Below the pieces are notes generated by a model. The model was not told the origin of the DNA. It did not search any database and worked only from the letters and a program-made list of their open reading frames with translations. A program made the position numbers and the translations under genes. Shown here one piece after another: positions 1 through 64,000 of a stretch of DNA of 64,000 nucleotides; within the stretch, counting starts at the first letter, position 1, and each line of letters starts with the position of its first letter. This stretch comes from Bordetella parapertussis (GTDB lineage Bacteria; Pseudomonadota; Gammaproteobacteria; Burkholderiales; JACQAP01): positions 1-64,000 of the forward strand of contig CAMDKM010000002.1 in the NCBI GenBank assembly GCA_945900965.1, written 5' to 3'.

Positions 1-327
1 AGCCCCGCCTGGCCCACCTAAACACTGAAACTCAGCAGTTACGAGCCATTGAACACAGCCGTATTGATTGCTGGCTGTGCAGTTGCTTATTTCCGTGCCA
101 AAAGCCTCTGCATTGTCGTAGCCCCACGCGCTGCATTTGGAGCGCGCTAGCTCCACTGCCTGTTGAGGATCTACTACTGGTTTTTCAAACTGTCCGTATT
201 GATATGACAGCTTTACCGTGCCATCAGATCGGCTGCCACCTGTGGCGCCATACTGCTTGGTTGTTGCGCAACCGACCGACATCACCAACGTTGCGAGGAT
301 TATTATTCTTGAAGCAATGCGACTCAT
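1..327 (-). CDS. YecR-like lipoprotein (3' end outside window)
   Basis: The reading frame is open from ATG 327 to the window edge (109 codons, no stop), so the C-terminus is missing. The product starts with a lipoprotein signal: hydrophobic residues 8-18, then a lipobox-like S-V-G-C with Cys20. Next come K-Q-Y-G-A-T-G-G-S-R-S-D-G-T-V-K-L-S-Y and W-G-Y-x-x-A-E-A-F-G, then several Cys, the pattern of the YecR-like lipoprotein family. Its role is unknown; it should be an outer-membrane-anchored periplasmic protein. An AGGGAG ribosome site lies 8 bases upstream of the ATG. It is divergent from the integron integrase, 38 bp beyond a GTTGGGC core, which is the position and orientation of a first integron cassette. 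The cassette status is inferred because no attC is visible in the window. Confidence 0.8.
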   Translation of the reverse strand, partial: MSRIASRIIILATLVMSVGCATTKQYGATGGSRSDGTVKLSYQYGQFEKPVVDPQQAVELARSKCSAWGYDNAEAFGTEISNCTASNQYGCVQWLVTAEFQCLGGPGGA

Positions 328-364
328 GGTTGACTCCCTTTAGGCAAACAATTGTCTGTGTGAC

Positions 365-371
365 GCCCAAC
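365..371 (-). other. Candidate attI/cassette junction core (GTTGGGC)
   Basis: Read on the minus strand this is GTTGGGC, which fits the GTTRRRY recombination core of integron sites. It lies between intI and the lipoprotein gene, with the lipoprotein ATG 38 bp further on, so G|TTGGGC would be the left end of cassette 1. Seven-base consensus matches are frequent by chance; only the position makes this one worth listing. Confidence 0.4.
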
Positions 372-391
372 ATGTAATCAAAGGAATTTGT

Positions 392-407
392 CCGTGTTAT
401 AACACGG
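392..407. repeat. 16-bp perfect palindrome in the intI upstream region
   Basis: CCGTGTTATAACACGG is a perfect palindrome between the lipoprotein gene and intI. It contains GTTATAAC, which resembles the fused core seen between attC sites of some chromosomal integrons. It could also be an operator for the divergent promoters. TGTTCCGCCT follows at 411-420 and recurs at 564-573. Confidence 0.5.
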
Positions 408-506
408 CGATGTTCCGCCTATCACACAAATTTCAGAGTTGTGTTGCATCGCGGAAACCCTCCCTTTGAGCGAACAGGCTGCTACTGAATCAAAGACTTG
501 TCAAGG

Positions 507-573
507 ACATTGGAATGGACATTGGAATGGAGGCGGGGCGGACAAGCCGATGATAGGCGGACATGTTCCGCCT
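507..573. repeat. Direct and inverted repeats upstream of intI (possible attI arm sites)
   Basis: A tandem GACATTGGAATG pair lies at about 507-530. It is followed by an inverted pair AGGCGGA (555-561) / TCCGCCT (567-573) around CATGT. Such repeats are expected where an integron integrase binds its attI, but the assignment is inference only. Confidence 0.35.
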
Positions 574-578
574 TTGCC

Positions 579-606
579 TTGCGCCGGACGGGTTGGTGTG
601 TATACT
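579..606 (+). promoter_or_regulatory. Candidate intI promoter
   Basis: TTGCGC (579-584) and TATACT (601-606) are separated by 16 bp, a sigma-70-like arrangement that would start transcription about 25 bp before the GTG start codon of intI. Confidence 0.45.
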
Positions 607-620
607 GGACATAACACCAG
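605..620 (+). promoter_or_regulatory. LexA-like SOS box over the intI promoter
   Basis: CTG-N10-CAG (CTGGACATAACACCAG) is exactly LexA-spaced and forms a longer ACTGG/CCAGT inverted repeat (604-608/617-621). It overlaps the -10 hexamer and precedes the GAGGAGG ribosome site. Integron integrases are known to be SOS-controlled through LexA boxes in this position. The inner bases (GG..CC) differ from the usual CTGT/ACAG. Confidence 0.5.
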
Positions 621-639
621 TTTATATGAGGAGGCCATT

Positions 640-1626
640 GTGCCTGCGCCAACCGACCCGTCCCCATTCCTGCAAAGCGTTCGAGAGGCTATCCGGGTGC
701 GGCATTTCAGCATCCGAACGGAAGAGGCCTACGTGCACTGGATCAGACGCTTCATCTTGTTCCATGCCAAGCGCCACCCGGCGGAGATGGGCGAACGCGA
801 AGTGGCCGCGTTTCTGACTCATTTGGCGGTAGCAGGGGAAGTCGCCTCGTCCACTCAGAATCAAGCGCTCAATGCCCTGGTCTTCCTGTACCGCAAGGTA
901 TTGGAGCGCCCGCTTGGCGAATGCGCGGGCATCGTGCGGGCCAAGCGCCCGCAGCGGATTCCTGTCGTACTCACGCAAGCCGAAGTGGCGGTCATTCTGC
1001 GAGAACTGAAAGGAGTTCATTGGCTGATCGCCTGCCTGCAATACGGCTCGGGATTGCGGCTCCTGGAAAGCGTTCGTCTGAGAGTCAAGGATCTGGACTT
1101 CGATCACCGGGCTTTCCTGGTCAGGGACGGAAAAGGCGGCAAGGATCGGGTGGTAACACTCCCGGACGAGTTGGTGGTGCCGCTCAAACGGCACCTGGCC
1201 AACCGCCGGACCGCGTTCGAGCGCGACTGCGCACAAGGAGTGGGCTCGGTGTATTTGCCTCACGCGCTGGCCCGCAAGTATCCGAACGCACCGCTGGAAT
1301 GGGCCTGGCAGTATGTGTTCGCTGCTGACAGCCTGAGCATCGACCCCCGCTCGGGAGAGCGCCGCCGCCATCACATTGATGAAAGCAGCATGCAGAAGGC
1401 GATGCGTGCCGCATTGCGCCATTCCGGGATTCACAAACCGGCAAGTTGCCACACGCTTCGACATGCCTTCGCAACGCATTTGCTGGAGCGTGGCGCGGAC
1501 ATACGAACCGTGCAAGAGCAACTGGGGCATTCCGACGTGCGCACAACACAGATTTACACCCATGTGCTGAATCGCGGCGGTCTGGCGGTCAAGAGTCCGC
1601 TTGGCGCGGTACTGGGTATTGCCTGA
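640..1626 (+). CDS. intI: Integron integrase (IntI-type tyrosine recombinase)
   Basis: Site-specific tyrosine recombinase of 328 aa. The N-terminal SAM-like core-binding domain covers about residues 8-95, with the catalytic domain from about 105. Catalytic residues are visible: Arg140 (GSGLR), His271 and Arg274 (HTLRH), His297 (GHSD) and Tyr306 (QIYTH). Residues 206-246 form the extra segment that separates integron integrases from XerC/D, beginning [12 protein letters not shown] and including [13 protein letters not shown]; class 1 IntI has the same arrangement. The frame is open upstream to an ATG at 439, but GTG 640 is chosen because GAGGAGG ends 5 bases before it and it gives a family-typical length. 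Divergent from the lipoprotein gene, with a LexA-like box in its promoter. Confidence 0.92.
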
Positions 1627-2003
1627 CACTGCTTTACCGGGTGAGGTAGAGTTCGCCAGGCTTCGCGCCGCTGAGTTGTCCTCGCATTCGCGCATTTTTC
1701 GTGCCGTGCGGTCGCGCCGCAAACTTTGGTAAAAGGCGGGCGGCGCGATTTGGCGAAAACATCAGGGCCGTAGGGCGCAATCGTTCGTTATTGCGCCGAA
1801 TGGGAGCCGCTGTGCGCGAGGCGCAATGCGCTGCGCTTATTGCGCCTTACAAGTTATTTCGCAGGCATACATTTGACCTACCCTTCGGCAAGCTTATCGC
1901 ACTGGAAATCAGACAGTCGTGGGCGCCTGCTCCTTCAAAAGGTTTCTGGTCAGGCATCGCCGGCATCTAACCCGGCACCTCGTAGTTCCTATGGTTTTTA
2001 GAA
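1627..2003. repeat. Gene-free region with GCGCAAT palindromes
   Basis: No convincing gene. Two hairpins built on GGCGCAAT/ATTGCGCC lie at about 1774-1796 and 1820-1846 and resemble REP-type palindromes. Open frames here run through the palindromes and show no protein-like composition. Confidence 0.5.
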
Positions 2004-2032
2004 ACAAAAGGGAGCGCGACGCTCCCCTTTGT
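2004..2032. terminator. Bidirectional rho-independent terminator
   Basis: Stem GGGAGCG/CGCTCCC around CGA, flanked by A-rich sequence on the left and CTTTG on the right. It lies between intI (plus) and the convergent small exported-protein gene (minus) and could stop both. Confidence 0.6.
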
Positions 2033-2078
2033 CGGGTTGTAGTTCTGTCTCTGTGACTGGCACAGTTACGCTTGGCCG

Positions 2079-2348
2079 CTATTGCTTGGGTGTTCCTTCC
2101 TTGAACTGATATTGAGCGTCTGGCGCGACGACGCCTTCACAGGCCGCTGCCATGTTGCGCTTGGCGTTGTTGCAGGCGATGTTGGCTTGCGTGAAGATGT
2201 CGTTAGGGTCGCCTTTACCGGTGCAGTAGTAGTCGTATTGGCTCTTGGCATCGTTGCAGGTGCCCCCGCGTGTGTCTACTTCCGCGCCAATGGCGCCCAG
2301 CGATGCGATACTCAAACTCAAGCCGGCAAGAATGACGATACTTTTCAT
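2079..2348 (-). CDS. Small exported protein with four cysteines
   Basis: 89 aa starting MKSIVILAG. A Sec signal peptide covers residues 1-22, ending A-I-G-A before EVDTRGG. The mature part of about 67 residues has four Cys that could form two disulfides, so it is probably periplasmic or secreted. ATG 2348 is chosen over an upstream in-frame ATG because AGGAGG lies directly before it and the signal peptide then starts correctly. I do not recognise a family. It is a monocistronic unit ending at the terminator near 2004-2032. Confidence 0.75.
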   Translation of the reverse strand: MKSIVILAGLSLSIASLGAIGAEVDTRGGTCNDAKSQYDYYCTGKGDPNDIFTQANIACNNAKRNMAAACEGVVAPDAQYQFKEGTPKQ

Positions 2349-2525
2349 TGGTTTCCTCCTCATGATGGTTTGGCTCCGCAAGGGCATGACCGGATATTCG
2401 GGAAGCGCTCCGGTTCCTGCCCGACCTGCCTTGAAATGGCAGGGAGCGGCGAAATCATATCAATTTCGCGCCTCGTGGTGGGGTGATTGCCGGTATGGCG
2501 CTATGCAGCAGAGGAGTTTTCTCGC

Positions 2526-2799
2526 GTGAACGAAGACATTACGTTGCCGGCCTGGCTATTTTTCCCGGTCGCGATGCTGGTAATCGGGGCGGCGCCGGAG
2601 CATTTGCTGCTTCCCACGCTTCGAAAAGTTGTCCGATGGCGGGCGCAAGCCGTGCTAAACGAACTGGGATCGCTTTGCTTATGCTTGCGTAAAGTTTGGC
2701 ACCCCACTGTCGCTGCGCGAGCAATCCCAGGGCACGGACTGGCGCGCATTGCCGGATGCGCAGCGGCAGGAGTGCGTGCAGGCGCTTGCGCGGAAATAG
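2526..2799 (+). pseudogene. Frameshifted small ORF
   Basis: GTG 2526 has a GAGGAG ribosome site 8-9 bases upstream and opens a frame with a hydrophobic stretch (PAWLFFPVAMLVIGAA). The protein-like pattern leaves this frame near 2660 and continues one frame over as WDRFAYACVKFGTPLSLREQ, then GTDWRALPDAQRQECVQALARK, ending at TAG 2797-2799. Joined, this gives about 90 aa. I do not recognise the family. It could be a true frameshift mutation, a sequencing error or chance. Confidence 0.35.
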
Positions 2800-2933
2800 T
2801 GGCGCGGACAAGTCGGTGATGCCGGTGTTGCGGCACTTCATCAGGGAGGAAAGCGGTTTGTTTCGGATAGTCCCGGAAAATCGTCAACTGCTACTGTATT
2901 ACGCCAACGCCATTTCATATTTTTTCGACCGCC

Positions 2934-3419
2934 ATGAGTGAGAGTAATCAACCCTACGAACCGCCGCGCGGCCGGGTGGCCGATACAGCGGAGCGCGCTC
3001 CGCGTCCGATCCTGGGGCTTATCCTGGGGGCGACGGCCGATATTGGCGGCACTCTGGTTGCCGGCATCCTGGTGTCGGTCGTCTATTCCATGCAAATGGC
3101 GTCCGAGGGCATGTCCCCGGAGGAAATGGCCGAGGCCTTGGCCAAGATGCCGCTGGATTCTCCGCTGGGCATCACGGCCCTGATGGCGGGCTTGCTGTGT
3201 TCTGTGTGGGGCGGCTATGTGTGTGCCGGTTTTGCATTCGCCGCGCCGTTCAAATGGGGCGGCATACTCGCCACCATCGTCTGCGTGGTGGGGCTTCTTA
3301 TGGGTGGCAGCGGCCATGAACCCGGGGTGGAAATCGCACTACTGGCCGGGACTTTTGCGTCAGTGCTGGCCGGGGTCTGGCTGCGCGAGAGCAGGCGTGA
3401 AACGCAAAAGTCTGGGTAA
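2934..3419 (+). CDS. Small integral membrane protein, unknown function
   Basis: 161 aa. A polar N-terminus (NQPYEPPRG) is followed by about four hydrophobic segments (roughly residues 25-50, 80-100, 105-122 and 130-148), so it should sit in the inner membrane. The N-terminal style of short membrane proteins beginning MSxxNPYxPP is common in proteobacteria, but I cannot assign a named family. A region of intergenic palindromes follows. Confidence 0.65.
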   Translation: MSESNQPYEPPRGRVADTAERAPRPILGLILGATADIGGTLVAGILVSVVYSMQMASEGMSPEEMAEALAKMPLDSPLGITALMAGLLCSVWGGYVCAGFAFAAPFKWGGILATIVCVVGLLMGGSGHEPGVEIALLAGTFASVLAGVWLRESRRETQKSG

Positions 3420-3442
3420 GCCCCAATACTGTATGCTTAATC

Positions 3443-3501
3443 CCGTTCGTCCTGAGCCTGTCGAAGGACGAATGGGCTTCGACAAGCTCAGCCCGAATGG
3501 C
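3443..3501. repeat. Palindrome TTCGTCCTGAGCCTGTCGAAG / CTTCGACAAGCTCAGCCCGAA type
   Basis: Two imperfectly complementary halves (GTCCTGAGCCTGTCGAAGG and CTTCGACAAGCTCAGCCC) form a long hairpin after the membrane-protein gene. This motif is a widespread intergenic repeat in bacterial genomes. It may act as a transcription stop. Confidence 0.6.
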
Positions 3502-3556
3502 TAACCGAACAGCATTGGGTTAATGCCCAGATTGGACAAAAGAGCCGAACTCTTTT

Positions 3557-3793
3557 GACACGAAGGGCGCGAAGGAAGGCGACATAAAAGTCTTGGAAAT
3601 TCAAGTTGGACCTGAGTTACGGCCCCGTACACGGGATTAAATATTCCCTGGGTTTCCTAAAAGGGTACTCCACGCTATCGCGAGGTATTCGTGTTCCTTC
3701 GTGAACCCTTCGTGTTAGCGCGTTTGAATTTTTGCGGCACACAATTACCCAATAAAAAGGGCAAGCGCTTTTAACACGAAGGATCACGAAGGA
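3557..3793. repeat. CACGAAGG-type palindromic element with 30-bp insert
   Basis: A left arm of CACGAAGG-like units (3557-3577) faces a right arm of CCTTCGTG units (3689-3717). A second forward arm follows at 3772-3793. The right arm is interrupted at 3658-3687 by the 30-bp insert TAAAAGGGTACTCC...GGTA, placed exactly between CC and TTCGTG. The whole of 3420-3889 holds only repeats. Confidence 0.7.
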
Positions 3794-3889
3794 AAACCTT
3801 AAAGCAGAAAACACTGAGCGGTGTCTTGTTGCTGCCTATTCAGTTTTTTGCGAACTTCCCCCGGTGACCCTTCGCGTATCAGAGTTTGC

Positions 3890-5143
3890 TCAGGACGGCC
3901 GGTCCATCTTGCAGGTGGTCGGCATCACGGTGTCCTTGCCTTCGATCCGGCGGTCGGTCTTGAAGCCATTGCCGGTACGCTCGACGTCCAGTTTGATATC
4001 CTTGCCGTCCACCTTGTTGTAGGTGGAAACATACAGTGGCTGGATCAACTGATGGTTGTCGGCGCGCATCACGACTTCGCCGCTGTCGCCTTCGATTTTC
4101 ATGCCTTCCAGGGCCTTGGCGACCTTTACCGCATCGGTGGATTTGACCTGATCAATGGCCTTGGCCAGCATTTCCAGGGCAATGAATTGAGTGGTCCAGT
4201 AATAGTCGTCCTTGACGTCCTTGTAACGCTCCCGATAAGCCTGATAGTGGCGGGTGGCCTTATCGTTGCCGATGTTGGCGTGCCATTGCGTGACTTGTTT
4301 CAGGTGCCCGATACCGGCATCGCCAAGCGCGGGGGGCGAACCCAGACCGCCTGCGTAATAGGTGTAGAAATTGGGCTTGAAGCCGGCTTCGCGGCTGGCC
4401 TTTACCAGCAGCGCCATGTCGTTGCCCCAGTTACCAGTGACGATGGTGTCGGCGCCGGTGGCTTTGATCTTGGCGATGTAGGGCGAGAAGTCCTTGATCT
4501 TGCCCAGGGGGTGCAACTCGTCCCCGACAATTTCGATATCGGGCCGCTTCCTGGGCAACATCTCTCTCGCCGATTTGGCGACTGCCTGACCGAAGGCATA
4601 ATCCTGGTTGAGCAGATAGACCTTTTTGCTGGCCGGATTTTGCGCGATGGCGTCGGTGAGCGCGGCCATTTTCATCGCGGCGTCGGCGTCGAAACGGAAA
4701 TGCCAGAAGCTGCAACGGTCGTTGGTGAGCGCGGGATCGACTGCGCCGGTGTTGAGGTAAATCACTAGTTGTTCCGGATTGCGCTCGTTGTGCTTGTTTA
4801 CCGCGTCCACCAACGCGCCGGCCACATTGGAGCCGTTGCTCTGGTTGATGAAACGCACGCCCTGGTCGATGGCGGACTTCAGCGCCAGTTGCGCTTCCTG
4901 GGGGCTGCTTTTGCTGTCCAGCGCGATGATCTCAATCTTGGCACCGCCCAGCACACCACCCCGCGCGTTGATCGCTTCGGCGGCCAGCGTGGTATATCGC
5001 ACCATCGCCTCGCCCACATTAGCGAAGGGCCCCGAGAGGGGATCGATCACCGCGATCTTGACGTTGTCCGCGGCCAGTGCCACGCCACACAAAAGGGCCG
5101 AGCCCGCCAGCACAAGCGCGACGGGCAGTTGTCTCAAATTCAT
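3890..5143 (-). CDS. Branched-chain amino acid-type ABC transporter substrate-binding protein
   Basis: 417 aa periplasmic type-I binding protein of the LivK/Leu-Ile-Val family. The signal peptide covers residues 1-24 (ending GVALA before ADNVKIAVIDPLSGPFA), followed by two alpha/beta lobes as in Liv-type receptors. The start is supported by AGGAGGAG just upstream. The length is at the long side of the family. No permease or ATPase gene is adjacent, so it is an orphan receptor; its ligand may be an amino acid or another small organic acid. Confidence 0.85.
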   Translation of the reverse strand: MNLRQLPVALVLAGSALLCGVALAADNVKIAVIDPLSGPFANVGEAMVRYTTLAAEAINARGGVLGGAKIEIIALDSKSSPQEAQLALKSAIDQGVRFINQSNGSNVAGALVDAVNKHNERNPEQLVIYLNTGAVDPALTNDRCSFWHFRFDADAAMKMAALTDAIAQNPASKKVYLLNQDYAFGQAVAKSAREMLPRKRPDIEIVGDELHPLGKIKDFSPYIAKIKATGADTIVTGNWGNDMALLVKASREAGFKPNFYTYYAGGLGSPPALGDAGIGHLKQVTQWHANIGNDKATRHYQAYRERYKDVKDDYYWTTQFIALEMLAKAIDQVKSTDAVKVAKALEGMKIEGDSGEVVMRADNHQLIQPLYVSTYNKVDGKDIKLDVERTGNGFKTDRRIEGKDTVMPTTCKMDRPS

Positions 5144-5393
5144 TATGTTCTCCTCCTGGAAGTGATTTTTCTACGATTGCACTTGACCGCTAGCGGGTTT
5201 CCACCGGTCAGGGCGCGAACGCTAGCACAGAACAGAACGTAATTGAAAGTCATCCGGTTGACCCGAGGCGGGTGCCCGCAGAGGTGCCTGGCGTGACCCG
5301 ACGACCAGGGGAGCGCCTCGCCATCTGCTGCCCGGTCTTCTATCGCACTACAATGCCGTGCTTGATGTGCTTATTGATGGAAGAGAGTCGCTC
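5144..5393. other. Intergenic region between divergent genes
   Basis: About 250 bp between the binding-protein gene (minus) and the M50 protease (plus). It presumably holds both promoters. I see no repeat or strong motif. Confidence 0.4.
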
Positions 5394-6122
5394 TTGATCA
5401 AACTACTGCTTGGATTGCTGGCCGCGGGAAAACTCGGCAAGGTGCTGTTTTCCGGCGGCACCATGATTTTGTCGGTGTTTGCCTATTCGTTCATTTATGG
5501 ATGGCCTTACGCCGCGGGATTCGTGGGACTGATTTTTGTCCATGAACTTGGGCATTACCTTGCCGCCCGTCAGCGGGGGCTACCCGTGGGATTGCCGACC
5601 TTTATTCCTTTTGTGGGCGCCTGGATCCAGTTGAAGGAAATGCCCCACAGCGTGGAGACCGAAGCCTGGGTAGGCTTGGCTGGCCCGCTGCTGGGAACGG
5701 TTGGCGCGCTGGCCTGCTACGTGTTCTACCGTTCGAGCGATGAACCGCTGTGGCTGGCGCTGGCCTACGCGGGATTTTTCCTGAACCTCTTTAATCTCAT
5801 TCCGGTGTCGCCCTTTGACGGTGGCCGAATTACGGCAATCATTTCGCCGCGTGTCTGGCTGCTGGGTGTCCCGATCATGGGCGCTCTGTTCTTATGGCGG
5901 CCCAGCCCGCTGCTGATCCTGATGATGATCCTCGCGGCACCCCAGGTCTGGAAGGCATTCAAGTACGACCCCAAGGCACCGGAAAACGCGGCGTATTACA
6001 CGGTGGAGCCAGGCAAGCGCATCGAATACGCGGCCTACTACCTTGTGCTCGCGGCATTTCTCGCCGTGATGTCTTCGGAAGTCCACGACATGCTCCAGCA
6101 ACTTCACGGCAAGACGGAATAA
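5394..6122 (+). CDS. M50-family site-2-type zinc metalloprotease
   Basis: Multi-pass membrane protein of about 242 aa. It carries HELGH (near residues 50-54), the zinc-binding and catalytic motif of S2P proteases, and PVSPFDGGR near residue 140, which supplies the third zinc ligand. This pair defines family M50, which cleaves substrates within the membrane. TTG 5394 is chosen because GGAAGAGAG lies 6 bases upstream; in-frame GTG codons at 5358 and 5367 would add up to 12 residues. No anti-sigma factor lies nearby, so the substrate is unknown. The DUF1415 gene starts 11 bp downstream, suggesting co-transcription. Confidence 0.82.
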   Translation: MIKLLLGLLAAGKLGKVLFSGGTMILSVFAYSFIYGWPYAAGFVGLIFVHELGHYLAARQRGLPVGLPTFIPFVGAWIQLKEMPHSVETEAWVGLAGPLLGTVGALACYVFYRSSDEPLWLALAYAGFFLNLFNLIPVSPFDGGRITAIISPRVWLLGVPIMGALFLWRPSPLLILMMILAAPQVWKAFKYDPKAPENAAYYTVEPGKRIEYAAYYLVLAAFLAVMSSEVHDMLQQLHGKTE

Positions 6123-6133
6123 GAGTTGAATTT

Positions 6134-6694
6134 GTGGGAAACGGCTTCGAAGAATTTGCCGAGCAGGACGTCATCGCCGCCACCCGGGCCTGGCTGGAGC
6201 GTGCGGTGATCGGTCTGAACCTGTGCCCCTTTGCCAAGGCGGTGCATGCAGCGGGGAGGGTGCATTACTGCGTCAGCAAAGCCACGACCGAGGATGCGCT
6301 GGTCGGAGACCTGGCGCGGGAACTCTCCGCACTCAATGAGGCCAATCCGGACGAAATCGAAACGATTCTGCTGATCCACCCGCGTGTATCAGGCGATTTT
6401 CTGGATTTCAACGATTTCCTGGAACTGGCGGATGCCACCGTCGAAGGCCTGGGATTGGAAGGGGTGTTGCAGGTGGCCAGTTTTCATCCGCGCTATCAAT
6501 TCGAGGGAACGGAACCGGACGACATCACCAATTTCTCCAACCGTTCGCCTTACCCTACGTTGCATCTGTTGCGCGAAGCGAGTATCGAACGAGCGCTGGC
6601 CCAGTTTCCCGATGCGGATTCGATTTACGAACGCAACATCGACACGCTTCGCAAGCTGGGGCACGCGGGCTGGCGATTGTTGTTTCCGAGCTAA
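6134..6694 (+). CDS. DUF1415 family protein
   Basis: 186 aa cytoplasmic protein. It shows AVIGLNLCPFAK near the start, then LLIHPRVSGDFLDFNDFL and ASFHPRYQFEGTEPDDITNFSNRSPYP, the conserved blocks of DUF1415. The function is unknown; the conserved Cys, His and Asp residues suggest metal binding or catalysis, but this is inference. GTG 6134 is chosen because it is the first start codon in frame after the M50 stop and has GGAATAAGAG upstream. Confidence 0.8.
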   Translation: MGNGFEEFAEQDVIAATRAWLERAVIGLNLCPFAKAVHAAGRVHYCVSKATTEDALVGDLARELSALNEANPDEIETILLIHPRVSGDFLDFNDFLELADATVEGLGLEGVLQVASFHPRYQFEGTEPDDITNFSNRSPYPTLHLLREASIERALAQFPDADSIYERNIDTLRKLGHAGWRLLFPS

Positions 6695-6728
6695 TCTTTT
6701 CGAGCCCACACAGAATGAACGCAAGAAA

Positions 6729-6898
6729 CTCACCACAGAGACACGGAGGCACAGAGGAGTACAAAACTTCAATTCGTTGTACTGCCAGTTGTGCGCACCT
6801 ATCTGCCGTGCGCGCGGATAGATGCAACGACTTGTTTTTTCTCTGTGTTCTCGGTGCCTAAAAGGGTACTCCACGCTACGCGAGGGTATCTGTGGTTC
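6729..6898. repeat. CACAGAGG-type palindromic element with 30-bp insert
   Basis: Left arm of CACCACAGAG/ACACGGAGG/CACAGAGG units (6729-6757) and right arm CTCTGTG...GGTGCC plus TCTGTGGT (from 6841), with about 80 bp between. The right arm carries the insert TAAAAGGGTACTCC...GGGTA at 6859-6888, between GCC and TCTGTGG. Confidence 0.75.
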
Positions 6899-6922
6899 AA
6901 CTGCTTTCTTAAGGTAAAGCCA

Positions 6923-7330
6923 TTGCGCGAGCCAAACAGATTCGAAACCCTGCGTCTACCGCTTCGGCCCGATGTTGTTGCTCCGGATGGGTCGGACGTT
7001 CGCGTGCTGTTGCGGACCGGGCGCGGCAGTATGGCGCACTTCGAACTCGCGCCGGGACGGGTGTCCGACGCGATCGTGCATCGCACGGTGGATGAAATCT
7101 GGTATGTCCTCTCCGGCCACGGGGAAATATGGCGCAAGCAGGGAACGCAGGAAGAAATTATCGCGCTGGAGGCTGAAGTCTGCGTGTCGATTCCGGTCGG
7201 CACGCATTTCCAGCTTCGTGCCCATGGGTCGATACCACTGGCGGCAGTAGGGGTCACGATGCCGCCCTGGCCGGGGTCCGAGGAGGCAATTCCTGTCGCG
7301 GGCAAATGGCCGCCAAACCAGAAATTCTAA
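6923..7330 (+). CDS. Small cupin-domain protein
   Basis: About 135 aa, a single cupin barrel. The sequence MAHFELAPGRVSDAIVHRTVDEIWYVLSG, followed by the second motif SIPVGTHFQLRA, matches the conserved cupin halves. One His (VHRT) and one Glu (DEIW) of the metal site are present. TTG 6923 is preferred, with AAGGTAAAG before it; the frame is open further upstream but only through the palindromic repeat. The substrate is unknown. Confidence 0.7.
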   Translation: MREPNRFETLRLPLRPDVVAPDGSDVRVLLRTGRGSMAHFELAPGRVSDAIVHRTVDEIWYVLSGHGEIWRKQGTQEEIIALEAEVCVSIPVGTHFQLRAHGSIPLAAVGVTMPPWPGSEEAIPVAGKWPPNQKF

Positions 7331-7334
7331 AGAA

Positions 7335-7567
7335 GCTCTCACCGCGGAGGACGCAGCAGCTTCAGCCGTAAGTGCTACGCCTTAAGGACGCGGAGGAAAA
7401 GCAGTCAGAAGGTTTGCCAAGTATTTTGCCTGCCGAGCCAGCGCGAAACTTAGTTAGCCTATGTTATTCGTAGCCCTTTCCCATCAATTCATTTTCACGA
7501 TTTTCCTCCGCGTCCTAAAAGGGTACTCCACGCTGCGCGAGGGTATCCGCGTCCTCCGCGGTGAGCG
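7335..7567. repeat. GCGGAGGAC-type palindromic element with inserts in both arms
   Basis: Left arm CTCACCGCGGAGGACGCAG...GGACGCGGAGGAAAA and right arm TTTTCCTCCGCGTCC...CCGCGTCCTCCGCGGTGAG. The left arm has a 28-bp insert at 7357-7384 and the right arm a different, 30-bp insert (TAAAAGGGTACTCC...GGGTA) at 7516-7545. Both sit at the CC|T junction of a repeat unit. Confidence 0.75.
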
Positions 7568-7574
7568 CGAATCT

Positions 7575-8237
7575 TTATTCCCGCTTTGGCTTGGGATATT
7601 GAACGACTTTGGTGGCTTTGTGCACAAAAGCATCCTGCGGCACGATGAGCTTCAGTTGTCGCGTATTGAGCAACGGGTAATGGCGTAGCGCCGCCAATTT
7701 GTCGTGGGCGGCCCAGCAGTTTTTATCATGGGTCACCCATTCGGCGGGATCTATATGTCGCATATCGAACGATCCCGAATAACTGCGTAGAGTTTTGACA
7801 GCGCGTCGGTTGGTGTATTCGTGGAAATACGAAATGGCTAGCTCGCGCAGGCTGCGGTAAATAGGGTCCCGGTAACGCAGGCCAACGCCGTTGGTTTTGG
7901 ACAGTGCGCCCCAGCAGCCACCGCGACGGAATAGCGTTATGACGTGAGGGTAGTCACTCAGGTCGCAATCCAGGTGCATGATCAGCGGCGGCTCGCCATG
8001 GATCCACAATGCACATGCGGCCAAGAACGCGCCTTCAATGCAGTGTGCGCGGCGTTGCCCCAGGACTTCGCGCACCGACAGAATTGTCTCTCCGCCAATC
8101 TCGTGATTGGCCGGGGTGGCGTCCAAAAAGTCCTGGATGGCTTGCGGAGTGGACAGCCGCTTGAGCTGCGAAAATTCCCGGATGTCCAAGCCCAAGTCGG
8201 CGCGCCGGGCGCGGCTTCGATGTCGTAGTGCGCTCAT
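7575..8237 (-). CDS. Conserved hypothetical protein, transglutaminase-like
   Basis: 220 aa, no signal peptide. QRRAHCIEGAFLAACALW places a Cys at the start of a helix, followed by LIMHLDC and HVITLFRRGGCWGALSK, the layout of transglutaminase/papain-like folds (Cys, then His, then a polar residue). No family name can be assigned with certainty. It lies 17 bp downstream of the exported cupin gene on the same strand, probably in one operon. Its stop codon touches the palindromic element at 7335-7567. Confidence 0.65.
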   Translation of the reverse strand: MSALRHRSRARRADLGLDIREFSQLKRLSTPQAIQDFLDATPANHEIGGETILSVREVLGQRRAHCIEGAFLAACALWIHGEPPLIMHLDCDLSDYPHVITLFRRGGCWGALSKTNGVGLRYRDPIYRSLRELAISYFHEYTNRRAVKTLRSYSGSFDMRHIDPAEWVTHDKNCWAAHDKLAALRHYPLLNTRQLKLIVPQDAFVHKATKVVQYPKPKRE

Positions 8238-8254
8238 GCTGCGGTTGACGTCGA

Positions 8255-8845
8255 TCAGCGGGCTTCAGGCTTGAATTCGATGATGACGCCAAACAAGGGC
8301 AGTTCGCCAATATTCTCCACGATATGTACCACCGGAGGGCTGAACAGGGGTTTGTCCGGGACAGTCTCGACGATTTTTTCCGGCTCGCCGTCCGGCCATT
8401 GTTTGAGGCGCACCTTGTTGAGTTGAATCACCACGCGCTGACTATGGCTGTGGCGTGCGCGAGTGTCGCCGGGAGCGAGTTTTTCCTCGAATACGATAAA
8501 GTCGCTGCCATCGTGGCGCAGGGAGTTTTTCTCTGGCGCGATGATCTCGCCGGGCGCCAACGCCGGGGGGTGGTCGGGCTTGATGTTGACTTCGAAATAG
8601 CCGCCGGTTGCCGGGGCTTCGTACTGCTCACCCGAGGGAAATATCGCCGTGTCGCCGCGCCGCATTGCTCGCCGCGTTTCTCCAGCGCGTATTTCAATGT
8701 TATCCAGCGCAACAATCACCCGATTACCGCAATAAGGCAGTGCCATCGCTGCGCAGGGCGCGGCATCGCGGCTGACTTTCACGTAGTCATTGTCCAGGGC
8801 CAGCGCGCAGGCCGGAAGCAGCAGAACCGGAAACAGCCATTTCAT
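8255..8845 (-). CDS. Exported cupin-like protein
   Basis: 196 aa with a Sec signal peptide (MKWLFPVLLLPACALA). The middle and C-terminal parts contain GDTRARHSHSQRVVIQL and a later VVHIVENIG stretch, consistent with a bicupin-like beta barrel with His ligands. ATG 8845 is chosen because AAGGAG lies just upstream and the signal peptide starts there; the frame extends further without support. First gene of a two-gene operon with the transglutaminase-like gene. The function is unknown. Confidence 0.68.
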   Translation of the reverse strand: MKWLFPVLLLPACALALDNDYVKVSRDAAPCAAMALPYCGNRVIVALDNIEIRAGETRRAMRRGDTAIFPSGEQYEAPATGGYFEVNIKPDHPPALAPGEIIAPEKNSLRHDGSDFIVFEEKLAPGDTRARHSHSQRVVIQLNKVRLKQWPDGEPEKIVETVPDKPLFSPPVVHIVENIGELPLFGVIIEFKPEAR

Positions 8846-8999
8846 GAATATTCTCCTTTTGCTTAATCTCAAATATGGCGCGGTTCGATGGGGCCCGCAA
8901 GGCAAATCGTCGTGGCCGACCGGGAAAAGTTGGAATAAGTCTTGTCAGGCCGATTGCACAATGGCAAGGTTGCCGGCACAAACGGGATCGGGAGGCGGT

Positions 9000-9635
9000 G
9001 TGGGGAATCGGGTGAGGCATGCGTTTATTGCGTTTTGGGCAGTGTGTCTGGCAGGCACGGCTTGGTCCGTCGAGCCGGGCGTATTTTCGGGACGGGTGGT
9101 GCTCGAAGTCATGGACGAAATAGAATTCGTGCAAAAACTTCGGTTGATGGGAAATTTTACTTACACCGATTCCCTGGGCAGAGCCTGGCCGGCAAAAAAG
9201 GGCAGCGTGCTGGACGGTGAAACCATTCCCCGCGAATTGATTTCCATCGGCGGGCTGCCCTACATTGCAGAGTTTCGCAGGGCTTCGGTGATTCACGATT
9301 ATTTCTCGCGCTTGAAGGCTGATCCCTGGCGAGCGGTGCATCGCATGCTCTACGACGCGGTTATCGCGGAAGGAGTTTCGCAGAATCAGGCCAAGGTCTT
9401 GTACGCCGCAGTCTACGCGGGCGGATGGCGCTGGGAACCCTTAGGCTCAAGTTGTTATCGCGGCTGCCACGCCGCCGCGACTATGCTGGCGTGGAAACCG
9501 AGGGTTGCCCTGCGGGAAATCGAGCCGCTGGTGCCCTGGCTGATGCAGCAATCTCCCGACCTGGACGACATCGACAAGCACGTGGATGCCGCGATCAAAC
9601 GACCGGGACCGCATGTCTTCGCGCAACTGCCCTAA
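9000..9635 (+). CDS. DUF1353 family protein, exported
   Basis: About 211 aa. A signal-like hydrophobic N-terminus (AFIAFWAVCLAGTAW) is followed by the DUF1353 blocks GSVLDGETIPREL, ASVIHDYFSRLKADPWRAV and KVLYAAVYAGGWRW. DUF1353 proteins are common in phage and bacterial genomes; their activity is unknown, though the IHD and start-of-helix Asp are invariant. The start is uncertain: GTG 9000 has GGAGG only 4 bases upstream, and GTG 9012 or ATG 8961 are alternatives. Divergent from the exported cupin operon. Confidence 0.7.
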   Translation: MGNRVRHAFIAFWAVCLAGTAWSVEPGVFSGRVVLEVMDEIEFVQKLRLMGNFTYTDSLGRAWPAKKGSVLDGETIPRELISIGGLPYIAEFRRASVIHDYFSRLKADPWRAVHRMLYDAVIAEGVSQNQAKVLYAAVYAGGWRWEPLGSSCYRGCHAAATMLAWKPRVALREIEPLVPWLMQQSPDLDDIDKHVDAAIKRPGPHVFAQLP

Positions 9636-9651
9636 ACCCGGGGAAAACCTT

Positions 9652-9853
9652 TTGCCACAGATACCCTACGTGCGCAGCACGTCGGAGTACCCTTTTAGGA
9701 CACAGAGAGCACAGAGGAAAAACTAAAACGACATCAAGTTCAAAATCTATCCTGGGTCAGCTACATATAGCGTGTGCCCTTGATCGATTGGGGTTTCTCT
9801 ATGGCTTTAGGGCGCAGAACTTACGGTTGAAGCTGCTGTGCCCTCTGTGGCTG
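9652..9853. repeat. CACAGAGG-type palindromic element with 36-bp insert
   Basis: Left arm GCCACAGA...ACACAGAGAGCACAGAGG, right arm GTGCCCTCTGTGGC. The left arm is split at 9662-9697 by the longest version of the insert, whose centre is a hairpin ACGTGC-TGC-GCACGT (minus-strand reading), between the constant ends TAAAAGGGTACTCC and GGGTA. Confidence 0.72.
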
Positions 9854-9877
9854 CCTTGAAGTATTAGGTCGTCGTAC

Positions 9878-10063
9878 TCAGCAACACCTCGATACCTTGC
9901 TCCACTTTTCATCCTGGCGGCACTTGAAATAATCGCGCCGGGACAGAGGCGTCTCATCGGGATGAGTCGTACGCTGGTGGGCGAGGTAGCGCTCGTAGGC
10001 GTCATCGCCCGTGACTTCGCGCAGATAGCGCCAAGCCTGTTTGATGGGTTCAGTCATCATCAT
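9878..10063 (-). CDS. YbdD/YjiX-family small protein, CstA partner
   Basis: 61 aa. It contains the family signature: an AWRYLRE block, GDDAYERYLAHQ, HPDETPLSRRDYF and the C-terminal WSKVSRCC. Such proteins are encoded next to CstA/BtsT transporters and are required for their pyruvate uptake in E. coli. It follows cstA by about 12 bp on the same strand, so the two are one operon. The first of three adjacent ATG codons (10063) is chosen, with AGAGGTG upstream. Confidence 0.88.
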   Translation of the reverse strand: MMMTEPIKQAWRYLREVTGDDAYERYLAHQRTTHPDETPLSRRDYFKCRQDEKWSKVSRCC

Positions 10064-10075
10064 GGGCCGCACCTC

Positions 10076-12160
10076 TCAACTATGTGAACCCGCGCCGGCC
10101 ATGCCGGGCGCCAGTTGTGTCTTGACGTACTGGGATTCGGACAGCGGCAGCACAGGTCTGCCGGCGCGCATGCGTAGCGACATGCGCAACATGTCGGCGA
10201 TCACCACCCACAGCACGATGGCGAAGAACAAGGCCAGGGCGGCATCGATGCGAAAGGCGATCACTTGCGACCAGGCTTCCCCGGCCTTCTCGACGGGAAT
10301 GACGCCCTCATTGATTTTGGCTGCCAGGGCATTGGCCCCCGACCAGAAGCCGATCTCGGGATTTGGGCTGAAGACCTTGGTGACGGCAGCCGTCGTGCAG
10401 ACTACTGCAAGCCAGGTCAGCGGCAAGCCCGTGACCCAGGCAAATTTCAGCTTGCCCATCTTGATGAGGATGCCGGTTGCCACCGTGAGTGCGATGCCGG
10501 CCAGCAACTGATTGGATATGCCGAACAGTGGCCACAGGAAACGAATGCCGCCCTTGGGATCCGTTACGCCTTGCCATAAGAAATAACCCCAGGCGGCGAC
10601 GAAGATTAAACTGGCGATGACTGTCATGGGATAGGAGGAGACATTTCCAAACGGCTTCCAGAAATGTTTGCCCAGATCCTGAAACATGAAGCGGCCGACT
10701 CGGGTGCCCGCATCCAGGGTGGTGAGAATAAACAACACCTCGAACATGATGGCGAAGTGGTACCAGAATTTCATCAATCCGCCGCCAAAAGTTTCGCTGA
10801 AGATGCTGGCCATACCTACCGCTAACGACGGCGCACCGCCGGTGCGTGCGAACAGGGAAGGCAGACCCATCTCGACCGCGAGTGCCTTCATCTGATCGAT
10901 GGTGACCGCGTAGTGCGGGCCCCAGGAGGAAATCACCGCCACCGTTTCTTCGCCAGTCTTGCCCAGATCGATATTGATGGCGAAGTACACGCCCGGATCC
11001 AGCACCGTGGCCGCCACCACGGCCATGATGGCGACAAAAGACTCCAGGGCCATCGAGCCGTAACCGATCATGCGAATCTCGCGTTCGTTGGCAAGCAGCT
11101 TGGGCGTGGTGCCGGAAGACACCAGAGAGTGAAAGCCGGAAATCGCGCCGCAGGCGATGGTGATGAACACGAAAGGGAACAGGTCGCCCTTGAATATCGG
11201 CCCCATGCCAGTGCGGGCAAATTCGGTGAGCGGCGGCATTTTTACCTCGGGGGCGAGCACCACAATGGCAATTGCCAGCATGAATACCACGCCCAACTTC
11301 AGAAAGGTCGAGAGGTAATCGCGCGGCGCGAGCAGCAGCCACACGGGAAGCGTGGCGGCGGCGAAGCCGTAGATCATCACGAACCACGCGCAGGTGCGGC
11401 CGTCCCAGTCGAACAGGCTGCGCATCGCCTCGCTCTGATCCACCCAGAAGCCGCCGACCACGCAGGCGATCAGCAAGGCGATGCCGATCATTGTCCCTTC
11501 CAGTACCCGCCCGGGCCGGATGCCGCGCATGTAAATGCCGATCAGCATCGCCACCGGGATGGTGCCTACCACCGTGGCGGTGGCCCAGGGATCATGCTGC
11601 ATGGCCTTGACGATCACCAGTCCGAGCACCGCGATGAGGATAATGATGATGAGCATGGTGCCGATCATGGCAGCCCAACCGCCGATCGGGCCCAGTTCAT
11701 CGCGCGCCATCTGGCCCAGGCTGCGGCCGTCACGGCGCGTGGAGCAGAACATGATGATCATGTCCTGCACGCAGCCGCCCAGCACCGCGCCGACCAGAAT
11801 CCAGATCGTGCCGGGCAGATAGCCGAACTGCATGGCCAGGGTTGGCCCAATCAGCGGACCGGGACCGGCAATGGCCGCAAAGTGATGGCCGAACACCACC
11901 CATTTGTTGGTGGGGACGAAGTCGCGGCCGTTGTTAAATCGTTCCGCCGGCGTGGCCCGGGTTTCATCGAGGACCAGTACCTTGGCGCAGATCCATGCGC
12001 TGTAGAAGCGGAAAGCTACCAGATAAGTGCAGATCGCGGCGACCACGAACCAGATGGCGTTGATGGTTTCGCCGCGGCCGATGGCGATGCCGCCAATGGC
12101 AGATGCGCCGATAATCGCGATACCCAGCCACAGCATCTTGGCCAAGAAAGTTTTAGGCAT
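10076..12160 (-). CDS. cstA: Carbon starvation protein / pyruvate-peptide transporter CstA
   Basis: 694 aa polytopic inner-membrane transporter, the normal length for CstA (TC 2.A.114). Recognisable blocks include NNGRDFVPTNKWVVFGHHFAAIAGPGPLIGP near residue 65, ending in IGPTLA, and SGFHSLVSSGTTPK with FGGGLMKFWYHFAIMFE in the second half. CstA/BtsT proteins take up pyruvate, and CstA has also been linked to peptide uptake under carbon limitation. ATG 12160 is chosen with GGGGGAAG upstream; the frame runs further upstream without support. Transcribed with the YbdD-like gene and divergent from glyA. Confidence 0.93.
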   Translation of the reverse strand: MPKTFLAKMLWLGIAIIGASAIGGIAIGRGETINAIWFVVAAICTYLVAFRFYSAWICAKVLVLDETRATPAERFNNGRDFVPTNKWVVFGHHFAAIAGPGPLIGPTLAMQFGYLPGTIWILVGAVLGGCVQDMIIMFCSTRRDGRSLGQMARDELGPIGGWAAMIGTMLIIIILIAVLGLVIVKAMQHDPWATATVVGTIPVAMLIGIYMRGIRPGRVLEGTMIGIALLIACVVGGFWVDQSEAMRSLFDWDGRTCAWFVMIYGFAAATLPVWLLLAPRDYLSTFLKLGVVFMLAIAIVVLAPEVKMPPLTEFARTGMGPIFKGDLFPFVFITIACGAISGFHSLVSSGTTPKLLANEREIRMIGYGSMALESFVAIMAVVAATVLDPGVYFAINIDLGKTGEETVAVISSWGPHYAVTIDQMKALAVEMGLPSLFARTGGAPSLAVGMASIFSETFGGGLMKFWYHFAIMFEVLFILTTLDAGTRVGRFMFQDLGKHFWKPFGNVSSYPMTVIASLIFVAAWGYFLWQGVTDPKGGIRFLWPLFGISNQLLAGIALTVATGILIKMGKLKFAWVTGLPLTWLAVVCTTAAVTKVFSPNPEIGFWSGANALAAKINEGVIPVEKAGEAWSQVIAFRIDAALALFFAIVLWVVIADMLRMSLRMRAGRPVLPLSESQYVKTQLAPGMAGAGSHS

Positions 12161-12342
12161 GACTTCCCCCTGAATATTGTTCTGATGGCCCCGTCCCGGG
12201 TGCCTGGATAGCCGGCGGAATGATAACAGCAGACTTCGGCGTCGAACATGGGGCGCTTTGGGAAGGGGCGGCGGGGCCGCAGTGGTACAATCGCGGCCTT
12301 TTTCGCAAGGCACTTTTCCTCTCAGGAAGCCATTTCAGCCCT

Positions 12343-13602
12343 ATGTTTCCCGCTACCCAGACCATCCAGGATTTCGACCCCGAACTATGGCAGGCGATTC
12401 AGTCCGAACGCCAGCGCCAGGAAGATCACATCGAACTGATCGCCTCGGAAAATTACACCAGCCCGCGCGTGTTGCAGGCCCAGGGCTCGGTGCTGACCAA
12501 CAAGTACGCCGAAGGTTACCCCGGCAAGCGCTACTACGGCGGCTGCGAATATGTCGATTTGGCCGAACAGCTCGCCATCGATCGGGCGAAGGTGCTGTTC
12601 AAGGCCGAGGTTGCCAATGTTCAAGCACATTCCGGATCGCAGGCGAATCAGGCGGTGTATGCGGCAGTGCTTAAGCCGGGCGATACCATTCTCGGTATGT
12701 CGCTTGCGCACGGGGGGCACCTGACCCATGGTTCGCCGGTTAATCTTTCCGGCAAACTTTACAACGTGGTTTCCTACGGATTAAACGATCAGGAGCTTGT
12801 GGATTACGGGCAGGTGGCGAATCTTGCCAGGGAGCACAAACCGAAGATGATCGTGGCGGGTGCCTCGGCCTATTCCCGGGTTTTCGACTGGCAGAAGTTT
12901 CGCGAAATCGCCGATTCGGCGGGGGCCATGTTGTTCGTCGACATGGCCCACTATGCCGGATTGGTGGCGGCGGGCGTGTATCCGAGTCCGGTGGGCATTG
13001 CCGATTTTGTAACCACCACCACCCATAAAACACTGCGCGGCCCGCGCGGTGGCATCATTCTGGCAAAGGCCGAACACGAAAAAATCATCAATTCAGCGAT
13101 TTTTCCAGGCATCCAGGGCGGACCGTTGATGCACGTGATCGCCGCCAAGGCGGTGGCGCTCAAGGAAGCGATGACACCGGAGTTCCGCCAGTACCAGGTT
13201 CAGGTGCTCGCCAATGCGAAGACGATGGCGGCGACCTTGATCGAGCGGGGGTTGCGGATTGTTTCCGGCGGCACCGACAGCCATATGTTCCTGGTCGATC
13301 TGCGCCCGAAAAAAATCACCGGCAAGGATGCCGAAATCGCCCTGGGCCGGGCGCACATCACAGTCAACAAAAATGCCATCCCGAACGATCCGGAAAAACC
13401 TTTCGTCACCAGCGGCGTGCGCCTGGGCTCGCCAGCCATGACCACGCGCGGCTTTGGTGAGCCTGAAGTCCAGCGACTGTCCCATTTGATCGCCGACACC
13501 CTGGAGGCGCCGAACGACGAGGCGAATATCGGCAAGGTGCGAAACGCGGTGACGGAAATGTGTCGGAAGTTTCCGGTGTACGCGGCGAATTCGCCGCAGT
13601 GA
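12343..13602 (+). CDS. glyA: Serine hydroxymethyltransferase
   Basis: 419 aa PLP enzyme that interconverts serine and glycine with tetrahydrofolate, supplying one-carbon units in the cytoplasm. The PLP lysine is Lys229 in [13 protein letters not shown]. Other family blocks are [19 protein letters not shown] and the folate-site region [15 protein letters not shown] 12343 is chosen with CAGGAAG upstream; the frame is open further back into the cstA promoter region. It is followed, after a palindromic spacer, by nrdR, a gene order typical of betaproteobacteria. Confidence 0.97.
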
Positions 13603-13701
13603 CGTGTGACGGGTTACAAGTGACCAAAACAAAGAGCAGGAGCGAAATCGGTGTCTTGGGTGACGTTGCGCGTCACTCGTCACTTGTAACTCGTCACGCC
13701 T
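13599..13701. repeat. GTGACGG-type palindromic spacer between glyA and nrdR
   Basis: Left arm GTGACGTGTGACGGGTTACAAGTG and right arm CACTCGTCACTTGTAACTCGTCAC are inverted copies built from about 7-base units around a 40-bp centre. It begins at the glyA stop codon and ends 5 bp before the nrdR ATG. Confidence 0.65.
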
Positions 13702-13705
13702 TGTC

Positions 13706-14179
13706 ATGAAGTGTCCTTTCTGCAAAAACGCCGACACCCAGGTGGTGGATTCGCGTGCCAACGACGAGGCCGACAGCATTCGCCGGCGCCGGCGCTGCCC
13801 GGCCTGCGACAAGCGTTTTACGACTTACGAGAACATCGAGCTGCGGATGCCGCAGGTGGTGAAGTCGAACGGGTCTCGCGAGGAGTTCGAGGAAGACAAG
13901 CTGCGGGTGGGATTTACCCGCGCGCTGCACAAGCGGCCGGTGTCGGCGGAAATGGTCGAAGAGGCGATCGAGCGGGTGAAGCATAAATTGCTGTCGCTGG
14001 GCGAACGGGAAGTGGAAACCCGGCGCATTGGCGAAATGGTCATTCGCGAGCTGTACAAGCTCGACAAGGTGGCCTATATCCGCTTCGCTTCGGTGTACCG
14101 GGATTTTCAGGACGTCGAGGATTTTCGCGAGGCGGTGAGGGAAGTGCAAAAGCCGGCCGTGCGACGCAAGAGCCGCTGA
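13706..14179 (+). CDS. nrdR: Transcriptional repressor NrdR
   Basis: 157 aa. The zinc ribbon is Cys3-Cys6 and Cys31-Cys34, followed by an ATP-cone domain ([16 protein letters not shown] onward). NrdR senses ATP/dATP and represses ribonucleotide reductase genes at NrdR boxes. The start MKCPFC is invariant in the family, but the upstream sequence is the palindromic repeat and a clear ribosome site is not visible. ribD starts 4 bp after its stop, so the two are probably co-transcribed. Confidence 0.97.
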
Positions 14180-14183
14180 GCGC

Positions 14184-15278
14184 ATGGCATTCGATGCGGA
14201 CGATTTTCGCTTCATGGCGCGCGCGCTGCGCCTGGCGGAACGTGGATTACTGACCACCACGCCCAATCCGCGGGTCGGATGCGTATTGGTGAAAAGCGGG
14301 ACCATTGTGGGCGAAGGGTGGCATGAGCGCGCTGGGGAAGCTCACGCCGAAGTCATGGCGCTGAAAGCGGCCGGAGTCCATGCGGCGGGTGCCACTGCTT
14401 ATGTATCGCTGGAGCCATGTGTACATCAGGGGCGCACGCCGCCGTGTACCAACGCAATCCTGGCTGCCAAGCTGACAAGAGTGGTCGCCGCGATGCAAGA
14501 CCCCAATCCACAGGTCGCCGGAAAAGGTTTCGAGCAATTGCGACAAGCGGGAATTGCCGTGGAAACGGGATTGCTGGAAACCCAGGCGCGCGAGTTGAAC
14601 ATGGGGTACGTGTCGCGCATGACACGCGGACGGCCCTGGGTGCGCCTGAAAATCGCAGCCAGCCTGGATGGCAAGACTGCCCTGGCGAACAAAATGAGCA
14701 AGTGGATCACCGGCCCCGACGCGCGCCGCGATGGGCATCGGTGGCGGGCGCGTTCCTGTGCGGTACTGACGGGTATCGGCACCCTGCGCGACGATGATCC
14801 GCAACTGACGGTGCGCGACGTGCCGGCCGCCCGCCAACCGCTGCGCGTGGTGGTCGACAGTCGCCTGCGTATCGCACCGGACGCAAAAATTCTGGATGGC
14901 AATCCAGTGCTGGTTGCCACGGCGATGCACGACGCCGACAAGCTCGCCGCGCTGGCCGCCAAAGGGGCAGAAACGGTGTATTTGCCCAATGCCGAAGGCA
15001 AAGTGGATTTGTCGGCGATGATGAGGGAACTGGGTCGGCGGGGAATAAATGAAGTACTGGTGGAGTCGGGCGTGAATCTGAATTCGGCTTTGCTGCACGC
15101 CGGTGTGGTGGACGAGATGCTGATGTACTTCGCGCCGCTGGTGCTCGGTCATGGCAGCAGAGGTATGCTCGACCTCGGCACTTTGTCCGACATGACGCAG
15201 CGCTTGGATCTGGAAATTTGCGATACCCGACGTGTCGGCGCCGATACGCGCATCCTGGCCAGAATCGTGAATCGCTAA
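14184..15278 (+). CDS. ribD: Bifunctional deaminase/reductase RibD
   Basis: 364 aa. The N-terminal half is a cytidine-deaminase-like domain with zinc ligands His54 (HAE, Glu56 catalytic), Cys79 and Cys88. The C-terminal half is an NADPH-dependent pyrimidine reductase (from about WVRLKIAASLDGKTAL). It performs the second and third steps of riboflavin synthesis from the GTP branch. Its TAA overlaps the ATG of ribE by one base. Confidence 0.96.
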   Translation: MAFDADDFRFMARALRLAERGLLTTTPNPRVGCVLVKSGTIVGEGWHERAGEAHAEVMALKAAGVHAAGATAYVSLEPCVHQGRTPPCTNAILAAKLTRVVAAMQDPNPQVAGKGFEQLRQAGIAVETGLLETQARELNMGYVSRMTRGRPWVRLKIAASLDGKTALANKMSKWITGPDARRDGHRWRARSCAVLTGIGTLRDDDPQLTVRDVPAARQPLRVVVDSRLRIAPDAKILDGNPVLVATAMHDADKLAALAAKGAETVYLPNAEGKVDLSAMMRELGRRGINEVLVESGVNLNSALLHAGVVDEMLMYFAPLVLGHGSRGMLDLGTLSDMTQRLDLEICDTRRVGADTRILARIVNR

Positions 15279-15874
15279 TGTTTACTGGCATCATTCAAGC
15301 GCTCGGTCGGGTGAGGCAGATCACCATGGCGGGACAATCGGCTTCTATGTCGATCGATGCCGGCGACCTGGATCTTGCCGACGTGAGGGTCGGCGACAGC
15401 ATTGCCTGCAATGGTGTGTGCCTGACGGTAAAACGGCTTGATAGGGGAGGGTTTTTAGTGGATGTCTCTCAGGAAACCTTGAACGTCACGGCGGGGTTTG
15501 TGTTATCCGCCGCCGTCAATCTGGAAAAAGCCCTGCGCCTGTCGGATCGCCTTGGCGGACATTTAGTGAGCGGCCATGTCGATGGCGTGGGCGAAGTGAC
15601 GTCTTTTGTTCCCATGGATGCCAACCGGGAACTCAAAATCCGCTTCCCGAAAACGCTCGCGCGTTACTTCGCGCAAAAAGGGTCCGCCACGGTCAATGGT
15701 GTCAGCCTGACGCTCAACTCAGTGTGCGCGGACGAATTTTCGGTCAACCTGATTCCCCATACCCTCGCGGTGACCAATTTGCACGACTTGAAGTCCGGCG
15801 ACCGGGTGAATCTGGAAGTAGATCTGGTGGCGCGTTATGTCGCCAATATGCTGGACACCAGGGGCTCGCCATGA
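15278..15874 (+). CDS. ribE: Riboflavin synthase, alpha chain
   Basis: 198 aa made of two lumazine-binding repeats, the first starting MFTGIIQALG and the second near GHLVSGHVDGVGEV. It dismutates two 6,7-dimethyl-8-ribityllumazine molecules to riboflavin. ATG 15278 overlaps the ribD stop, and its own stop overlaps the next start (ATGA), so translation is coupled throughout ribD-ribE-ribBX. Confidence 0.96.
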   Translation: MFTGIIQALGRVRQITMAGQSASMSIDAGDLDLADVRVGDSIACNGVCLTVKRLDRGGFLVDVSQETLNVTAGFVLSAAVNLEKALRLSDRLGGHLVSGHVDGVGEVTSFVPMDANRELKIRFPKTLARYFAQKGSATVNGVSLTLNSVCADEFSVNLIPHTLAVTNLHDLKSGDRVNLEVDLVARYVANMLDTRGSP

Positions 15875-16980
15875 GTACCGCGATCAGCAGCATTCAGGAC
15901 ATCATCGCGGACTTGAAGGCCGGTAAGATGGTCATCCTGGTCGACGAGGAAGATCGCGAAAACGAAGGCGATCTTGTCATGGCGGCCGAATTCGTGAGCG
16001 CCGATGCGATCAATTTCATGGCCAGACATGGCCGCGGGCTTATCTGCCTGACGTTAACCGAAGAGCGCTGCCGCCAACTGGCCTTGCCGCCCATGGTGGG
16101 TGCCAACCGCTCCCGGCTCGGCACCAATTTCACCATGTCCATCGAAGCCGCACAGGGCGTCAGCACCGGTATCTCGGCGGCGGATCGGGCCCGGACGGTG
16201 CAAGCTGCCGTCAAAAAACAGGCGAAGCCCGAGGACATCGTACAGCCCGGGCATATTTTTCCTCTCATGGCCAAACCAGGAGGGGTGTTGGTGCGGGCGG
16301 GGCATACCGAGGCAGGGTGCGACCTGGCCCAACTTGCGGGGCTGACGCCGGCTTCCGTGATCTGCGAAATCCTGCGGGATGACGGAGAAATGGCGCGCCT
16401 CCCCGACCTGATTGAGTTTGCCTCCCGGCATGCGCTTCGAATTGGGACCATCGCCGATCTGATTCATTATCGTAGCGAGACAGAGTCGTTGATCGAGCGT
16501 GTCGGGCAACGCGATCTGGAGACCGTTCATGGACGATTCCGGCTGGTAATCTACCGCGACAAGAGTTCTCACGATACGCATATTGCATTGGTGGCCGGAG
16601 ACATGGTGCCCGGACGCGAAACCCTGGTGCGGGTTCATGAGCCTTTTTCGATTGTTGACTTGCTGGATACCGCCCGTGGCAGCCATTCCTGGAACGTCAA
16701 CGACGCACTGAAGGCGGTAGCCCAGGCGGGGCACGGCGTCGTGGTGTTGCTGCACAGAACGGAGACCGGCGACCTGTTGCTTGAACGGCTGACGCCAAGA
16801 CCTCATCGCGAAGCGCCGAAAGTCGATCTGCGCACCTATGGAATAGGCGCGCAGATTCTGCGCGAGCTGGGCGTTACCCGAATGAAATTACTTGGACCAC
16901 CGAGGAAAATGCCCAGCATGGCAGGGTTCGATTTGGAAGTGATGGGTTATCTGGAGCCGGAAAAAAGGCGTGAAGGGTGA
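15871..16980 (+). CDS. ribB: 3,4-dihydroxy-2-butanone 4-phosphate synthase with degenerate GTP cyclohydrolase II domain (RibBX type)
   Basis: 369 aa. Residues 1 to about 200 are a complete RibB domain (VDEEDRENEGDL, HTEAGCDLA) that makes the four-carbon riboflavin precursor. The C-terminal domain keeps the GCH II frame (YRDKSSHDTHIALV, LRTYGIGAQILRELGV). It lacks the zinc Cys cluster (CxxxxCDC replaced by an LDTARGSHSW-type stretch) and the RQEGRG motif, so cyclohydrolase activity is not expected. Such hybrids are known in proteobacteria as RibBX. The start overlaps the ribE stop. ribH and nusB, usual next neighbours, are absent. Confidence 0.92.
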   Translation: MSTAISSIQDIIADLKAGKMVILVDEEDRENEGDLVMAAEFVSADAINFMARHGRGLICLTLTEERCRQLALPPMVGANRSRLGTNFTMSIEAAQGVSTGISAADRARTVQAAVKKQAKPEDIVQPGHIFPLMAKPGGVLVRAGHTEAGCDLAQLAGLTPASVICEILRDDGEMARLPDLIEFASRHALRIGTIADLIHYRSETESLIERVGQRDLETVHGRFRLVIYRDKSSHDTHIALVAGDMVPGRETLVRVHEPFSIVDLLDTARGSHSWNVNDALKAVAQAGHGVVVLLHRTETGDLLLERLTPRPHREAPKVDLRTYGIGAQILRELGVTRMKLLGPPRKMPSMAGFDLEVMGYLEPEKRREG

Positions 16981-17162
16981 GGGGGAGGGGTGAGGCGTGA
17001 CATGGTGCTCGCGGCACGTGCGAGTGTCTCGATTACCAGACCCCTGCCGAGGTTCTAATTTGTTGCACTTCAAATGCGAATTTACCTTCCCGTTTCCACG
17101 GGAATGACATTTGAAGGCCGGTCCAATGCCTCCTTCGTTTTTCAGCGCTGTAGTGCTATTCG
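16981..17162. repeat. Heptamer-rich spacer with a REP fragment
   Basis: Starts with GTGAGGG/GGTGAGGC-type units directly at the ribBX stop and later holds a fragment of the REP/MITE family (TTCCCGTTTCCACGGGAATGACATTTG, about 17083-17110, broken here by its own hairpin). No gene is seen. Confidence 0.5.
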
Positions 17163-17477
17163 TCAATGGCCGATCGACTGGATGGCCTCGACAACGTCGC
17201 GAGTGCGAAGAACTTTGTCGCCCCATAGTCGGGTGAAATCCGCTGCCAGGCGCTTCAGTTCACCCGAGCCCAGAATCGCGCTAGCGCTGGCGATGTCGGC
17301 AAATTCGTAAAAGGCGTAATGCACGGATGTATCTATCCGGCTCCAGCCGCGATAAGCGCTTTTTGCCTTGAAGGCCTTCAAGGCTTCCGACAGGTGTTCT
17401 TCCCGATACCAGCGGTCAAAGTCGTTCTTCACGGCCCCTTCCACGACCTGCGCCCGTACAATGAAATAAGCGGACAT
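17163..17477 (-). CDS. EthD/dimeric alpha-beta barrel-like small protein
   Basis: 104 aa. DFDRWYREEHLSEALKAF followed by WSRIDTSVHYAFYEF matches the small ferredoxin-like dimeric-barrel proteins (EthD-like), where Asp/Trp and the EEHL motif are conserved. No catalytic role can be assigned. ATG 17477 is chosen because GGGGAGAAC lies upstream and upstream codons look non-coding. Divergent from the phosphatase-like gene. Confidence 0.65.
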   Translation of the reverse strand: MSAYFIVRAQVVEGAVKNDFDRWYREEHLSEALKAFKAKSAYRGWSRIDTSVHYAFYEFADIASASAILGSGELKRLAADFTRLWGDKVLRTRDVVEAIQSIGH

Positions 17478-17568
17478 ATTGTTCTCCCCGACTGTTCTTT
17501 TTCTGGAAACTCTCTGCGCACACGCGATATTGCAGCACTCGCAGGCTGGGAGCAATATTCGCGGCGAA

Positions 17569-18066
17569 ATGGACGCTGAAAATACTCACCAGGTTTTCGA
17601 TTGGCTGTGGTCCTCCGGGCAACTCTCGGCGCAGGACATTCTGTCGTTGCGATCCCTCGGTGTGGAAGTGGTCGTCAACCTTGCCTTACCCACTTCTTCA
17701 AATGCTTTGGCTGGAGAGGCGGAGTTGGTCACCCGCCAAGGTATGGCGTACGTGCAGATTCCTGTTGAGTGGGAAAACCCCATGCCGGAGCAATTCGCGC
17801 AGTTTGTCGGGACGCTCAATACCTTCAGGGATCGCAAGGTCTGGGTGCATTGCGCGAAGAATATGCGGGTGTCGGCCTTTATATACTTGTATCGCAGGAT
17901 CGTCCTTGGCGAGGCCGAGGGGCAGGCGACTTTTCCGATTCGCGAAGTTTGGAGCCCGAACGAAATCTGGCAGGCGTTTATCGAGCGGGTATTGGAGAAG
18001 CACTCCAATCATTCAGAAAACTCTGAACACAATACGCCTTCTCCCTCTGGGAGAAGGCTGGGATGA
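17569..18066 (+). CDS. Tyrosine phosphatase-like protein (DUF442/beta-lactamase hydrolase-like type)
   Basis: 165 aa. VWVHCAKNMRVSAFIYLYR carries the P-loop in its short HCxxNMR form, seen in the phosphatase-like family related to Blh/DUF442, so activity as a classical CX5R phosphatase is uncertain. The N-terminal half (SSGQLSAQDILSLRSLGVEVVVNL) fits the family. The last residues (TPSPSGRRLG) are encoded by a CCTTCTCCCTCTGGGAGAAGG hairpin repeat, so the original C-terminus has probably been replaced. ATG 17569 has GCGGCG upstream, a weak site. Confidence 0.72.
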   Translation: MDAENTHQVFDWLWSSGQLSAQDILSLRSLGVEVVVNLALPTSSNALAGEAELVTRQGMAYVQIPVEWENPMPEQFAQFVGTLNTFRDRKVWVHCAKNMRVSAFIYLYRRIVLGEAEGQATFPIREVWSPNEIWQAFIERVLEKHSNHSENSEHNTPSPSGRRLG

Positions 18067-18256
18067 AGGAATGACAATCGACGAGATTCTTCCCTCACCC
18101 TGGCCCTCTCCCGGGGGAGAGGGGATATTTAAGGATGCCCGTAAGTGTGTTCGCCGCGAATCTTGTCCTTGTCTGACGCCATTGGGGACCGTTAAGGTTT
18201 CAAGGCCGAAACGCAGCCCTGCCCCTCTCCGGCAAAGCAGGGAGAGGCAGGGCAGT
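18036..18256. repeat. CCCTCTCC/GGAGAGGG hairpins
   Basis: Hairpin 1 at about 18040-18060 (CCTTCTCCC/GGGAGAAGG), a second near 18102-18126 (CCCTCTCCC/GGGAGAGGG) and a third at 18217-18252 (CCCTGCCCCTCTCC/GGGAGAGGCAGGG). They fill most of the gap between the phosphatase-like gene and the REP/MITE copy. Confidence 0.65.
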
Positions 18257-18290
18257 GCCAGCAGATGGCAGTACTTCTTTGCGAAATTTC

Positions 18291-18435
18291 TTAGGGAAAC
18301 GCTGAATAAGTGTCTTCCCCGCGAAGGCGGGGCACCAGTTCCCTTCTAAAAACCCGGATTCCCGTTCCCCGACAAAGACATTCGAGGACAAGCTTCACGG
18401 GAATGACATATGGGACTTATTCAGTGCTCCCTTAG
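18291..18435. mobile_element. REP/MITE copy with TTAGGGAAACGCTGAATAAGT ends and a loop insert
   Basis: About 145 bp. Left end GGGAAACGCTGAATAAGT and right end ACTTATTCAGTGCTCCC are terminal inverted repeats. CTTAG lies on both sides in direct orientation and may be a target duplication. Inside are hairpins CCCCGC-GAAG-GCGGGG and CCCGT...ACGGG. The loop of the second is enlarged by about 27 bp containing GACAAAGACATTCGAGG. The right end supplies the TAA stop of the cyclase gene. Confidence 0.7.
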
Positions 18436-19496
18436 TACGTCGCGACAGGATTGCCGGGCGAGCCGGTTGCGCCCACCAATTTCAGTGGCGCCCAGGCGAA
18501 ATTGAATTCGTAGGCTTTATCCGCGGACAAATCGTCCAGATACAGATTTTCGAAGTTGCTGATGCCGCGGCGCGCCACCAGGTTCATGTGGCAGTGGGCA
18601 AACGCATCCGGCACGCCCTGGGCGAAATCGTAGGGCTCAAGTCCCCAGGTATCCGACCCGATCATGGCGATTTTTTTGGAGGCGAGGTAGTCGCAGACTT
18701 CCGCAGACACGCCTGGTTCGCCGGAACCGAACTCGGCATTGTCCTTTGCCAGCTGTTCGTCGGTCTTTACTTTCTCGCCGGCCGGCCGGCCCAGGTGATT
18801 GGTTTTCCACAAGCTGTTCCAGCCGGTGCGGAAGAGCACCACGTCGCCCTGGGTGGCATCTCCGATGCCTTGTTTTTGCAGCGCAGCGCGATAATCGGCC
18901 ATGGTGATGGCATAACCTTTGGCTAGGCGCTCGGTTCCCTTGAGGGCAGCGATGTCGATCAGGATGCCGCGGGTGAAGAAGCCTCCCGCTTTCTCGGTGC
19001 CCACTTTTTTCATGCCGCGCGCGGTTTCCACGTCCTGCAGTCGGTGTTTGTTGTAGAAATAATCCCCATCTTTCCAGCCAGGCACGCCCTCCACCCGAAT
19101 CATGGGGTGAGCGAGGCCGTCCCATTGCGTCCCGACCTGTCCGATTTCGGCGGTGACCAGTTCGTCCATGAAGGTCATGCTGAAATTGTCCCCCGGCCAG
19201 CTCAAGGGCCCGTGAGTCGGCGCGCCAGGAATGCTCAAGGCGAAGGTCCGGCCCGGTACCAAGGGCATGTGGTTGCTGTAGGGATGACCGAGTAACGCCA
19301 TCTTTCCGCGCTTGACCAGCTTGGCTGCGGCGATGCGCTTCTCCGGGGTGATGTACTTCGCCCCACCCATTTCGTCGTCGGCGCCTAAATCGCTGGGCCA
19401 CCAGTTTTCATCGATAGGGTTATTCCCCGCCAACACATTACCGCTCAGTACGATCGGGGCAAACGCCAGGATCGCGCATAACACGCTGCGTTTCAT
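18432..19496 (-). CDS. Cyclase-family (kynurenine formamidase-like) hydrolase, exported
   Basis: 354 aa with a Sec signal peptide (MKRSVLCAILAFAPIVLSGNVLA). The cyclase fold is shown by GTQWDGLAHP, a variant of the HxGTHxDxPxH metal motif in which the usual His/Asp pattern is changed, and by VLFRTGWNSLW and FAHCHMNLVARRGI. Members hydrolyse amide or cyclic substrates with a metal; the substrate is unknown here. ATG 19496 has GAGGAGAC upstream. The stop codon lies in the end of a REP/MITE copy. Confidence 0.8.
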   Translation of the reverse strand: MKRSVLCAILAFAPIVLSGNVLAGNNPIDENWWPSDLGADDEMGGAKYITPEKRIAAAKLVKRGKMALLGHPYSNHMPLVPGRTFALSIPGAPTHGPLSWPGDNFSMTFMDELVTAEIGQVGTQWDGLAHPMIRVEGVPGWKDGDYFYNKHRLQDVETARGMKKVGTEKAGGFFTRGILIDIAALKGTERLAKGYAITMADYRAALQKQGIGDATQGDVVLFRTGWNSLWKTNHLGRPAGEKVKTDEQLAKDNAEFGSGEPGVSAEVCDYLASKKIAMIGSDTWGLEPYDFAQGVPDAFAHCHMNLVARRGISNFENLYLDDLSADKAYEFNFAWAPLKLVGATGSPGNPVATY

Positions 19497-19665
19497 GATT
19501 GTCTCCTCGTTGTTGGTTATGGCGGAGTTCGTCTTGTGACGATTCCGCTGCCATTGATACGCTAGACGGAAGGACCTTGTCAAGCAAGCTCTCGGAGGAG
19601 CTCTCGGAGGAGATTTGCCATGAGCTGCGCAAGCTGGCTGGCGCTTGCGCCATCGGGGCGGCAAG

Positions 19666-20358
19666 CTACTCTTTGTAAGGTTCCACTACGCCTGCGCCAA
19701 GCGTGTAACCGATGTCGATATCGGACTTGCCATCCACCAGGTAGAGCGACTTCCTGCTTCCCGCCACGGACAGGCGCCCGGTGACCCATACCGGCGCATA
19801 CGCGCCTGTGCTCAGGAAAGGTTTTTCTGCCTTCACGTGTACGATTTGATTGGGCGGCGGCGGCGGGGTGTGGATACAGGCGCCCACCCATGGAACCAGC
19901 AAGAATTCACTGACCTCCTTGCCCGAATATTCCAGCGGCAGCAGGTAACCGGGGATGCGCACCCACTGCCCGTCGAGGGAAGCGTTCGCCGACTGGGCGC
20001 GCAGGCGCTTTTGTTCCATGATTTCCTTGCGCCTGGCGAGCAAGGCGCTCACGTCCACGCCGGCCTGTTCGAGTTTTCGAGTTCCAGCCTTCTCGTCTTC
20101 GATGTCAATCGGCGAGACCTTTTCGTTGCGCGCCTGACGATCCCTTACCGATGCGATATCGCTGAGCACGAGAAGTTGTTCTTTGGAGAGCTTGCCAAAC
20201 GGACTGCCGGCCGGCAGTTCCGGCACCAGATCCTTCCACGTGATTTGACGGGGGGATTCGGCCTGAGCAAGCGGCGCGAATAGCGTAACCAGAGTCAAGG
20301 CCCAGATTCTTAACAAGCGGTGGGGGTTCGACATATTGCCGCCTTCGCGCAAGCTCAT
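19666..20358 (-). CDS. DUF3299 family protein, exported
   Basis: 230 aa. The signal peptide (hydrophobic stretch ending FAPLAQA) is followed by ITWKDLVPE, then DGQWVRIPGYLLPLEY and LLVPWVGACIHTPPPPPNQIV, the diagnostic blocks of DUF3299. These are periplasmic proteins of unknown function. ATG 20358 overlaps the stop of the thioesterase gene (ATGA), suggesting coupling; an internal ATG at 20334 is the alternative. Confidence 0.8.
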   Translation of the reverse strand: MSLREGGNMSNPHRLLRIWALTLVTLFAPLAQAESPRQITWKDLVPELPAGSPFGKLSKEQLLVLSDIASVRDRQARNEKVSPIDIEDEKAGTRKLEQAGVDVSALLARRKEIMEQKRLRAQSANASLDGQWVRIPGYLLPLEYSGKEVSEFLLVPWVGACIHTPPPPPNQIVHVKAEKPFLSTGAYAPVWVTGRLSVAGSRKSLYLVDGKSDIDIGYTLGAGVVEPYKE

Positions 20359-20765
20359 GGCGCAATCAAGTAGGGCTCCAGCGCAGCCCTCAGCTCATCG
20401 TTAATGGGCACCGGTTTGCCGCTATCAAGATGGGTGAGCACGATGACGGTTTTTGCCACCAGCCGCTCGCCGTCGGAGCCGCGCAGCGTGTACTGCAATC
20501 CGATCGAGGTGGCACCGAGCCTGAACAATTGTATGTCGATCTCAACCTGGTCGCCGTAGCGGCTGGGTTTCCTGAATTCGGTCTCCAATTTGACCATTGG
20601 CCAGCCAATGCGCTGCTCGTTGATCATTTTATGCATCGGTTGACCAATGTGGATCAGAAATTCTTCTTTCACTTCGCTCAAAATGTAAAAAAACTGGGGG
20701 TAAAAAACGATTCCCGCCGGGTCGCAATGGTGAAACTGGATCATTCTTCTGGCGGTGAATTTCAT
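20355..20765 (-). CDS. 4-hydroxybenzoyl-CoA thioesterase-like (4HBT) acyl-CoA thioesterase
   Basis: 136 aa hotdog-fold protein. FHHCDPAGIVFYPQFF contains the Asp-Pro-x-Gly active-site motif of the 4HBT family. It should hydrolyse an aromatic or short-chain acyl-CoA. ATG 20765 is chosen because AGGAAAG lies upstream and the fold begins at MKFTARR; the frame extends upstream without support. First gene of a two-gene operon with DUF3299. Confidence 0.85.
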   Translation of the reverse strand: MKFTARRMIQFHHCDPAGIVFYPQFFYILSEVKEEFLIHIGQPMHKMINEQRIGWPMVKLETEFRKPSRYGDQVEIDIQLFRLGATSIGLQYTLRGSDGERLVAKTVIVLTHLDSGKPVPINDELRAALEPYLIAP

Positions 20766-20830
20766 CGAAAGCTTTCCTGGAGGCGATTCGGGCATAAACC
20801 CGAATTTTCCATTAGGGAATGAAAAAACGC

Positions 20831-20975
20831 GCTTAACACGAAGGCGCACGAATACCCTCGCGTAAGCGTGGAGTACCCTTTTAGGTTTTCACGAAGGACA
20901 TGAAGGAAACCAAGTACAAGTGAATCCTGCCCGCGTTTTCCTGATACAGACTTCCTTCGTGGACCTTCGTGTTGA
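20831..20975. repeat. CACGAAGG-type palindromic element with 31-bp insert
   Basis: Left arm AACACGAAGGCGCACGAA...TTTTCACGAAGGACATGAAGG, right arm CTTCCTTCGTGGACCTTCGTGTT, with a spacer of only about 45 bp. The insert at 20853-20883 is the reverse complement form (TACCC...GGAGTACCCTTTTA). It again falls at the same unit junction. Confidence 0.74.
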
Positions 20976-21041
20976 AGAGTTCTGCGCTTCATTTGAACTC
21001 GGATCTTCCATTGAAAATTGAGCGAAAATGGAATATGCGGG

Positions 21042-21075
21042 ATAAAAAAGCCCGCCGTGTGTGACGCGGCGGGCT
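21042..21075 (-). terminator. Rho-independent terminator of the SRPBCC gene
   Basis: On the minus strand the stem AGCCCGCCGC.../GGCGGGCT is followed by six T. It lies 23-50 bp after the SRPBCC stop codon. Confidence 0.85.
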
Positions 21076-21097
21076 GGTGACCTGCGGATTCCTGCAA

Positions 21098-21610
21098 TCA
21101 GTATTTATTTTCGAGCATGGTCTTAAGGTTGTCCAGCCCCGCGCGGTAGGCGCCATTCATGAAGGCGATCACTTCGTCGTCTTTCATCTTGCCGTCGGAG
21201 CTATTGACGAAGCTGCTGCGCCAAACGATGGTGGTAATTCCACGGCGTCCTTCGATGACCTCGAACACGGAAACGTATTCGGCAATCGGCAACGGGGTGG
21301 GGCCGATCACCGCGTAGCTGAATTTCCTGTCGATTTCGTTGAAGGACAACAACTCTTCGTCGAAACTCGGGCCGTCCTTAACCGTCAGGGTTCGGATGGC
21401 GCCGACGTCGTCATTGGCGCCGGATTTGATGTGGGCGTCCGAAAACATCGGATGCCATTTGTGCAATCCGTCGAAATCCTTGACCGCGTCCCACACGTCC
21501 TGAATTGGCGCCTTGAGGTCCAATGTTTGATGCGAATTCAATCTCTGCGCCAGCGCCTGGCCGCTCGCCAAGCTCAACGCTACCAACCCCCACATGACAA
21601 GTTTTTTCAT
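21098..21610 (-). CDS. SRPBCC (START/polyketide-cyclase-like) family protein, exported
   Basis: 170 aa with a signal peptide (ending ASGQALA). The mature part shows the helix-grip features LKAPIQDVWDAVKDFDGLHKWHP and GAIRTLTVKDG. This fold binds hydrophobic ligands; the ligand is unknown. ATG 21610 has AAGGAGATC upstream. Monocistronic, with its own terminator. Confidence 0.82.
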   Translation of the reverse strand: MKKLVMWGLVALSLASGQALAQRLNSHQTLDLKAPIQDVWDAVKDFDGLHKWHPMFSDAHIKSGANDDVGAIRTLTVKDGPSFDEELLSFNEIDRKFSYAVIGPTPLPIAEYVSVFEVIEGRRGITTIVWRSSFVNSSDGKMKDDEVIAFMNGAYRAGLDNLKTMLENKY

Positions 21611-21739
21611 GACCCGGATCTCCTTGTTGTTCGCGAATTTTTAGGTTGCCACGGTCGCTTCAATATCAACCGTGCCGACGCCAGTATAGGCGCGGCAACG
21701 CGCAGGCATCAACCTCGAAATAAGTTTCTGTCGCGAAGA

Positions 21740-22987
21740 TCATTTTTCGGCCGTGTTGCGATGCAAGAGCCAATCCCGGGCGCCCAGCCCGGCCGTCCGG
21801 CCGCTGGCAAAACAGGCGCTCAGCAGATAACCCCCGGTCGGCGCCTCCCAATCGAGCATCTCTCCGGCGCAAAAAATACCGGGCAAAGCTTGCAGCATCA
21901 GATGGTTGTTCAGGGCATAGAAGGCGACGCCGCCCGCCGTGCTGATGGCTTCCTCGATCGGGCGAGTGGTGCGAAGCCGCAGCGGCAAGGCTTTGACGTA
22001 CCCGGCCAGGCGGGCGGGGTCGGCAAAGGCCTCCGCAGGAGTCAATTCGCGCAGCAAGGCGCTTTTGATGCCCTTCAGCCCTAACCGGCTTTGCAAATGA
22101 CTGGATAGGGATCTCGACCCTCGCGGGTGGGCAATCTCGCGGCTTACCCGGGGCAAGTCGAATTGCGGGAGCAAATCCAGATACAGCGTTGCGGTGCCAT
22201 CGGTGTCAATGGCATCCCGCAGCCAAGCCGACAGGCTGTAGGCCGCCCCGCCCTCAATGCCGGTTTCGGTAATCACACATTCCCCTTGCCGTCGATGTAC
22301 CTTACCGGCCGAATCCGCTGTCGAAAACATGGTGGATTTCAAGGGCTGCCCGGCAAAGCGGGAACTCAAGTGCTTGCTCCAGCCCGTATCAAAGCCACAA
22401 TTGGCCGGCTTGAGGGGGGCAATGGGCACACTGCGTCCTTCGAGAATGGGTACCCAGGCGGCATCCGAGCCTAGCCGTGGCCAGCTTGCGCCACCCAGCG
22501 CCAGGACGGTGGCGTCAGCGCGAATGACGGATTCGCCGTCCGACACGGCAAAACGCGGCGCGCCATCCTTGTTCCAGCCAAGCCAGCGATGGCGCATATG
22601 AAATTTCACGCCCGCCGCCCGCAGTCGGTGCAACCAGGCCCGCAATAGCGGTGCTGCTTTCATTTCCATTGGGAATACCCGCCCGGAAGTGCCGATGAAA
22701 GTATCAACGCCGAGCCCGAGTGCCCATTTCCGCAGCTCGTCCGGGCTGAACGCTCGCAATAGGGGCTCGATCTGCGCGCGCCCCGCACCGTAGCGGGCGA
22801 GGAAATTTGGCAGCGGTTCCGAGTGTGTGAGATTAAGGCCACCCTTACCCGCCATCAGGAATTTGCGTCCCGCCGAGGGCATGGAATCGTACACAGCCAC
22901 CCTCAAACCGGATTCGGCCAGGACTTCGGCGGCCATCAGCCCCGCCGGGCCGGCGCCGATCACGGCCACTGAAATTTGATCATTCAT
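21740..22987 (-). CDS. NAD(P)/FAD-dependent oxidoreductase, TIGR03862/BaiN-like flavoprotein
   Basis: About 415 aa. The N-terminal dinucleotide fold AVIGAGPAGLMAAEVLAESG binds FAD. GRKFLMAGKGGLNLTHSE is the family hallmark, and the C-terminal FAD block is GIFCAGEMLDWEAPTGGYLL. These HI0933-like flavoproteins are widespread; the physiological substrate is unresolved. The start is uncertain: ATG 22987 gives a family-typical N-terminus, and ATG 23020 or 23032 are alternatives. Confidence 0.85.
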   Translation of the reverse strand: MNDQISVAVIGAGPAGLMAAEVLAESGLRVAVYDSMPSAGRKFLMAGKGGLNLTHSEPLPNFLARYGAGRAQIEPLLRAFSPDELRKWALGLGVDTFIGTSGRVFPMEMKAAPLLRAWLHRLRAAGVKFHMRHRWLGWNKDGAPRFAVSDGESVIRADATVLALGGASWPRLGSDAAWVPILEGRSVPIAPLKPANCGFDTGWSKHLSSRFAGQPLKSTMFSTADSAGKVHRRQGECVITETGIEGGAAYSLSAWLRDAIDTDGTATLYLDLLPQFDLPRVSREIAHPRGSRSLSSHLQSRLGLKGIKSALLRELTPAEAFADPARLAGYVKALPLRLRTTRPIEEAISTAGGVAFYALNNHLMLQALPGIFCAGEMLDWEAPTGGYLLSACFASGRTAGLGARDWLLHRNTAEK

Positions 22988-23432
22988 CCTGTTCGTCGCC
23001 GACTCTTGATGTTGCGCCATGGCGAGTTCCAATAGCGAAGTCCGCTATCCAGTGCCAACACTTAGGCTACCCGATTACAGGTGTAGAAGCATGTTAAAGA
23101 GGGTGTTCATGACCAGTTTTCTTTGAAATATCTGGACTCCCGTTTCCACGGGTATGACTTTTGGGACCGATTGCTGTTTACTTTAGAGGATCTACGAAAC
23201 TTGCGAACGGCCGATAGATAATTCGCGGGTGAAGATAGAGATTCCGGCATGCGGCGACAGTGATGTTTGAGCGCCCTTCCATATAGGAGTTTGTCCCGAA
23301 GTCCGCCACGCATAGCCGACACCGCGTTGACCGAGGTTCGTTCGCCGTGATATATAGACTTCACAATGAAGCACTTGCAGGCGGGCGCGCCAACGGGCCG
23401 ACCCGCCTTTTGATTCTGGAGGAGTTAATTTT
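22988..23432. other. Gene-free region with REP fragment
   Basis: About 445 bp. At roughly 23110-23165 is a fragment of the REP/MITE family (CTGGACTCCCG, then CACGGGTATGAC, TTTGGGACC) without terminal repeats. A GC-rich hairpin GCGGGCGCGCC...GACCCGCC lies at about 23381-23407 before the aminotransferase ribosome site. No credible gene. Confidence 0.5.
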
Positions 23433-24650
23433 ATGCTGTCCGTATCCCGCCGGGCCAATGACCTCGGCACCGAAAACGCTTTTGTCGTGCTTGCCGAAGT
23501 CAGCGCTTTGCAGCGGCAGGGCAAGGACATCATTTCGTTTTGTATTGGTCAGCCGGATTTCCCGACACCCAAAAATATTCGCGATGCGGGAATCAAGGCG
23601 ATCAATGAGGGCAAACACGGGTACACGCCTTCCGCTGGCATCGTGGAATTGCGCGACGCGGCGGCACAATATTTGAACCGCACCCGAGGGATCAAAGTTG
23701 CCGCGGACGACATCGTGGTGGGCGCGGGGGCCAAACCGTTCATTGCCTATGCAATCCTTTCCACCACGGATTACGGCAGCGGCGACGAGGTGATATTTCC
23801 GAATCCGGGGTTTCCGATTTACGAGTCGCAGATTCGTGCCCACGGTGTTGTGCCGGTGCCCATCTATCTGCGCGAATCACGCAATTTCAGTTTCGATCCG
23901 GCCGAGCTGGAAGCGAAAATCACGCCGAAAACAAAGCTGCTGATCCTGAATTCGCCGCAGAACCCCACCGGTGGCATCATCCCGAAAAAAGACATGGAGG
24001 CCATTGCCGCGATCCTGCGCCGGCATCCACAGGTCTGGGTGTTTGCCGACGAAATTTATTCGCAGCTCTGTTACGAGGGCGAGTTTGTGTCCCTGGCGCA
24101 ATTCCCAGGGATGATGGAGCGCACCATCATTTCCGATGGCGCCTCCAAAACCTGGGCGATGACTGGCTGGCGTCTGGGTTTCACCGCAAACAAAACCCTG
24201 GCGCCAGTGTTTACGCGCTGGGTGACCAATACCGATTCCTGCGCCTCGCAGATCACGCAATGGGCAGCAGTCGAAGCGCTCAACGGCCCGCAGCAGGACG
24301 CGAAACAAATGCGCGACAGCTTTCTGGCGCGCCGCGATCTGATCGTGGGCCTGCTGAATAAAGTGCCGGGCGTGAGCTGCAAGAGTCCGGGCGGGGCTTT
24401 TTATGCCTGGCCGAACGTCACCGAAGCCTGCGCCATGATCGGCGCCCGGGATTCCGAGGAATTCCGCAAACGCTTGTTGAATAAAGCCGGTGTGGCGGTG
24501 CTGGCGGATATTCACTTCGGTCCCCGTGTTCCAAACGAGGGCCAGCATATCCGCTTCAGTTACGCGGCATCCAACGAGGCGATAGAAAAGGGCGTGGCGC
24601 GGATGGCGGATTTCATTCGCAAGAATACCAAGGTGAAACAAACAGCCTAG
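23433..24650 (+). CDS. Class I/II aminotransferase (aspartate aminotransferase-like)
   Basis: 405 aa fold-type I PLP enzyme. Lys239 in SDGASKTWAMTGWRLGF is the PLP lysine. LNSPQNPTGG and FADEIYSQ supply the Asn and Asp/Tyr cofactor contacts. FCIGQPDFPTPKNI is the N-terminal substrate-site motif. The exact amino donor cannot be told from sequence. GGAGG precedes ATG 23433 by about 9 bases. Monocistronic, ending at a palindromic element. Confidence 0.92.
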   Translation: MLSVSRRANDLGTENAFVVLAEVSALQRQGKDIISFCIGQPDFPTPKNIRDAGIKAINEGKHGYTPSAGIVELRDAAAQYLNRTRGIKVAADDIVVGAGAKPFIAYAILSTTDYGSGDEVIFPNPGFPIYESQIRAHGVVPVPIYLRESRNFSFDPAELEAKITPKTKLLILNSPQNPTGGIIPKKDMEAIAAILRRHPQVWVFADEIYSQLCYEGEFVSLAQFPGMMERTIISDGASKTWAMTGWRLGFTANKTLAPVFTRWVTNTDSCASQITQWAAVEALNGPQQDAKQMRDSFLARRDLIVGLLNKVPGVSCKSPGGAFYAWPNVTEACAMIGARDSEEFRKRLLNKAGVAVLADIHFGPRVPNEGQHIRFSYAASNEAIEKGVARMADFIRKNTKVKQTA

Positions 24651-24846
24651 CCACAGAGGACACAGAGGGCACAGAGAATAGATGGCAATAAGAAAAAATA
24701 GTCGGTGTATTGCTGTCTCTAGGTGAATTACATTAGGAGAGAAATTCGGTATTTTCTTGTGCGGCATTGCTGAACTGGATAAAAAAACATGTCACAGTTT
24801 CGAGGGCCTTGAGCTTTTCTCTGAGTACTCTGTGACGTCTGTGGCA
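24651..24846. repeat. CACAGAGG-type palindromic element, no insert
   Basis: Left arm CCACAGAGGACACAGAGGGC plus ACAGAG starts directly after the aminotransferase stop. Right arm CTCTGAGTACTCTGTGACGTCTGTGGC ends 21 bp before the next ATG. The interior is about 136 bp and A/T-richer than its surroundings. Confidence 0.7.
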
Positions 24847-24866
24847 AAATGATTCAGGAGATTTTC

Positions 24867-25163
24867 ATGCCCTACGCAATTCAGACAACGGACAAACCCG
24901 GAAGTGCGCAACTGCGCACGGACACGCGCGCGGCGCATCTGGAGTATCTGACGAAGAACAAACACCTATTGCTCGCGGCAGGGGCGCTGATCGACGATGA
25001 TGGCACCGGAGGCAGCGGTGGCATCCTGATTGTCGATACCGATGATCGCAAGGTCGCGGAGAAATTCATCAGCGACGATCCGTTCACCAAGGCCGGGTTG
25101 TTTTCGAAGGTGACGGTGACGCGCTGGCGCAAGGCGTTTTTCAACAAGGAACGCCTGGTCTGA
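24867..25163 (+). CDS. YciI-like protein
   Basis: 98 aa. The RAAHLEYLTKNKHLLLAAGAL block and DDPFTKAGLFSKVTVTRWRKAF match the YciI family (ferredoxin-like dimer with conserved His and Asp; related to muconolactone isomerase-type barrels). The role is unknown. CAGGAG precedes ATG 24867. Confidence 0.85.
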   Translation: MPYAIQTTDKPGSAQLRTDTRAAHLEYLTKNKHLLLAAGALIDDDGTGGSGGILIVDTDDRKVAEKFISDDPFTKAGLFSKVTVTRWRKAFFNKERLV

Positions 25164-25254
25164 TAACAGGGCAGGGGCGAGGGGCGAGGGGTGGAGCTCC
25201 GCAAGGCTGAGCGTTTATTCTTTTACCCGTCCCCCGTCCCCCGTCACCGTTCAG
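25164..25254. repeat. Heptamer palindrome (GGGGCGA / TCCCCCG units)
   Basis: GGCGAGGGGCGAGGGG on the left and CCCGTCCCCCGTCCCCCGTC on the right form an imperfect hairpin between two convergent genes. Confidence 0.5.
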
Positions 25255-26136
25255 TCATTCACGTCTCAGGGGCCGGGGTGAGGTGGGTCGATCGAGCGTA
25301 TTGGTCGGCGATCTTTCGAGCAGAATGTCCTGCATCCGAGTTTCAATCGCCGGTTTAATTTTCTGGTGAGGCAGGACGTAAAACTTCTCGTCGCGGATCG
25401 CGGCAAACACCAGGTCGGCGACCTGTTCCGCCGAAATGCGTCCGGACTGAACCGCATGGCGCATGCGTTCTTCGTGTTGCAGTTCGGTGGCCGATTTTTC
25501 CCGATTGTCGCGTAGGTTCGCAGGGCGGTTACGCTCTGAATCATGGATCGAGGTCGGCACGTAGGCGGGGCATAACACCGAGGTTCTTATCCTGGCGCCG
25601 GCCTGAGCCAGATCATGGTGCAGGCACTCGGTCATGGTCACGACCGAGTGTTTCGACACGCAGTACATGCCCATGCCTGGCAGCGAAAGCAGGCCAGCCA
25701 CGGATGCGGTATTGACCACATGGCCTTCCGCGTCCTGGGCGATCATGCGCGGCACGAAAGCCCGGATGCCGTGGATGACGCCCCAGACGTTGACCCCTAA
25801 CGTCCATTGCCAGTCTTTTTCGCTGACTTCCCAGATCACCCCGCCGGGTGCAACCCCGGCGTTGTTGCAGAGGATATGAACCCCGCCAAATGTCTTGAAG
25901 GCCTGTTCCGCCAGGGTTTCGACGTCCGAAGCCTTGGACACGTCGGTTCGCACCGTCAAAACCGGCGTGCCGGCCTGCCGGAATTCGGCGGCGGTTTTGT
26001 CCAGGGCAGATTGTTCGATATCAGCCAACACGATTTTCATGTCCTCACGCGCGAAGCGCTGCGCCATGGCCTTGCCCAGGCCGCTGGCGCCGCCGGTAAC
26101 AACGGCAACGCGGTGTGCGAATGTTTTCACGTGCAT
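25255..26136 (-). CDS. Short-chain dehydrogenase/reductase
   Basis: 293 aa classical SDR. The cofactor motif TGGASGLGKAMAQRF lies near the N-terminus, then DI (VLADIEQ, suggesting NAD preference), NNAGV, and the catalytic Ser-Tyr-Lys with MYCVSKHSVV. The C-terminal extension of about 40 residues is longer than the minimal fold. The substrate is unknown, probably an acyl-CoA or alcohol given the neighbours. ATG 26136 is chosen from several in-frame starts. Divergent from the APH-like gene. Confidence 0.88.
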   Translation of the reverse strand: MHVKTFAHRVAVVTGGASGLGKAMAQRFAREDMKIVLADIEQSALDKTAAEFRQAGTPVLTVRTDVSKASDVETLAEQAFKTFGGVHILCNNAGVAPGGVIWEVSEKDWQWTLGVNVWGVIHGIRAFVPRMIAQDAEGHVVNTASVAGLLSLPGMGMYCVSKHSVVTMTECLHHDLAQAGARIRTSVLCPAYVPTSIHDSERNRPANLRDNREKSATELQHEERMRHAVQSGRISAEQVADLVFAAIRDEKFYVLPHQKIKPAIETRMQDILLERSPTNTLDRPTSPRPLRRE

Positions 26137-26255
26137 GAACCGTAGAGTGGAAGTGGCACGGATTCTAGCATTGGCGTTGCGACATCCGCCGTGCGTTGCC
26201 ACGCGTTTGCGGCCGATGGTATCCTCCGCCCTCCCCAGCGCAGGAGTCTTGCACG

Positions 26256-27314
26256 ATGCACGAAGAGTTCGTCGGTACGATGCCGGTCCAGGAGCGACAT
26301 CGCTTCGACATTGCCAGTCTTGAGCGGTATCTGCGCGAGCATGTCGAGGCTTACGCGGGCAACCTGGAAGTCGAGCAGTTCAAGGGCGGGCAGTCCAATC
26401 CCACCTTCAAACTCAAGGCCGGTGGTCGCAATTACGTATTGCGCCGCAAGCCGCCGGGAAAATTATTGCCCTCCGCGCATGCGGTGGACCGCGAATATCG
26501 GGTGATTACCGCTCTGTTTGGCAGCGAAGTGCCGGTAGCAAAAACTTACTGCCTGTGTCTGGACGAGTCGGTCATCGGCACCGCTTTTTACGTGATGGAT
26601 TGTGTCGAGGGCCGGGTGCTTTGGGACCAGAAACTTCCCGGCATGACACCAGCGCAGCGAGCGGCGATATTCGATGAGCAGAATCGTGTGATCGCCGCCC
26701 TGCACAGGGTGGATTACCAAAAAGTCGGCTTGGCCGATTTCGGCAAGCCGGGCAGTTACGTCGAACGCCAGATCAATCGCTGGATCAAGCAATACCGCGC
26801 CTCGGAGACCGAACACATCCAGGCCATGGAAAATCTGATTGATTGGTTGCCGAAAAACCTGCCGCCCGGCGACGAAACCACCATCGTTCACGGCGATTTC
26901 CGTCTGGATAACACGATCTTCCATCCCACCGAGCCGCGCATTCTCGCGGTGCTGGATTGGGAACTCTCCACGCTGGGCCATCCGCTGGCGGATTTCGCCT
27001 ATCACTGTATGTACTGGCGGCTCACCCCCGAAGAATTCCGTGGCATTGGAGGCGTCGATTTCAAGGCACTTGGCATTCCGACTGAAGAAGAATACGTGGC
27101 CGCCTACTGCCGCCGTACCGGCCGCACTCACATCCCGAACTGGGATTTTTATCTTGCCTACAACATGTTTCGCCTGGCGGGCATCATCCAGGGCATCGCC
27201 AAACGCGCGCAGGACGGCACCGCGGCCAGCGCCCAGGCCGTCGAACAAGGCAAGCGCGCCCGACCGATGGCCGAAGCCGGCTGGCGCCAGGTCGAAAAAA
27301 TTCTGAAGGGCTGA
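26256..27314 (+). CDS. Aminoglycoside phosphotransferase-like kinase (acyl-CoA dehydrogenase-associated type)
   Basis: 352 aa. YVLRRKPPGKLLPSAH is the ATP-site lysine region, HGDFRLDNTIFHP is the catalytic loop and VLDWELSTLGHPLADFAY the metal-binding Asp region. These features, including the extra GGQSNPTF and RKPPG blocks, mark the branch found with acyl-CoA dehydrogenases rather than drug-resistance kinases. The substrate is probably a hydroxyacyl-CoA, by analogy only. CAGGAG precedes ATG 26256. Confidence 0.88.
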   Translation: MHEEFVGTMPVQERHRFDIASLERYLREHVEAYAGNLEVEQFKGGQSNPTFKLKAGGRNYVLRRKPPGKLLPSAHAVDREYRVITALFGSEVPVAKTYCLCLDESVIGTAFYVMDCVEGRVLWDQKLPGMTPAQRAAIFDEQNRVIAALHRVDYQKVGLADFGKPGSYVERQINRWIKQYRASETEHIQAMENLIDWLPKNLPPGDETTIVHGDFRLDNTIFHPTEPRILAVLDWELSTLGHPLADFAYHCMYWRLTPEEFRGIGGVDFKALGIPTEEEYVAAYCRRTGRTHIPNWDFYLAYNMFRLAGIIQGIAKRAQDGTAASAQAVEQGKRARPMAEAGWRQVEKILKG

Positions 27315-27322
27315 AAAACGCC

Positions 27323-27791
27323 AACACGAAGGCTCACGAAGGTAACACGAAGGAATCCTTGAAGCATGACGCTCAACAAGACTCGGGAAGAGGAGAAAAT
27401 TGGGCGACAGGTGCTGGCTGCGGCAATGCGTGTGCATACAGCGTTGGGGCCTGGACTGCTTGAGGGCGCCTATGAAATATGCCTGGCGAGCGAAATAGCT
27501 CAGCATGGGTTGGAAGGGCAAAGACAGGTTACTCTTCCATTGGTGTACAGGGAGCAAGGCATTGATGCCGGGTATCGTTTGGACATGCTGGTCGATGGAC
27601 GAGTGGTGGTCGAAGTTAAGGCGGTGGAGAAACTTCTGCCCATACATTTGGCACAAGTTCTGACCTACCTCAGACTCGGGAAATACTCATTGGGATATCT
27701 GCTGAACTTCAACGTACTGCACATGCGCCAAGGCATTAAGAGAATTGTTCTATAAATTATCCTTCGTGTTACCTTCGTGATCCTTCGTGTT
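27323..27791. mobile_element. GxxExxY gene bounded by 32-bp inverted repeats
   Basis: The left arm (27323-27354) and right arm (27760-27791) are inverted copies of three CACGAAGG units and differ at one base of 32. The interior of about 405 bp is almost entirely the GxxExxY coding sequence. The unit sits cleanly between two genes that look co-directional. The arms are the same family as the gene-less palindromes elsewhere in the window. Mobility is inferred from structure; no target duplication is obvious. Confidence 0.6.
27366..27755 (+). CDS. GxxExxY family protein (PD-(D/E)XK-like fold)
   Basis: 129 aa. The name motif is visible as G-L-L-E-G-A-Y within LGPGLLEGAYE. Next are YREQGIDAGYRLDMLVDGRVVVEVKAVEKL, where Asp...Glu-x-Lys resembles the PD-(D/E)XK nuclease core, and HLAQVLTYLRLGKYSLGYLLNFN. 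The biochemical function of the family is not established to my knowledge. The gene fills the space between the two inverted arms, and its ribosome region lies just inside the left arm. Codon use looks slightly more A/T-rich than neighbours by eye. Confidence 0.9.
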   Translation: MTLNKTREEEKIGRQVLAAAMRVHTALGPGLLEGAYEICLASEIAQHGLEGQRQVTLPLVYREQGIDAGYRLDMLVDGRVVVEVKAVEKLLPIHLAQVLTYLRLGKYSLGYLLNFNVLHMRQGIKRIVL

Positions 27792-27811
27792 GAGAGAGGT
27801 TGGTTGAAAGA

Positions 27812-28786
27812 ATGAAAGCCGTGTTATGCAAAGAACTGGGTCTGCCGGAAAAGCTCAAGGTCGAGCAGGTGCCGTCGCTGCGCGCGGCAAAGGGGCAGGT
27901 GGTGGTTAACGTGAAAGCCTGCGGGGTGAATTTTCCCGATACGCTCATTATTCAGGGCAAGTATCAATTCAAACCTGAACTGCCTTTTTCTCCCGGGGGA
28001 GAGGTGGCCGGGGTGGTGAAGGAAATCGGCGAAGGGGTTGTCAACCTCAAACCGGGCGACCGGGTGATTGCCTTCAATACCTGGGGAGGGTTCGCCGAAG
28101 AAATGGTGGTGGAGGCCGACCGTACTGTTCCGATGCCGAAGGACATGGACTACGTTCCGGCGGCGGCCTTGGTGCTGACCTATGGTACTTCCTACCATGC
28201 ACTCAAAGACCGCGCAGCGCTCAAGCGTGGTGAAACGATGCTGGTGCTGGGCGCGGCCGGGGGTGTGGGATTGGCGGCCATCCAGATCGGCAAGGCCATG
28301 GGTGCGCGGGTTATTGCCGCAGCTTCCAGCGATGCCAAACTTCAGGTGTGCAGGGAAAACGGCGCGGATGAAACGATCAACTACGGAAGCGAAGATTTGC
28401 GCACGCGAATCAAGGCCCTTACCGCCGGCAAGGGGATCGACGTCGTTTACGATCCGGTTGGCGGCCCGTATTCCGAACCCGCACTGCGCGACATGGCCTG
28501 GAACGGCCGCTTTCTGGTGGTGGGTTTTGCGGCGGGAGAAATTCCCAAAGTGCCCTTGAATCTGGCGTTGCTGAAAGGTTGCTCGATCGTGGGCGTATTC
28601 TGGGGCTCGTTCACCCGCAACGAACCGGCGCGCAACCATGAGAACAATCGCGAACTCATGGCAATGTATGCGGCGGGGAAAATCAAACCCCATATTCACG
28701 CCACCTACCCGCTGGAACGCGCGGCAGAAGCGCTCAACGAGGTCCTCAACAAGCGGGTGGCGGGGAAAGTGGTGTTGACGACCTGA
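27812..28786 (+). CDS. NADPH:quinone oxidoreductase-type zinc-independent MDR
   Basis: 324 aa medium-chain reductase. The GroES-like N-terminal domain (CGVNFPDTLIIQGKYQ, PFSPGGEVAGVV) is followed by a Rossmann domain with VLGAAGGVGLAAIQIGKAMG. No catalytic zinc cysteines are seen, as in quinone/enoyl reductases of this branch. The second of two close ATG codons (27812) gives the standard MKAVLC start. It follows the GxxExxY unit and may originally have been in line with the APH-like gene. Confidence 0.9.
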   Translation: MKAVLCKELGLPEKLKVEQVPSLRAAKGQVVVNVKACGVNFPDTLIIQGKYQFKPELPFSPGGEVAGVVKEIGEGVVNLKPGDRVIAFNTWGGFAEEMVVEADRTVPMPKDMDYVPAAALVLTYGTSYHALKDRAALKRGETMLVLGAAGGVGLAAIQIGKAMGARVIAAASSDAKLQVCRENGADETINYGSEDLRTRIKALTAGKGIDVVYDPVGGPYSEPALRDMAWNGRFLVVGFAAGEIPKVPLNLALLKGCSIVGVFWGSFTRNEPARNHENNRELMAMYAAGKIKPHIHATYPLERAAEALNEVLNKRVAGKVVLTT

Positions 28787-28813
28787 AGTTCGTTAAGAAC
28801 AAAGGCAAACGCG

Positions 28814-29142
28814 TTCACACGAAGGAACACGAAGGGCACGAAGGAAGACAAACAAAAAGTGCTCGAATCGGCGGGAATGTTAAAAATTTGGCAATTAGGG
28901 AAAGCTCAATAAGTGTCTTCCCCGCCCCCGACTAAAGCATTCGAGGGCAGGCTCCGGCGGGGAACCAGTCTCCTTTTCAAAGGCCTGGATTCCCGTTTTC
29001 ACGGGAATGACATTTGGGAGGGCATCCTGTGTTTCCCTAATCTTGTTCTGTTTGATCTTGATTTCCTTCGTGCCCTTCGTGTTACCTGAAAGGGTACTTC
29101 ACGCTATCGCGAGGGTATTCGTGATCCTTCGTGTTGAAGATT
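28814..29142. repeat. CACGAAGG-type palindromic element enclosing a REP/MITE copy
   Basis: Left arm CACACGAAGGAACACGAAGG with GCACGAAGG (28814-28847). Right arm CCTTCGTGCCCTTCGTGTTACC, insert 29087-29117 (TGAAAGGGTACTTC...GGGTA), then TTCGTGATCCTTCGTG. Between the arms lies a complete REP/MITE (28895-29040). Confidence 0.7.
28895..29040. mobile_element. REP/MITE copy with loop insert, nested
   Basis: Ends TTAGGGAAA...TTTCCCTAA. The first internal hairpin (CCCCGC/GCGGGG) has its loop enlarged by about 28 bp containing GACTAAAGCATTCGAGG, the same kind of insert that sits in the other hairpin of the copy at 18291-18435. Confidence 0.65.
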
Positions 29143-29164
29143 TTCTTGTTCTGGAGGGGGCGCC

Positions 29165-30337
29165 ATGAATGAAGCAGTGATCATCGAGGCAGTGCGCACG
29201 CCGTTTGGACGGCGCGGCGGGGCGCTGCGCGAGCAACGGCCGGATAGTCTGCTTGCCGGCGTGTTGAACGCATTGCTGGATCGGGCGGGTATCGATCCGG
29301 CAAAAATAGAAGACGTGATCGACGGCACGGTGACCCTGGCCGGCGAGCAGGGGGCCAATCCCGCGCGCCTGGCGGTATTGCTGTCGAAGCTGCCGGTGAA
29401 GGTGCCGGGGGTATCGCTCAATCGCATGTGCGGCTCCAGCCAACAGGCGACCCATTTTGCCGCGCAGGTGGTGGCAGCCGGAGACATGAATTATGTTATC
29501 GGCTGCGGTGTCGAGAGCATGACACGTGCGCCGATGTTCCTGGATATCGGGTTGGGCAAACCGGTCAGCGGTTTCGAGACGCTGAATCCCGAATTGTTTC
29601 GACGCCACGATCTGATTCATCAAGGCGAGAGCGCCGAGCGGATTGCCGATCAATGGGGCATCACGCGGGCACAGGTCGATGACTTCGCCAAGGACAGCCA
29701 CCGCAAAGCGGCGCGGGCCCAGCAGGCAGGATTGAACAAGGAGATCGTCGCTCTAGACGGTGTCACTCCCGAAGGCGGAACCATGGTCTTGTCCCGCGAC
29801 GAAGGTGTGCGAGCACAACTCGATGAAGCCAAGATGGCTTCGCTCAAGCCGGCCTTCCGGCCCGAAGGCCAGGGGGTGGTGACGGCGGCCAACTCGAGCC
29901 AAATTTCGGACGGCGCCGCGGCGGTACTGGTGGCCAATGCCGAGGCCGCGCGGGCGGATGGTCTGCGGCCCAGGGCACGCTTTCGTGCGCGTGTTGCGAT
30001 CGGCTCCGATCCGACGTTGCAACTCACGGGCGTTATTCCTGCAACTCAGCTTGCGCTGAAGAAAGCCGGCATCACGATCAAGGATCTCGATTGGATAGAA
30101 ATCAACGAGGCGTTTGCAACCGTGGTGTTGTCCTGGGCGCAGGAACTTGACCCCGATATGGGCAAGGTCAATCCCTGGGGCGGCGCCATTGCACATGGTC
30201 ATCCGCTTGGAGCCACGGGCGCCGGGCTCATGGCCAAGATGCTGGCTGGCATGGAAGCCACCGGCGGCACACTGGGCTTGCAAGTCATGTGCATTGGACA
30301 CGGGCAGGCGACTGCCACCGTCATCGAGCGCATCTGA
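29165..30337 (+). CDS. Acetyl-CoA acetyltransferase / 3-ketoacyl-CoA thiolase
   Basis: 390 aa thiolase. The nucleophile is Cys89 in [16 protein letters not shown] and [16 protein letters not shown] carry the catalytic Asn/His; the second Cys is 376 in QVMCIGHGQ (the usual G-G-G is changed to G-H-G). It cleaves 3-ketoacyl-CoA or condenses acetyl-CoA. GGAGGGGGC precedes ATG 29165. Length is normal. A metalloprotease-like gene follows after 24 bp. Confidence 0.94.
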
Positions 30338-30361
30338 GGCATTTCCCGCGACGCGATCAAC

Positions 30362-31129
30362 ATGGCCAAAACGATTCGTGTAGGGATTTTGCTGTTTATT
30401 CTGGCGACAGTGGCAGTGGGCGCATGGCAGAAACGATCGGTCATTCGGTCCTGGAAGCGCACGCTCGATGTGGTGGTGTATCCCGTCAATGGCGACGCTC
30501 GCGCGACGACTGCGGCTTACATTGCCACGCTATCGGGAGATTCCTTTTCGTCGATCGGAGAGTTCATGAGTCGCGAAGCCCAGCGTCATGGTTTGGCACT
30601 GGCCAGACCGGTGAGCGTCAAACTGGGTCCGCGAGTGCAGAGTCTCCCGCCGGGGGCGCCGGTCGGCGGGCAGACTTTGGAAATTATTCGGTGGAGTTTG
30701 CAATTGCGATTCTGGGCTTGGCGCAATGACGATTACGCTGGCCCCAGCCCCGATGCGCGGATATTCGCGGTGTTCTTCGACCCCGGCGTCACTCCCCGGG
30801 TGCCGCATTCTGTCGGATTGCAGGAAGGACATATCGGCATTGCCAATGTGTTTGCGGCGGAACACATGACGGAGGAAAACAACGTCATTGTCACTCACGA
30901 AATGCTTCACACCTTTGGCGCCACGGACAAGTACGATCCGTCAACGGCGCAGCCCTTGTTTCCGGAGGGGTATGCCGATCCGGCGCGTTCGCCATTGCAT
31001 CCGCAGGACTTCGCGGAAATCATGGGTGGGCGAATTCCGCTTTCGGAGCGTGAGTCCGATACGCCGCGCAATTTGGAGTTGGCGCTGATCGGGGACAAGA
31101 CGGCCGCCGAAATCCACTGGCGGCGCTAA
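30362..31129 (+). CDS. Membrane-anchored zinc metalloprotease-like protein
   Basis: 255 aa. One N-terminal membrane segment (residues 6-21) anchors it, leaving a periplasmic domain. HEMLHTFGATDKYD (His179, Glu180, His183, Asp189) is an HExxH zinc site followed by an Asp-rich segment as in metzincin/gluzincin-like peptidases. YPVNGDARATTAAYI near the start resembles domains of this group. The substrate is unknown. It follows the thiolase closely but is not obviously related to it. Confidence 0.72.
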   Translation: MAKTIRVGILLFILATVAVGAWQKRSVIRSWKRTLDVVVYPVNGDARATTAAYIATLSGDSFSSIGEFMSREAQRHGLALARPVSVKLGPRVQSLPPGAPVGGQTLEIIRWSLQLRFWAWRNDDYAGPSPDARIFAVFFDPGVTPRVPHSVGLQEGHIGIANVFAAEHMTEENNVIVTHEMLHTFGATDKYDPSTAQPLFPEGYADPARSPLHPQDFAEIMGGRIPLSERESDTPRNLELALIGDKTAAEIHWRR

Positions 31130-31185
31130 GCGGCGTGTTACATTTCTTTGCCAGTCTATGAAGGCATCAAAATAACAGGACGACC

Positions 31186-32886
31186 ATGGCCGACAAACCC
31201 AAACGCGGCATGCGCCGCAATCTCACCAACTACGGCGACCCGGAGTTTGCTTCCTATCTGCGCCGCTCTTTCGCACGATCGATGGGCTACTCGAAAGACA
31301 TGCTCGAGCGCCCGGTCGTGGGCATCGCGCAGTCGGCCAGCGGCTTTAACAATTGCCACCGCAATATTCCGGAACTGGTGGAGGCGGTAAAACGCGGCGT
31401 GTTGAAGTCCGGCGGGCTGCCGATCGATTTTCCGACCATTTCCCTGGGCGAAGTATTTCTGAGCCCCACCAGCCTGATGTTCCGCAATCTGATGGCCATG
31501 GATATCGAGGAGATGGTGCGGGCGCAGCCGATGGATGCCGTGGTGCTGGTGGGTGGCTGCGACAAGACTGTCCCCGCCCAACTGATGGGGGCGGCATCGG
31601 CCGACCTGCCGGCGATTCAACTGGTGACGGGGCCGATGCTGGCAATGCCCTTTCAGGGCGAGCGTCTTGGTGCATGTACCGATTGCCGGCGGTTCTGGGG
31701 GAAGTATCGCGCAGGCGAAGTCAGCGAAGCGGGCATTGATGCCATCGAAGGAAATCTGGCGACCACTGCCGGTACCTGCGCCGTGATGGGAACCGCCAGC
31801 ACGATGGCCTGCGTGTCCGAGGCGCTGGGCATGAGCCTGCCTGATACCGCGGCGATCCCTGCCGTTCATGCCGACAGGTTGCGTGCGGCGGAAGCGACCG
31901 GCGTGCGTGCAATGCAGATGGCTGTAACGGGCGGACCGCTTCCCTCGCAAGTGATTACCGAAAAATCGGTCGAAAATGCGCTGCGCGTATTGTTGGCAAT
32001 CAGCGGCTCGACCAACGCCATCATTCACCTGACTGCGGTGGCAGGTCGTCGTGGAATCGATGTGTCGCTGGAGCGGCTGAATAGGCTCTCCGACGAAACG
32101 CCGGTCCTGATCGACCTCAAACCGACAGGCAGTCACTACATGCAGGATTTTTACGCAGCCGGTGGCATGAGTGCGTTGCTGACTGAGATCAAGGACCAAC
32201 TGCACCTGGATTGCCTGACCGTGGCGGGCGAAACGCTGGGCGAGCGCCTGGCGCGGCCGGCGCCATTTGTCGATCGCTCCGTCATTCGACCCGGAAACGA
32301 TCCAATCAGCCCGGTAGGCGGCCTGGTAGCCTTGTTTGGCAGCCTTGCGCCCAAGGGCGCCATTCTCAAGCGCGCGGCGGCCGATTCCGGATTATTCGAA
32401 AAAGAAGGGCGGGCAGTGGTGTTCGAATCGCTCGACGATTTGTCGGCGAGGATAGATACACCGGAGCTCGATGTGACAAAGGACGATTTTCTGGTGCTTA
32501 AGAATGCCGGCCCGCGCAGTCCCTCGGGCATGCCCGAAGCGGGTTACCTGCCGATCCCGAAAAAACTCGCACAGCGCGGGGTCAAGGACATGGTGCGAAT
32601 CTCCGATGCCCGCATGAGCGGCACGGCCTTCGGCACTGTGGTATTGCATGTCACGCCCGATGCCGCCTCGGGCGGGGCGCTGGCGCTGGTGCAAAACGGC
32701 GACCGCATTCGATTGTCGGTCAAGGAACGCCGTCTCGATCTGCTGGTGTCGGAGGCCGAGCTTGCGAAGCGACGAGTTGGCTTTCAGACGCCACCGCTGC
32801 CCGCACGCGGCTATCAGCGGCTTTATAACCAGCACATCCTGCAAGCCGATGGCGGGTGCGATTTCGATTTCCTCAAAGGCGTTTGA
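31186..32886 (+). CDS. IlvD/Edd-family sugar-acid dehydratase
   Basis: 566 aa. Cysteines 57 (NNCHRN), 125 (GGCDKT) and 198 (AGTCAV) are in the positions that ligate the iron-sulfur cluster in IlvD/Edd enzymes. RISDARMSGTAFG is the C-terminal active-site motif. The segment GACTDCRRFWGKYRAGE is the form found in pentonate/L-arabinonate dehydratases rather than in IlvD, so a sugar acid or related hydroxy acid is the likelier substrate. The start MADKPKRGMR is typical. A truncated CACAGAGG arm follows at about 32909-32925. Confidence 0.9.
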   Translation: MADKPKRGMRRNLTNYGDPEFASYLRRSFARSMGYSKDMLERPVVGIAQSASGFNNCHRNIPELVEAVKRGVLKSGGLPIDFPTISLGEVFLSPTSLMFRNLMAMDIEEMVRAQPMDAVVLVGGCDKTVPAQLMGAASADLPAIQLVTGPMLAMPFQGERLGACTDCRRFWGKYRAGEVSEAGIDAIEGNLATTAGTCAVMGTASTMACVSEALGMSLPDTAAIPAVHADRLRAAEATGVRAMQMAVTGGPLPSQVITEKSVENALRVLLAISGSTNAIIHLTAVAGRRGIDVSLERLNRLSDETPVLIDLKPTGSHYMQDFYAAGGMSALLTEIKDQLHLDCLTVAGETLGERLARPAPFVDRSVIRPGNDPISPVGGLVALFGSLAPKGAILKRAAADSGLFEKEGRAVVFESLDDLSARIDTPELDVTKDDFLVLKNAGPRSPSGMPEAGYLPIPKKLAQRGVKDMVRISDARMSGTAFGTVVLHVTPDAASGGALALVQNGDRIRLSVKERRLDLLVSEAELAKRRVGFQTPPLPARGYQRLYNQHILQADGGCDFDFLKGV

Positions 32887-32954
32887 ATTCTAGAACAAAA
32901 CAATTTAGCCACAGAGGACACACCCTTCACTCATTCACGCATTCATGAGTGGAA

Positions 32955-34469
32955 TCAACCCTTCATTGCCCGATCGTAGAAGAGATAGGTATCGCGGCCA
33001 TTTTGTTTGGCGTGATACATGGCTTTGTCGGCGATGCGGATAAGGGTGCTCGCTTCTGTTGCGTGGTCGGGATAAACGCTGATACCCATACTGGGTGTGC
33101 AACGGATCTTGTCGCCCGACACGATGAATTCTTCGCCCAGCGTTCGGAGCAGCTTTTGGGCAATGAGGTCGGCATCTTCGGTGTGGCGCAGTTCCGGGAG
33201 CACCATGACAAATTCGTCGCCGCCCAGCCGGGATACCGTGTCCACTTCCCGCAGCGCTGCCTTGATGCGCTCTGCCACCAGTTGCAGCAGCATGTCGCCC
33301 ACATGGTGGCCGAGGCTGTCATTGATGGCCTTGAAATTGTCCAGATCCATGAAGATTACCGCGGTCTTGGTCTGGTTACGCTGTGAAATTGCCAGCGCCT
33401 GATCCAGTCGATCCATCAGCAGAATACGGTTCGGCAAATTGGTGAGCGCGTCAAAATGCGCCATCCGACGGATCTGCTCTTCCATGCCGCGGCGGGTGGT
33501 GATATCGACGAACGCCCCGACGGCACCGTAGACTTTGCCATTGACATCGCGAAGCGGCGCCGCGTTACCGATCAGATGGCGGATGGTGCCGTCGTTGAAG
33601 ACGATATCCTCTTCGAAGTCGCGCACTTCGATCCCTCGGAAGGCCGCCATTTCCACCGGCTGCTCGTGCCGCTCCAGTGCGCGCCCATTGCGGAATATCC
33701 GAAATTCAAAAGGCAATGCACCTTCCGGCAAGTGTGAAGAAAGATTGCTTCCCTGGGGCAGACGCAACATGTCGTAGGCGGTACGATTGCCGGTGATCAA
33801 CTTGCATTCCGCATCATGCGCGATCCACACCGCCGCCGGCACGGAGTCGAGGACCATCTTCAGTTCCGCGGCGCGCTGGCGCTGCTTGCGCTCGCTTTCC
33901 ATCAACGCGCGTTCCATGCGCTTTCTGTCGCTGATGTCGCTGACCACCAGCGAGAGACGCACCACTTGGTCCCGCTCCACACTGGGGGAAATGCTCACGG
34001 CGACGTCGATGAAACGTCCGTCTTTGTGCTGCCAGGTGGTTTCGTAATTCACGGTGATCTTGCCATTGATCACGCGTCGCAGCGTATTGACTTCGTTATC
34101 TTTGAGGAATTCCGGAATCAAACAGGCGCGTGTGTTGCCCACCATTTCCTCGGTGGAAAATCCGAAAATGCGCTCCGCGGCAGGGTTCCAACTCAAGATG
34201 ACGCCGTTCCAGGTTTCGCTGCTGATCGCGGAATCGGCGCTTTCGACCACCGATGCCAGTAATTGGGGGTGAGTGGAACTATCGACCCGGCCAGATGCCT
34301 TGGCACGCCGCTGCGCAAGTGCGAGTTCCAGTTTGGAAGGTTCCGCGTCACGGACCTGAAACTGCTGGCGAATCTGCTTCTCGCTGAGGCTGGCCTGCAA
34401 ACCTCGAACGAGATCGAGCAAATCCGGATTGAGGTCCGAATAGTCACCGGAATAATTCTCTTGCGGCAC
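32955..34469 (-). CDS. PAS-domain diguanylate cyclase
   Basis: About 504 aa, no membrane segments, so a cytoplasmic sensor. The order is an N-terminal helical region, PAS 1 (about 75-190, SWNPAAERIFGFSTEEMVG), a second PAS (about 200-320) and a GGDEF domain (from about 335) with the intact catalytic GGDEF in SRLGGDEFVMVLPE. It should make cyclic di-GMP. No RxxD inhibitory site is obvious 5 residues before GGDEF. GTG 34469 is chosen with GGGAGG upstream; an in-frame ATG at 34517 is an alternative. Confidence 0.9.
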   Translation of the reverse strand: MPQENYSGDYSDLNPDLLDLVRGLQASLSEKQIRQQFQVRDAEPSKLELALAQRRAKASGRVDSSTHPQLLASVVESADSAISSETWNGVILSWNPAAERIFGFSTEEMVGNTRACLIPEFLKDNEVNTLRRVINGKITVNYETTWQHKDGRFIDVAVSISPSVERDQVVRLSLVVSDISDRKRMERALMESERKQRQRAAELKMVLDSVPAAVWIAHDAECKLITGNRTAYDMLRLPQGSNLSSHLPEGALPFEFRIFRNGRALERHEQPVEMAAFRGIEVRDFEEDIVFNDGTIRHLIGNAAPLRDVNGKVYGAVGAFVDITTRRGMEEQIRRMAHFDALTNLPNRILLMDRLDQALAISQRNQTKTAVIFMDLDNFKAINDSLGHHVGDMLLQLVAERIKAALREVDTVSRLGGDEFVMVLPELRHTEDADLIAQKLLRTLGEEFIVSGDKIRCTPSMGISVYPDHATEASTLIRIADKAMYHAKQNGRDTYLFYDRAMKG

Positions 34470-34881
34470 TACGCCTCCCTGAAACTGCGAAAAACTGATG
34501 GGCTTTTTCCGGCACATGATGTCCGCACCGGTTGTAGGTATTGTGATGTCAATTCAGCCATGTTTCCGCTCAAGCTGCAAGCGACTACAAGGCAGTTTTG
34601 GCTCTTTAGGCGAAGGTTTTTTGCGAGAGGACTGTTTTATTTTAAAAATCAGTTAGCGTTGCCGTTAAGGCTTTGGGCGATGCCCTACAAGATGAAAATT
34701 GGAATTGTCTTTGGATAGAACGTGGTGCGAAATCTTCTTCAGGCACTCCCGTAACTCGACGTAGGGAAAGACTGTAGGGAAATGGGGAATCGCCTTTTTA
34801 GTGCAATAACCGGCGACAAAATCTTAAGAAATATTTCGCGACGACTGGATGTCCCGTCATCTTAAGAATTGCGAATAAACG
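34470..34881 (+). other. Gene-free region upstream of an orphan plus-strand terminator
   Basis: About 410 bp without a credible ORF. It holds the diguanylate cyclase promoter on the minus strand. ATCTTAAGAA occurs twice (about 34820 and 34859). CCCGTC at 34853-34858 can pair with GACGGG at 34881-34886, competing with the terminator stem. Confidence 0.45.
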
Positions 34882-34920
34882 ACGGGGCGTCGAGTATTGA
34901 ACTCGACGCCCCGTTTTTTT
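34882..34920 (+). terminator. Strong rho-independent terminator, no gene upstream on the same strand
   Basis: ACGGGGCGTCGAGT - ATTGA - ACTCGACGCCCCGT followed by a T7 run: a perfect 14-bp stem. The minus strand has only a weak T tract after the stem, so plus-strand use is favoured, though it may also serve htrA. An untranslated RNA from 34470-34881 would explain it. Confidence 0.8.
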
Positions 34921-34934
34921 GATGATGAAAGAAG

Positions 34935-35050
34935 CAAGGGCTAGGATTGAGGATCGAGGATTTAAAATCGGGATTGAGGATTGAGGATCGGGGATTGAGA
35001 GGTTTACACCCTTCACTCATTCACCCTTCACCGATCACTGTTCACCGATT
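34935..35050. repeat. Heptamer minisatellite (GATTGAG/GATCGAG and TTCACCC units)
   Basis: GAGGATTGAGGATCGGG-type units are followed by TTCACTCATTCACCCTTCACCG-type units, just after the htrA stop codon on the minus strand. No gene. Confidence 0.55.
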
Positions 35051-35059
35051 ACCGCCTCG

Positions 35060-36496
35060 TCAGCCGATCAAAACCGGAACGTACATGCGCATGTCGTTGC
35101 GTTGGATCAACAGGGCAATGGTTCTGTCGGTCTTCTTGACGAGGGATTTCAGTTGCTCGACCGACTTGATCGGTTCCCTGTTCAAGGCCAGGATCACGTC
35201 GCCACGCTGAATGCCGGCTTTGGCTGCGGGACCGGAGGCACTTTCGACGATGAGGCCAACATCGATGTCGAGGCGAGATTTTTCTTCCGGGCTGAGTTCT
35301 CGCAGCGCCAGTCCGAGTTTTGCGTCATCCACCGGACGACTCTCCCCCGATTCGGCGACTTGCTCGGTGAGTTCACCGATCCGCACGCTCATCGCCTGTT
35401 TCGACCCGTCGCGCCAAATCTCCAGATGAGTCTGGGTGCCTGGCTTGATGGCGGCAATGGCGGCGGGCAATTCGGATAGCCGGGAAATTTCCTTGCCATC
35501 GACCGATAACACCACGTCGCCCGATTTCAGTCCGGCTTTTGCGGCGGGGCTGTCTGCTTCGACCATGCTGATCAGCGCACCCTGTACTTTAGGCATGCCA
35601 AACGACTGGGCCAGCGACTGATTGACTTCCTGGATCTGCACGCCCAGACGTCCGCGGGTGACCTGGCCGTGTGCCATCAACTCGTCACGTATGTGCATGG
35701 CGACGTCGATAGGGATGGCAAACGACAAACCCATATAGCCGCCGGTGCGGCTGAAGATCTGCGAGTTGATTCCCACCACTTCGCCATCCATGTTGAACAG
35801 CGGTCCGCCCGAATTGCCGGGATTCACCGCGACATCCGTCTGAATGAAAGGTACATAATTTTCGTCCGGCAGGCTGCGTGCCTTGGCGCTGACGATGCCC
35901 GAGGTGATGGTATTTTCGAAACCAAAGGGCGAGCCGATGGCCGCGACCCATTCGCCCACTTTGAGCGAGGCCGGGTCGCCTATTTTGACCACCGGTAAAT
36001 TGGCGGCTTCGATGCGAAGCACCGCGACGTCAGTGCGTCGATCGATGCCGATCACCTTGGCTTCAAACTCGCGCTTGTCAGTAAGCTTGACGCTGATCTG
36101 ATCGGCATCGGCAACCACGTGCGCGTTGGTGAGGACGATGCCATCCGCGCTGACGATGAATCCGGACCCCTGGCCTCTTTTCGCGTCGGGATCCCCTTTG
36201 GGACTGGGAGGGGCGAAACGCCGGAAAAATTCCGAAAAGGGGTCGTCCTGCGGAGCTGCCCCGGAATTTGCGCCGGCCTGTGCGCTGCGTGAGACGGCAA
36301 CGTTGACAACGGCCGGACCGTTTTGTTCCACGATGCGGGTAAAGTCCGGAAATTGCCCGGCACGAACCGAAGGGGTCGCTTGTGCTGCGGCATTGGCCGA
36401 GGTGTGAGCGGATGAGGCGAAAAAGTAGTAACCGGCACTCAGTGCCGTGACGACGCTGCCAATGATCAATTGCCTGGTGATTCTGCTCGAAACCAT
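35060..36496 (-). CDS. DegP/DegQ/MucD-type periplasmic serine protease (HtrA family)
   Basis: 478 aa. The signal or anchor segment is at residues 8-28. The trypsin-like domain has His126 (NAHVV), Asp156 (RTDVAVL) and Ser229 (NPGNSGGP). PDZ 1 lies at about 300-385 and PDZ 2 at about 395-475. It degrades misfolded envelope proteins. ATG 36496 has AGGAGGAA upstream; the frame runs further upstream without support. Divergent from mscL. A second, truncated Do-type gene occurs at 39375. Confidence 0.94.
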   Translation of the reverse strand: MVSSRITRQLIIGSVVTALSAGYYFFASSAHTSANAAAQATPSVRAGQFPDFTRIVEQNGPAVVNVAVSRSAQAGANSGAAPQDDPFSEFFRRFAPPSPKGDPDAKRGQGSGFIVSADGIVLTNAHVVADADQISVKLTDKREFEAKVIGIDRRTDVAVLRIEAANLPVVKIGDPASLKVGEWVAAIGSPFGFENTITSGIVSAKARSLPDENYVPFIQTDVAVNPGNSGGPLFNMDGEVVGINSQIFSRTGGYMGLSFAIPIDVAMHIRDELMAHGQVTRGRLGVQIQEVNQSLAQSFGMPKVQGALISMVEADSPAAKAGLKSGDVVLSVDGKEISRLSELPAAIAAIKPGTQTHLEIWRDGSKQAMSVRIGELTEQVAESGESRPVDDAKLGLALRELSPEEKSRLDIDVGLIVESASGPAAKAGIQRGDVILALNREPIKSVEQLKSLVKKTDRTIALLIQRNDMRMYVPVLIG

Positions 36497-36786
36497 TGAT
36501 TCCTCCTGAGGATGATCCGTCGGGCCGACAAGACCGCGACTGGCAGATGGGTCTGCGCAACCTCGGACCCGATCGCACAGAAAGAGTTCCCGGACGCGAT
36601 TGACGCGATATTCGGCGCCCGCGACAATGCACCCCGGCATCTGTCGAATAGGATAGGTCTTTTTCCGGAAACTAGTCAGTCGGACAAGGCTTTGCGGCGT
36701 GCTACACGATGCGTCCGCGGAATGCGGACTTCGAGCAATCGCCGCGCCGACCGGATATCACAACAGAGAAATTAGGAGGAGCAGAC

Positions 36787-37209
36787 ATGAGTATCGCCAG
36801 CGAGTTCAAGGAATTTGCAGTGAAGGGCAACGTGATGGACCTTGCGGTGGGGGTCATCATCGGCGCAGCCTTTGGCAAGATTGTAGATTCGATTGTCAAT
36901 GACTTGATCATGCCCATCATTGGCAAGGTGACCGGGGGCCTCGATTTCAGCAATTACTTCATCGGGCTGAACGGGCAGGCGGCCGGCATGACGCTCGCCG
37001 ATGCAAAAAAAGCCGGTGCGGTGTTTGCCTATGGAAATTTCATCACCGTCCTGCTGGGCTTTATCATTCTGGCATTCATCATTTTTATGATGATCAAGCA
37101 GGTAAATCGTTTGAAGAAAGAAGCGCCTCCCGCGCCCGCGATGCCTGCGGCCACACCGGAAGACATCCTGCTGCTGCGCCAGATACGCGACAGCCTCAAG
37201 AAGCCATGA
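36787..37209 (+). CDS. mscL: Large-conductance mechanosensitive channel MscL
   Basis: 140 aa. The N-terminal helix [22 protein letters not shown] and TM1 ([15 protein letters not shown], written in parts here) are classical MscL, followed by TM2 ([16 protein letters not shown]) and the cytoplasmic helix at the C-terminus ([13 protein letters not shown]). It opens on membrane tension and protects against osmotic down-shock. AGGAGG lies 8 bases before ATG 36787. Confidence 0.97.
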
Positions 37210-37243
37210 CGCGCTCTGCCCGATGGGGGGAAAGGTGTTCGCT

Positions 37244-38083
37244 ATGTTGAATCGCCTGGCGATTCTTCACGCGACAGTGGCCGCGCTGGGATTTTGCGCG
37301 GCTGCGCAAGCGGAGGAGATGTTGCCGCTGTTCGATGGACATATTCATTACAGCATCGGCGCGACCGAGAAATATTCTCCCGAGCAGATCATCGATATCC
37401 TCGATCGGGCCGGCATCCGGCAAGCCCTGCTGGCCAGCACCCCGAACGATGGAACCATCGAGCTCTACAAGCGTTATCCGTCGCGCTTTATTCCCGAGCT
37501 GCGTCCTTATCGCAAGACCCGCGATCTGGCTTCCTGGTCGATCGAACGCCGCAGTTGGTATCGCGATCCCGAGACCGTGACCTTCATCGAGCAGGAACTC
37601 AAGCGCGGCATCTACCGGGGCATCGGCGAGTTCCATCTCGACGGCGAAGAGGCAGATTCGCCGGTCATTCGACGAATCGTCGAAATTTCAGCGGTGAATA
37701 AACTCTGGCTGCATGCCCATTCGGACGCAGTGGCGATCGAGAAGCTGTTTGCGCTCGACCCGAAGGCCCACATTGTCTGGGCACATGCAGGCATGAGCGA
37801 GCCTACGGAAACCGTCGATCGGATGCTTGGACGATTTCCCGCCTTGTGGGCCGATCTTTCTTATCGGGACGTCGCGCATGGGGGTGCCCTCGATCCGGCC
37901 TGGAAGGCGTTGTTTCTGAAATATCCGGACCGATTTATCTATGGATCCGACACCTGGATTCCGCCGCGTTGGGAAGAGGTGGAAGCCTTGACCCGGGATG
38001 CGAGGGGGTGGCTGGCGCAATTGCCGCGGGAATTGGCCGAAAACATCGCCTGGCGCAATGCCGGACGGATATTTGCAAAGTAA
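37244..38083 (+). CDS. Exported amidohydrolase-2-family protein
   Basis: 279 aa. A signal peptide (ending AAAQA) precedes the TIM-barrel motif DGHIHYS (HxH metal motif), GEFHLDGE, WLHAHSD and YGSDTW at the C-terminus, giving the His/Glu/Asp ligands of amidohydrolase family 2. An exported member is unusual. ATG 37244 is preferred (GAAAGG upstream; signal peptide starts there) over an ATG at 37223. It follows mscL by 34 bp; the substrate is unknown. Confidence 0.82.
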   Translation: MLNRLAILHATVAALGFCAAAQAEEMLPLFDGHIHYSIGATEKYSPEQIIDILDRAGIRQALLASTPNDGTIELYKRYPSRFIPELRPYRKTRDLASWSIERRSWYRDPETVTFIEQELKRGIYRGIGEFHLDGEEADSPVIRRIVEISAVNKLWLHAHSDAVAIEKLFALDPKAHIVWAHAGMSEPTETVDRMLGRFPALWADLSYRDVAHGGALDPAWKALFLKYPDRFIYGSDTWIPPRWEEVEALTRDARGWLAQLPRELAENIAWRNAGRIFAK

Positions 38084-38280
38084 TAGTCACAATCGAGGGT
38101 GATCGGGCTGACAATGTACGTGGGGGCGACGCCCTGGCACGCAAACCTGGTGAAGCGCCGCGATCAGCTCCGCCTGAGCGTTGCCGGCGAGGATGGTGCA
38201 TTCTTGGCTGGCAGACCCATGCCGACTGTGCTTTAATTGCGGCGCGTTCTATTTCACAACCCGTTCAGGAGGCAAGAAAT

Positions 38281-38622
38281 ATGGCTGAGCGTAAAGCTGC
38301 GGATAACAGCGCTTCCAAAAGCACAGAGGCGGCCAAGGCTGCCAAGAGCACGGAAGGCACCAAGATCAAGTGGGACGATTCGAACATGAAGAGTTCCTAC
38401 GCCAACGTGTGCAATGTAACCAGTACACGAGAAGAAGTGGTGATGCTGTTTGGCATCAACCAGGCTTGGAACCGCGGTCAGAAAGAAGTCACCATCCAAC
38501 TTACCGATCGCGTGATCATCAGCCCCTACGCGGCGAAACGTTTGGCAACCCTGCTTGAGGGTGTGGTCAAGGAGTACGAGAAACGCTTTGGGGCGCTCAA
38601 CGTGGATGCCCCTGGAAGTTAG
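38281..38622 (+). CDS. DUF3467 family protein
   Basis: 113 aa. After a Lys/Ala-rich N-terminus, NMKSSYANVCNVTSTREEVVMLFGINQ is the DUF3467 signature; the C-terminus has SPYAAKRLATLLEGVVKEYE. Unknown function, cytoplasmic. CAGGAGG precedes ATG 38281 and a terminator follows. Confidence 0.9.
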   Translation: MAERKAADNSASKSTEAAKAAKSTEGTKIKWDDSNMKSSYANVCNVTSTREEVVMLFGINQAWNRGQKEVTIQLTDRVIISPYAAKRLATLLEGVVKEYEKRFGALNVDAPGS

Positions 38623-38668
38623 GAGACGCAATATCGAGTGCCAAAGGGGGCTCGATTGCGGCAATGGA

Positions 38669-38695
38669 AGAAGCGGCTCATGGCCGCTTTTTCTT
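38669..38695 (+). terminator. Rho-independent terminator after the DUF3467 gene
   Basis: AAGCGGC-TCAT-GGCCGCTT followed by TTTCTTT, 45 bp after the stop codon. Confidence 0.8.
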
Positions 38696-38713
38696 TATGT
38701 ATTTTGGAGTTTC

Positions 38714-39181
38714 TCAGATCCGCCGTGCTTCGGCGAAGTGTTTTTTCCAGTAATCGGCCGTGAGCAGATCGGTACGCACCTTGCCGCCGGTGGAGGGCGC
38801 GTGAATAAAGCGCCCGTTGCCCAAATACAGGGCGACATGCGAGGCCTTCTTGTCTTCCTGATTAAAAAACAACAGATCGCCTTCGCGCAGATTGTCCATC
38901 GATATGAGGGCTGTTGACTTGCGCAACAGCTCGGTGGATCTGGGCAGCGTTACGCCGGAGCGCGCGTAGGTATAGTTAACCAGTCCGCTGCAGTCGAACC
39001 CTTCGGGCGTGGCGCCGCCGTAGCGATACGGCGTTCCGATCAATTCTTGGGCATGCGCGACGGCTTTGCGCGCGGTGGCATCGCTTGCGCGCGACGAAGC
39101 GGCATCGGGCGTGCTGGCACAGCCGAACAACATGACAAGGAGGCTGATCGCGGGGAGCAGGGGGCGCGCGGTCCGATGCAT
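38714..39181 (-). CDS. NlpC/P60-family peptidoglycan endopeptidase, lipoprotein
   Basis: About 155 aa. The lipobox VMLFGC places the lipidated Cys near residue 21. The NlpC/P60 domain has Cys in GFDCSGLV, His in ASHVALYLG and the third polar residue His in FIHAPSTG. It should cleave peptide stems in the cell wall from the periplasmic face of a membrane. The start is uncertain: ATG 39181 gives a compact lipoprotein signal, and ATG 39226 or 39247 are upstream alternatives with no better ribosome site. Confidence 0.88.
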   Translation of the reverse strand: MHRTARPLLPAISLLVMLFGCASTPDAASSRASDATARKAVAHAQELIGTPYRYGGATPEGFDCSGLVNYTYARSGVTLPRSTELLRKSTALISMDNLREGDLLFFNQEDKKASHVALYLGNGRFIHAPSTGGKVRTDLLTADYWKKHFAEARRI

Positions 39182-39374
39182 GCTCAATGTTGCGAGCGGG
39201 TCAGGCATTGTTGGATCAAGGGACATGGCTGTCGGGATTTCAATCATCAGATATCGATTTACCTCGCGAAAGTCATGCCAAAGGATAACAGAAGAGCCCG
39301 CGATTTTCGGACCTGCTTCGGGGCTCCGACACCCTTATCTTGACCAGGTCAACGCCTTTTACCTGGGTAAGGTC

Positions 39375-39677
39375 ATGAAATTCTGGATGCCGAAATTGTT
39401 TCATCTGGCATGGGTTGTAATGATGGGGTGTCTTGCGCTTGGCCAGGCCGCCGCCGGTGTTGTGCCATTATCGGAAAACGGTTTGGCGACTCTGGCGCCC
39501 ATGCTGGAGAAGATCGCGCCGGCGGTAGTGAATATCGCTGTCTTGTCGCGCTCGCCCGAAGGTTGGAATGGGGGCCAGAAGTGGCGAATTTCTCCCTCTC
39601 CTCAGTTCTCTGCCGCGCTTCATTTGTTCTCTTGCCCCGCGCAAAGAGCGCGCATGGGAGGGAGAGGATTTGTTTGA
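39375..39677 (+). pseudogene. Truncated DegQ/HtrA-type protease gene
   Basis: The signal peptide (ending GQAAAG) and the start of a Do-type protease (TLAPMLEKIAPAVVNIAVLSRSPE) are clear. After about 65 residues the frame runs into a CCCTCTCC-type palindrome and ends at TGA 39675-39677. Catalytic and PDZ domains are absent, so the product cannot be a protease. A full-length homologue is at 35060-36496. Confidence 0.75.
39586..39668. repeat. CCCTCTCC/GGAGAGG hairpin with insert, truncating a protease gene
   Basis: TCTCCCTCTCC on the left and GGGAGGGAGAGG on the right. The interior contains CGCTTCATTTGTTCTCTTG followed by CCCCGC, closely matching the interior of the hairpin at 43471-43605. Confidence 0.6.
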
Positions 39678-39706
39678 ACTTGTTTGTTAATTAACGTGGC
39701 GCCCTA

Positions 39707-41392
39707 CTAATCGTGACCACTGTCCTCGTCATGACCTTGCCACTCTTTTTCCTGAAGTAATCGCCACTGTATTTTGCCCGCACCCGAGCGGGGCAGGGCA
39801 TCGCTGAAGTCAATCCGTCGCGGGACCTTGTAGGCGGCCATATGCGAGCGCGACCAGGTCATGATGTCGTCGGCGCTGACCTGTCCTTTGCGCTCGTCCC
39901 TGAGGACCACGACCGCTTTGACGGTTTCGCCGCGGCGGGTGTCGGGCGAGGAGATGACCGCCACTTCCTTGATGTCCGGGTGTTTGTAGAGCGTGGCCTC
40001 GACTTCCGCCGGCCAGACCTTGAAACCCGAAGCATTGATCATGCGTTTGAGTCGATCCGCGATGTAATAAAAACCGTCTTCGTCGTAACGCCCGAGGTCG
40101 CCCGAGCGCAGAAAGGTCTTGCCTTCGATCTGGATAAACACCTCGGCAGTGGCCTCCGGTCTTTGCCAGTAGCCTTTCATCAGTTGCGGTCCGTGCATGA
40201 CGATCTCGCCGAGTTCATTCGGCCCGAGCGGGGCGAGTGTTTCCGGATCGATGACCATGGCTTCGGTATCGAAGGTCGGGATGCCGAGGCACTGTTTGCG
40301 TAAATCGCCGTGCGGGTTGATGTGTGTTTGCGAAATGGATTCGGTCATCCCGTAGGCTTCCATGTAACGAATGCCGCACAATTCAAAAAGTTTTTGCGCC
40401 ACCGCTTCGGGCATGGAGGCGCCGCCGCCGAAAATATTCTGCAATGATGAAAGGTTGCGCCCGACGGTCGCGGGGTGGGCGAGCAGGTCCGCTACCATGG
40501 TCGGCACGTTGGCCCAGTGGGTGCAGCCGTAATGCTCGATCATGTAACCCGCCGCGTCCGGATTCCAGCGTGGCAGGATGGCGATGGTCGCCCCCGAATA
40601 GACCGAGGCGTTAAGGGTGTGCTGCATTCCAGTCACATGAAACATCGGCGCGGTGGACAAGGCTACCGAGTCGGCGCTGAAACCTTCCCACAAGGCGGCG
40701 CCCACCAAAGTGTTCATCATGGTGCGATGAGTGTGTGTACAGCCTTTGGATTTGCCGGTTGTGCCGGAGGTGTATAACACGGCGGCGAGGTCATCCGCAT
40801 TGGTCCGGGCGGGCAGCAGATTGTGCCGAGTGGACATCGCATCCGCCCACGATATGACACTCGGGTCGCTGATCGCCTGACGCGGCTCCCTGAGAAACTC
40901 CGGAACGGGAAGTAGTGTGGTGTACTCGGTCAGGTAATCTGCATAGGTCGCAACAATGGCGTGTTGCGCCTGTTTGCCCATCAGCGGCTTGATTTGCGGG
41001 TACAGGTCCTGGGCCACAAAACAGGTCGATACGCCGCCGTCCTCGAAGTAGTGCAGCAGTTCATCGGTGACATGCATCGGACTCACCGGCAATACCGCCG
41101 CATCGGCGCGCAGGATGGCGTAATAGGCAATCGCAAACTGCGGCGAGTTCTGCATCTGCATCAGCACCCGGTCGCCCTTGCGCACGCCGCAACGGCTTTG
41201 CAGGAAGCCCGCCATCACGTCCACTTGCTGCTTGAACTCCTGGTAAGACGTGCGGCTGTCGAAAAAGATCAACGCCGGCTTGTCCGGATAACGCAGGGCG
41301 GAAACTTCAAGATTGGTATAAAGCGTGGTTTCCGGCACCGTGAGGTGCCGTGGCAGGTGTTTGGGCCAGTGTTTCAGATGCCGGGCTTCCAT
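39707..41392 (-). CDS. Acyl-CoA synthetase (AMP-forming), paralog 1
   Basis: 561 aa ANL-family ligase. The P-loop is YTSGTTGKSKGCTHTH, the A5 motif EAYGMTES, the hinge DRLKRMINASGFKVWPAEVE and the catalytic lysine GAGKIQWRLLQE. It activates a carboxylic acid to acyl-CoA; medium/long-chain or aromatic acids are possible. Closely related in sequence to the next gene upstream, so a tandem duplication. Both are divergent from livGFHM, suggesting uptake and activation of the same class of acid. Confidence 0.92.
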   Translation of the reverse strand: MEARHLKHWPKHLPRHLTVPETTLYTNLEVSALRYPDKPALIFFDSRTSYQEFKQQVDVMAGFLQSRCGVRKGDRVLMQMQNSPQFAIAYYAILRADAAVLPVSPMHVTDELLHYFEDGGVSTCFVAQDLYPQIKPLMGKQAQHAIVATYADYLTEYTTLLPVPEFLREPRQAISDPSVISWADAMSTRHNLLPARTNADDLAAVLYTSGTTGKSKGCTHTHRTMMNTLVGAALWEGFSADSVALSTAPMFHVTGMQHTLNASVYSGATIAILPRWNPDAAGYMIEHYGCTHWANVPTMVADLLAHPATVGRNLSSLQNIFGGGASMPEAVAQKLFELCGIRYMEAYGMTESISQTHINPHGDLRKQCLGIPTFDTEAMVIDPETLAPLGPNELGEIVMHGPQLMKGYWQRPEATAEVFIQIEGKTFLRSGDLGRYDEDGFYYIADRLKRMINASGFKVWPAEVEATLYKHPDIKEVAVISSPDTRRGETVKAVVVLRDERKGQVSADDIMTWSRSHMAAYKVPRRIDFSDALPRSGAGKIQWRLLQEKEWQGHDEDSGHD

Positions 41393-41421
41393 TTATCGTT
41401 AGGCCTTTAATGACAAAAGCG

Positions 41422-41565
41422 TTAACACGAAGGTACACGAAGGAAATCCTGAAAAAATGACCGAATGGAAATGTAGCCGGGAAAAAAATGTGCCGTGCGG
41501 GATATTCGTTTCACTTGATCTCGTCTTCCTTCGTGTTTCCTTCGTGATCCTTCGTATTAAAGCGT
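41422..41565. repeat. CACGAAGG-type palindromic element, no insert
   Basis: Left arm GTTAACACGAAGG/TACACGAAGG, right arm CTTCCTTCGTG/TTTCCTTCGTG/ATCCTTCGTATTAAAGCG, with about 80 bp between. It separates the two ligase genes. Confidence 0.72.
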
Positions 41566-41597
41566 TTAGCCTTTGGGTTTTACGCAATTGCCATGAC

Positions 41598-43301
41598 TCA
41601 CATTACGCCAGATTTTGCATTGATCTTATTTTCCGCTTCCTGCAACAGACGCCACTGTATCTTGCCTGTGGCGGATTTCGGAAGACTTTCGACGAATTCC
41701 ACCATCCGTGGCACCTTGTAGGCGGCCATCTGGCCGCGTGCCCAGGTCATTATTTCATCGCCGCTGACCTTGCCTTGACGACCCTCCTTCAATACCACCA
41801 CCGCCTTGACACTTTCGCCGCGACGCGGGTCCTGACTGCCGATGATGCAGGCCTCGCGTATGTCCGGGTGGCGGTAGAACAGGGACTCTACTTCGGCGGG
41901 CCAGACTTTGTAGCCCGCGGCATTGATCATGCGCTTGAGCCGGTCGACAATGAAGAAATAGCCGTCCTCATCGTAGTAACCCAGGTCGCCGGTGCGAAAA
42001 AAACGCCGCCCCTCGATGTCGATGAAGGCAGCTTCGGTGGCGGCCGGGTTTTTCCAGTAGCCCAAAAAAATCTGCGGGCCGTGAGAGACGATTTCGCCGG
42101 TCTCCCGGGGGCCGAGTTCAGCCAGCGTGTCGGGATTGACCACCCGGGCATCAGTGTTGCAGATCGGGATGCCCAGGCATTGTTTTTTTGTGCGCTTTGG
42201 CGGATTGATGTGAGTGGGCGCGATGGTCTCCGACAGTCCGTAGCCTTCCACGTAAGTCAGCCCGGTCAGATCGTACAGATGTTGTGCCACGGCTTCTGGC
42301 ATGGCCGCGCCACCCCCGCCGATGTGTTGCAGGCTCGATAGATCGTAGCGACCCAGAGTGGAATTGGACAGAAAGTCGATCGCCATGGTGGCAATATTGG
42401 TCCAGCCGTTGATGCGGAAGCGCTCGATGAGTTGGCAGGCCATGTCCCGGTCCCATCGGGTGGTCAGTACGAGGGTGCCGCCGGCATAAATCGGCTGGTT
42501 CATGCTGCATTGCATGCCGCTGACGTGAAACAACGGCAGCGTCCCGAGAATCACCGAATAAGGCGTCATATCGGTCCACAGGGCGCCGGCAATGGTGGTA
42601 CTCATGACCGTGCGGTGGGTGTGGATGCAGCCCTTTGGCTTGCCGGTGGTTCCCGAGGTATAGGGCATGACACATAAATCGTCCGGCCCGGCGAGATGCG
42701 GGCCGGGCGACAAGTTCTGCCCGAGCGCGTCTTGCCATGTCGTCACCCCCGGTTCGCGTATGTCACGCCGCGGCGCGGCGACTGACTCGGGAAGCTTGAG
42801 GTCGGTGGGTTCGGCAACTGAATCGGAGTAGGCCGCGACGATCAGACTTCGCAGGCCCTCGCCCAGCAGAGGTTGAACCTGCTGATAAAGTTCCTGGCCG
42901 ACCATGGCAACGGTGGCATCGCTGTCGGCCAGGTAATGCCGCAGTTCCTCGGTCAGATTCATCGTGTTGACGGGCACTACCATGGCGTCGGCACGCAGAA
43001 TGGCATAAAAGGCGATGATGAACTGCGGACTGTTTTGCATGAACAGCAGCACCCGATCACCACGTTTTACGCCGGCATGCTGCTGCAGAAAACCCGCCAT
43101 TGCATCGACGTCGTGCTTCAGCTGCCGGTACGTCATGGGCGTGTCATAGAACCAGATCGCAGTCTTGTCCGGGAAGCGTCCGGCGGTGTCCGCCAGGTTT
43201 TGATACACGCTGGCCTGTGGCAGAATGATCTCGTGGGGAATGTTCTCGGGCCAGAATTGGTAATGCCTGGGTTCCATGTATGTCTGGGCTGAAGTCGTCA
43301 T
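41598..43301 (-). CDS. Acyl-CoA synthetase (AMP-forming), paralog 2
   Basis: 567 aa. Motifs are YTSGTTGKPKGCIHTH, EGYGLSETIAPTH, DRLKRMINAAGYKVWPAEVE and TGKIQWRLLQE. It shares the paralog 1 layout throughout, including EPRHYQFWPENIP at the N-terminus versus EARHLKHWPKHLP. ATG 43301 or 43277 are both possible; neither has a strong ribosome site. Transcribed away from livG, about 350 bp apart. Confidence 0.92.
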   Translation of the reverse strand: MTTSAQTYMEPRHYQFWPENIPHEIILPQASVYQNLADTAGRFPDKTAIWFYDTPMTYRQLKHDVDAMAGFLQQHAGVKRGDRVLLFMQNSPQFIIAFYAILRADAMVVPVNTMNLTEELRHYLADSDATVAMVGQELYQQVQPLLGEGLRSLIVAAYSDSVAEPTDLKLPESVAAPRRDIREPGVTTWQDALGQNLSPGPHLAGPDDLCVMPYTSGTTGKPKGCIHTHRTVMSTTIAGALWTDMTPYSVILGTLPLFHVSGMQCSMNQPIYAGGTLVLTTRWDRDMACQLIERFRINGWTNIATMAIDFLSNSTLGRYDLSSLQHIGGGGAAMPEAVAQHLYDLTGLTYVEGYGLSETIAPTHINPPKRTKKQCLGIPICNTDARVVNPDTLAELGPRETGEIVSHGPQIFLGYWKNPAATEAAFIDIEGRRFFRTGDLGYYDEDGYFFIVDRLKRMINAAGYKVWPAEVESLFYRHPDIREACIIGSQDPRRGESVKAVVVLKEGRQGKVSGDEIMTWARGQMAAYKVPRMVEFVESLPKSATGKIQWRLLQEAENKINAKSGVM

Positions 43302-43652
43302 TTTCGTTGCAGTGCAAACAAACAATGGCACCGCCGGGAAGCAAATGTAGTCTGCCACTTCGGTCCCGGTCAACGTCTCTTGCTTTACCGACTGCCGGGC
43401 TTGTGCCACTATCCTAGGCGTATTGTCTCAGTCGGTTGGCGCTATTCGGTGCGTGGTCCTACGCAATACTCTCTCTCCCTTGACGGGACAGAGTGGGAGA
43501 GAGGGTGAAATGGTCGCATGGACCCGAGCCGTCCCCTCTCCCCAACCCCTCTGCTACGCTTCAAGTGTGCCCTTGTCCCGCAAGCAGAGAGGGGCTGAAG
43601 TGCTAAAACAAGTGCCACCGAAGGACGACTTGGTTTCGAGTTTGGGGGAGGC
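43302..43652. other. Divergent regulatory region filled largely by a hairpin repeat
   Basis: Between acyl-CoA ligase 2 and livG. It must contain both promoters. The repeat at 43471-43605 takes up about 135 bp of it. No other motif is evident. Confidence 0.4.
43471..43605. repeat. CCCTCTCC/GAGAGGGG hairpins with insert
   Basis: CTCTCTCCC-type and GGGAGAGAGGG arms, then CCCCTCTGCT...AGCAGAGAGGGG enclosing an insert with CGCTTCAAGTGTGCCCTTG followed by TCCCGC. The insert is shared with the hairpin at 39586-39668. Confidence 0.6.
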
Positions 43653-44468
43653 ATGTTGGCGGACGCTATAAAAAAAGAACAAGTTGCGCCGACCATCGCC
43701 GCGGCTGCGTTGCTGCGAGTGGAGAATCTCGGTGTCCGGTTCGGCGGCATCATCGCGCTGGAAGACGTGTCGTTCGAGGTATCGTCTGGCCAAGTCGCGG
43801 GGATCATCGGCCCCAACGGGGCTGGGAAGACCACGCTCTTCAACTGCCTTTCGCGCCTATATCCGTTTCAGGCCGGTAACATTTTCTTCGATGGAAAATC
43901 GCTGATCGAAATTCCCCGTCACAGCATCGCCGCCAGCGGCATTGGCCGCACCTTCCAGAACCTCGCGCTATTCCGGTCCATGAGCGTGCTGCACAACGTG
44001 ATGGTCGGTGCCCATTGCCGCAGCCGGGGCGGGTTCCTTGCCAATGCGCTACGCCTGCCCGGCGTCGCGGGTGAAGAGACCCGGGTCGCGGCACGGGCGC
44101 ATGAGCTGATTGCACTACTTGAGTTGCAGTCGCACGCGCAAACGCGGGTGGCGGATCTGCCCTTTGGCACTCAGAAACGGGTCGAACTCGGACGCGCGCT
44201 CGCCGCCGAACCCCGGCTATTGTTGCTCGACGAACCGGCTGCCGGTCTGAACCATGAAGAAATCGAAGCCTTGGCCGTCCTGATCCGCCGCATTCGCGAC
44301 GAGCTGGGGGTGACGATCTTACTGGTCGAGCACCACATGAGTCTGGTGATGCGTTTGTCGGATAAGGTGGTGGCGCTGAATTTCGGACGCAAAATCGCCG
44401 ATGGAACGCCTGCCGAAGTGCAGCGCGACGAAAACGTGATCCAGGCCTACCTCGGGAAAGAGAAGTAA
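43653..44468 (+). CDS. livG: Branched-chain amino acid-type ABC transporter ATPase LivG
   Basis: 271 aa. Walker A is GPNGAGKTT, Q-loop RTFQNLALF, signature LPFGTQKRVELGRAL (a variant of LSGGQ found in LivG), Walker B LLLLDEP and switch His in VEHHM. It energises uptake with LivF at the inner membrane. GGGGGAGGC precedes ATG 43653. Its TAA overlaps the livF ATG. Confidence 0.93.
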   Translation: MLADAIKKEQVAPTIAAAALLRVENLGVRFGGIIALEDVSFEVSSGQVAGIIGPNGAGKTTLFNCLSRLYPFQAGNIFFDGKSLIEIPRHSIAASGIGRTFQNLALFRSMSVLHNVMVGAHCRSRGGFLANALRLPGVAGEETRVAARAHELIALLELQSHAQTRVADLPFGTQKRVELGRALAAEPRLLLLDEPAAGLNHEEIEALAVLIRRIRDELGVTILLVEHHMSLVMRLSDKVVALNFGRKIADGTPAEVQRDENVIQAYLGKEK

Positions 44469-45178
44469 TGGCGCTGCTCGAAGTGAGCGACCTGAATGCC
44501 GGCTATAACGCAATCGATGTGTTGCGTGGCGTGGGCTTTGCGGTCGAGGAAGGCGGTATTACCACCATCCTGGGCGCCAACGGTGCAGGCAAGACCACGC
44601 TTCTGCGCGCAGTCAGCGGCCTGATTCGGCGTCGAGGGTCGATCAAGTTCTCCGGACAATCGGTGGAAACTCTGGCGACCGAAGATCTCGCGCGGCTGGG
44701 CATCGCGCATGTGCCCGACGGGCGCGGCACGTTTCTGGAATTTACCGCGGAAGAAAATCTGCGCATCGGCGCCTACACCCGCAAGGACCGGCAGGCCGTG
44801 GCCCGCGATTTCGAGCGGGTCTATGGTTATTTTCCGCGACTCAAGGAACGCCGTCATCAGCAGGCAGGTACCCTGTCCGGCGGAGAACAGCAGATGCTGG
44901 CCATCGGCCGCGCGCTGATGCTGGCGCCCAAACTTCTGTTACTTGACGAACCTTCCTTCGGCCTTGCGCCGCTGGTCGTGCAGGACATCTTCCGCATTCT
45001 GCGCAGCATCAACAAAGAAGACAACGTCGCCGTGTTGCTGGTGGAACAAAATGCAACGCTGGCACTGGATCTCGCTGACCACGCCTATCTTCTGGAAACC
45101 GGCACCGTGGTGATGTCCGGCGCTGCCGAAAAAATCCGTTCCGACGACACCGTGAGGCGGGTTTATTTGGGGTACTGA
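44468..45178 (+). CDS. livF: Branched-chain amino acid-type ABC transporter ATPase LivF
   Basis: 236 aa. Walker A is GANGAGKTT, signature LSGGEQQMLAIGRALM, Walker B LLLLDEPSFGLAP, switch VEQNA. It starts inside the livG stop codon (TAATG), so the two ATPases are coupled. A palindromic element separates it from livH. Confidence 0.94.
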   Translation: MALLEVSDLNAGYNAIDVLRGVGFAVEEGGITTILGANGAGKTTLLRAVSGLIRRRGSIKFSGQSVETLATEDLARLGIAHVPDGRGTFLEFTAEENLRIGAYTRKDRQAVARDFERVYGYFPRLKERRHQQAGTLSGGEQQMLAIGRALMLAPKLLLLDEPSFGLAPLVVQDIFRILRSINKEDNVAVLLVEQNATLALDLADHAYLLETGTVVMSGAAEKIRSDDTVRRVYLGY

Positions 45179-45249
45179 AGGCATGGCGAAGTTCGGATTG
45201 TTTCGTGAGAAATTAGCGGTGGGCTTGTGCTATCAAACGGCTTAAACAA

Positions 45250-45412
45250 CTCTCTCACCGCGGAGGACGCAGAGGACGCGGAGGAAATTAAATGACAAAG
45301 CGAGCAATAAATGTATCACACGCAATGATAGGACAAGATTTCGTGCCTTTAACTCGGTACCGTTACTCCTGCTTTTCCTCTGCGTCCTCCGCGTCCTCCG
45401 CGGTGAGAGCTT
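45250..45412. repeat. GCGGAGGAC-type palindromic element inside the liv operon
   Basis: Left arm CTCTCACCGCGGAGGACGCAG/AGGACGCGGAGGAAA, right arm TTTTCCTCTGCGTCCTCC/GCGTCCTCCGCGGTGAGAG; spacer about 85 bp. Nearly perfect and insert-free, 10 bp before the livH ribosome site. Confidence 0.75.
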
Positions 45413-45434
45413 TAATCTTCAGGAGGTGCTCGTA

Positions 45435-46307
45435 GTGGAAGCCTTTCTGCATCAGGTGTTTTCAGGCTTGGCGGCGGGCGGGGTGTATGCGAGCCTGGCC
45501 CTGGCGCTGGTGATGATTTATCAGTCGACCAGCCACATCAATTTTGCGCAGGGCGAAATGGCCATGTTCTCGACCTACCTGGCCTGGCACATGATGAATG
45601 TAGGCGTGCCGTATTGGTGGGCCTTTCTGCTGACCATCGCCATTTCGTTTGCGGCCGGGGTGGTGATCGAGCGGGTGATTATCCGCCCGGTGGAACACGC
45701 GCCGGTGTTGTCGATCATCACCGTGTTTGTCGCGCTGCTGGTGATCTTCAACAGCGTTGCCGGCTGGATTTACACCTACACCATCAAGACCTTTCCCAGT
45801 CCGTTTCCCGAGCAGCCGTTGTTCGGCAATCGTTTTATCTCCTCGCACGAGTTGGGCGCCATCGGCATCACCCTGGTGGTGCTGGTGACGCTGTTTGCGT
45901 TTTTTCGTTTCACGCCGCTCGGCTTGGCGATGCGCGCCGCGGCGCAGAATTCGGTGTCCAGTCGCCTGGTAGGGGTGCGCGTGAGCTGGATGCTGGCACT
46001 GGGCTGGGGGTTGGCAGCAGCGGTGGGCGCTGTCGCCGGCATGTTGGTCGCCCCGATTGTTTATCTGGAACCGAACATGATGTCCGGCATATTGCTCTAT
46101 GCCTTCGCCGCCGCCCTCGTGGGCGGTATAGACAATCCCTTCGGCGCGGTGTTCGGCGGTTTTCTGGTCGGCGTGCTGGAAAATCTGCTCGGCGCCTATG
46201 TGATCGGCACCGAACTGAAGCTGACCGTGGCGCTGGTGCTGATCATTGGTGTGTTGCTGTTTAAACCGACGGGGTTTTTTGGGAAGGTGTTTGTGACCAG
46301 GGTGTGA
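45435..46307 (+). CDS. livH: ABC transporter permease LivH
   Basis: 290 aa with about eight membrane segments. The LivH motif GGVYASLALALVMIYQSTSHINFAQGEMAMF is split across the first two helices, and AALVGGIDNPFGAVFGG is near the end. GTG 45435 is chosen because AGGAGG lies 8 bases upstream; an earlier in-frame GTG overlaps that site. Confidence 0.93.
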   Translation: MEAFLHQVFSGLAAGGVYASLALALVMIYQSTSHINFAQGEMAMFSTYLAWHMMNVGVPYWWAFLLTIAISFAAGVVIERVIIRPVEHAPVLSIITVFVALLVIFNSVAGWIYTYTIKTFPSPFPEQPLFGNRFISSHELGAIGITLVVLVTLFAFFRFTPLGLAMRAAAQNSVSSRLVGVRVSWMLALGWGLAAAVGAVAGMLVAPIVYLEPNMMSGILLYAFAAALVGGIDNPFGAVFGGFLVGVLENLLGAYVIGTELKLTVALVLIIGVLLFKPTGFFGKVFVTRV

Positions 46308-46550
46308 GGTGTGAGGTGTGTGGTGCGAGGTGCGAGGTGTGAGGTGGGAGGTGCGAGGTGCGAGGTGCGAAGGAATTATGGGTGAAGGGTGAAGGGTGAA
46401 GGGTGAAGGGTGAAGGGTGAAGGGTGAAGGAAGGGAAGCTCCCTTCCCCCTCCGGGGGAAGGGCTGGGGATGAGGGGAGTTCTTTCTGAATTTTCTCGTA
46501 CCTCACACCTCTCACACCTCGTACCTCAGACCTCAGACTTCACACCTTGT
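46301..46550. repeat. Minisatellite and hairpin between livH and livM
   Basis: It starts within the livH stop codon with GTGTGAG/GTGCGAG units, then seven perfect GGTGAAG units (46381-46429), a CCCTTCCCCC/GGGGGAAGGG hairpin (about 46440-46463), and finally CTCACAC/CTCGTAC units in inverse orientation. No gene. Confidence 0.8.
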
Positions 46551-46568
46551 CACAAACGAATGTGAACG

Positions 46569-47600
46569 ATGCAGATTATGGATAACACGACGACGACCGT
46601 ATCGGCTTCGCCTCCTGGCTACGCAGGGCTATCACTTCCTACTTGGAAGTCGATAGGCCTGGCTGCCTTGTTGTGTGCTGCGGTGGTGCTGCCGTTCCTG
46701 ATCAGCAGCTACCGGGTGTTCCAGTTCAACATGGTGCTGGTGTATGCCATCGTGCTGCTGGCGCTGAACATGCTCACCGGCTACAACGGTCAAATATCTC
46801 TGGGGCATGGGGCGTTCTACGCCATCGGCGCCTATGTTGCCGCTATTCTCATGGACCAAGCGGGCTGGCCGTACTGGGCGACACTCCCTGTGGCAGGAAT
46901 CGCGTGTTTTGTTTTTGGTTTCTTGTTCGGCCTGCCGGCCTTGCGGTTGCATGGGCACTATCTTGCGCTGGCGACCTTTGCACTCGCAGTCGCCACACCC
47001 CAGATTCTCAAATACAAACACTTCGAACATTGGACTGGAGGCGTGCAGGGCATTGTCATCATCAAGCCCGATCCGCCCTTTGGTTTGAAGATTTCCGCGG
47101 ATCAATGGCTTTACCTCTTCACGTTGGCGGTATTGATTTTGGTATTCGTGGTTGGCTGGAATCTACTACGCGGCCGAGTCGGGCGCGCGCTGGTGGCGAT
47201 CCGCGACCACCCGATCGCCGCCGAGGCCATGGGCATCAATATCGCGTTGTACAAATCGCTGACCTTCGGTGTGAGCGCGCTGTTCACCGGCATTGCAGGA
47301 GCCCTGGGAGCCATTGTGATCCAGTTCGTCGCACCGGACAGTTTTGCCGCCGGGCTGTCGATCAATTTCCTGGTCGGCATTGTCATCGGCGGCATTGGCT
47401 CGATATCGGGCGCGATCTACGGGGCGATGTTCATCCAGTTCGTGCCCAATTTCGCCGACCAGATTTCCAAGGCCGCGCCTTGGGCGATTTACGGCGTGTT
47501 TTTGCTGGCATTCGTTTATCTGATGCCCACCGGGGTGGCGGGGTTTGTACGTCTGGCCTTGGGGAAGGTTCGAAGTGTGTTCCGGAGACCTAACGCTTGA
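46569..47600 (+). CDS. livM: ABC transporter permease LivM
   Basis: 343 aa with about nine membrane segments. The blocks GYNGQISLGHGAFYAIGAYVAA, ALRLHGHYLALATFAL and ISGAIYGAMFIQFVP are LivM-type. It pairs with LivH to form the channel. The start ATG 46569 has only a weak ribosome site; the preceding minisatellite has probably displaced the original spacing. Confidence 0.92.
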   Translation: MQIMDNTTTTVSASPPGYAGLSLPTWKSIGLAALLCAAVVLPFLISSYRVFQFNMVLVYAIVLLALNMLTGYNGQISLGHGAFYAIGAYVAAILMDQAGWPYWATLPVAGIACFVFGFLFGLPALRLHGHYLALATFALAVATPQILKYKHFEHWTGGVQGIVIIKPDPPFGLKISADQWLYLFTLAVLILVFVVGWNLLRGRVGRALVAIRDHPIAAEAMGINIALYKSLTFGVSALFTGIAGALGAIVIQFVAPDSFAAGLSINFLVGIVIGGIGSISGAIYGAMFIQFVPNFADQISKAAPWAIYGVFLLAFVYLMPTGVAGFVRLALGKVRSVFRRPNA

Positions 47601-47704
47601 GAAGCCTTGAGTGAAGTGCGCAATGCCGTAATGAGGAAATTCAGGGTGCGGACAGGTTCAAAGGGAAGTCATTTTTACTCGTTAAGACTGAAGGGGGTGC
47701 GAAA

Positions 47705-48913
47705 ATGAAAATCATAAGTCATTTCCAGATTCTGGTTCTTACGGCACTTGTTTTGGCGGCGACCTCGGCGCTTGCGGACAAGAAGTACGGTCCCGGTGTC
47801 ACCGACACTGAAATCAAGATTGGCCAGACGATGCCCTACAGCGGGCCGGCTTCGTCCTACGGCACCATCGGGCGATCGCAGCTCGCTTATTTCAAGATGA
47901 TCAACGACCAGGGCGGTATCAATGGGCGCAAGATCAACTTGATCAGCGTTGACGATGCTTACAGTCCGCCCAAGACCGTGGAGCAGACCCGGCGTCTGGT
48001 GGAGCAGGACGAAGTGCTGTTTACTTTTCAGAGCCTCGGTACGCCGACCAATACCGCGACCCAGAAGTACATGAATGCCAAAAAGGTGCCGCAGCTATTT
48101 ATCGCCACCGGCGCGACAAAATGGGGCGATCCGAAGACCTTCCCCTGGACCATGGGTTGGCAGCCGAACTATCAGACCGAAGGCCAACTGTATGCGCAGT
48201 ATCTGCAACGGCACAAGCCTGATGCCAGGATCGCCGTCTTGTACCAGAACGACGACTACGGTAAGGACTATGTAAAGGGATTGCACGATGGCCTGGGCAG
48301 TCAGTCCGGCCGATTTATCGTTCAGGAGATCAGCTACGAAGTGACCGATCCGACGGTGGATTCGCAAATCGTGTCGCTGAAGGCGTCGGGCGCGGATGTC
48401 CTCCTCATTTTTGCCATACCGAAATTCGCGGCCCAGGCGATCCGCAAGACTTACGACATGGGTTGGAAACCGATGATCTTCATCAACAATGTTTCGGCTT
48501 CGGTGGCTGCTGTCCTGCAACCTGCAGGATTGGATAAATCGGTCGGGCTGATCACGGCGCTTTATCTCAAGGATCCCACGGATCCTCAATGGGAGAGCGA
48601 TGCGGCGATGAAGGAGTGGTTTGTCTGGATGAAGAAATATTATCCGGACGGCGATCTCAAAGAGCTGTTCAACGTCTACGGCCACGCGGCGGCACAGACG
48701 CTGGTGCAGGTCCTGAGGCAATGCGGCGATGACCTGACTCGCGAAAACGTGATGCGCCAGGCCGCGAACCTGAAAAATATCGAAATCCGGTTGTTGTTGC
48801 CGGGCATGAGGATCAACACGAGCCCGACTGACTTTTACCCGATCGAGCAGGTCCAGCTTGCACGATTTGACGGCACCAGGTGGGTGTTGTTCGGGGAGGT
48901 GCTTGGCAAGTAG
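47705..48913 (+). CDS. Liv-type periplasmic substrate-binding protein, paralog A
   Basis: 402 aa. The signal peptide (ending ATSALA) precedes KKYGPGVTDTEIKIGQTMPYSGPASSYG. This branch often accompanies acyl-CoA ligases and is thought to bind aromatic or organic acids rather than amino acids. AAGGGGGTG precedes ATG 47705. Highly similar to the protein at 49824-51026. Confidence 0.92.
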   Translation: MKIISHFQILVLTALVLAATSALADKKYGPGVTDTEIKIGQTMPYSGPASSYGTIGRSQLAYFKMINDQGGINGRKINLISVDDAYSPPKTVEQTRRLVEQDEVLFTFQSLGTPTNTATQKYMNAKKVPQLFIATGATKWGDPKTFPWTMGWQPNYQTEGQLYAQYLQRHKPDARIAVLYQNDDYGKDYVKGLHDGLGSQSGRFIVQEISYEVTDPTVDSQIVSLKASGADVLLIFAIPKFAAQAIRKTYDMGWKPMIFINNVSASVAAVLQPAGLDKSVGLITALYLKDPTDPQWESDAAMKEWFVWMKKYYPDGDLKELFNVYGHAAAQTLVQVLRQCGDDLTRENVMRQAANLKNIEIRLLLPGMRINTSPTDFYPIEQVQLARFDGTRWVLFGEVLGK

Positions 48914-49081
48914 CTTGTCGCAGGAGGCCGCGACAAATCCCTCGCCTGATTTATTCTGTAATGTAGAGCGACCGCTTTGTGAAGCCGCCTACCGGCTGCC
49001 GGTTTGCCGGGCGGGCTGTATGGACCACAGCCAGGGGAGGCAATTTTCCGATTGGGGATGACATGATTTGGCCACTGGTCG

Positions 49082-49123
49082 TTGCTGACCTCTAGCGCAA
49101 CGTATACACTTGTCCGTAGATAC
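49082..49123 (+). promoter_or_regulatory. Candidate vapBC promoter/operator
   Basis: TTGCTG (49082-49087) and TATACA (49104-49109) with a 16-bp spacer. GTATAC (49102-49107) and GTAGATAC (49116-49123) form an imperfect inverted repeat suited to VapBC autorepression. Confidence 0.4.
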
Positions 49124-49141
49124 ATTTTTCGTGGAGCCTGT

Positions 49142-49366
49142 ATGAAAACAGCGAAAGTCTTCAAACAAGGCAATAGTCAGGCGGTGCGGTTGCCCAAGGA
49201 ATTTCGTCTGGTCGAAGGCGAAGTGGAAATTCGTCGCGAAGGCGATGCGATTGTGTTATTGCCGAAATTGTCCACCCGCTGGCGTCACGTCCGCGCATGC
49301 CTGGGAAAGTTCAAGGGAGAGTTTGAGCGCAATCAAACGCCGCGGCCAGACAAGCGGGCTTGGTAG
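49142..49366 (+). CDS. vapB: VapB-type antitoxin (AbrB/SpoVT fold)
   Basis: 74 aa. KVFKQGNSQAVRLPKEFRL is the DNA-binding swapped-hairpin domain; the C-terminal part is the toxin-binding tail. It neutralises VapC and autoregulates. ATG 49142 has GTGGAGCC upstream. The toxin gene follows after 2 bases. Confidence 0.92.
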   Translation: MKTAKVFKQGNSQAVRLPKEFRLVEGEVEIRREGDAIVLLPKLSTRWRHVRACLGKFKGEFERNQTPRPDKRAW

Positions 49367-49368
49367 CA

Positions 49369-49785
49369 ATGGCTTGGCTGCTCGACACCGATACCTGCAT
49401 CTACTTGCTCACGGGCAAGCAGCCTGTTTTTCAGAAAAACGTGCTTTCCCGGCTGGATACTCTGCCGCGTAACGAGCGTCCTCTGATATCCACGGTAATG
49501 CTGTCCGAACTGGAATATGGTGTCAGGAAAAGTCGTTGGCGCAAGGCAAATCAGGCCTTGTTGCAACAGTTTTTGCTGGACTTCGATGTTATTGACTATG
49601 GAGCGAGTGCGGCCGATCGTTACGGCGAATTGCGTGCCGATCTGGAAAAGCGGGGTCAACCGATCGGCCCCATGGATATGATGATCGCTGGTCACGCGCT
49701 TTCACTGGCGGCAACTCTAGTGACACACAATACCAGCGAGTTCGCAAGGGTAAAAGGCTTACGACTGGAAGACTGGGTGAATTGA
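49369..49785 (+). CDS. vapC: VapC-type PIN-domain toxin RNase
   Basis: 138 aa. The acidic residues of the PIN active site are present: Asp6/Asp8 in LLDTDTC, Glu in MLSELEYG and Asp in GPMDMMIAGHAL, with THNTSEF near the end. It cleaves RNA when released from VapB. It starts two bases after the vapB stop. The module lies between two homologous binding-protein genes. Confidence 0.93.
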   Translation: MAWLLDTDTCIYLLTGKQPVFQKNVLSRLDTLPRNERPLISTVMLSELEYGVRKSRWRKANQALLQQFLLDFDVIDYGASAADRYGELRADLEKRGQPIGPMDMMIAGHALSLAATLVTHNTSEFARVKGLRLEDWVN

Positions 49786-49823
49786 GAAATGCTAGCAACG
49801 CAAGACGCGAGAGGAGAATGGAT

Positions 49824-51026
49824 ATGAAAAACAAAATGCTGCTTACAACGTGGCTTGCATTGTGGATGGCTGTCGCACCTGCGCTGGCGGAAAAGAAGTA
49901 CGGCCCTGGAGCTACCGACACCGAAATCAAGATCGGCAACACCATGCCTTACAGCGGCCCAGCTTCCGCCTACGGCACCATCGGCCGGGCGGAGGCCGCA
50001 TACTTCAAGATGATCAACGATCAAGGCGGCGTCAACGGTCGCAAGATCAACTTCATCAGTTTGGATGACGGCTACAGCCCCCCGCGCACAGTGGAGCAGG
50101 TGCGAAAACTCGTGGAGCAGGATCAGGTGCTGCTGCTCGCCGGCACGCTGGGCACACCGCCCAATTCGGCAATTCACAAATACGTCAACGCCAAAGGCGT
50201 GCCGCACATCTTCGTCAACACTGGCGCCACCAAATGGGGCGACCCGAAGAATTTTCCCTGGACCATGGGTTTTAACCTCAACTACCAGGCCGAGGGGAAG
50301 ATTTACGCCAACTACCTTCTTGAAACCAAACCCGACGCAAAAATCGCCATACTTTTTCAGAATGACGATTACGGCAAGGACTACGTGAAGGGCCTGAAGG
50401 ATGGCCTCGGCGACAAGGCTGCCAAAATGGTCATCGCGGAGGTCAGTTATGAAGTGACTGATCCCACCATCGATTCCCAGATCGTCACGCTCAAGGCCTC
50501 CGGCGCCGATACGTTTTTTAACGTAACCACACCCAAATTCGCGGCCCAAGCGATACGCAAGGTTTACGACATGGGCTGGAAGCCGCTCCATATACTGAAT
50601 CAGGTATCGTCGTCGGTTGGCGCAGTACTGACGCCCGCCGGACAGGAAAAGTCAGTGGGCCTGATCACTGCCAATTACTTCAAGGATCCGGTCGACCCCC
50701 AGTGGCAGAACGAGCCGGAATTCAAGGCGTACGCGGCGTGGATGAAGAAGTATTATCCGGAAGGCGATATTCGGGACAGCAACAATGTTCCCGGATATCT
50801 GATTGCCCAGGGGGTGGTGCATGTGCTCAAAGCCTGTGGCGACGATCTGAGCCGTGAGAACGTCATGAAGCAGATGATGAGCATCAGAGATTTCCAGGTG
50901 CCGATGATGCTCCCGGGCATCAAGTGGAACACCAGCGCCAGCGATTTTTTCCTTATCGAGTCGGCACAGCTTCAGCGCTTCGATGGCAAGGAATGGGTGA
51001 GGTTTGGGAAAGTGCTGGGGAAGTGA
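49824..51026 (+). CDS. Liv-type periplasmic substrate-binding protein, paralog B
   Basis: 400 aa. The signal peptide (ending APALA) precedes EKKYGPGATDTEIKIGNTMPYSG. It aligns along its whole length with the protein at 47705-48913. ATG 49824 is chosen because GAGGAG lies 7 bases upstream; ATG 49818 is possible. Two receptors for one LivGFHM set would broaden the ligand range. Confidence 0.92.
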   Translation: MKNKMLLTTWLALWMAVAPALAEKKYGPGATDTEIKIGNTMPYSGPASAYGTIGRAEAAYFKMINDQGGVNGRKINFISLDDGYSPPRTVEQVRKLVEQDQVLLLAGTLGTPPNSAIHKYVNAKGVPHIFVNTGATKWGDPKNFPWTMGFNLNYQAEGKIYANYLLETKPDAKIAILFQNDDYGKDYVKGLKDGLGDKAAKMVIAEVSYEVTDPTIDSQIVTLKASGADTFFNVTTPKFAAQAIRKVYDMGWKPLHILNQVSSSVGAVLTPAGQEKSVGLITANYFKDPVDPQWQNEPEFKAYAAWMKKYYPEGDIRDSNNVPGYLIAQGVVHVLKACGDDLSRENVMKQMMSIRDFQVPMMLPGIKWNTSASDFFLIESAQLQRFDGKEWVRFGKVLGK

Positions 51027-51139
51027 GGGAAATGCGGTGACGAGGGGCGGGTGACAGGTGACGGGTGAACGGCGTGAGGGGGAATTGTCTAGCCCCTGGC
51101 CCCTAGCCCCCAAAATGTTTTTCTATGCGAGGAATACTC

Positions 51140-51946
51140 ATGGACTTCAAAGGCAAGGTGGCTCTTGTCACCGGTGGTGGCAATGGCATTGGACGCGCAG
51201 TCGCATTGGCGTTCGCGCAGCTTGGCGCCCAAGTTGTTGTTGTTGATCTTGATGCGAAGGCAGGCGAGGGGACTGCTGGCCTTATCAAGCAGCAGGGCGG
51301 CGATGCACTCGCTGTGACAGCCGATGTGACCAAGTCAGCCGAGGTGCAGGCCTATGTCCGGGCAACGCTGGGCAAGTACGGACGCATCGACTGCTTCTTC
51401 AACAATGCCGGAATCGAGGGGAAAGTCGCGCCTGTCGAGAACTATGACGAGGCAGTGTTCGATCAGGTCATCAGCGTCAACGTAAAAGGCGTTTTCCTCG
51501 GCATGCGTTACGTTCTGCCGGTGATGTTGAAGCAGGGTGGCGGCGCCATCGTCAACACGTCCTCGGTCGCGGGTCTTATTGCATCGCCGGGCATGTCGGC
51601 CTATGTTGCCTCCAAGCACGCGGTCATTGGTCTGACCAAGACGGTCGCCGCGGAAGTGTCGTCCAGGGGTGTCCGTGTCAACGCAATATGTCCAGGTCCT
51701 GTGGACACGCGGATGATCCATTCGCTCGAATCCCAGGTCAATCCGGGTGATCCGACATTGGTCGGTGAGCGCTATCGGGCATCGATCCCGTCCGGTCGAT
51801 ATTCGACGCCAGAGGAAATCGCCAATATGGTGGTCTTCTTGTGCTCGGATATGTCATCCAACACGACTGGCGGGCAATTTGTCGTCGACGGTGGGCGCGC
51901 GTTGGGAGCGGGTGCTGTCGCGTCGATGGGGCCGGAAAAGGGCTGA
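51140..51946 (+). CDS. Short-chain dehydrogenase/reductase
   Basis: 268 aa classical SDR. TGGGNGIGRAVALAF is the cofactor motif, VVVDLDAKAG suggests NAD, NNAG, then Ser and YVASKHAV, and CPGPVDTRM. Position at the end of the liv locus suggests a dehydrogenation step in the same catabolic route. GAGGA precedes ATG 51140. Convergent with aceE. Confidence 0.9.
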   Translation: MDFKGKVALVTGGGNGIGRAVALAFAQLGAQVVVVDLDAKAGEGTAGLIKQQGGDALAVTADVTKSAEVQAYVRATLGKYGRIDCFFNNAGIEGKVAPVENYDEAVFDQVISVNVKGVFLGMRYVLPVMLKQGGGAIVNTSSVAGLIASPGMSAYVASKHAVIGLTKTVAAEVSSRGVRVNAICPGPVDTRMIHSLESQVNPGDPTLVGERYRASIPSGRYSTPEEIANMVVFLCSDMSSNTTGGQFVVDGGRALGAGAVASMGPEKG

Positions 51947-52001
51947 CGTTGTTCCGCCCGTACTGTGTCGTTAACGCGGAGCAGCGACCGTAAGACACCG
52001 A

Positions 52002-54692
52002 CTACACGTCCCAGGGGTTCGGTCTTTCCACCGCAATGCCGTATTTCTCGATGGCGCGGGCCACGACTTTTTTGTCGAGCTTGCCCTCATCCGCCAGGGC
52101 CTTAAGTGCCGCAACAGTGACGTGATGACGATCGACTTCGAAGAAGTCGCGCAGCGCGGCGCGTGAGTCGCTACGCCCGAAGCCATCGGTGCCCAGGGTC
52201 ACGTATTTGCGCGGCACCCAGGTACGGATCAGATCCGGCACGGTGCGCATGTAATCCGTGGCGGCGATGACCGGGCCTTGGGTGCCTGCGAGGCAACGCT
52301 CGACCCAGCTCTGTTTGGCGCTTGCGTCCGGGTGCAGGCGGTTCCAGCGCTCCGCGCCCATGCCATCGCGGCGCAGTTCGGTGAAACTGGTCACGCTCCA
52401 GGCATCGGCGGCGATGGCCCAGTCTTTTTCCAGCAACTCGGCAGCGGCCAGCACTTCGCGGAGGATGGTTCCCGCGCCGAGCAGTTGCACGGTTTGGGAA
52501 CCCTTCTTCGCCTTGCCTTCGCGAATCCGGTACATGCCTTTGAGAATGCCTTCCTCGGCGCCTTTGGGCAGGGCCGGGAGAGGGTAATTCTCATTCATCA
52601 CCGTGACGTAATAAAAAACGTCTTCCTGCTTTTTCAGCATGCGCTGCATGCCGTCACGGATGATGACGGTCAGTTCGTAACCGTAGGCTGGATCGTAGGC
52701 CACACAATTCGGCACCGTCGAAAAAAGCAGATGACTGGAACCATCTTCGTGTTGCAGTCCTTCACCGGAAAGCGTGGTGCGGCCGGCCGTGGCGCCGAGC
52801 AGGAAGCCGCGCGAGCGGGAATCCGCCGCGGCCCAGATCAGATCGCCGATGCGTTGAAAGCCGAAGCAGGAATAAAAAATATAGAACGGCAGCATCGGCA
52901 CGCCGTGCGCCGAATAGGAAGTCGCAGCCGCGAGCCAGGACGAAATTGCGCCGGCTTCGGTAATGCCCTCTTCGAGGATCTGGCCGTTTTTGGCTTCCTT
53001 GTAATACAGCAGTTCGTCCTTGTCCTCCGGTTCGTAGAGCTGGCCATGCGGGGAATAGATGGCCACCTGGCGGAATAAGGATTGCATGCCGAAAGTGCGT
53101 GCCTCGTCGGCTACGATCGGAACGATGTGTTTGCCGAGGTCCTTGTCGCGCAGCAATTGCGAAAGCATGTTCACGAACACCATGGTGGTGGATTGTTCGC
53201 GATCGCCGCTGCCTTCCAGCATCCGCGCGAAAGTGTCCAGCGCGGGCACCGGCAGCGTGACGGACTTGGGAATCCGGGAAGGAACGTAACCACCCAGGGC
53301 CTGACGACAGGAATGCAGGTATTTCATTTCCGGCGAATCGGAATCGGGCCTGAAGAAACGCAGTTCCTCCACGTCCTTGTTGGACAAGGGCAGGGCGAAG
53401 CGGTCGCGGAAGGCGAGCAATACATCGTCTTCGAGTTTCTTCGCCTGGTGTGCCGTCATCTTGCCTTGTGCAGCGGTGCCCATGCCGTAGCCCTTCTTGG
53501 TCTGCGCGAGGATCACCGTGGGGCGGCCCTTGTGGGCCATTGCTGCGTGGTAGGCGGCATAAATCTTGATCGGATCATGGCCGCCGCGCTTCAAGCGGTC
53601 GATGTCCTCGTCGGACATGTGCGAGACCAGTTGCTGAAGTTCGGGATACTTGTTGAAGAAGTGCTCGCGGTTGAAGCGCCCATCGGTGGCGGCGTATTTC
53701 TGGAATTCGCCGTCCACAGTTTCGTGCAGGCGCTTGAGGATGATGTTGTCCCGGTCACGGGCGAACAAGGGGTCCCAATCGGAGCCCCACATCACCTTGA
53801 TGACGTTCCAGCCGGCGCCGGCATACAGGCCTTCGAGCTCCTGCACGATGGAACCGTTGCCGCGAACCGGACCGTCGAGCCGCTGCAAGTTGCAGTTCAC
53901 CACGAAAATCAGGTTGTCCAGTCCTTCGCGGGCCGCCATTGACAGGCCGGCGATGGATTCCGGTTCGTCCATTTCGCCATCGCCGACGAAGCACCAGACT
54001 TTGCGGTTTTTGGTTTCGAGAATTCCGCGGTCCTCGATATAGCGCATGAAATGCGCCTGATAAATGGCGTTGATCGCACCCAGCCCCATCGAGCCGGTGG
54101 GAAATTGCCAGAACTCGGGCATCAGCCAGGGGTGACAGTAGGAGGACAGCCCTTTGCCACCGGTTTCCCGGCGATAGTGGTCCAGCTGTTCCTCGGTTAA
54201 GCGGCCTTCCAGAAAGGCGCGGGCATAAACGCCCGGCGCGGAATGCGGCTGAAAATAAATCGCGTCGCCAGTCTGGCCGGCGCGGAAAAAATGGTTGTAG
54301 GCCACTTCGAATAAATCGGCGGAGGAGGCGTAGGTGGCGACATGGCCGCCCAGTTCCGAATTGGCGCGGTTGGCGCGCACCACCATCGCCAGCGCGTTCC
54401 AGCGTACCAATGCCGAAATGCGGGCCTCGATCTCCGGATTGCCGGGGAACTGCGGCTGTTCTGCAAGCGGCACCGTGTTGGCATAGGGTGTGTTCAGCAC
54501 CGGCGGCATCGGCACCCGCTTCATGCGGGCGTGATCCAGCAGTTTGCGCAGAAGGAACGTAGCCCGCTCCTGCCCTTCGTTTTGGACGATGGCGTCGAAG
54601 GCATCCAGCCACTCCCTGGTCTCGACGGGGTCGAGATCCTGGCTCAATACGCGCCAGAGGCCGGAAACGCTGATGTCCGAAATGTCGCTCAT
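52002..54692 (-). CDS. aceE: Pyruvate dehydrogenase E1 component, homodimeric type
   Basis: 896 aa. The TPP motif GDGEMDEPES is at residues 237-246. The transketolase pyrimidine domain follows (MFVNMLSQLLRDKD-like region written here in part: VADEARTFGMQSLFRQ). The C-terminal domain closes with ERPNPWDV. It decarboxylates pyruvate and acetylates the E2 lipoyl group. ATG 54692 begins MSDISD, with GGAGACC upstream. aceF and lpd are not adjacent. Divergent from an Lrp regulator. Confidence 0.97.
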   Translation of the reverse strand: MSDISDISVSGLWRVLSQDLDPVETREWLDAFDAIVQNEGQERATFLLRKLLDHARMKRVPMPPVLNTPYANTVPLAEQPQFPGNPEIEARISALVRWNALAMVVRANRANSELGGHVATYASSADLFEVAYNHFFRAGQTGDAIYFQPHSAPGVYARAFLEGRLTEEQLDHYRRETGGKGLSSYCHPWLMPEFWQFPTGSMGLGAINAIYQAHFMRYIEDRGILETKNRKVWCFVGDGEMDEPESIAGLSMAAREGLDNLIFVVNCNLQRLDGPVRGNGSIVQELEGLYAGAGWNVIKVMWGSDWDPLFARDRDNIILKRLHETVDGEFQKYAATDGRFNREHFFNKYPELQQLVSHMSDEDIDRLKRGGHDPIKIYAAYHAAMAHKGRPTVILAQTKKGYGMGTAAQGKMTAHQAKKLEDDVLLAFRDRFALPLSNKDVEELRFFRPDSDSPEMKYLHSCRQALGGYVPSRIPKSVTLPVPALDTFARMLEGSGDREQSTTMVFVNMLSQLLRDKDLGKHIVPIVADEARTFGMQSLFRQVAIYSPHGQLYEPEDKDELLYYKEAKNGQILEEGITEAGAISSWLAAATSYSAHGVPMLPFYIFYSCFGFQRIGDLIWAAADSRSRGFLLGATAGRTTLSGEGLQHEDGSSHLLFSTVPNCVAYDPAYGYELTVIIRDGMQRMLKKQEDVFYYVTVMNENYPLPALPKGAEEGILKGMYRIREGKAKKGSQTVQLLGAGTILREVLAAAELLEKDWAIAADAWSVTSFTELRRDGMGAERWNRLHPDASAKQSWVERCLAGTQGPVIAATDYMRTVPDLIRTWVPRKYVTLGTDGFGRSDSRAALRDFFEVDRHHVTVAALKALADEGKLDKKVVARAIEKYGIAVERPNPWDV

Positions 54693-54846
54693 GAATACTG
54701 GTCTCCGCTTGTTGGGCGCCCTTCGGTAAGCAGGCGCTGGGTGGGTGATTTTCTGGGGCAGCATGCTAGCGTGCTTTGCGAAGCATGGGGTTTCGTTTGG
54801 CCCCTGGAAAAACGTAAAATACGCAACAAAATAGCGGAGATATTGA

Positions 54847-55389
54847 ATGGCACAGCACAAAATGCCGGAATTGGTATTGGATTCGACAGACTGGAAGATT
54901 CTCGGTCTGATGCAGGGCGATGCCCGTTTGTCCAACGTCGATCTGGCCAGGGCGGTGGGGCTCTCTCCCTCGCCGTGCCTGAATCGCGTGCGGGTACTGG
55001 AGGAGGCCGGTTACATCAGTCGCTACGTGACCCTGCTCGATGCGCTGAGGCTGGGATTAAAAGTCAGCGTGTTCATTCAGGTCACGCTGGAACGCCAGAT
55101 CGAATCGGCCCTGGGCACCTTCGAAAAAGCCATCCGTGAGCGGCCGGAAGTCATGGAGTGTTACCTCATGACTGGCGACGCCGATTACCTGCTGCGCGTG
55201 GTGGTGCCGGATATTCAGATGTTGGAGGAGTTTATTCTGAACTTCCTGACCAAGGTGCCAGGCGTGGGCAATATCCGCTCGAGCTTCGCGCTCAAACAGG
55301 TGAAGTATCAGACGGCGTTGCCGCTGCCTGCGGCAGCAGGCGCGAGGCACGAGGCGCGAGGCACCAGGGGGAAAAAGCGCAAAGGGTGA
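54847..55389 (+). CDS. Lrp/AsnC-family transcriptional regulator
   Basis: 180 aa. N-terminal helix-turn-helix ([24 protein letters not shown]...[21 protein letters not shown], given in parts) and C-terminal RAM ligand domain. It probably senses an amino acid or related metabolite. The divergent position next to aceE makes it a candidate local regulator of pyruvate dehydrogenase. The tail beyond the family end ([16 protein letters not shown]) is encoded by GGCACGAGGCGCGAG-type repeat units. Confidence 0.9.
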
Positions 55390-55418
55390 GTCGGTCAGCC
55401 TCATTCTTCAAAAAAAGC

Positions 55419-55627
55419 GCTCACCGCGGAGGACGCCAAGGACGCGGAGGAAAATCGAAACAATCGGGAAATGTAAGTGTAAGTGATTGTTCAGCACAGC
55501 CCGCCTATTTTGAGGAGGGGAGGCTCTGCTCAAGTCTCGCCAATTTTTACAATGGGGTCCATTGCAGCCTAAGCATCATTCGTATGTCTTTCCTCCGCGC
55601 CCTCAGCGTCCTCCGCGGTGAGAGAGT
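55419..55627. repeat. GCGGAGGAC-type palindromic element, no insert
   Basis: Left arm GCTCACCGCGGAGGACGCC/AAGGACGCGGAGGAAAA, right arm TTTCCTCCGCGCCCTCAGCG/TCCTCCGCGGTGAGAG; interior about 135 bp. Confidence 0.72.
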
Positions 55628-55649
55628 TGCTTTAAGATCTTTCGGAAAT

Positions 55650-56261
55650 TCAAGCCGGAGGCGGCACAGTCTTTTTCATCGCCTCACGAGCTTCCATGGT
55701 CTTCCACAGGCGCGCGAGGTTGGTGTATTTGTCCTGAGGAAAAAACTGCGGCATGCGCACGGCAAGAAAACCAAGGTGACAGCAGATCGCGAGATCGGCC
55801 AGTGTCATCGAATTGCCGACCAGCCATGGGCGGCTGCCCAGGTGAGTATCGAGTGCGGCGAGGCCGGCGTCGATTTTGCCGCGCAGACGGGTCAGGTAAG
55901 CTTGGCTGCGCAAGGCTTCATCGTGGAAACGGTTCTCGTAAAGGCTTGACGCCACGGCGTCCATCGTGCCGTCGGCCACGGCTTCCAGGCGCCGGACGTC
56001 CAGGCGGACGTCCGCGTCCGCGGGAATAAATCGCGGGTTGGGATACTTGCCGTCCACATAGTCCGCGATCAGTGGGGAGTTGATAATCACCCGTCCGTCG
56101 TCGAGCTTCAGCGATGGCACCTTGCCCACCGGGTTGATGGTCTGGTAGTCGTTAGGTTCCCAGACATTCATCATCTCGACTTCATGGGGAACATTTTTCT
56201 CGATCAGCATCACGCGGATCTTGCGGGCAAACGAACTGGCGGGGGAGGCGTAGAGTTTCAT
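55650..56261 (-). CDS. Glutathione S-transferase-like protein
   Basis: 203 aa. Thioredoxin-like N-terminal domain (MKLYASPASSFARKIRV; Ser as likely catalytic residue; PVGKVPSLKLDDGRVIINSPLIADYV) and helical C-terminal domain (LADLAICCHL). ATG 56261 is the family start. It lies downstream of the M23 peptidase gene on the same strand with only 67 bp between. Confidence 0.9.
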   Translation of the reverse strand: MKLYASPASSFARKIRVMLIEKNVPHEVEMMNVWEPNDYQTINPVGKVPSLKLDDGRVIINSPLIADYVDGKYPNPRFIPADADVRLDVRRLEAVADGTMDAVASSLYENRFHDEALRSQAYLTRLRGKIDAGLAALDTHLGSRPWLVGNSMTLADLAICCHLGFLAVRMPQFFPQDKYTNLARLWKTMEAREAMKKTVPPPA

Positions 56262-56328
56262 TTTGGTGTGAATGAGTGAAGGGGGAAGGCGTGAACGGCG
56301 GGACAACGGCTTCCACGATTTCAAGCTG

Positions 56329-57219
56329 TCATTTTAGCTGCGTCCGGATTTCCGGTGGCAGAAACAGCGCGGGATTGACCCGGGCGTTATTCAGACTCAC
56401 GGTCCAATGCAGATGCGCACCGGTCACCCGTCCGGTTTTTCCGACCAGACCAATTTGTTGTCCGCGGGCAAGCTTCATTCCTTTCGATACCTCAATCCGA
56501 CTCAGGTGGTTGAACATGCTTACCATGCCTTGGCCGTGGTCGAGCAGAACGGTGTTGCCATTGAAAAAATAATTGCCGGTTTCGAGTACGGTGCCGGCTG
56601 CCGGCGCGGTAATGGGAGTACCCTCGGCCGCCGCAATGTCGAGCCCGGCGTGCGGTTGACGTGGCTGATCGTTGAAAAATCGCCGCAGTCCGAAAGCACT
56701 GGAGAAGGGGCCCTTCGCAGGCATATCGAAAATCAGCCTGTCTGGTGCATCTTCGCTCCAGACCGTGAAAGCGCGTTTCTGTATCTGCGATTCGCGTTCG
56801 ATACGCTTCAAGTCCTCGGGTTCCGGATCGACCTGGCGTTTGTTGGCGATGGTGAGGCGTTGAACTTCGTATTCCTTGTCGCCGACCTCAAAGCTCGGGA
56901 TGTTTTCCGTGCCGTCCACCGTTTTAACGCTCAGGGTGTAGGAGCCCGGTGAGAGAGAGAGGGGGAGGCCAACGATGGCCTGCCAAGTATCGAATTCCCG
57001 CACGACCATTACCCGATTGCCCTGAAATTCTACGCGCGGCACCGCTTCCGCGACGCTGCCGACAGAAATGATCGCGATGCCGCCCGGTACGGCCTCGGGC
57101 TCGGGGAATTGGGCGAGGGCTTGGGCTGCACTTACCGCCAGGAGGCTAAGGGACAGAATGCGTACCGCCCTCGACAGGGGCGAGGAGCGAGGGGCGAGGG
57201 GCGAGGTCGGAATCTTCAT
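56329..57219 (-). CDS. M23-family (LytM/lysostaphin-like) peptidoglycan peptidase, exported
   Basis: About 296 aa. The C-terminal M23 domain has PHAGLDIAAAEGTPI (His, Asp zinc ligands) and GAHLHW (His-x-His). The N-terminal part is a putative beta domain (SYTLSVKTVDG). The signal peptide hydrophobic core is ILSLSLLAVSAAQALA, but the residues before it (TSPLAPRSSPLS) are encoded by GGGGCGAGG minisatellite units, so the original N-terminus may have been altered. ATG 57219 or 57258 are possible starts. Confidence 0.85.
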   Translation of the reverse strand: MKIPTSPLAPRSSPLSRAVRILSLSLLAVSAAQALAQFPEPEAVPGGIAIISVGSVAEAVPRVEFQGNRVMVVREFDTWQAIVGLPLSLSPGSYTLSVKTVDGTENIPSFEVGDKEYEVQRLTIANKRQVDPEPEDLKRIERESQIQKRAFTVWSEDAPDRLIFDMPAKGPFSSAFGLRRFFNDQPRQPHAGLDIAAAEGTPITAPAAGTVLETGNYFFNGNTVLLDHGQGMVSMFNHLSRIEVSKGMKLARGQQIGLVGKTGRVTGAHLHWTVSLNNARVNPALFLPPEIRTQLK

Positions 57220-57259
57220 GTTGGCGCCTATTTTGCCCGTTCGGTTGAGGAATAGCATT

Positions 57260-57644
57260 CCCGCGTATCAGGCAAGGTGAAAATCAAGGAGGTACGGCGC
57301 CTTCGGTCGATGCTCAGACCCTTGACTTGACGAAATTATTTAGGTGGTCGATAGTCCCGCCACCTTCATCCGGTCGGCTGGCACAGTGTGTGTCGGTTAC
57401 CGAGTCGGAAACAACAAAAAAGGAAACACTGAATAAGTGTCTTCCCCGCGAAGGCGGGGAACCAGATGTCTTTGAAAAACCTGGATTCCCGTTTTCACGG
57501 GAATGACAATTTGGGACTTATTCAGTGTTTCCAAAATACTTTCGGAGAACGCATGGTTGGAGTCACTGGCATGGAGTACTGCGCTGCGCTTGCCGGCCGC
57601 GATGATCCGCTTCAGCGTAAAAGCGCCTTGAGGGCGCTGGCACG
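57260..57644. other. Gene-free region with a REP/MITE copy
   Basis: About 385 bp, containing the element at 57422-57532. Short frames through the element show no protein-like composition. Confidence 0.5.
57422..57532. mobile_element. REP/MITE copy, compact form
   Basis: 111 bp with perfect 17-bp terminal inverted repeats (GGAAACACTGAATAAGT and its complement). Internal hairpins are CCCCGC-GAAG-GCGGGG and TTCCCGT-TTTC-ACGGGAA, both without loop inserts. A-rich flanks (AAAA on both sides) could be a target duplication. This is the reference copy for the family in the window. Confidence 0.75.
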
Positions 57645-58829
57645 ATGAGCACTCCGAATCCTCTTGGCAGTTGGGAATTGCCCGAGGAACTGCGCATGCT
57701 GCGTGAGACCACGCGCCGTTTCATGGACAATGAAGTCAAGCCCGCCGAAGCCAGCGAGCCGCATGATGCCTATGATCTCCCCGAGGAGAAGCTGCGGCCG
57801 CTCCAGGAAAAGGCCAAGACCCTGGGCCTGTGGTGCGTGCAGACGCCTGCCGAATACGGTGGCGCCGGGCTCAATCTGCTGGGCCAATGTGTCGTCGCCG
57901 AGGAATCGTCCAAGTGCAAGATGGGCGCTTACATCCCGGCGTGCGGTGCCTTCGGCTTCGATCCTCCCAACATCATCTTCAAGGGTCGTAAGGACCAGAT
58001 CGAGAAATACGCCATTCCCGCCATTCGAAATGGCGACAAGACCTTCGTCGCCATTACTGAGCCGAGCGGCGGTTCCGACCCGGGGCGTGCCATTCGCACG
58101 CGCGCGCAGCGCAAAGGCGATCGCTACATCATCAACGGCACCAAGATCTTCATCACAGGCGTAGGCCAGTCGAAGTGGGGCGTGGTGTTCGCGCGCACCG
58201 GCGGGCCGGGGCGCAGCGGAGTGAGCGCCTTTATCGTGGAGCGCGACCAACCCGGGCTGCGCTGGTCGCCCTTCCCGGTGATCCGGTCCTACTCTCCCTA
58301 CGAGCTGAGCTTCGAGGACTACGAAGTGCCGGCCGAGAACATGCTGGGTGAAGAAGGCAAGGGATTTTCCTTCGCCGAAGAATGGCTGGTGCATGAACGC
58401 GCTCCTTATGCGGCGGCGACTATCGGGCTCGGCCAGGCCGCTCTCGACATGGCTGTCGAGTGGGCGCTTCAACGCGAGACTTTCGGCGGATTGCTTTCCG
58501 ACCGGCAAGCCATACAGTGGATGCTGGCGGATTCCGAAATCGAACTGCGCGCGGCGCGGCTACTGGTCTATGAGGCGGCGTGGCAGGCGGATCGCGGGCA
58601 GGATAGCAAACTCGCCGCGTCCGTTGCAAAGGTCTACGGTACAGAAACCGCCGGGCGCGTGGTGGACCGCTGTATCCAGATCTTCGGTGGCATGGGTGTC
58701 TCCAAGGAATTGCCGCTTGAGCGCTGGTACCGCGAATTGCGCATCAAACGCATTGGCGAAGGCCCCTCGGAAGTGCACCGCATGGTGGTGGCGCGTAATC
58801 TTCTGGGCGGACGTCGCTCGGCACGCTGA
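57645..58829 (+). CDS. Acyl-CoA dehydrogenase
   Basis: 394 aa. FVAITEPSGGSDPG and ITGVGQSKWGVVFART are FAD/substrate motifs; the C-terminal RIGEGPSEVHRMVVAR ends the family. QIFGGMGVSKELPLERWYRELRI is the conserved helix pair. It introduces the alpha-beta double bond in an acyl-CoA. The start overlaps no gene; the ribosome site is weak. The APH-like kinase type found at 26256 is often encoded next to such dehydrogenases, but here they are 30 kb apart. Confidence 0.93.
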   Translation: MSTPNPLGSWELPEELRMLRETTRRFMDNEVKPAEASEPHDAYDLPEEKLRPLQEKAKTLGLWCVQTPAEYGGAGLNLLGQCVVAEESSKCKMGAYIPACGAFGFDPPNIIFKGRKDQIEKYAIPAIRNGDKTFVAITEPSGGSDPGRAIRTRAQRKGDRYIINGTKIFITGVGQSKWGVVFARTGGPGRSGVSAFIVERDQPGLRWSPFPVIRSYSPYELSFEDYEVPAENMLGEEGKGFSFAEEWLVHERAPYAAATIGLGQAALDMAVEWALQRETFGGLLSDRQAIQWMLADSEIELRAARLLVYEAAWQADRGQDSKLAASVAKVYGTETAGRVVDRCIQIFGGMGVSKELPLERWYRELRIKRIGEGPSEVHRMVVARNLLGGRRSAR

Positions 58830-58891
58830 CAGGCAAACGGGATCATCGAGATTGGCAATACACTTGAAAGTTCATCAAAGCGTGATTCCAC

Positions 58892-60094
58892 TTGCGAATT
58901 AGTAACGAAGCAAAACTGCTGTCGGTTCTCGGATTTTTCATGATGACCGCGCCGGCATCCACCGATATGTATCTGCCGGCGCTGGTGCAGGTGAGCCGGG
59001 ATCTGGGTGTTACGCAAGGAGAAACGCAGCTCACGCTGTCGTATTTTTTTCTGGGTTTCGCGGTCGGGCAATTACTGTGGGGTTCTCTGAGCGATCGCTT
59101 TGGCCGCCGCCGGCCGATGATGGCGGGCATCGCCCTATACATTGCCGGGAGCGTAGGCAGTGCGTTGGCGGCGGATATCGCTCATCTGAACCTGTGGCGC
59201 TTCTTGCAGGCGTTCGGCGGTTGCGCCATGCCGGTGATCGCGCAGGCGATGGCCCGCGATATCTATGGCCGAGAGGGCAGTGCGCGGGCGCTGTCGATCA
59301 TGCTGCTGATCATGGCGCTCGCGCCGGCGCTGGCGCCATTGTTCGGTGCGCAGGTGCTGCGCTTTGCAGGTTGGCGGGACATTTTCTGGGTGCTCGGGGC
59401 ATTCGGTGTCGTTGCAATGGCTGGGGCCATCCGGATGCCGGAGAGCCTGCCGCCAGCGCGCCGAAACGTCATTGGCTGGGGTAATCTCGCCCACAGCTAC
59501 GCCATTTTGCTGCGCGATCCCCGATTCCTGGCGTATGCCCTGTCCGGCGCGGCGGTATCGGGGGCGTCGTTCGCCTATATCACGGGTACGGCCTTTGTTC
59601 ACATCGAATATTTCGGTCTGTCGTCGCATGTATTCGGGCTGTTGTTTGGTCTGAATATCGCGGGCATGACGGCGATGACCCTGGTCAACTCACGGATCGT
59701 GACCAGCAAGGGCTTTGACACCATGTTGCGTATCGGCTTTACCGGATGCGCGTTATTTTCCGTGCTGTTGGCCCTGGTGTCCCTGGACGGGGTTGCAGGG
59801 TTGGGGGCGATTGTCGTGTTGCTGTTTTGCTTCATGTCGATGCGCGGGATGGTGGCTGCCAATGTTGTCGCGGGCGCCCTGTCGAATCACCCGCAGCGCA
59901 CCGGCGCCGCGTCCGCGCTGCATGGTTGCATGCAGTTTGGAGCCGGTTACCTGGTGGGGCTGGTCTTGAACTGGCTGCACGATGGTACGCCGCGCCCGAT
60001 GGCGATAATCATGGCTGTGTGCGCGATTCTCGGATTATTCATATTCTTCGCCATGCATGAACGCCGAAAAACCAGGAGAGTGCAGGAATCGTGA
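58892..60094 (+). CDS. Bcr/CflA-type drug resistance MFS transporter
   Basis: About 400 aa, 12 membrane segments. The motif TDMYLPALVQVSRDLGVT, then GSLSDRFGRRRPM (motif A), is diagnostic of the Bcr/CflA family of drug/proton antiporters. TTG 58892 is the likely start; no strong ribosome site is visible. Confidence 0.9.
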   Translation: MRISNEAKLLSVLGFFMMTAPASTDMYLPALVQVSRDLGVTQGETQLTLSYFFLGFAVGQLLWGSLSDRFGRRRPMMAGIALYIAGSVGSALAADIAHLNLWRFLQAFGGCAMPVIAQAMARDIYGREGSARALSIMLLIMALAPALAPLFGAQVLRFAGWRDIFWVLGAFGVVAMAGAIRMPESLPPARRNVIGWGNLAHSYAILLRDPRFLAYALSGAAVSGASFAYITGTAFVHIEYFGLSSHVFGLLFGLNIAGMTAMTLVNSRIVTSKGFDTMLRIGFTGCALFSVLLALVSLDGVAGLGAIVVLLFCFMSMRGMVAANVVAGALSNHPQRTGAASALHGCMQFGAGYLVGLVLNWLHDGTPRPMAIIMAVCAILGLFIFFAMHERRKTRRVQES

Positions 60095-60219
60095 AGGGTG
60101 TGAAAATCGTTGAAGGCGTGAATGAGTGAAGGCTTGAATGAGTGAATGAGTGAAATGCTTTGCCTCACCCCTCGATCCCCAATCCCCAATCCCCAATCCC
60201 CAATCCCCAATCCCGCCCT
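60095..60219. repeat. Heptamer minisatellite (GTGAATGA and AATCCCC units)
   Basis: TGAATGAGTGAATGAGTG-type units are followed by four AATCCCC-type units, between two convergent MFS genes. Confidence 0.6.
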
Positions 60220-61419
60220 TCATCCTACCGGCTTGACGCGCCACGCCAGGGCAATCGACAGGATCGCGATTGCCGCCGACAGAATTCCCGCCGCGCCGAA
60301 ATTCGCCAATGCGCCGGATTCGGTTGTTCCGATGATGTAACCGCCGGCCAATGCTGCGACGCTGAGCGAGAATTGCTGAATCGCGGCGTTGAAACTCAAG
60401 AAGCTGCCGCGCAGAGAGGGCTGCGCGCTGGAGTTGATCAGCGCCATGGCCGACACAAATCGCCCCGAGAAAAACACCATGAAGGCGACCATGGTGCATA
60501 CGGCCACCCAGAGTGGCGCCGGTGGCAAATGGGTGAGTGTCAAAAGCGGGATCAGGGCAATACAAACGGTGATCGTGAAGACCTGTTTTTTGCCATATCG
60601 GTCGGCCAGGCGCCCGATCCAGCGCGAGGTGAAGACCGTGGTGAGCCCGCCGAACAAATATAGAAAGGGCAGTTCATATTCCTCGAGTCCCACATTGCCG
60701 ATCATGTAGGCGCCGATGAAGGGGACGACTAAAAAACCGCCAAAATCCATGGCCGCGGCCAGAGTCAGGGCGCTTCGGTGATTGGCGTCCGAGAATACAG
60801 CCTGGGCCTGGCGCAGCGGGTGGATTTTTTGTGCGCCGGGTTGCAGATGTCCGCGAAGGGCGGGGACCACACGCCATACACCGCCGAGGATGACGAGCGA
60901 GAGTGCCGTCAGCATGATGAAGGGCGCATGCCAGTCAAACGCGCTCGCGAGCCATAGTCCCGCCGGCACCCCGGTAATTGCCGCCACCGAAAAGGCCGAC
61001 ATGACAATTCCTGTGGCTGCGCCGCGCCGGTTGTCCGGAATTGCATCGCCGAGAATGGAATGAATAGTGGAGCCCATCACTCCGCCAATGGCGCCGGCAC
61101 AGGCGCGCGCCACCAGCAGCGCCTCGTAATTGGGCGCCAGTCCGCAGAGCAGGGTGGCGGTCAGGAATCCGGCGTACAGGCACAGCAACGTTGTTCTGCG
61201 GTCGAAGCGATCGATATAAAACCCGGCGAGCAGGGAAGCCAGGCCGGCCGCCAGTGTATAGATCGACACCAGCAGGCTGAATTCGCCCGCGCCGATGGAG
61301 AGTCCCCGCATCAGTTGCGGCCCGAGCGGCATCATCACCACGAAGTCCATCATGTAGGTGAACTGCACGGCGGCCAGCGTGAAGATCAAGTAGCGTTCGT
61401 TGAGGGTCCTGGTGGTCAT
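60220..61419 (-). CDS. MFS transporter, AraJ/PBP-like
   Basis: 399 aa, 12 predicted membrane segments. MMDFVVMMPLGPQLMRGLSI and the DRFDRRTTL loop (motif A) place it in the arabinose efflux-type MFS group. It is a clear paralog of the next gene upstream (61610-62809): the same start pattern NERYLIFTLAAVQFT/NERLLVFILAGVQFT. ATG 61419 is chosen; the frame extends upstream into the palindromic element. Confidence 0.88.
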   Translation of the reverse strand: MTTRTLNERYLIFTLAAVQFTYMMDFVVMMPLGPQLMRGLSIGAGEFSLLVSIYTLAAGLASLLAGFYIDRFDRRTTLLCLYAGFLTATLLCGLAPNYEALLVARACAGAIGGVMGSTIHSILGDAIPDNRRGAATGIVMSAFSVAAITGVPAGLWLASAFDWHAPFIMLTALSLVILGGVWRVVPALRGHLQPGAQKIHPLRQAQAVFSDANHRSALTLAAAMDFGGFLVVPFIGAYMIGNVGLEEYELPFLYLFGGLTTVFTSRWIGRLADRYGKKQVFTITVCIALIPLLTLTHLPPAPLWVAVCTMVAFMVFFSGRFVSAMALINSSAQPSLRGSFLSFNAAIQQFSLSVAALAGGYIIGTTESGALANFGAAGILSAAIAILSIALAWRVKPVG

Positions 61420-61442
61420 GGTTTTTTGCGGGGAAAAGAATC

Positions 61443-61597
61443 CCTCACCGCGGAGGACGCCGAGGACGCGGAGGAAAGCAAAAAAATACGGAAATTTGTT
61501 CCGCATGCTTGGGAGCGGCATCGAGAAATGTGGAGCTTTCTTCTAATCTATTGCCTTGGTTTTCCTCTGCGTCCTCCGCGTCCTCCGCGGTGAGAGA
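61443..61597. repeat. GCGGAGGAC-type palindromic element, no insert
   Basis: Left arm CTCACCGCGGAGGACGCCG/AGGACGCGGAGGAAA, right arm TTTCCTCTGCGTCCTCCGCG/TCCTCCGCGGTGAGAG. It separates the two paralogous MFS genes. Confidence 0.74.
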
Positions 61598-61609
61598 TTT
61601 GGTTTAGAT

Positions 61610-62809
61610 TCATGAAATCGGCTTCACCCGCCAGGCGAGAGCGATGGCAGCGAGCGTGCATCCTACCGCGATCAATCCTACCAGCCAGTAGCGTGTCAGG
61701 GCGCCATCGGCGGCGTGGCCGATCAGGAAGCCGGAGAGCAGCGAGGCGCAGCCCGAGGCAACCTGCTGGATCGACGACGCGAAGCTGAGAAAACTTCCGC
61801 GCAAGCCGGGCTGTGCCGCGGAATTGATCAGCGCCATGGCCGGCACAAAGCGCCCGGATACGAAGATAAAAAACAGCACGGAGCCGCATACCGCCAGCCA
61901 GACCGGCACCGGGGGCATATTGGTGGTCACCAATAGCGGCAGAATGGAAACGGCAGCCACGACGGTGAAGATTTCGCGCTTGCCGTGTTTGTCGGATAAA
62001 CGCCCGATTAGGCGCGAGGTAAACGCGGTTGCCAACCCGCCAAAAAAATACAGATAAGGCAGGTCGGTTTCCTTAAGGCCGACATTTGCGACCATATAGG
62101 GGCTGATAAACGGAATGACCGAGAAGCCACCGAAAATCAGGGTTGCCATCAGCACGAACGCGCGGCGGTGATTGGGGTCCGCAAAAACCGCGCGCAGTTG
62201 CCGCAAGGCATCCGGTTTATTTTTCGCCGCACCGATGTGGCCCCTCATGGATGGCACCACTCTGCGGATGCCCAGCAGAATGAGCACCGCGATCGCGGCA
62301 ACAAAGAAAAACGGCGCGCGCCAGTCGAAATGATTGGCAAAGAACAATCCGATCGGCACGCCGAGCACGGCCGAGAAAGAGAATGCGGACATCACTGCAC
62401 CGGTGGCGGCACCCCGGCGGTGATCCGGAAAGGCATCGCCGATGATCGAGTGCACGATCGAGCCCGCCACGCCGCCGAAGGCGCCGGCCAGGGCGCGCGC
62501 CGCCAGCAAAGTTTCGAAACTGTTGGCGAAGCCGCACAGCAGCGTCGAGACGAGAAAGCCGCAGAAGACGAAGGTCAGCGCCTGTTTTCTGTCGAAGCGG
62601 TCCAGGTGCAGCGCGACCAGAAAACTCGCCAGCGCCGCAACAAACACATAGGCCGCCACCAGCAGGCCGAATTGCCGGGCGTCGATATGCATGACGCGGA
62701 TCAACTGTGGCCCCAGTGGCATGAGGACCATGAAGTCCAGAATATGGGTGAACTGTACCCCGGCGAGAATGAATACCAGCAGCCGCTCGTTGACGGGTCC
62801 TGCCTTCAT
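61610..62809 (-). CDS. MFS transporter, AraJ/PBP-like, paralog
   Basis: 399 aa, 12 membrane segments. ILDFMVLMPLGPQLIRVM and the loop HLDRFDRKQAL are shared with the gene at 60220. It starts 5 bp after the stop of the third MFS gene, so the cluster is transcribed together. The substrate is unknown. Confidence 0.88.
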   Translation of the reverse strand: MKAGPVNERLLVFILAGVQFTHILDFMVLMPLGPQLIRVMHIDARQFGLLVAAYVFVAALASFLVALHLDRFDRKQALTFVFCGFLVSTLLCGFANSFETLLAARALAGAFGGVAGSIVHSIIGDAFPDHRRGAATGAVMSAFSFSAVLGVPIGLFFANHFDWRAPFFFVAAIAVLILLGIRRVVPSMRGHIGAAKNKPDALRQLRAVFADPNHRRAFVLMATLIFGGFSVIPFISPYMVANVGLKETDLPYLYFFGGLATAFTSRLIGRLSDKHGKREIFTVVAAVSILPLLVTTNMPPVPVWLAVCGSVLFFIFVSGRFVPAMALINSAAQPGLRGSFLSFASSIQQVASGCASLLSGFLIGHAADGALTRYWLVGLIAVGCTLAAIALAWRVKPIS

Positions 62810-62814
62810 AAGCG

Positions 62815-64000
62815 TCAGGCGCTACCGGGCACGCGAGTGGCATGGCGTCGGGCGGCCAGCCAGATGATCGCCAAGCCGGTGAGGAGCAGCAGGGGTAACG
62901 CGCTCATGTTGAGCGTGTTCCAGCCATACTGGTACAGGATGGCGCCAGAGCTTAGTGAGGTCATGCCCATGGTGGAATAAATCAGCAAGTCGTTCATGCC
63001 CTGGGTTTTGGCCTTTTCCGCGGGCGTGCAGGCCTCGGTGAGCAGGGTGGTGCCGCCGACAAACAGGAAGCACCAGCCCACGCCGATCAACACCATGGAC
63101 CACCAGAACGCGCTGATGGCGATGCTGTGTGTGGCGATGGCGATGGCCGCGGCCATCATTGCCACGCCGGCAAACATCACGGGCAATACACCAGTTCGGA
63201 CAATCAGCCAGCCGGTGCCGAAGGCGGGCGCGAACATGGCGATGATGTGCCACTCAATCACCAGCATGGCGGCGCCGTAGGGGTGCGAACACATTTTCAT
63301 TGCCAGAGGCGTGGCGGCCATCAACAGGTTCATCACGCCATAGGCGGTGATCGCGCCGAGCACGGCTACGACGAAAACCGGCTGGCGCATGATCGAAAAC
63401 AGTGGCCGTGTGGCGCCGCTGCGTTCCTCTTCGGACGGCATGGGCAGGTGCAGGTGGCGCAGTATGGCCAGTGCGATGAAAGCCAGAAAGATCAGCGAAA
63501 GGAAGGAGCCAACAAAAACGGTGTCGAGCAGCTCGCGGGTAAATTTGCTGCTCTCGGGGCCGAGTATCCCACCAACGATGCCGCCCGCCAGCACCAGCGA
63601 GATGGCCCGGCTGCGCAGGGACGTGGGGGCGTTTTCGGCTGCCGCGAAGCGGTAGAACCCGCCCGAGCCGGTATAAATTCCCGATATCAGGGCGGCAACA
63701 CAGAGCAGCCAGAATTGATGGGCCGCCATGGCCGCGGTGGCCAAAGCCCCGCCGAACATGCCCGCTACGCAGCCAATCGTGAAGCCAGCGCGTCGGCCGC
63801 GGCGTTTCATCAACATGGACATGGGCATGGCCGCCAGCCCGCCGCCGACGATATAGGCCGTGGCCGGCAAGGTCACCAGCAGTTTGTTGGTCGCCAGGGA
63901 ATCGGCCGCCAGGGTGCCAATCGACACCATCATGGCGTTGTTCATCACCAACAGCGCCTGGCAGGATGCCAGGGCCAGAATATTTCGACGACCCGGTTCC
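62815..64000 (-). CDS. MFS transporter (5' end outside window)
   Basis: At least 394 residues; the frame is open to the window edge and reads RRNILALASCQALLVMNNAMM there, the usual first helix of this MFS group, so only a few N-terminal residues are missing. 12 membrane segments are expected. The loop MSMLMKRRGRRAGF resembles motif A. It heads the cluster of three MFS genes. Confidence 0.85.
   Translation of the reverse strand, partial: EPGRRNILALASCQALLVMNNAMMVSIGTLAADSLATNKLLVTLPATAYIVGGGLAAMPMSMLMKRRGRRAGFTIGCVAGMFGGALATAAMAAHQFWLLCVAALISGIYTGSGGFYRFAAAENAPTSLRSRAISLVLAGGIVGGILGPESSKFTRELLDTVFVGSFLSLIFLAFIALAILRHLHLPMPSEEERSGATRPLFSIMRQPVFVVAVLGAITAYGVMNLLMAATPLAMKMCSHPYGAAMLVIEWHIIAMFAPAFGTGWLIVRTGVLPVMFAGVAMMAAAIAIATHSIAISAFWWSMVLIGVGWCFLFVGGTTLLTEACTPAEKAKTQGMNDLLIYSTMGMTSLSSGAILYQYGWNTLNMSALPLLLLTGLAIIWLAARRHATRVPGSA

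Follow-up and report, generated by a model that had tools for sequence, protein, structure and literature searches.

What is a small gene of the GxxExxY family doing between two nearly perfect inverted repeats, and how does it relate to the many hairpins with similar arms that lie around it without a gene? The question is raised by a locus in a window of 64,000 nt, the whole stretch of DNA analyzed here (contig CAMDKM010000002.1 of assembly GCA_945900965.1; its genome is designated G000, and three congeners G001, G002 and G003). A first-pass annotation had described inverted arms at 27323-27354 and 27760-27791 that match at 31 of 32 positions, with three units in each arm and a gene filling the interior. 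This description was reproduced at those coordinates; with arms 1 nt longer, 32 of 33 positions are identical once one arm is inverted, and the interior holds a single intact ORF. The parts of the element are as follows.

27322-27354, + strand: left (upstream) arm, three CACGAAGG units at 27325, 27335 and 27346 with spacers CT and TAA (repeat search, inverted match)
27366-27755, + strand: GxxExxY gene, 129 aa, predicted PD-(D/E)XK nuclease of Cas4/RecB type with conserved active-site residues (ORF, profiles, predicted fold)
27402-27407, + strand: codons of G13 and R14 in helix 1; both residues covary with unit letter 5, which is A at this locus (covariation analysis)
27582-27668, + strand: predicted catalytic core D73, E83-x-K85, Q97-x3-Y101 (invariant in 54 sequences)
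27760-27792, - strand: right (downstream) arm, three CACGAAGG units, inverted (repeat search, arm alignment)

The element is located between an aminoglycoside-phosphotransferase-like gene that ends at 27314 and a quinone-oxidoreductase-like gene with its ATG at 27812, both named from a reading of their translations. The window contains 25 copies of CACGAAGG, where 2.7 are expected and 100 shuffles gave 7 at most, and CACGAAGGNNCACGAAGG occurs 48 times in the whole genome, where the pattern read backwards does not occur. Folded as single-stranded DNA, the element has a z-score of -5.3.

The 129-aa protein matches both TIGR04256 (GxxExxY; E 6e-38, 129.8 bits, cut-off 35) and PF13366 (PDDEXK_3; E 3e-39, 134.5 bits, cut-off 22). 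The Asp...Glu-x-Lys pattern that had been claimed for GxxExxY proteins is present as D73, E83 and K85. Beside it stand H24, E33 and a Q97-xxx-Y101 motif. In an alignment of 54 relatives, out of 69 sequences first chosen, H24, D73, E83, K85, Q97 and Y101 never vary, and conservation of E33 is 90% or higher. PD-(D/E)XK nucleases of the RecB/Cas4 (QxxxY) branch carry the motifs H, D, ExK and QxxxY, and the window protein has both the motifs and, in its model, the fold of this branch. The AlphaFold2 model (pLDDT 96.2) is Cas4-like: Foldseek against the PDB placed SSO0001 (4ic1), which we take to be a Cas4 protein, at the top (probability 0.92-1.00 over four chains, best E 7.5e-3), followed by lambda exonuclease, DrdV and AdnAB, and no match to a solved structure reached an E of 1e-3 or below. 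Structural alignment to 4ic1 gave a Z of 9.6 over 98 residues at 3.2 Å, the sole Z of at least 8; Hjc Holliday resolvases aligned at Z 7.3, under the level taken as telling, and were set aside. A sequence search of solved structures found nothing at E up to 10, the best PHROGs match had an E of 0.03, and Pfam at E up to 1 returned PDDEXK_3 only, with no HUH Y1 tyrosine transposase. Based upon the Cas4-like predicted fold and the invariant active-site residues, the GxxExxY protein is likely to be a catalytically competent nuclease. It resembles Cas4 nucleases in predicted fold and in the D, ExK and QxxxY motifs, but differs in being only 129 aa long and bracketed by its own inverted arrays. A passage in one published study (PMC8934634) describes a pipeline in which the GxxExxY domain was assigned to a gene that another tool called cas4.

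Inverted arms are a regular companion of this gene family. Sequence upstream of the gene was aligned with the inverted downstream sequence for loci of the window's own genus and for 80 loci from many phyla, and 89 of the 93 loci were scored (three were too near contig ends, and L010 was also left out). A score of at least 24 was reached by 75 of the 89 loci, as compared to 77 of 1780 control intervals (4%), of equal size and from other parts of these loci, and 13 of 890 shuffles; with a score of at least 28 the counts were 65/89, 26/1780 and 0/890. Among the 14 loci scoring below 24, L009 reaches 40 at corrected coordinates, and several others have weak or displaced arms. A further sample from the phylum, with a family match in 30 of 199 genomes, gave arms at a score of at least 26 in 24 of 28 loci (1 of 29 was too short). 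The first-pass annotation had reasoned that mobility would be unlikely if GxxExxY genes elsewhere showed no such arms; they are, on the contrary, regularly enclosed by them. The whole arm follows the protein tree weakly (Mantel rho 0.18, 64 of 93 loci). Phage records held no GxxExxY locus, and IMG/VR held one, with arms, while two further scans with other members of the family found none. In Bacteroides finegoldii (L201) the gene and both arms sit inside the otherwise tight pair of radA and a gene for an FAD-dependent protein, and in Sphingomonas parapaucimobilis (L202) the gene sits inside the otherwise tight pair fabD/fabG with the upstream arm only. The radA cassette was considered as a clean empty-site case and rejected, as the relative found has another gene there. 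When the fetched loci were scanned for other genes within such arms, the 18 rows returned comprised GxxExxY, four ORFs taken to be probable spurious frames, and IVP genes recognized by a rough motif.

The arms are built from tandem copies of an 8-bp unit, C-R-C-N-R-A-G-n. Its grammar was derived from 465 units at 80 loci where each arm has two or more, using a search pattern with C1, C3, A6 and G7 fixed. At letters 2 and 5 nearly every unit has A or G, and the agreement between arms is 0.89 and 0.90 within loci as compared to 0.53 and 0.47 between loci; letters 4 and 8 are less constrained, agreeing at 0.56 and 0.51 within loci. The majority letters 2 and 5 are identical in both arms of 73 of the 80 loci (shuffled mean 22, maximum of 5000 shuffles 39). 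Paralogues within G000 differ in their unit, with CACGAAGG at the window gene, CGC(A/G)GAGG at L002 and CGCnAAGG at L001. Since different paralogues in one genome have different units, it is the gene copy and not the host that sets the unit.

Letter 5 tracks residue 14 of the protein beyond phylogeny. Covariation was analyzed in sets of 82 and 83 of 120 loci, the latter including a frame-broken fragment (L007); loci with fewer than three pattern units, mixed letters, stops or short proteins were left out. Letter 5 changes 17 times on a protein tree from which residues 9-19 were left out. Its mutual information is 0.685 with residue 14 and 0.524 with residue 13; in none of 400 label sets simulated along the tree at a matched rate did any column exceed 0.501. 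For letter 2, no covarying column was found among the protein columns. Because the arms agree in their unit letters and letter 5 covaries with residue 14, the gene and its arms belong together.

Residues R, K, N, T, S and A at position 14 go with letter A, and E, G, Q and D with letter G. As a rule, these classes fit 73 of the 83 training loci, with 6 wrong and 4 without a call. The rule was fixed before further loci were scored, 8 of 18 being scorable, and it was right in 7 of those 8. Five of them (L206-L210) had not been seen before and were all called correctly, although all five carry letter A and other genes of their genomes were in the training set; the arms of the remaining three had been seen before the rule was fixed, and of these L203 and L205 were right and L201 (S14 with letter G) was wrong. 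None of five later loci was scorable by the same criteria, and by eye L220 contradicts the rule (S14, CACAGAG arms). Both failures are T13 S14, and T13 goes with letter G in 26/26 loci of the covariation set, which suggests a role for residue 13 as well. Of 18 phylogenetically independent pairs with unlike letters 5, 14 also have unlike residue-14 classes, always in the direction predicted; the p value of 6e-5 for these pairs overstates the case, as the classes themselves derive in large part from these loci, and the result is thus a consistency check and not a clean test. The pair comparison placed H in the class of letter A, unlike the fixed rule, which affected no counted pair. If columns are instead ordered by how often the residue simply changes across the independent pairs, residue 111 comes first and residue 14 only sixth, because residue 14 also varies inside a class. 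Where residue 14 is aromatic, units often end in AT or AA rather than AG, with exceptions (F14 with CACGGAA; Y14 with CGCAGATT).

The same change can be followed at orthologous sites. Flanking sequences in the genus define three groups of gene-bearing sites common to several species. In one, L012 (N14) has CGCnAAGG arms and L005 (G14) has CGC(A/G)GAG in 7 of 8 units, with an identical 8, 8, 11 spacing. In another, L001 (S14) and L006 (H14) have CGCnAAGG arms, as compared to CAC(A/G)GAG arms at L009 (G14). Both arms changed together in these two groups. The third group pairs CGCrGAGG (L002) with CGCnAAGG (L013, which is outside the residue-14 set). It is very probable, in our judgment, that the GxxExxY protein recognizes its own units.

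The first-pass annotation also stated that the same arm type recurs across the window without a gene. This is the case for CACGAAGG, and hairpins with other units are present as well (no strand assigned).

3559-3792: cluster of CACGAAGG arrays forming gene-less hairpins
7335-7568: gene-less hairpin of CGCGGAGG type; other sequence, with a REP-like palindrome among it, breaks up the arms
20837-20971: gene-less hairpin with CACGAAGG arms, member of a MITE-like subfamily (subfamily alignment)
24652-24845: gene-less hairpin of CACAGAGG type, missing from the syntenic gap in G001 and G002
28818-29133: gene-less hairpin with CACGAAGG arms, another repeat in the loop, right arm interrupted by a REP-like palindrome
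41415-41567: gene-less hairpin with CACGAAGG arms
45252-45409: gene-less hairpin with CGC(A/G)GAGG units and a CTCAC tip, as in the arms of the G000:C5 gene (L002)
55405-55637: gene-less hairpin of CGCGGAGG type
61439-61599: gene-less hairpin of CGCGGAGG type
About 3665-3695, 7528-7552, 20845-20890 and 29085-29125: REP-like palindrome GGGTACTCCACGCTATCGCGAGGGTA

Spaced unit pairs, with each neighboring pair within one arm counted, number 466, 352, 336 and 282 in G000, G001, G002 and G003, against 6, 19, 15 and 20 for the reversed pattern, and G000 has four GxxExxY gene matches against its several hundred pairs. Unit types of gene arms and gene-less hairpins in one genome partly match. Among the units of the first 100, 100, 50 and 100 listed pairs of the four genomes, CGCnAAG makes up 23, 23, 49 and 2%, and the two genes found in G003 both lack a CGCnAAG arm. 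On the other side, CACrGAG makes up 27% of listed G000 units and CGCnGAG 24% of listed G001 units, and no gene with either arm was found there. A wider comparison of unit counts with GxxExxY presence over 199 genomes was judged unusable, as many listed matches look like GC-rich coding sequence; within family f31, 22 genomes with GxxExxY have a median of 15 pairs and 17 genomes without it a median of 4 (p 7e-4), but the reversed control likewise differs (6 vs 4, p 0.016). One genome, G032, has 62 one-strand matches of the reversed control pattern, which represent a repeat of another kind.

From stretches of the four genomes, 63 non-redundant hairpins with interiors under 330 nt were collected. 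Sorted by likeness of the interior, the largest groups hold 12, 9, 4 and 3 members, and 29 hairpins are singletons. In hairpin alignments, conservation extends some 5 nt past the first unit, to a tip such as TTGAAC or TTCAC, and there the inverted match drops to about background. By eye, the tips of 68 listed hairpins are TTGAAC, CTCAC/TTCAC, TTAGC, TTAA and similar, with no GTAG/CGTC tag. Within a single hairpin the two arms match each other slightly better than they match the arms of others of that type in the genome (median 1.28 vs 1.20, p 0.006). Target-site duplications, sought at k 3-8 and offsets 0-21 in the 63 hairpins, were not above shuffled pairings.

Several other repeats were seen among these hairpins. 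The MITE-like CACGAAGG subfamily (L106-L112, L120, L121, L124; 20837-20971 in the window) has an extra outer palindrome with tips near CCCGGATATTCCATTAG, and some copies, by eye, show direct repeats of 4-5 nt outside it. The REP-like palindrome is about 35 nt long and recurs inside hairpin arms or loops, also in L118-L125. At 57422-57532 is a MITE-like element with inverted ends GGAAACACTGAATAAGT and a core GGATTCCCG...CGGGAATGAC; a similar core lies at 28900-29040, inside the hairpin at 28818-29133, and at many places in the genome.

The first-pass annotation proposed the arm-gene-arm unit as a possible parent of the gene-less hairpins, and suggested comparing the locus in related genomes; its interpretation is partly supported. 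Between the same two genes, G001 and G002 retain the arms and, of the gene, only some 60-70 bases at its 3' end; in G003 a short scar with one or two units is left. Deletion relics therefore do arise, and in this respect the proposal holds. It does not extend to the hairpins at large: only 1 of the 63 interiors resembles GxxExxY (tblastn E up to 0.01), and this one is the relic at the window locus's orthologous site. The remaining hairpins have other interiors, some in MITE-like families, and deletion copies of the gene were rejected as their general origin.

At shared sites, the flanks in G000 are 70-80% identical to those in the other three genomes, and the flanks of those three are 82-89% identical to one another, which points to an old insertion that has decayed at the window locus. 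As gene-bearing sites are old and shared in the genus, the difference at this locus is a loss and not a recent gain. Support for the suggested mobility is only indirect. The CACAGAGG hairpin at 24652-24845 is absent from the corresponding gap in G001 and G002, and hairpins have sharp ends and fall into homologous families; against this, they lack a target-site duplication. The presence and absence of that hairpin may reflect gain in G000 or loss in the others. No exact empty-site junction was found for any insertion; the aligned flanks of relatives are only about 69-89% identical.

We propose that GxxExxY is a small Cas4/RecB-like PD-(D/E)XK nuclease that would recognize C-R-C-N-R-A-G-n units in the DNA around its own gene, repeated about three times in each of two inverted arms, with residues 13-14 of the N-terminal helix reading base 5 of the unit. 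The arm-gene-arm form would be the autonomous form of a selfish repeat element, and the hundreds of gene-less hairpins with such units its non-autonomous copies. The protein would bind the units directly and cut or nick arms extruded as a hairpin or cruciform. The hairpins could then spread and become homogenized by a single-strand or repair-based copying that leaves no duplication, and the units of both arms would be rewritten when the specificity shifts. Taken as a whole, this model of a sequence-specific PD-(D/E)XK nuclease with a cognate inverted-array element, working in a REP/RAYT-like manner with an unrelated enzyme, is in our view a probable one.

Three other explanations were weighed against this nuclease-and-repeat model. 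The least improbable of them, though still unlikely, is that GxxExxY is a domesticated or defence nuclease whose arms are autoregulatory binding sites, the hairpins being independent REP or MITE repeats moved by another transposase. The age of the gene-bearing sites in the genus fits this, as do the extra outer tips of the one MITE-like subfamily and the abundance of unit types for which no gene was found. However, the defence-system profiles gave nothing beyond weak Cas4 profiles (E 0.04-0.05), autoregulation has no need of inverted arms on both sides, and the hairpin unit types vary by genome partly with the gene arms, as seen in the scarcity of CGCnAAG in G003. A homing or gene-drive process, in which the nuclease cuts alleles with gene-less hairpins and repair copies the gene in, would suit the predicted PD-(D/E)XK fold and the units common to gene-bearing and gene-less forms, the arms providing homology. 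We consider it very unlikely: G000 has only four gene matches for several hundred unit pairs, and with three groups of sites orthologous between species and an old window site, there is no sign of the gene having been copied into many hairpins.

It is also quite unlikely that the element acts at the RNA level in the manner of 23S rRNA intervening sequences (IVS), with arms that pair in RNA, RNase III as the cutting enzyme and the gene as a passenger. A precedent is the IVS of Coxiella, described in part of PMC4990558, in which a 28-bp stem holds an S23p ORF in its loop and is cut by RNase III; moreover, S23/IVP genes (PF05635) have the arm-gene-arm layout in most of their matches in our four genomes. 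At 97 loci, however, differences between arms give G.U no more often than A.C (97 vs 109, p 0.44), so there is no sign of pairing kept as sense RNA. The window locus lies between protein genes, no Rfam family reaches its gathering threshold in the window, and RNA pairing leaves the tie between unit letter and protein residue unexplained. What the GxxExxY element has in common with the IVS is a stem of inverted repeats with a small ORF in its loop, of which the ORF decays and the stem stays (PMC4990558); it differs in lying outside rRNA, in its unrelated protein and in showing no RNA-pairing constraint.

MITEs of DDE insertion sequences are short hairpin copies with sharp ends that form homologous families and are flanked by a target-site duplication. 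The gene-less hairpins are likewise short, sharp-ended and in homologous families, but the 63 GxxExxY-type hairpins are without the duplication, and the enclosed gene is predicted to encode a nuclease and not a DDE transposase. The closest known logic is that of REP/RAYT systems (REPtrons) and TIRtrons, which passages of PMC3733652 describe as a gene between inverted palindromic repeats with many gene-less copies in the genome, and for which that text doubts self-propagation of the REPtrons. GxxExxY genomes have the same combination of a flanked gene and many gene-less repeats. Unlike RAYT, an HUH tyrosine transposase, GxxExxY is a predicted PD-(D/E)XK nuclease of Cas4/RecB type; its arms are tandem arrays of an 8-bp unit, its hairpin tips are without a GTAG tag (by eye), and it displays amino-acid/base covariation. 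We file the element as categorically new, given that each kind of known element tested failed on a tested feature, while its working logic is REPtron-like.

GxxExxY proteins are annotated in many phyla. In the open-licence papers searched, no function for GxxExxY and no paper on TIGR04256 were found, and searches with the repeat words and with broader terms gave no such element among the matches listed. A broader claim is possible but remains tentative: a new, phylum-spanning class of selfish element in which a Cas4-like nuclease would read an 8-bp word through residues 13-14, keep the words of both arms alike and spread hairpins in trans, with words following residue changes at the arms and genome-wide. 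If this is true, the GxxExxY family would gain a function as sequence-specific nuclease of its own repeats, and an owner would be found for a large class of intergenic hairpins, so far unexplained, in environmental bacteria. It would also provide a natural case of amino-acid/base covariation in a Cas4-like nuclease, testable with one residue and one base, and a second repeat/nuclease partnership beside REP/RAYT, with an unrelated fold, in which to study how genome-wide repeats and a protein co-evolve. The parallel layout at the unrelated S23/IVP genes would then suggest that inverted word-array cassettes are a platform for several protein families.

The S23/IVP genes (four-helix-bundle proteins, PF05635; L155-L171 in G000-G003) are also enclosed by inverted arrays of short units. 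Arms at a score of at least 26 flank 15 of the 17 matches in the four genomes, where L170 and L171 look like halves of one gene, and the units differ from gene to gene (GTGATTGG, GGGGCGAG, CGTGAATG, GGTGAAGG and others). In the window, gene-less hairpins with IVP-like units (GGGGCGAG, GGTGTGAGG, GTGAC) occur at 25174-25245, 46301-46547 and 13606-13697, and the hairpin at 25174-25245 is missing from the same gap in G002.
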